Assembly: GCF_028618695.1 (NCBI RefSeq)
Contig: NZ_JAQIVI010000026.1
Location: 1 to 10,230 of the forward strand
Length of the DNA stretch: 10,230 nt
DNA from: Natrinema soli
GTDB taxonomy: Archaea > Halobacteriota > Halobacteria > Halobacteriales > Natrialbaceae
Direction of reading: 5' to 3'
A model generated the notes under the pieces. The model searched no databases. It was not told the DNA's origin and worked only from the letters and a program-made list of their open reading frames with translations. A program made the translations under genes and the position numbers. This document shows, piece by piece, positions 1 to 10,230 of the stretch; position 1 is the stretch's first letter, and each line of letters begins with the position of its first letter.

Positions 1-431
1 ACGCCGCCGGTGCCGATCTGATCGTCACGCCGGGCAACCACGATACCATGCTCGAGGAGGCCTTCGGCGGCGAGACGGCCGCCGAATACGAACTGGCCGA
101 CGGCGAAACGGTGGTCTGTCACGGCCACGAACGGCCCGATGCGACGGCGGACCGCTACATTATCGGCCACGACCACCCCGCGCTGGCGATCGAGGGGCGC
201 AAACGGCCGTGTTTCCTCTACGGTCCCGCCACCTTCGAGGGAGCGGACGTGCTCGTGCTCCCGGCATTCACCCGGCTGGCCGCCGGTTCGACCGTCAACG
301 GAATGGACGGCCGCGACTTCCAGACGCCGCTCGTCCGTGACGCCGACGGGTTCTACCCCGCGGTCAGGGACGACTCGAGCGGCGAGACGCTCTGGTTCCC
401 GCCGCTGGGCGAGTTACGGCGGTTGCTGTGA
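1..431 (+). CDS. SbcD/Mre11-related archaeal metallophosphoesterase, C-terminal part (5' end outside window)
   Basis: The reading frame is open from the first bases (first full codon at 3) to TGA at 429-431, giving 142 visible residues. It contains three metallophosphoesterase landmarks: PGNHD at about 30-44, HGHE at 120-131 and GHDHP at 165-179. In calcineurin-like phosphoesterases these Asn, His and Asp residues bind the two catalytic metal ions. The order and the short C-terminal tail fit the small archaeal SbcD-related phosphoesterases (TIGR00024 type) rather than full Mre11, which has a longer capping domain. Members often sit beside Lhr-type helicase genes, but that neighbour would lie outside the window. 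The N-terminal DxH and GD motifs are missing only because the window starts inside the gene. The internal ATG at 48 is not the start, because it lies after the GNHD motif. The substrate (nucleic acid or phosphodiester) is inferred from the family. Confidence 0.9.
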   Translation, partial: AAGADLIVTPGNHDTMLEEAFGGETAAEYELADGETVVCHGHERPDATADRYIIGHDHPALAIEGRKRPCFLYGPATFEGADVLVLPAFTRLAAGSTVNGMDGRDFQTPLVRDADGFYPAVRDDSSGETLWFPPLGELRRLL

Positions 432-465
432 TTGCCGTCTACGTGTTCGATAGAGGAGAACTATG

Positions 466-990
466 TCTCACACCAGACCGACCATCCGGTGTGCGGTGGC
501 GCGCGCTGTCGGCCGGCTGAGCGTCGCGAGGCGCGAACACAGTGAGCGCCTCGGAAAGCGAGCGGTGACCGCAGGGAACCGTGAGCACAGTGAGGCCGGC
601 TGACGACGTTGCGCGAGGTCTTCGCGAACGGAGTGAGCGAAGTCGTTCGAGACGGCAAAGCCGTCTCGTGATGCGAAAAATCTCCGATTTTTCAGCAGTT
701 CGGTAGAGCAAGCTCTGACGGTGGATGAGTGAGCGCCGTGCGGCGCGAACGTTAGCGCGGGACCGGAGGTCCCGCGAACCATACGAACGGTGCGCGGTTC
801 GGAGCGACTGCCGGGAGCGAGAACCGCGAGGTGAACGGGGAACGAGGTGACCCGTGAACGGGCCTTCGGCCCGTGAGTAGCAATCGGCTGGGGAGGGCGT
901 GGCGATTCCCTGTTGCCACGATAGCAGGCACGTCATCTTACTCAGTCACTAGCAGAACCCACCGTTCCATTCACACGTCTACTGAATGCA
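466..990 (+). repeat. Hairpin-rich repeat element, long copy A
   Basis: This 525-bp noncoding block matches the reverse complement of 8115-8309. Shared blocks, in order, are 490-513 (24 nt identical to 8263-8286), 589-617 (24 of 29 nt match 8222-8250), 882-902 (21 nt identical to 8199-8219) and 911-927 (17 nt identical to 8174-8190). A weaker match runs to about 990 and includes CAGAACCC and TACTGAA. Relative to the short copy, this one has two extra stretches, about 521-588 and 618-880, built of small hairpins. It starts 34 nt after the metallophosphoesterase stop codon. No transposase and no clear terminal inverted repeats are visible. It may be a MITE-like element or a structured RNA family. 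I cannot name a known family with confidence. The ends are approximate. Confidence 0.85.
527..874. repeat. Array of nine perfect short hairpins inside copy A
   Basis: Nine inverted repeats with perfect arms follow one another. Arms are 527-534/546-553 (8 bp), 620-625/637-642 (6 bp), 648-656/660-668 (9 bp, loop AAA), 675-682/686-693 (8 bp, GAAAAATC with loop TCC), 705-709/712-716 (5 bp), 733-738/741-746 (6 bp), 756-764/768-776 (9 bp, loop GGA), 793-800/821-828 (8 bp) and 858-864/868-874 (7 bp, loop TTC). Most of these are absent from the short copy at 8115-8309, so they look like expansion modules. On either strand the transcript would fold into a string of stem-loops. Confidence 0.85.
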
Positions 991-1255
991 CGAACGGCTC
1001 GAGAGACCGAATCACGAGTCGGAAACACGACTCATCCCGACAGATCGGAGAAAACAGCCCTCGCGGCCTGCCGACCGCTCTCCATCGCACCCTGAATGGA
1101 CGATTACCGCGGTACTCGCCCGCGAGATAGATCGGTCCCGCGGGACGCCGACGTCCGGCAGCCCTTCGAAACACCTCGGCGGCCGCGCGAACTGGGCGAA
1201 CGGAGAGCGGTCGCTCGACCGGCCGCACTTCCGGATTCTGCGTCGACTCTCGCCG
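991..1255. other. Intergenic stretch without a recognised gene
   Basis: I see no convincing coding region here. The open frames that cross it are arginine-rich, lack recognisable motifs and run into the repeat element or across the small membrane gene. It does contain a stem-loop at 1016-1033 (GAGTCG, 6-nt loop, CGACTC) and a perfect 12-bp palindrome at 1135-1146 (GTCCCGCGGGAC). It may be decayed sequence or an untranslated region downstream of the small minus-strand gene at 1256-1390. Confidence 0.5.
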
Positions 1256-1390
1256 TCACACGTTCGCGAAGAGCCGAAGGCCGATACCGAGGAGAATCAC
1301 CAGGATACCCAGCGCGGTTGCGATCGGTGGAATCGGGACGAGGAGCAATCCGACGCCGACGATCATCACCACCGTCGATACTCGAACCAT
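1256..1390 (-). CDS. Small membrane protein, 44 residues
   Basis: A minus-strand frame from ATG (1388-1390) to TGA (1256-1258) encodes 44 residues starting MVRVSTVVMIVGVGLL. Two hydrophobic stretches flank a central PIPPI turn (about residues 6-18 and 23-38). The protein ends with the basic and polar tail LRLFANV, as expected of a tiny helical-hairpin membrane protein. Its hydrophobic composition is unlike the arginine-rich noise in the other frames here, which supports real coding. A TATA-like GCGTTATGCC (complement of about 1411-1420) is centred about 26 nt before the ATG, as expected for a leaderless haloarchaeal gene. From memory, similar short hydrophobic proteins with a PIPP turn are annotated as hypothetical in haloarchaea. 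I do not know a function. It is divergent from the thioesterase gene, with 131 nt between starts. Confidence 0.7.
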   Translation of the reverse strand: MVRVSTVVMIVGVGLLLVPIPPIATALGILVILLGIGLRLFANV

Positions 1391-1410
1391 GTACCCTGGT
1401 CGATGGCTCG

Positions 1411-1420
1411 AGGCATAACG
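1411..1420 (-). promoter_or_regulatory. Putative TATA box of the small membrane protein gene
   Basis: The minus strand reads CGTTATGCC, centred near 1416, which is 26 nt upstream of the ATG at 1390. That spacing fits leaderless transcription, but the match to a haloarchaeal TATA box is only moderate. Confidence 0.35.
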
Positions 1421-1491
1421 CGTCGGCAGGCATTCACAGCGATTTGACCGGCGATCGGAATCGGAGAACGAACGCTTGCCGTGGCCGGTAC

Positions 1492-1499
1492 GGTTTTGC
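1492..1499 (+). promoter_or_regulatory. Putative TATA box of the thioesterase gene
   Basis: GGTTTTGC is centred about 27 nt before the ATG at 1522, the usual spacing for a leaderless transcript. No Shine-Dalgarno sequence lies directly before that ATG. The T-rich core is a weak match to TTTAWA. Confidence 0.35.
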
Positions 1500-1521
1500 T
1501 CGTCGCGGCGACGGTGTCGGT

Positions 1522-1998
1522 ATGGGAGATCACGCTCCGAGCGAATCCGAACGCGAGTCCGACGGCCCCGCCTTCCAGCCCGTCTTCGAAAATCGCGTCC
1601 GCTTTGCCGAGACCGACCAGCAAGGGATCGTCTTCTACGGCGAGTACTTCACCTTTCAGGACGAGGCTGTCTCCGCGTTCTTCCGGGGGCTGGGCTACGG
1701 CTACGACGACATGCTCGAGGACGGCTGGCAGATCCACGTCGTCAACACGGAACTGAACTACCGCGCCGGCGCGGAGTTCGAAGACGTGATCGTCAACGAG
1801 CTGCGGGTCGCCGACATCGGAACGGCGAGTCTCGAGTACGAGTATCGGGCCACACGGAAGCACGACGACGAGATCCTGGCCGACGGAACCGTCACGCAGG
1901 TCGCCGTCGATCTCGAGACCGAGGAACCGACTCGAATTCCAGACGAATTCCGCGACGCCGTCGCGGCGTTTCAGGGAGGCCTCGAGTCCGACGAGTAG
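1522..1998 (+). CDS. Acyl-CoA thioesterase, hotdog fold (4HBT family)
   Basis: The 158-residue product has a single hotdog domain (about residues 20-145). It opens with RVRFAETDQQGIVFYGEYF, the family's active-site loop, with Asp32 at the position of the catalytic Asp of 4-hydroxybenzoyl-CoA thioesterase. The following segment (FQDEAVSAFFRGLGY) matches the long hotdog helix. Such enzymes hydrolyse acyl-CoA to free acid and CoA in the cytoplasm, and the acyl group cannot be read from the sequence. I chose ATG 1522 because the hotdog domain starts about 20 residues later. The frame stays open upstream to 1096, but that extension is arginine-rich noise crossing the intergenic region, and a TATA-like box lies 27 nt before 1522. 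The gene converges on livF, with 57 nt between stop codons. A link to the transporter's substrate is possible but unproven. Confidence 0.88.
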   Translation: MGDHAPSESERESDGPAFQPVFENRVRFAETDQQGIVFYGEYFTFQDEAVSAFFRGLGYGYDDMLEDGWQIHVVNTELNYRAGAEFEDVIVNELRVADIGTASLEYEYRATRKHDDEILADGTVTQVAVDLETEEPTRIPDEFRDAVAAFQGGLESDE

Positions 1999-2029
1999 CG
2001 CCACGGCTCCGCCGGTCAGTTCAGTACCG

Positions 2030-2049
2030 AAAACGTCCGAAACGGAAAA
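2030..2049 (-). terminator. Putative T-rich terminator downstream of livF
   Basis: Just after the livF stop codon (2056-2058) the minus strand carries three T runs (TTTT, TTT, TTTT) spaced within 20 nt, the kind of oligo-T signal at which archaeal transcription stops. There is no strong stem. It lies in the 57-nt gap where the thioesterase and the operon converge. Confidence 0.4.
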
Positions 2050-2055
2050 CGGTGG

Positions 2056-2775
2056 TCAGTGGACGCCGACGTACGCCTCGCGAACGTACTCGTTGTCGTG
2101 GAACTCGTCGTGAGTCCCCGACAGCTCGATCTCGCCGGTTTCGATCAGCGAGAGTCGTTCGGCGTGGTTCAGCGCGAACGTCGAGTTCTGCTCGGCGAGC
2201 AGGATCGTCAGCCCGGTCTCCGCCTGAAGCGTCTCGAGCGCGTCCCCGATATCCTGGATGATGACCGGTGCGAGTCCGAGCGTCGGTTCGTCGAGCATCA
2301 ACACGTCGGGGTCGCTCATCAGCGCGCGACCGACGGCGAGCATCTGCTGTTCGCCGCCGCTCATGGTCTCGGCCTCCTGCTCGCGGCGTTCGTCCAGCCG
2401 CGGGAACAGGTCGTAGACCATGTCGAGGTCGTCTTCAACCTCGTCGCGATCGGTTCGGAACTGGGCGCCCATCAGCAGATTCTCGTGGACCGAGAAGTAC
2501 GGGAACAGATCCCGATCCTCGGTACAGTAGATCAGGCCGTCCCTGACGATCTGCTGTGGTTTCACGGTGGCGAGATCCGTTCCGTCGTAGCGGATGGTCC
2601 CGTCGTACTCGACGAAGCCGGCGATGGCGTTGAGCATGGTCGTCTTGCCGGCCCCGTTCGGGCCGATCACGCCGTAGATTTCGCCCTCGTTGATCGACAG
2701 CGAGACGCCTTTCAGTGCGTGTGACTTGCCGTAGTAGACGTTAAGGTCCTCAACCTCGAGTATCGGATCAGTCAT
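2056..2775 (-). CDS. livF: Branched-chain amino acid-type ABC transporter, ATP-binding protein LivF
   Basis: This 239-residue protein is a complete ABC ATPase domain of normal LivF length. Walker A is GPNGAGKT (residues 38-45), the signature is MSGGEQQ (138-144) and Walker B is VLMLDEP (158-164). The segment LLAEQN (192-197) occupies the switch region, as is usual in LivF. With LivG it forms the cytoplasmic nucleotide-binding pair that powers the LivH-LivM channel in HAAT-family uptake. The ATG shares one base with the livG stop (TAATG, base 2775), so the two genes are translationally coupled. A GGAGGG sequence lies just upstream, within livG. It is the last gene of the operon. The transported compound cannot be assigned from this subunit: branched-chain amino acids are the family default, and amides, urea or small organic acids also occur. 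Confidence 0.95.
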   Translation of the reverse strand: MTDPILEVEDLNVYYGKSHALKGVSLSINEGEIYGVIGPNGAGKTTMLNAIAGFVEYDGTIRYDGTDLATVKPQQIVRDGLIYCTEDRDLFPYFSVHENLLMGAQFRTDRDEVEDDLDMVYDLFPRLDERREQEAETMSGGEQQMLAVGRALMSDPDVLMLDEPTLGLAPVIIQDIGDALETLQAETGLTILLAEQNSTFALNHAERLSLIETGEIELSGTHDEFHDNEYVREAYVGVH

Positions 2776-3503
2776 TATAGTCCCTCCCCGGCGAGGTACG
2801 CCTCCTGGACCGCGTCGTCCTCGGCGATCTCCTCGGGCGTTCCCGACGCGAGGAAGTCGCCGTTGTTGAGGACGACGACGCGGTCGACGAGTTCCATCAG
2901 CCCGCCCATGTTGTGGTCGACGACGACCATCGTCATGCCTTCCTCGCGGAAGCGTTCGATCTGAGCGGCGAGTTCCCCGATCTCCGCCTGGTTCATCCCG
3001 GCGAAGGGCTCGTCGAGCAACATGAGCTCGGGCTCGGTTGCCAGCGCCTTGGCGATCTCGAGGCGGCGAACGTCCGCGTGGGGTAGTTCGTCCGGCATCT
3101 CCTGGAGATCGTCTTCGATGTCGATGCGGGATGCGTAGTCGTATATCTCCGCCTGGCTGGCACCGCCGCGCAGCGAGACGATGCTGTTAGGGAGCGTGAA
3201 CAGCTTGATGTTTCCGGCGACCGACATCGAGTCGATCGGGTTCGATTCCTGTGAGACTCGCGAAAGTCCCTTGTTGACGACCTGGTGGGTCGAATCGTCG
3301 GTGATGTCGGTACCGTTGAACCGGATCGACCCCGCGGTGACGCCGTAGATGCCCATGATGCAGTTGAACACCGTGGACTTGCCCGAGCCGTTCGGGCCGA
3401 TCAGGCCGACGATTTCGCCCTCGTCGACCTCGAACGAGAAGTCGTCGACGGCGACGAGGCCGCCGAACTTCTTCGTGAGATGCTCGACTTCCAGCACGCT
3501 CAT
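2775..3503 (-). CDS. livG: Branched-chain amino acid-type ABC transporter, ATP-binding protein LivG
   Basis: The 242-residue ABC ATPase has Walker A GPNGSGKST (36-44), Walker B LMLLDEP (160-166), a switch His197 (VVDHN) and the LivG-type C-terminal end AVQEAYLAGEG. Its signature region is unusual. Where LivG proteins normally read like LSYGQQRRLEIA, this one reads LPHADVRRLEIA (140-151), so the signature Ser, Gly and Gln are replaced while RRLEIA is kept. Without biochemistry it is unclear whether this weakens ATP hydrolysis at one composite site or is a tolerated lineage variant. I have a vague memory of similar motifs in other haloarchaeal LivG-like proteins but cannot confirm it. The start ATG 3503 overlaps the livM stop (ATGA), preceded by a full Shine-Dalgarno match at 3508-3517. 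It pairs with LivF, encoded next. Confidence 0.93.
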   Translation of the reverse strand: MSVLEVEHLTKKFGGLVAVDDFSFEVDEGEIVGLIGPNGSGKSTVFNCIMGIYGVTAGSIRFNGTDITDDSTHQVVNKGLSRVSQESNPIDSMSVAGNIKLFTLPNSIVSLRGGASQAEIYDYASRIDIEDDLQEMPDELPHADVRRLEIAKALATEPELMLLDEPFAGMNQAEIGELAAQIERFREEGMTMVVVDHNMGGLMELVDRVVVLNNGDFLASGTPEEIAEDDAVQEAYLAGEGL

Positions 3504-4618
3504 CGGCGATCACCTCCGAGCCGCTCGAGCCCGTACCACAGTTTGCGGAACAGGCCCTGGCGGGCGAACACGAGGATCAGCAGGACGATTACCCAGAGGA
3601 TCGACCACTTGATTTCGCTCTCGAACCCTCCGAGAACCACGTCCTCTAGCATGATGATGAGGAAGGCACCGCCCAGCGGTCCGAGTATCGAACTCATCCC
3701 GCCGACGACGGCCATCGCGATCATCTCGATGCTGTTGTGGACTGCGATGAACGTATCGGGGTCGACGGTCCCGATTCGATGAGCGAGGAGAACACCGCCG
3801 ATGCCCATCGGTATCGAACTGAGCACGAACGACCAGATCTTGAACTTCGTCGCGTTGATCCCGGCGGCTTCGACCGCAGACTCGTTCTCCCGGATCGCCA
3901 AGAGGACGAGTCCGATATTCGAGCGCGCAACGACCAACAGTGCGGCCGCGATCACGAGCATCGGGATCATGAAGACGTAGGTTCGCATCACCGGATCGGT
4001 GCTGTAGACCGCTTCGACTCCGGAGATGCCCAGTTCACCGCCAGTGTACTCGCTCAGCGGGTTGATCACCCGGGAGAAGATCAACACGGCGACGAACGTG
4101 ATCAGCGAGAAGTACGGGCCGCTCAGTCGGAGCGACGGCAGTGCGATCGCGAGACCGATAACCAGTGCCGCGAGAATCGAGACGGGAATCGTGATCAACA
4201 TCGGCATCTCCGGGTTGACGTTGTGGATCAACATCGCGGTCGTGTACCCTGCCCCGCCGGACAGCACCGAATGACCGAAACTGATGTACCCGGTGTATCC
4301 GCTCTGGATGTCCCAGCTCATTGCGAAGATGCCCCAGATGCAGGCCATCCACGTCGCCTGAACTAAGGTGTAGTTCCCCCAGAACGGGATCGTCAAGAGC
4401 GCAAGCAGCGAGCCGAACAGCACCAGGAACTGGAGGCCGTTCATCTCGCCGAAATACCGGCCGAGCGACCAGTTGTAGATGTTCGCAAGCGGCTGGAGAG
4501 CTCGATTGAGGGGACCTGTGACGGTACTCAGTCCATTGATGGCCGTACCGCCAAATCGGCTGGCGGCACCTCTGAAGCGCCCGGCGATACCACTCGAACG
4601 GTCTGTTTTACTACTCAT
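3500..4618 (-). CDS. livM: Branched-chain amino acid-type ABC transporter permease LivM
   Basis: The 372-residue protein has about nine to ten hydrophobic segments and the LivM landmarks. SGYTGYISFGHSVLSGGAGY marks the conserved early transmembrane region, and AIRENESAVEAAGIN is the cytoplasmic coupling loop that contacts the ATPases. VVGGMSSILGPLGGAF lies near the end. About 55 polar, glycine- and arginine-containing residues precede the first membrane segment, a longer N-terminus than is typical. I chose ATG 4618 (MSSKTDRSS). A TTG two codons upstream (4624) is also possible, but a GGAG at 4625-4628 sits 6 nt before 4618 and leaves no room for an RBS for 4624. The gene overlaps livH by 8 nt and livG by 4 nt. 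With LivH it forms the transmembrane heterodimer in the cytoplasmic membrane. Confidence 0.93.
   Translation of the reverse strand: MSSKTDRSSGIAGRFRGAASRFGGTAINGLSTVTGPLNRALQPLANIYNWSLGRYFGEMNGLQFLVLFGSLLALLTIPFWGNYTLVQATWMACIWGIFAMSWDIQSGYTGYISFGHSVLSGGAGYTTAMLIHNVNPEMPMLITIPVSILAALVIGLAIALPSLRLSGPYFSLITFVAVLIFSRVINPLSEYTGGELGISGVEAVYSTDPVMRTYVFMIPMLVIAAALLVVARSNIGLVLLAIRENESAVEAAGINATKFKIWSFVLSSIPMGIGGVLLAHRIGTVDPDTFIAVHNSIEMIAMAVVGGMSSILGPLGGAFLIIMLEDVVLGGFESEIKWSILWVIVLLILVFARQGLFRKLWYGLERLGGDRR
3508..3517 (-). promoter_or_regulatory. Perfect Shine-Dalgarno site of livG
   Basis: The minus strand reads GGAGGTGATC, fully complementary to the archaeal 16S rRNA 3' tail. The GGAGGTG core ends 7 nt before the livG ATG at 3503. 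It is embedded in the last codons of livM (LGGDRR) and decides the livG start. Such a strong site inside an operon contrasts with the leaderless-looking genes around it. Confidence 0.8.
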
Positions 4619-5501
4619 GGGCAAACTCCCTCCCGAAGAGCCCCTCCGGTCGGAGGAGCAAGACGGCGACGAGGACGACCAGCGAGAAGATCCCCTGGTA
4701 TCCCGTGCCGAGGAATTCGAGCGTGAATTGCTCGAGATAACCGATGAAATAGGCGGCGACCACGGAGCCTTTGATGCTGCCGATACCGCCGATTACGACG
4801 ATGATGAACGCGATCGCGAGCGGGTTGAGCCACATACTGGGTGAGGTGGTCTGAAGCGTTCCCAGGAACACGCCGGCGATTCCGGCCAGCGCGCCCGCGA
4901 TCAACCACGTTCGTGATTTTACGGACACGAGATCGACGCCGGTTAGCTGTGCGCCTCGTTCGCTCATCGACGATGCGAGGATCGACCGCCCCTCGTCGGT
5001 CCGGCTAACGTAGTACCACAGGAGGCCGATCGAAATCCACGAGACGATGAACCCGAGGATGTACATGTGATTGATCCGAGTACCGGCCCACTCGAGATTG
5101 AGCGAGCCGTCCACGATCGGGAGGAGCGTCCGTGGACTCGCACCGAATTGGTGATGGACGAGTTCCGTGAGGAGGAGTGCGATCATGACCGTCGAGAGGA
5201 ACGTGATCACGATGTTGTCCTCGATGTGTCGGACAAGCCCACCGTATAGCAGGTACGATGCGAGCGCAGTCACGACGATCGCGATGACGAATCCCAGTGC
5301 CGTCGGTACCGTGATCGAGCCGAACACCGACGACGACGTGACCACTAAGAACGAGTACGCACCGATCATGATCAGCCCGCCGTGGGCGAGATTCAACACG
5401 CCCCCGACGCCGAAGATCATGGTAAATCCGATGGCGACGAGCGCATAGATCGCGCTCATCATCGCCCCCAAGATCAGTACCGAGAGAATTGCATCAAGCA
5501 T
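4611..5501 (-). CDS. livH: Branched-chain amino acid-type ABC transporter permease LivH
   Basis: The 296-residue membrane protein has the normal LivH length and about eight hydrophobic segments. Landmarks are AIYALVAIGFTMIFGVGGVL followed by LNLAHGG (the conserved N-terminal signature), ERGAQLTGVDL with VKSRTWLIAGALAGIAGVFLG (cytoplasmic coupling region) and VVIGGIGSIKGSVVAAYFIG near the C-terminus. It forms the channel with LivM. The ATG (5499-5501) lies 6 nt after the stop codon of the binding-protein gene. Only a weak GGATG-like sequence, about 14 nt upstream, could serve as RBS, so coupling to the preceding gene is likely. The 3' end overlaps livM by 8 nt. The assignment to the HAAT family is firm, but the substrate is inferred. 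Confidence 0.94.
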   Translation of the reverse strand: MLDAILSVLILGAMMSAIYALVAIGFTMIFGVGGVLNLAHGGLIMIGAYSFLVVTSSSVFGSITVPTALGFVIAIVVTALASYLLYGGLVRHIEDNIVITFLSTVMIALLLTELVHHQFGASPRTLLPIVDGSLNLEWAGTRINHMYILGFIVSWISIGLLWYYVSRTDEGRSILASSMSERGAQLTGVDLVSVKSRTWLIAGALAGIAGVFLGTLQTTSPSMWLNPLAIAFIIVVIGGIGSIKGSVVAAYFIGYLEQFTLEFLGTGYQGIFSLVVLVAVLLLRPEGLFGREFAHE

Positions 5502-5507
5502 ATCGTC

Positions 5508-6857
5508 TTACATCCAGGATGGCGGCATGTGGTCTGCCGTGCTGTCCGCTTTCGGATAGACGATCTGTTGACCTCCGCCGCCGTTACCGTCGGGCTGCCA
5601 CTGCGTGATCGGGTAATTGACCTTATCGTCCTCGTTTCGCGTCTCCTTGACGTCGTGGGGATACTCCGAGTCCGTCCCGTAGAGAGAGATATCCGTCGCC
5701 GCGCCGGTGTGTTCGACGCTCAGCATGGCGTCGACGATATCGTCGAGATTGTCACTGTGGTTGGCGGTCCCGGCCTCCTCGACGACCTTGCTGTAGAAAT
5801 GGATCGCATCGTAGGTGTTGAATCCCATGTACATAGGCTTGCTCGGCGCCTCCCCGTCGCCGTGCTTCTCCTCGTACTTGTCGACAAAGTCCATCGTTTT
5901 GTCCGTTATCGGACCGACCCCGCCGCCGCCGGACTGGGAGGTCGTCTCGTAGATACAGCCGCCGTTCGACAGGTCCCAGAACTGGGGTGACATCGATGCG
6001 ACGTGTACGCCCTCGAGAGCGAACGGATAGTTCCCGGCCCAGTCCTTGAGGAGCTGTCCCCGCCCGCCTTTCGCAAAGAAGCGGATCACTGCGTCCGCAC
6101 CGGCGTCTTCGATCCCGTCGAGGAACGGCGTGAAGTTCGAGGTGTCCGCGCCTGGGACTTCCTCGTAAACGAGGTTGAGACCGCGGTCCTCGAGATAGCC
6201 CGGAAGCAAGTTGCGGAACGGCCTCGTCCAGGCCGCCTCTTCGGGCAGATGCGCGAAGTCCGTCCAGCCGTGTAACTCGTTGAGATACTCGGCGTAGTCG
6301 GCGATCGCTTCGGCCTGCAGTTCGGAGTTGATCGGGCCCGTTCGAAAGATGTTCTTGTACTTATCGTAGTCCTCGTTGACCGTGTTCTTCAGCGTACTCG
6401 AGTCCGCCGACCCGGTGATGAGGAACGGAACAGTGCTGTCCGCAATCGGCTGATCGATGATCGCCTGGGTGACTTCGCTGCTGAACGTCCCCACGATCAC
6501 GTCGACGTTCTCCTTGTTGATCATCCGCTCGACGATCGGCGTCGTCGTGCTGACCTCCTGTTCGGTGTCCTCGTTGATCAGTTCGATCTCCTGATCGAGC
6601 ACCCCGTCCCCCTCTTTGAGTTCCTCGACAGCGATCTCGGCGCTGCGCTTCGATCCCTTCCCCATCGACAGGCCGGTCGGTGCGAGATGCCCAATCGTCA
6701 GCGTTCCGTCGTCACTGCCACCCTCGACACCACCGAGACAGCCGGCCAGCGTCGTCGTCACCGCACCGGCACCGGCCGCTCCGAGAAACGTTCGCCGTCC
6801 GAGTGAGTGCTTACCATCCCTACTCAAGTTGCGATTATTATTATCTTCGTTAGCCAT
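5508..6857 (-). CDS. Branched-chain amino acid-type ABC transporter substrate-binding lipoprotein (Tat)
   Basis: The 449-residue protein starts with a Tat lipoprotein signal: polar N-terminus, twin arginine GRRTFLG (20-26), a short Ala/Gly/Thr core and the lipobox LAGC with Cys40. A Gly/Asp/Ser linker follows, then a Peripla_BP_6 (LivJ-like) two-lobe domain. That domain begins LTIGHLAPTGLSMGKG and continues with IVGTFSSEVTQAIID, then FLITGSADSS, where ligand-contacting serines usually lie. Folded export by Tat and lipid anchoring are standard for haloarchaeal binding proteins. It captures the substrate outside the cell and delivers it to LivHM. It is the first and probably most abundant product of the operon, with livH only 6 nt downstream. 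The name livJ would imply leucine, isoleucine or valine binding. I leave the symbol empty because relatives bind amides, urea or aromatic acids. Confidence 0.93.
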   Translation of the reverse strand: MANEDNNNRNLSRDGKHSLGRRTFLGAAGAGAVTTTLAGCLGGVEGGSDDGTLTIGHLAPTGLSMGKGSKRSAEIAVEELKEGDGVLDQEIELINEDTEQEVSTTTPIVERMINKENVDVIVGTFSSEVTQAIIDQPIADSTVPFLITGSADSSTLKNTVNEDYDKYKNIFRTGPINSELQAEAIADYAEYLNELHGWTDFAHLPEEAAWTRPFRNLLPGYLEDRGLNLVYEEVPGADTSNFTPFLDGIEDAGADAVIRFFAKGGRGQLLKDWAGNYPFALEGVHVASMSPQFWDLSNGGCIYETTSQSGGGGVGPITDKTMDFVDKYEEKHGDGEAPSKPMYMGFNTYDAIHFYSKVVEEAGTANHSDNLDDIVDAMLSVEHTGAATDISLYGTDSEYPHDVKETRNEDDKVNYPITQWQPDGNGGGGQQIVYPKADSTADHMPPSWM

Positions 6858-6865
6858 TGTGTACC

Positions 6866-6886
6866 AGTGAGTTACCGATTCTCACT
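6866..6886 (-). promoter_or_regulatory. Inverted repeat / hairpin in the leader of the transport operon
   Basis: AGTGAG (6866-6871) and CTCACT (6881-6886) form perfect 6-bp arms around a 9-nt loop, ending 8 nt before the binding-protein ATG. A GGAGAG sequence (complement of 6885-6890) overlaps the upstream arm. It could be a leader hairpin that affects translation, or a repressor site downstream of the promoter. The role is inferred. Confidence 0.45.
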
Positions 6887-6905
6887 CTCCAGTTTTGAGT
6901 CACCC

Positions 6906-6913
6906 GTAATAAA
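6906..6913 (-). promoter_or_regulatory. Putative TATA box of the transport operon
   Basis: The minus strand reads TTTATTAC, a good haloarchaeal TATA-like sequence. Transcription would start about 26 nt downstream, near 6883, leaving a leader of about 25 nt before the ATG at 6857. A second candidate, TGTATAGT, lies upstream at about 6943-6950. Confidence 0.45.
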
Positions 6914-6942
6914 GGTGAGGGAAGTTAGCAAGGATCTTGTGA

Positions 6943-6960
6943 ACTATACACGAGTGTAGT
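6943..6960. promoter_or_regulatory. Imperfect palindrome upstream of the transport operon promoter
   Basis: ACTATACACGAGTGTAGT is a near-perfect inverted repeat with one unpaired base (ACTA-ACAC against GTGT-AGT). It lies about 35 nt upstream of the proposed TATA box and downstream of the MBL hydrolase gene. Position and symmetry suit an activator or Lrp-like binding site, but no regulator gene is in the window. Confidence 0.35.
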
Positions 6961-7034
6961 ATTTTACATTTTTCTCGAGGGACGCAGAGAAACAGGTGAC
7001 GCGGGATAGACGCTGCTCGAGCCCGAGCGACCGT

Positions 7035-8018
7035 TCACTGACGTTCAACGGACTTCGTCCTCGAGCCGGTGCCGACCGGTTCCTCGAGGAGCCGATACTC
7101 GCCGTGTTCGAACGCGACGACGCCGTCGTGGCGGAGGTGATCGAGATGGGCGAAAGTCTCTCCCGGCCCGTGGACGATGTGGATTCCCTCGAGGTCGCCG
7201 AACAGGTGGGCGCTGACCGTCCAGGCGTCGGCCGGTCCGTGGTCGTCCAGAAACGCGAGGATCGCATCCGTTCGCTCGCGGTGGTGCTCGAGGATCGCGT
7301 CTGCGCGAGCGGTCGGCTCCGCGATCGGATCGCGGTGGCCGGACCAGACTCGCTCGTAGTCCCGATCGATCAGTCGGTCCAACGTCGCGACGTAGCGCTC
7401 GAGCGGGCGCTCGACTCGGACGTCCGCGCCGCCGACGTTCGGCGTGTACACCGGCAGGAGGGCGTCGCCGACGAACGCCTCGTCGCCGCTCTCGGTTTCG
7501 AAACAGCACAGCCCCGCCGCGTGCCCCGGCGCGTGAACCGTCTCGAGCGTCCGACCGCCGACCGCGAGCGTCTCCCCGTCCTCGATCGGAGTCGGGTCGG
7601 CCGGCCGTCCCTTGATGTCGGCCGACTCGAAGAAGGCCAGGAGTTCGGCTCGTGCATCGTCGGGGACGCCCCACTCCTCGAGGAGTTCCCGACGCCGCTC
7701 CTCGACGGTGGCGACGGCGTCGGGGTCCTGTGCGACCAGCGGGGCGTCGGCCTCGTGGACGTAGACGGTCGCGTCGCTTTCGGCCTGGATTTCGCCGGCC
7801 AGTCCTGCGTGATCGACGTGGAAGTGGGTGAGGACGATGTCGTCGACGTCGGCGAACTCGTAGCCGCGCTCGGCGAGCCCCTCGCGGAGGTCTCGACGGA
7901 CGTCGTCGGTGGCGATGCCGGTATCGACGAGTGCGAGTTCGTCGGCATCGTCGTCGGCGAGGACGTAGGCGTTGTTTCGGCCCTCGAACTCCTCGTTTCC
8001 GAGTACGATGCGGTCCAT
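7035..8018 (-). CDS. MBL-fold metallo-hydrolase with C-terminal winged helix (LACTB2/glyoxalase II-like)
   Basis: The 327-residue protein has a metallo-beta-lactamase core. The metal ligands are visible: HFHVDH (65-70), His166 in APGH, Asp185 in VGDALLP and His228 in SGHRDP. After the core, about residues 240-312 (beginning DAILEHHRERTDAILAFL) form a winged-helix tail like that of LACTB2-type proteins. Cytoplasmic hydrolysis of a thioester, phosphodiester or lactone is plausible, but the substrate cannot be read. I chose ATG 8018 (MDRIVLGNEEFEGRNN) over ATG 8033, because the TATA-like AATTATTAG at 8043-8050 is 28 nt before 8018 but only about 13 nt before 8033. The gene lies upstream of the transport operon on the same strand, with a 177-nt gap that holds the operon's own promoter elements, so it is probably a separate unit. 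Confidence 0.9.
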   Translation of the reverse strand: MDRIVLGNEEFEGRNNAYVLADDDADELALVDTGIATDDVRRDLREGLAERGYEFADVDDIVLTHFHVDHAGLAGEIQAESDATVYVHEADAPLVAQDPDAVATVEERRRELLEEWGVPDDARAELLAFFESADIKGRPADPTPIEDGETLAVGGRTLETVHAPGHAAGLCCFETESGDEAFVGDALLPVYTPNVGGADVRVERPLERYVATLDRLIDRDYERVWSGHRDPIAEPTARADAILEHHRERTDAILAFLDDHGPADAWTVSAHLFGDLEGIHIVHGPGETFAHLDHLRHDGVVAFEHGEYRLLEEPVGTGSRTKSVERQ

Positions 8019-8042
8019 ATCGTCTACCCACATGTCGCCCGC

Positions 8043-8050
8043 TAATAATT
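8043..8050 (-). promoter_or_regulatory. Putative TATA box of the MBL hydrolase gene
   Basis: The minus strand reads AATTATTAG, centred 28 nt before ATG 8018, the spacing expected for a leaderless haloarchaeal transcript. This site is the reason for preferring 8018 to 8033 as start. Confidence 0.5.
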
Positions 8051-8114
8051 CGCGCGATAGCGGAACGGCACGAGACGAAGGGACGGTCTCGCTCGGCTCG
8101 GTAAAACGTCAGTA

Positions 8115-8309
8115 GCATTTCAGTACAGTGCGAATAGAGAGGGTTCTGATGGAAAGGAGTGAGAAGAAATGTTCTGCTATCGTGGCAACACGGAATCACC
8201 ACGCCCTCCCCAGCCGATTCGCTCGCACAATATCGTCAGCTGCCCTCACTCTCGTTCGGCCAGCCGACAGCGCGCGCCACCGCACATCGGTTGGTCAGTC
8301 TGAGTGAGA
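8115..8309 (-). repeat. Repeat element, short copy B (inverted relative to copy A)
   Basis: This 195-bp noncoding block is the reverse complement of the conserved parts of 466-990. Matching blocks are 8263-8286, 8222-8250, 8199-8219 and 8174-8190, and a weaker match runs to about 8115. It lacks almost all of the hairpin array of copy A. What remains includes TCGGCTGGCCGA (about 8257-8268), which could form a small hairpin. It begins 33 nt after the gatB stop codon in gatB's direction and fills most of the gap between gatB and the MBL hydrolase promoter. No coding region is visible in it. The outer limits are approximate. Confidence 0.85.
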
Positions 8310-8342
8310 AATCAAAAGTAGAACATAACCACTAACCGCCAA

Positions 8343-9839
8343 TCAGTCCTCGAGTTCGGCCCGCAGCAACTGATTCACGTCACCGGGGTCCGCGCTCCCG
8401 CCGGTCTTCTGCATCACTTGGCCGACGAGGAAGTTGATCGCGCCGTCGTCGCCCGACTCGTAGTCGTCGACGGCGTCCGGGTTCTCGTCGATCGCGTCGA
8501 CGACGGCCTGTTGGACCTCGTCCTCGCCGGTCTTGCCCAGCCCCTCCTCGGACACGACTTCGTCCGGCGTTCGGCCGTCGTCCAGCATCGATCGCAGGAC
8601 CGTCTCGCGGGCGTTCTTCGCCGTGATCTCGTCCTCTGCAACGAGTTCGACGAGTCGCTTGACTTCCTCGAGGCGGCTCTCGATCCCGGTGATTTCGATA
8701 TCGCGGTAGTTGAGTTCGCCCAGCAGGTTGTCCGCGACCCAGGTCGCCGCGAGGTCGGGATCGAACTCGCCGGCGACGTCCTCGTAGAAGTCCGCGACCT
8801 GTTTCGTCGAGGTGAGCTTCGAGGCGGCCTCCTCGCTCAGCCCGTACTCCGCCTGAAATCGCTCGCGGCGGGCCGAGGGGAGTTCGGGGATCTCGATTTC
8901 GTCTTTCCAGTCCGAGACTCGCAGCGGCGGCAGGTCGGCCTCCTCGAAGTAACGGTAGTCCTTCTCCTCCTCCTTGGAGCGCATCGAGACCGTGATTCCC
9001 CGACTCTCGTCCCAGTGGCGCGTCTCCTGCTCGACCGCGCGGCCGCGCTGGATGGCGTTCTTCTGGCGAGTCTCCTCGTAGGCCAGCGCTTTCTCCGCGC
9101 CCTTGTGACTCGAGATGTTCTTGACCTCTGTCCGGTTGGCCGCCTCGAGCGCGTCCGTCCCGATCTCGTCGGTATCGTCGCCGTCGATCGCTTCGTCGGG
9201 GATGATCGAGAGGTTGGCGTCGATCCGCAGGCTGCCGTCGCGTTCGGCGTCGAAGACGCCCAGGTACTCGAGGACTTCCTCGAGTTCGGCCAGAAACGCG
9301 CGCACCTCGCCGGGACTGCGGAAGTCCGGCGCGGTGACGATTTCCATCAGCGGCGTCCCCGCGCGATTGTAATCGACGAGCGTGTACTCCGCGGAATCGA
9401 TGCCGCCACCGCCGCCGACGTGCTGGAGACTGCCCGGGTCCTCCTCTAAGTGTGCGCGCTCGATCGCGACGGTTCGGCGCTGGCCCTCGACGGAAATCTC
9501 GAGTTCTCCCTCCTGACAGATCGGCTCGTCGTACTGGGTGATCTGGAAGTTCTTGGGCAGGTCGGGGTAGTAGTAGTTCTTCCGGTGGAAGCGGGTCTCC
9601 TCGGGGATCTCGGCGTCGATCGCCTTGCCGATCTTGACGGCGGCTTCGACGGCGGCCTCGTTGAGCACCGGCAGCGCCCCCGGCAGGCCGAGACAGACCG
9701 GGCAGACGTTCTCGTTGGGCTCGTCGGTCCGGTCGGTCGAACAGCCGCAGAAGATCTTCGTGTCGGTCTCCAGCTGGACGTGGACCTCGAGACCGATGAC
9801 GGTCACGAGGTCGCCCTGCTGGACGGTCTGGGCAGTCAT
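8343..9839 (-). CDS. gatB: Asp-tRNA(Asn)/Glu-tRNA(Gln) amidotransferase subunit B (GatB)
   Basis: The 498-residue protein is full-length GatB. It begins IGLEVHVQLETDTKIFCGC. The zinc-site cysteines are at 31, 33, 46 and 49 (CGC and CPVC), followed by LGLPGALPVLN, then RKNYYYPDLPKNFQITQYD and YNRAGTPLMEIV in the kinase-like domain. The last ~150 residues form the helical plus YqeY-like tail that recognises tRNA. GatB phosphorylates mischarged Asp-tRNA(Asn) and/or Glu-tRNA(Gln) and amidates it with ammonia from GatA. Archaea usually use GatCAB for Asn and GatDE for Gln. The frame stays open to 9932, but ATG 9839 (MTAQTVQQ) is the better start: the family domain begins 14 residues later and a TATA-like TTTTA lies 29 nt upstream. 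gatA and gatC are not in the window. It encodes housekeeping translation machinery. Confidence 0.96.
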   Translation of the reverse strand: MTAQTVQQGDLVTVIGLEVHVQLETDTKIFCGCSTDRTDEPNENVCPVCLGLPGALPVLNEAAVEAAVKIGKAIDAEIPEETRFHRKNYYYPDLPKNFQITQYDEPICQEGELEISVEGQRRTVAIERAHLEEDPGSLQHVGGGGGIDSAEYTLVDYNRAGTPLMEIVTAPDFRSPGEVRAFLAELEEVLEYLGVFDAERDGSLRIDANLSIIPDEAIDGDDTDEIGTDALEAANRTEVKNISSHKGAEKALAYEETRQKNAIQRGRAVEQETRHWDESRGITVSMRSKEEEKDYRYFEEADLPPLRVSDWKDEIEIPELPSARRERFQAEYGLSEEAASKLTSTKQVADFYEDVAGEFDPDLAATWVADNLLGELNYRDIEITGIESRLEEVKRLVELVAEDEITAKNARETVLRSMLDDGRTPDEVVSEEGLGKTGEDEVQQAVVDAIDENPDAVDDYESGDDGAINFLVGQVMQKTGGSADPGDVNQLLRAELED

Positions 9840-9865
9840 TGGGCCTCGATTCGGGCCGGGCGGGG

Positions 9866-9870
9866 TAAAA
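9866..9870 (-). promoter_or_regulatory. Putative TATA box of gatB
   Basis: The minus strand reads ACGTTTTACCC, with the TTTTA core centred about 29 nt before the gatB ATG at 9839. This fits a transcript with no leader or a very short one. The remaining gap to the next gene (up to 9960) shows nothing else clear. Confidence 0.4.
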
Positions 9871-9960
9871 CGTAACGGGACGCGGTTGCGAGCCGGTGCC
9901 GGGTGAGAGGGCGCAGATGGGGACGACCGCACGGCCGAGCGAGACGAGCGTCGAAGTCGC

Positions 9961-10230
9961 TCAGTACCGCCGTTCGAACACCGTTCCGGACTCGCCGACG
10001 ACCAGCTGCGGCGATCGAGCGGTGCCGAGCGCGACCGAGCGCAACTCGTTGCCCGGCCGGAGGTCGACGAGTTCGGTCCAGCCCTCGAAGGCGCGCTCGT
10101 AGATCGCCCCCGACGAGGAGACTGCCAGTGCAGTGTCGCGATCCCGCGCGAGCGCCGCGATCGGCTGTTCGCCGAGCGTGGTCCGTGACCAGTCCACGCC
10201 GTTGTAGGTGTAGACGACGCCGTTGCCGCC
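9961..10230 (-). CDS. Beta-propeller-like (BNR/WD-type repeat) protein, C-terminal part
   Basis: The frame runs from the right edge of the window to TGA at 9961-9963, giving 89 visible residues. The sequence repeats a blade-like pattern of hydrophobic strand, Gly, hydrophobic, Tyr/Phe, charged residue: GVVYTYNGVDW, GAIYERAFEGW and GTVFERRY. About 35-40 residues separate the units, typical of BNR, Ycf48-like or related beta-propellers. It ends directly after a blade edge strand. The GTG at 10197 is not a real start, because the repeat pattern continues upstream to the window edge. Such proteins act as binding scaffolds or extracellular sensors or enzymes. The N-terminus, where a signal peptide or catalytic part might lie, is not visible. 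It is upstream of gatB on the same strand, with a 121-nt gap and gatB's own promoter, so a shared job is unlikely. Confidence 0.75.
   Translation of the reverse strand, partial: GGNGVVYTYNGVDWSRTTLGEQPIAALARDRDTALAVSSSGAIYERAFEGWTELVDLRPGNELRSVALGTARSPQLVVGESGTVFERRY

Follow-up and report, generated by a model that had tools for sequence, protein, structure and literature searches.

The window, a stretch of 10,230 nucleotides of Natrinema soli, carries two intergenic copies of one non-coding repeat, named here A (463–986, plus strand) and B (8119–8312, minus strand). Upstream of each copy lies a gene on the same strand as that copy. Blastn of A against reverse-complemented B gave three collinear matches (E values of 7e-20, 2e-15 and 1e-4), which occupy positions 463–523, 589–617 and 882–986 of A and establish the two copies as homologous and mutually inverted. 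An inverted-repeat search of the window yielded 82 pairs, and among the 25 longest, which were listed, the two at the top both join A to B: 474–523 with 8253–8302 (50 nt, 88%) and 882–927 with 8174–8219 (46 nt, 96%), the inverted repeats I1 and I2. Two inverted homologous copies had been proposed at this locus in the original prediction, and they are confirmed by these results; the proposed bounds (466–990 and 8115–8309) were close, and the unit extended by blastn runs from 463 to 986 and from 8312 to 8119.

The core of the family is a single-strand fold of about 140 nt comprising helix P1, hairpins P2 and P3, and a conserved G-rich strand; P3 alternates between base-pair steps and tandem G-A mismatches. 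A covariance model (R1), constructed without A and without B, matched B at 8160–8283 on the minus strand (117.5 bits, E 2e-36) and matched A in two pieces, 787–941 (E 7e-14) and 500–667 (E 3e-10), while the piece 727–752 of A on its own reached an E value of only 0.25. The homology between A and B extends past the fold into both flanks.

Based on the inverted repeats, R1 and folding, the structured core of B, which has lost hairpin P3, could be divided into the 5′ box GCGGTGGCGCGCGCTG (8268–8283; inverted repeats and R1), hairpin P2, which contains tandem G-A mismatches, together with the following linker (8229–8267; R1 and folding), the P1 3′ strand GTGCG (8224–8228; R1) and the 3′ box, which includes the conserved G-rich strand (8174–8219; inverted repeats and R1). 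Copy A, at 524 nt, is about 330 nt longer than B (194 nt), and the surplus is internal: extra modules enlarge the P2 loop and the P3 region and also separate P1 from P3. Its 5′ box GCGGTGGCGCGCGCTG (493–508) provides the 5′ strand of the terminal helix and of P1. Hairpin P2 (509–605), whose loop is enlarged by modules read from the sequence, lies inside the R1 match 500–667 and is followed by the P1 3′ strand GCGCGAGG (611–618; sequence and blastn). Between P1 and P3, an inserted module was read at 619–722; this kind of module recurs in other long copies, as a comparison of L020 with L075 at one locus illustrates. Then come the enlarged P3 region, GGATGAG ... AATCGG (723–887; sequence and the R1 match 787–941), the 3′ box AATCGGCTGGGGAGGGCGTGGCGATTCCCTGTTGCCACGATAGCAG (882–927), 96% complementary to 8174–8219, and a tail running from GTTCCATTCACAC to TACTGA (928–986), which is common to B and some Natrinema copies.

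Three short pairings had been pointed out earlier in these copies. The near self-complementarity of TCGGCCGGCTGA/TCGGCTGGCCGA proved incidental: the string is the 5′ arm of P2 and pairs with a second arm that lies some 20–30 nt further on in B. The pairing AATC...GATT is absent from the consensus helices, where AUC finds its partner in the GAU at the base of P3; copy L049 nevertheless adopts AATC...GATT in its minimum-energy fold. In the case of GTGG...CCAC, CCA has UGG in the 5′ box as its consensus partner, whereas the minimum-energy fold of B takes the nearer GTGG.

Computation showed paired changes that preserve the fold, which consists of P1, P2, P3 and the conserved unpaired TCGGYTGGGGAGG strand. 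Covariation was strong in the 62 training copies and was also found in two partly overlapping sets outside training (49 and 29 matches), with covarying pairs exceeding both the shuffle and the slide controls; among the 49 matches, 217 cells had changed on both sides and still paired, compared with 62 in shuffles. Cells with G-U numbered 206 and cells with A-C only 11, which indicates that one strand is read. The succession of TCGGYTGGGGAGG, a spacer and TGG was retained in 71 of the 78 diverged matches, a figure that combines two partly overlapping sets and is raised by the model's own preference for the TCGGYTGGGGAGG sequence. Seven comparisons between species of copies occupying one site (six loci) gave 27 pairs changed on both sides with pairing kept, 14 changed on one side with pairing kept, 10 paired in one species only and 1 paired in neither; in the cleanest comparison, L027 with L083, the corresponding counts were 3, 3, 0 and 0. 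Even at a single locus, P2 and P3 vary greatly from species to species. In the aligned loci the core was conserved where the flanks had drifted, which in part reflects the choice of loci, since these were fetched by a core pattern. The part of the original prediction that spoke of a repeated structured RNA thus agrees with the strong covariation inside and outside the training set.

Other signs of an RNA gene were weaker. Single-sequence folding energies of four copies were ordinary (z of -1.69, -0.19, -0.66 and +0.71), and inspection by eye of the conservation profile upstream of the copies revealed no promoter-like conservation apart from a slight preference for T (50% at -27). A short GTG-started reading frame noticed by eye in the 3′ box is broken by one-base indels in several rows of alignment A2, and was rejected.

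Further copies in related genomes, on which the original prediction depended, were indeed found. The model search detected the family in 135 of 292 genomes of the class Halobacteria; the other 157 gave no match at E 1e-5 under strict filters, with 10 candidates scored per genome. Each of 15 Natrialbaceae genomes had between 9 and 92 matches, and 16 other haloarchaeal genomes had between 7 and 82, which gives a range of 7 to 92 for the 31 genomes scored in depth, where a long copy can score as two matches, as A does. Match numbers were very unequal even in eight species of Natrinema (9, 9, 23, 29, 43, 52, 55 and 92). These numbers, together with the species-variable presence and the inverted pairs described below, support the dispersed-repeat part of the original prediction. 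Rfam gave no match in the window at the gathering threshold, three sub-threshold matches at E up to 1, none of which overlaps A or B, and no match for the L075 copy. In the open literature searched, mostly at the level of abstracts, no published name for the family was found. A phage collection contained no match for B and none for one diverged copy; two scans of viral contigs gave one match, apparently coding sequence when judged by eye, and none, respectively. No annotated feature underlies the plasmid matches listed, one record of which carries no annotation.

The copies lie between genes and beside unrelated neighbours: 254 adjacent proteins fell into 192 clusters, the largest of 5 members, and no recurrent neighbour gene was found among them. 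Both neighbours were called for 119 of 135 Natrialbaceae copies. Copies between convergent genes were in excess (45/119 vs 76/401 control gaps, Fisher P 4e-5) and those between divergent genes were depleted (17/119 vs 115/401, P 0.001), figures that come from a rough gene caller, which miscalled the thioesterase of the window, and from orthologous copies that are not independent. Between codirectional genes there were 57 copies, 30 oriented with the genes and 27 against them. In two smaller sets of 20 copies each, the convergent excess was absent (5 and 4 copies). The median distance to the stop codon of the same-strand upstream gene was 84 nt (81 copies).

Sites that do not carry the element exist. 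The gap between gatB and the hydrolase gene, which holds copy B in the window, contained neither copy B nor any model match in all six genomes with both flanks within 800 nt (L135, L141, L143, L144, L146 and L147). Of the syntenic intervals, 21 had no pattern copy as anchor, and in 19 of these the core motif was missing; the number falls to 16 once two rows of one genome each, and one row that two orthologous queries both reached, are merged. The remaining two intervals were the locus of the query itself and that of the second member of an inverted pair. A count that includes reciprocal pairs gave 32 syntenic intervals with a copy in both species. The flanks are too diverged between species for base-level junctions, precise empty sites or target duplications to be read. 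It should be noted that absence at a site may reflect loss, not gain, and that the shared intervals and the conservation of the core amid drifted flanks would fit a host function equally.

Pairs of inverted copies are common, with a polarity that depends on the lineage. Tail-to-tail pairs were found at 11 of 120 Natrialbaceae anchor loci, where head-to-head pairs were not seen, and head-to-head pairs at 7 of 16 loci of genome G133. The pairs of G133 have outward-facing tails of the TGGAGTCGTGATT type; 22 of 24 loci with this tail motif were matched by R1 with an E value of at most 0.01, which makes the tail part of the repeat family, and a search with the motif revealed no parent transposon. 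In Natrialbaceae the weak end motifs TCAGTA upstream (10/96 copies) and TACTGA downstream (4/96) were detected, and neither occurred in control stretches.

Genes for possible partner enzymes were also sought. A retroelement origin, SINE-like or group II derived, needs a reverse transcriptase, and RVT_1 was found in none of 72 genomes, so this candidate was rejected. Of 52 high-copy genomes, 37 have Y1_Tnp and 15 do not, and it was present in 13 of 20 genomes tested among the 157 with no model match; this speaks against a Y1 transposase as a necessary partner. A link to TnpB guide RNAs was rejected as well, because R1, run on 30 of 35 TnpB-hit loci from five genomes, produced a single partial match (24 nt, 15 bits) and no core. 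Genome G133, with 82 matches, has one TnpB hit and no Y1_Tnp. The repeat itself, with a core of about 140 nt and units of 194 and 524 nt in the window, encodes no transposase and is too short for one.

Several known systems resemble the family in part. The REP and BIME elements of bacteria are short intergenic sequences in many copies, frequently in inverted pairs, with no coding capacity and one short hairpin. The haloarchaeal family shares the numerous short intergenic copies, the inverted pairs and the non-coding character, but it has several covarying helices over about 140 nt instead of one short hairpin, and a Y1 transposase of the RAYT type is missing from the 15 high-copy genomes mentioned above. 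With MITEs it shares non-autonomy and intergenic position; a weak TCAGTA or TACTGA end motif occurs in a minority of Natrialbaceae copies, and outward tails of the TGGAGTCGTGATT type in the G133 pairs, but neither a parent transposon nor, with flanks so diverged, a target duplication was seen. GOLLD, ROOL and OLE are large structured RNAs of bacteria which likewise combine an ornate fold with conserved unpaired stretches, whereas the present family is dispersed in tens of copies per genome and gave no match in Rfam. The PATEs and SMRs of Haloquadratum walsbyi are also haloarchaeal, numerous and free of transposase genes, PATE copies are likewise heterogeneous, and the mobilisation of SMRs is called enigmatic (PMC3119063). 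Unlike them, the family is best conserved in its central fold and not at its ends, and, unlike PATEs, it has no IS200/IS605 or TnpB link in the loci and genomes searched.

Based on the above results, we lean, somewhat beyond even expectation, towards A and B being oppositely facing members of a non-autonomous repeat, REP/BIME- or MITE-like, whose spread or upkeep depends on its fold. The main rival is a host-serving RNA family, in which the copies are genes of a structured RNA that is transcribed and folded, with its G-rich strand bound by a protein or partner RNA, and whose paralogues have been amplified. The paired changes across distant genomes, the 27 two-sided changes in same-place copies, the retention of TCGGYTGGGGAGG and TGG in most diverged matches (subject to the overlap and model preference noted) and the presence in 135 of 292 genomes all speak for it. 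However, at E 1e-5 and under strict filters more than half of the class genomes have no match, match numbers differ sharply between close species, promoter-like conservation amounts by eye to a weak T preference, and folding energies are ordinary in the four copies examined, so we regard this alternative as credible but clearly the less probable. The related proposal of a new functional RNA class of Halobacteria, with tens of copies per genome, two Watson–Crick pairs alternating with tandem sheared G-A, and the near-invariant G-rich strand TCGGYTGGGGAGG...GTGG, is likewise credible but less probable. Such an RNA could be adapted to the molar potassium concentrations inside haloarchaeal cells, and its G-rich strand might fold into a two-layer quadruplex stabilised by potassium or mimic a Shine–Dalgarno sequence.

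Two further explanations appear very unlikely. If the copies were 3′-end signals, i.e., transcription terminators or mRNA stabilisers at convergent gene ends, the convergent excess, the median of 84 nt from an upstream stop codon and the position of A and B downstream of own-strand genes would be accounted for; yet orientation between codirectional genes is random although the fold exists on one strand only, and the two 20-copy sets have no convergent excess. Equally improbable is a PATE-type relic of IS200/IS605, with the fold as a transposon end or a TnpB guide RNA scaffold. The one-strand fold would suit this origin, as would the heterogeneity of haloarchaeal PATEs, which are described as having neither target duplication nor transposase gene (PMC3119063), but the core occurs in none of the 30 TnpB loci, and G133 combines its 82 matches with a single TnpB hit and no Y1_Tnp.

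As a mobile repeat, the family would spread in trans, with a host or transposon enzyme recognising the folded single strand, for which P1 and the G-rich core would have to stay intact. The divergence of P2 and P3 at one locus probably arose by conversion between copies. Copies may survive mainly where promoters are left undisturbed, which would lead to the accumulation between convergent genes seen in Natrialbaceae. Each of the two readings offered by the original prediction, a MITE-like family and a repeated structured RNA, is thus supported in part.

An abundant repeat with a multi-helix fold, apparently unnamed in the literature searched, is thus distributed across Halobacteria. Should the repeat be mobile, its fold and the polarity of its inverted pairs would point to an archaeal mobilisation that recognises single strands, with no reverse transcriptase and often no Y1 transposase; should it instead consist of RNA genes, it would be a large RNA family in cultivable organisms. 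In either case, the covariance model offers a direct means of annotation and testing. In addition, the family may explain some purine-rich spacers of the GAGCGAGCGA type as hairpins with tandem G-A steps.

Copy A of the repeat (463–986, + strand) and its inverted homologous copy B (8119–8312, − strand) lie in haloarchaeal DNA, each downstream of a gene on the same strand. Copy A follows the 3′ end of a phosphoesterase-like gene (3–431, +), whose best NCBIfam matches fall under their cut-offs, and copy B follows gatB (8343–9836, −). Also found were a thioesterase gene (1522–1998, +), an operon for an ABC transporter similar to those for branched-chain amino acids or urea (2056–6857, −) and a gene for a metallo-beta-lactamase-fold hydrolase (7035–8033, −). 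The original prediction that two inverted copies align block by block in shared order was borne out by blastn, in which A 463–523, 589–617 and 882–986 matched B with E-values of 2e-15, 1e-4 and 7e-20, respectively. The two longest of the 82 inverted pairs in the window are A–B matches. A GTG two bases 3′ of GGGGAGGG starts a short frame in both copies (window 899, +, and 8202, −), reading M-A-I-P-C-C-H-D-S-R in A and M-V-I-P-C-C-H-D-S-R in B; this frame is disrupted by one-base indels in several other family copies.

An alignment of 70 compact copies revealed a single architecture, in which the 5′ box GCGGTGGCGCGCGCTG is followed by a hairpin whose sequence varies, then GYGCGAGGGATG, another variable hairpin, AATCGGYTGGGGAGGGYGTGG and a tail. 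Longer copies, such as A, carry additional hairpin-like modules. Genome G133 has 24 occurrences of the tail motif TGGAGTCGTGATT (backward-pattern control, 0), and 22 of these 24 loci have a match at E 0.01 or better to R1, a covariance model of the family built from 62 compact copies excluding A and B.

The RNAalifold consensus structure of the 62 copies comprises 31 pairs. Pairing is found in 97.2% of 1919 cells, and two-sided changes occupy 188 cells versus 60.7 in shuffles; sliding the partners by 1–3 columns leaves only 23–45% pairing. Since the structure was derived from this same alignment, the pairs were recounted on matches from other genomes. Both recount sets gave 93.8% pairing, with 217 double changes versus 61.8 in shuffles for 49 matches from three genomes, and 123 versus 33.1 for 29 matches from 27 loci in 16 genomes; the sets partly overlap, and their alignments were fitted to the model and so are biased toward it, with shuffles and slides made on the same alignments. 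The covarying pairs expected of a structured RNA, which the original prediction had offered beside a MITE-like family, exceed shuffles in the 62 copies and in both recounts. Helix P1 and hairpins P2 and P3 stand firm in the recount. The terminal helix drops to 81% at its two outermost pairs in the 49-match set, and P4 (GGAG with YTCC), whose letters in the 62 copies are partly set by the scan pattern, is about 80% paired in diverged matches. In P3, Watson–Crick steps change between copies among types such as GC/GC, GT/AC and AC/GT, and an inner GA opposite GA is kept in 58 of 62 copies. G-U cells number 206 versus 11 A-C cells, so the folding strand is the one described here. Single-copy folding energies are ordinary (z of −1.69 for B and −0.19, −0.66 and +0.71 for three others; +1.02, +0.64, +0.64 and +0.59 on the opposite strands of these four), and the case for the fold therefore rests on covariation.

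The proposed nucleotide search found other copies in other haloarchaeal genomes. Copy B as a query against the plasmid collection had relatives in Natrinema and Natronococcus only, while diverged copies as queries gave named plasmid matches in Halorussus, Halobaculum, Haladaptatus, Halococcus and Haloarcula, besides Natrinema and Natronococcus. A scan of genome contigs yielded at least 120 stretches with the exact 3′ box; among the matches listed, nearly all were from Natrinema, Halopiger, Haloterrigena, Natronococcus and Natronolimnohabitans, with two from metagenome-assembled haloarchaea. R1 matched at E 1e-5 in 135 of 292 genomes sampled from the class Halobacteria under strict filters with 10 candidates scored per genome. 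With 150 candidates scored, there were 7–82 matches per genome in 16 of the 292, and 9–92 in 15 genomes of the same five genera, which belong to Natrialbaceae. In the phylum sample, 14 of 246 genomes matched, all of them already in the class sample.

No Rfam family fits the repeat. Four core strings were absent from 5.39 million open-access papers, and topical literature searches gave no name for the family in titles or the beginnings of abstracts, although a description may exist elsewhere. The nearest described haloarchaeal elements found are the PATEs and SMRs of Haloquadratum (PMC3119063). A PATE-type link to an IS605 transposon was tested and not found for the family. The family behaves like REP/BIME elements, but the transposase link of such elements was not found for it.

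The genes adjoining the copies are unrelated, with 254 adjacent proteins falling into 192 clusters, the largest of five. Both neighbours could be called for 119 copies, of which 45 lie in convergent gaps versus 76 of 401 control gaps, and 17 in divergent gaps versus 115 of 401; in codirectional gaps 30 copies run with the genes and 27 against. The convergent excess is absent in two smaller sets of 20 copies (five convergent in G281, four in G133 with G085). Inverted pairs are frequent and polar: a tail-to-tail partner lies 12–75 nt away in 11 of 120 anchor loci, and a head-to-head partner in none. In G133, head-to-head pairs occur in 7 of 16 loci.

Copies also turn over between species. In 6 of 6 genomes with both flanks within 800 nt, the orthologous gap lacks copy B, though a fragment persists in this gap of Natrinema ejinorense (78% over ~51 nt, E 1e-5). 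There (L141, 2335–2710) scrambled pieces like the 5′ box and P2 are seen on both strands and look like the remains of an old, decayed inverted pair. Where a syntenic interval was anchored on something other than a pattern copy, the core motif is missing in 19 of 21 cases (16 after repeats were merged). In 32 intervals, counting reciprocal pairs, both species carry the anchoring copy itself. In aligned loci the core is kept and P2 may differ wholly (L075 versus L132, L036 versus L096). Seven same-place comparisons at six loci show 27 pairs with two-sided changes and 14 with a one-sided change that still pair, whereas 10 form in one species only and one in neither, some of the broken pairs falling where swapped hairpins fail to register. 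This pattern may reflect either conversion between copies or selection in place, each of which fits. At one locus with flanks ~90% identical (L027 2483–2634 in Natrinema mahii, L083 4520–4671 in N. thermotolerans), AC/GT steps of P3 are now GT/AC and GC/GC, with pairing retained.

In its uneven copy number, its presence at a site in some species but not others, its polar inverted pairs and its disregard for the direction of genes, the family behaves as a mobile non-autonomous repeat does. A maintained single-strand fold is unusual for such a repeat and points to a folded strand as the substrate. It is possible that the copies are instead RNAs serving the host, and a mixture is possible too, in which binding of its RNA or single strand is what lets the repeat spread. 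No partner enzyme emerged: reverse transcriptase was found in 0 of 72 genomes examined, Y1 transposase was not found in 15 of 52 high-copy genomes and the core was not found in the TnpB loci examined.

By eye, the tail (AGCAGGACGCTTC...) is repeated two or three times just downstream of one copy at L107, L119 and L127, a pattern suggestive of 3′-end slippage or of repeated insertions there. A second dispersed repeat, also read by eye and with its start motif at 12 places, follows or adjoins the family in several genomes, at L188, L194, L195, L196 and L204, as well as at L014 (position 4401) and L040. Its layout is GGGTGGGACTGAAAGGGGCTG, then a stem and GCAAGCACC, closed by CAGGGGCTTTC; GAAAG/CTTTC arms stand on either side of GGG runs that face each other.
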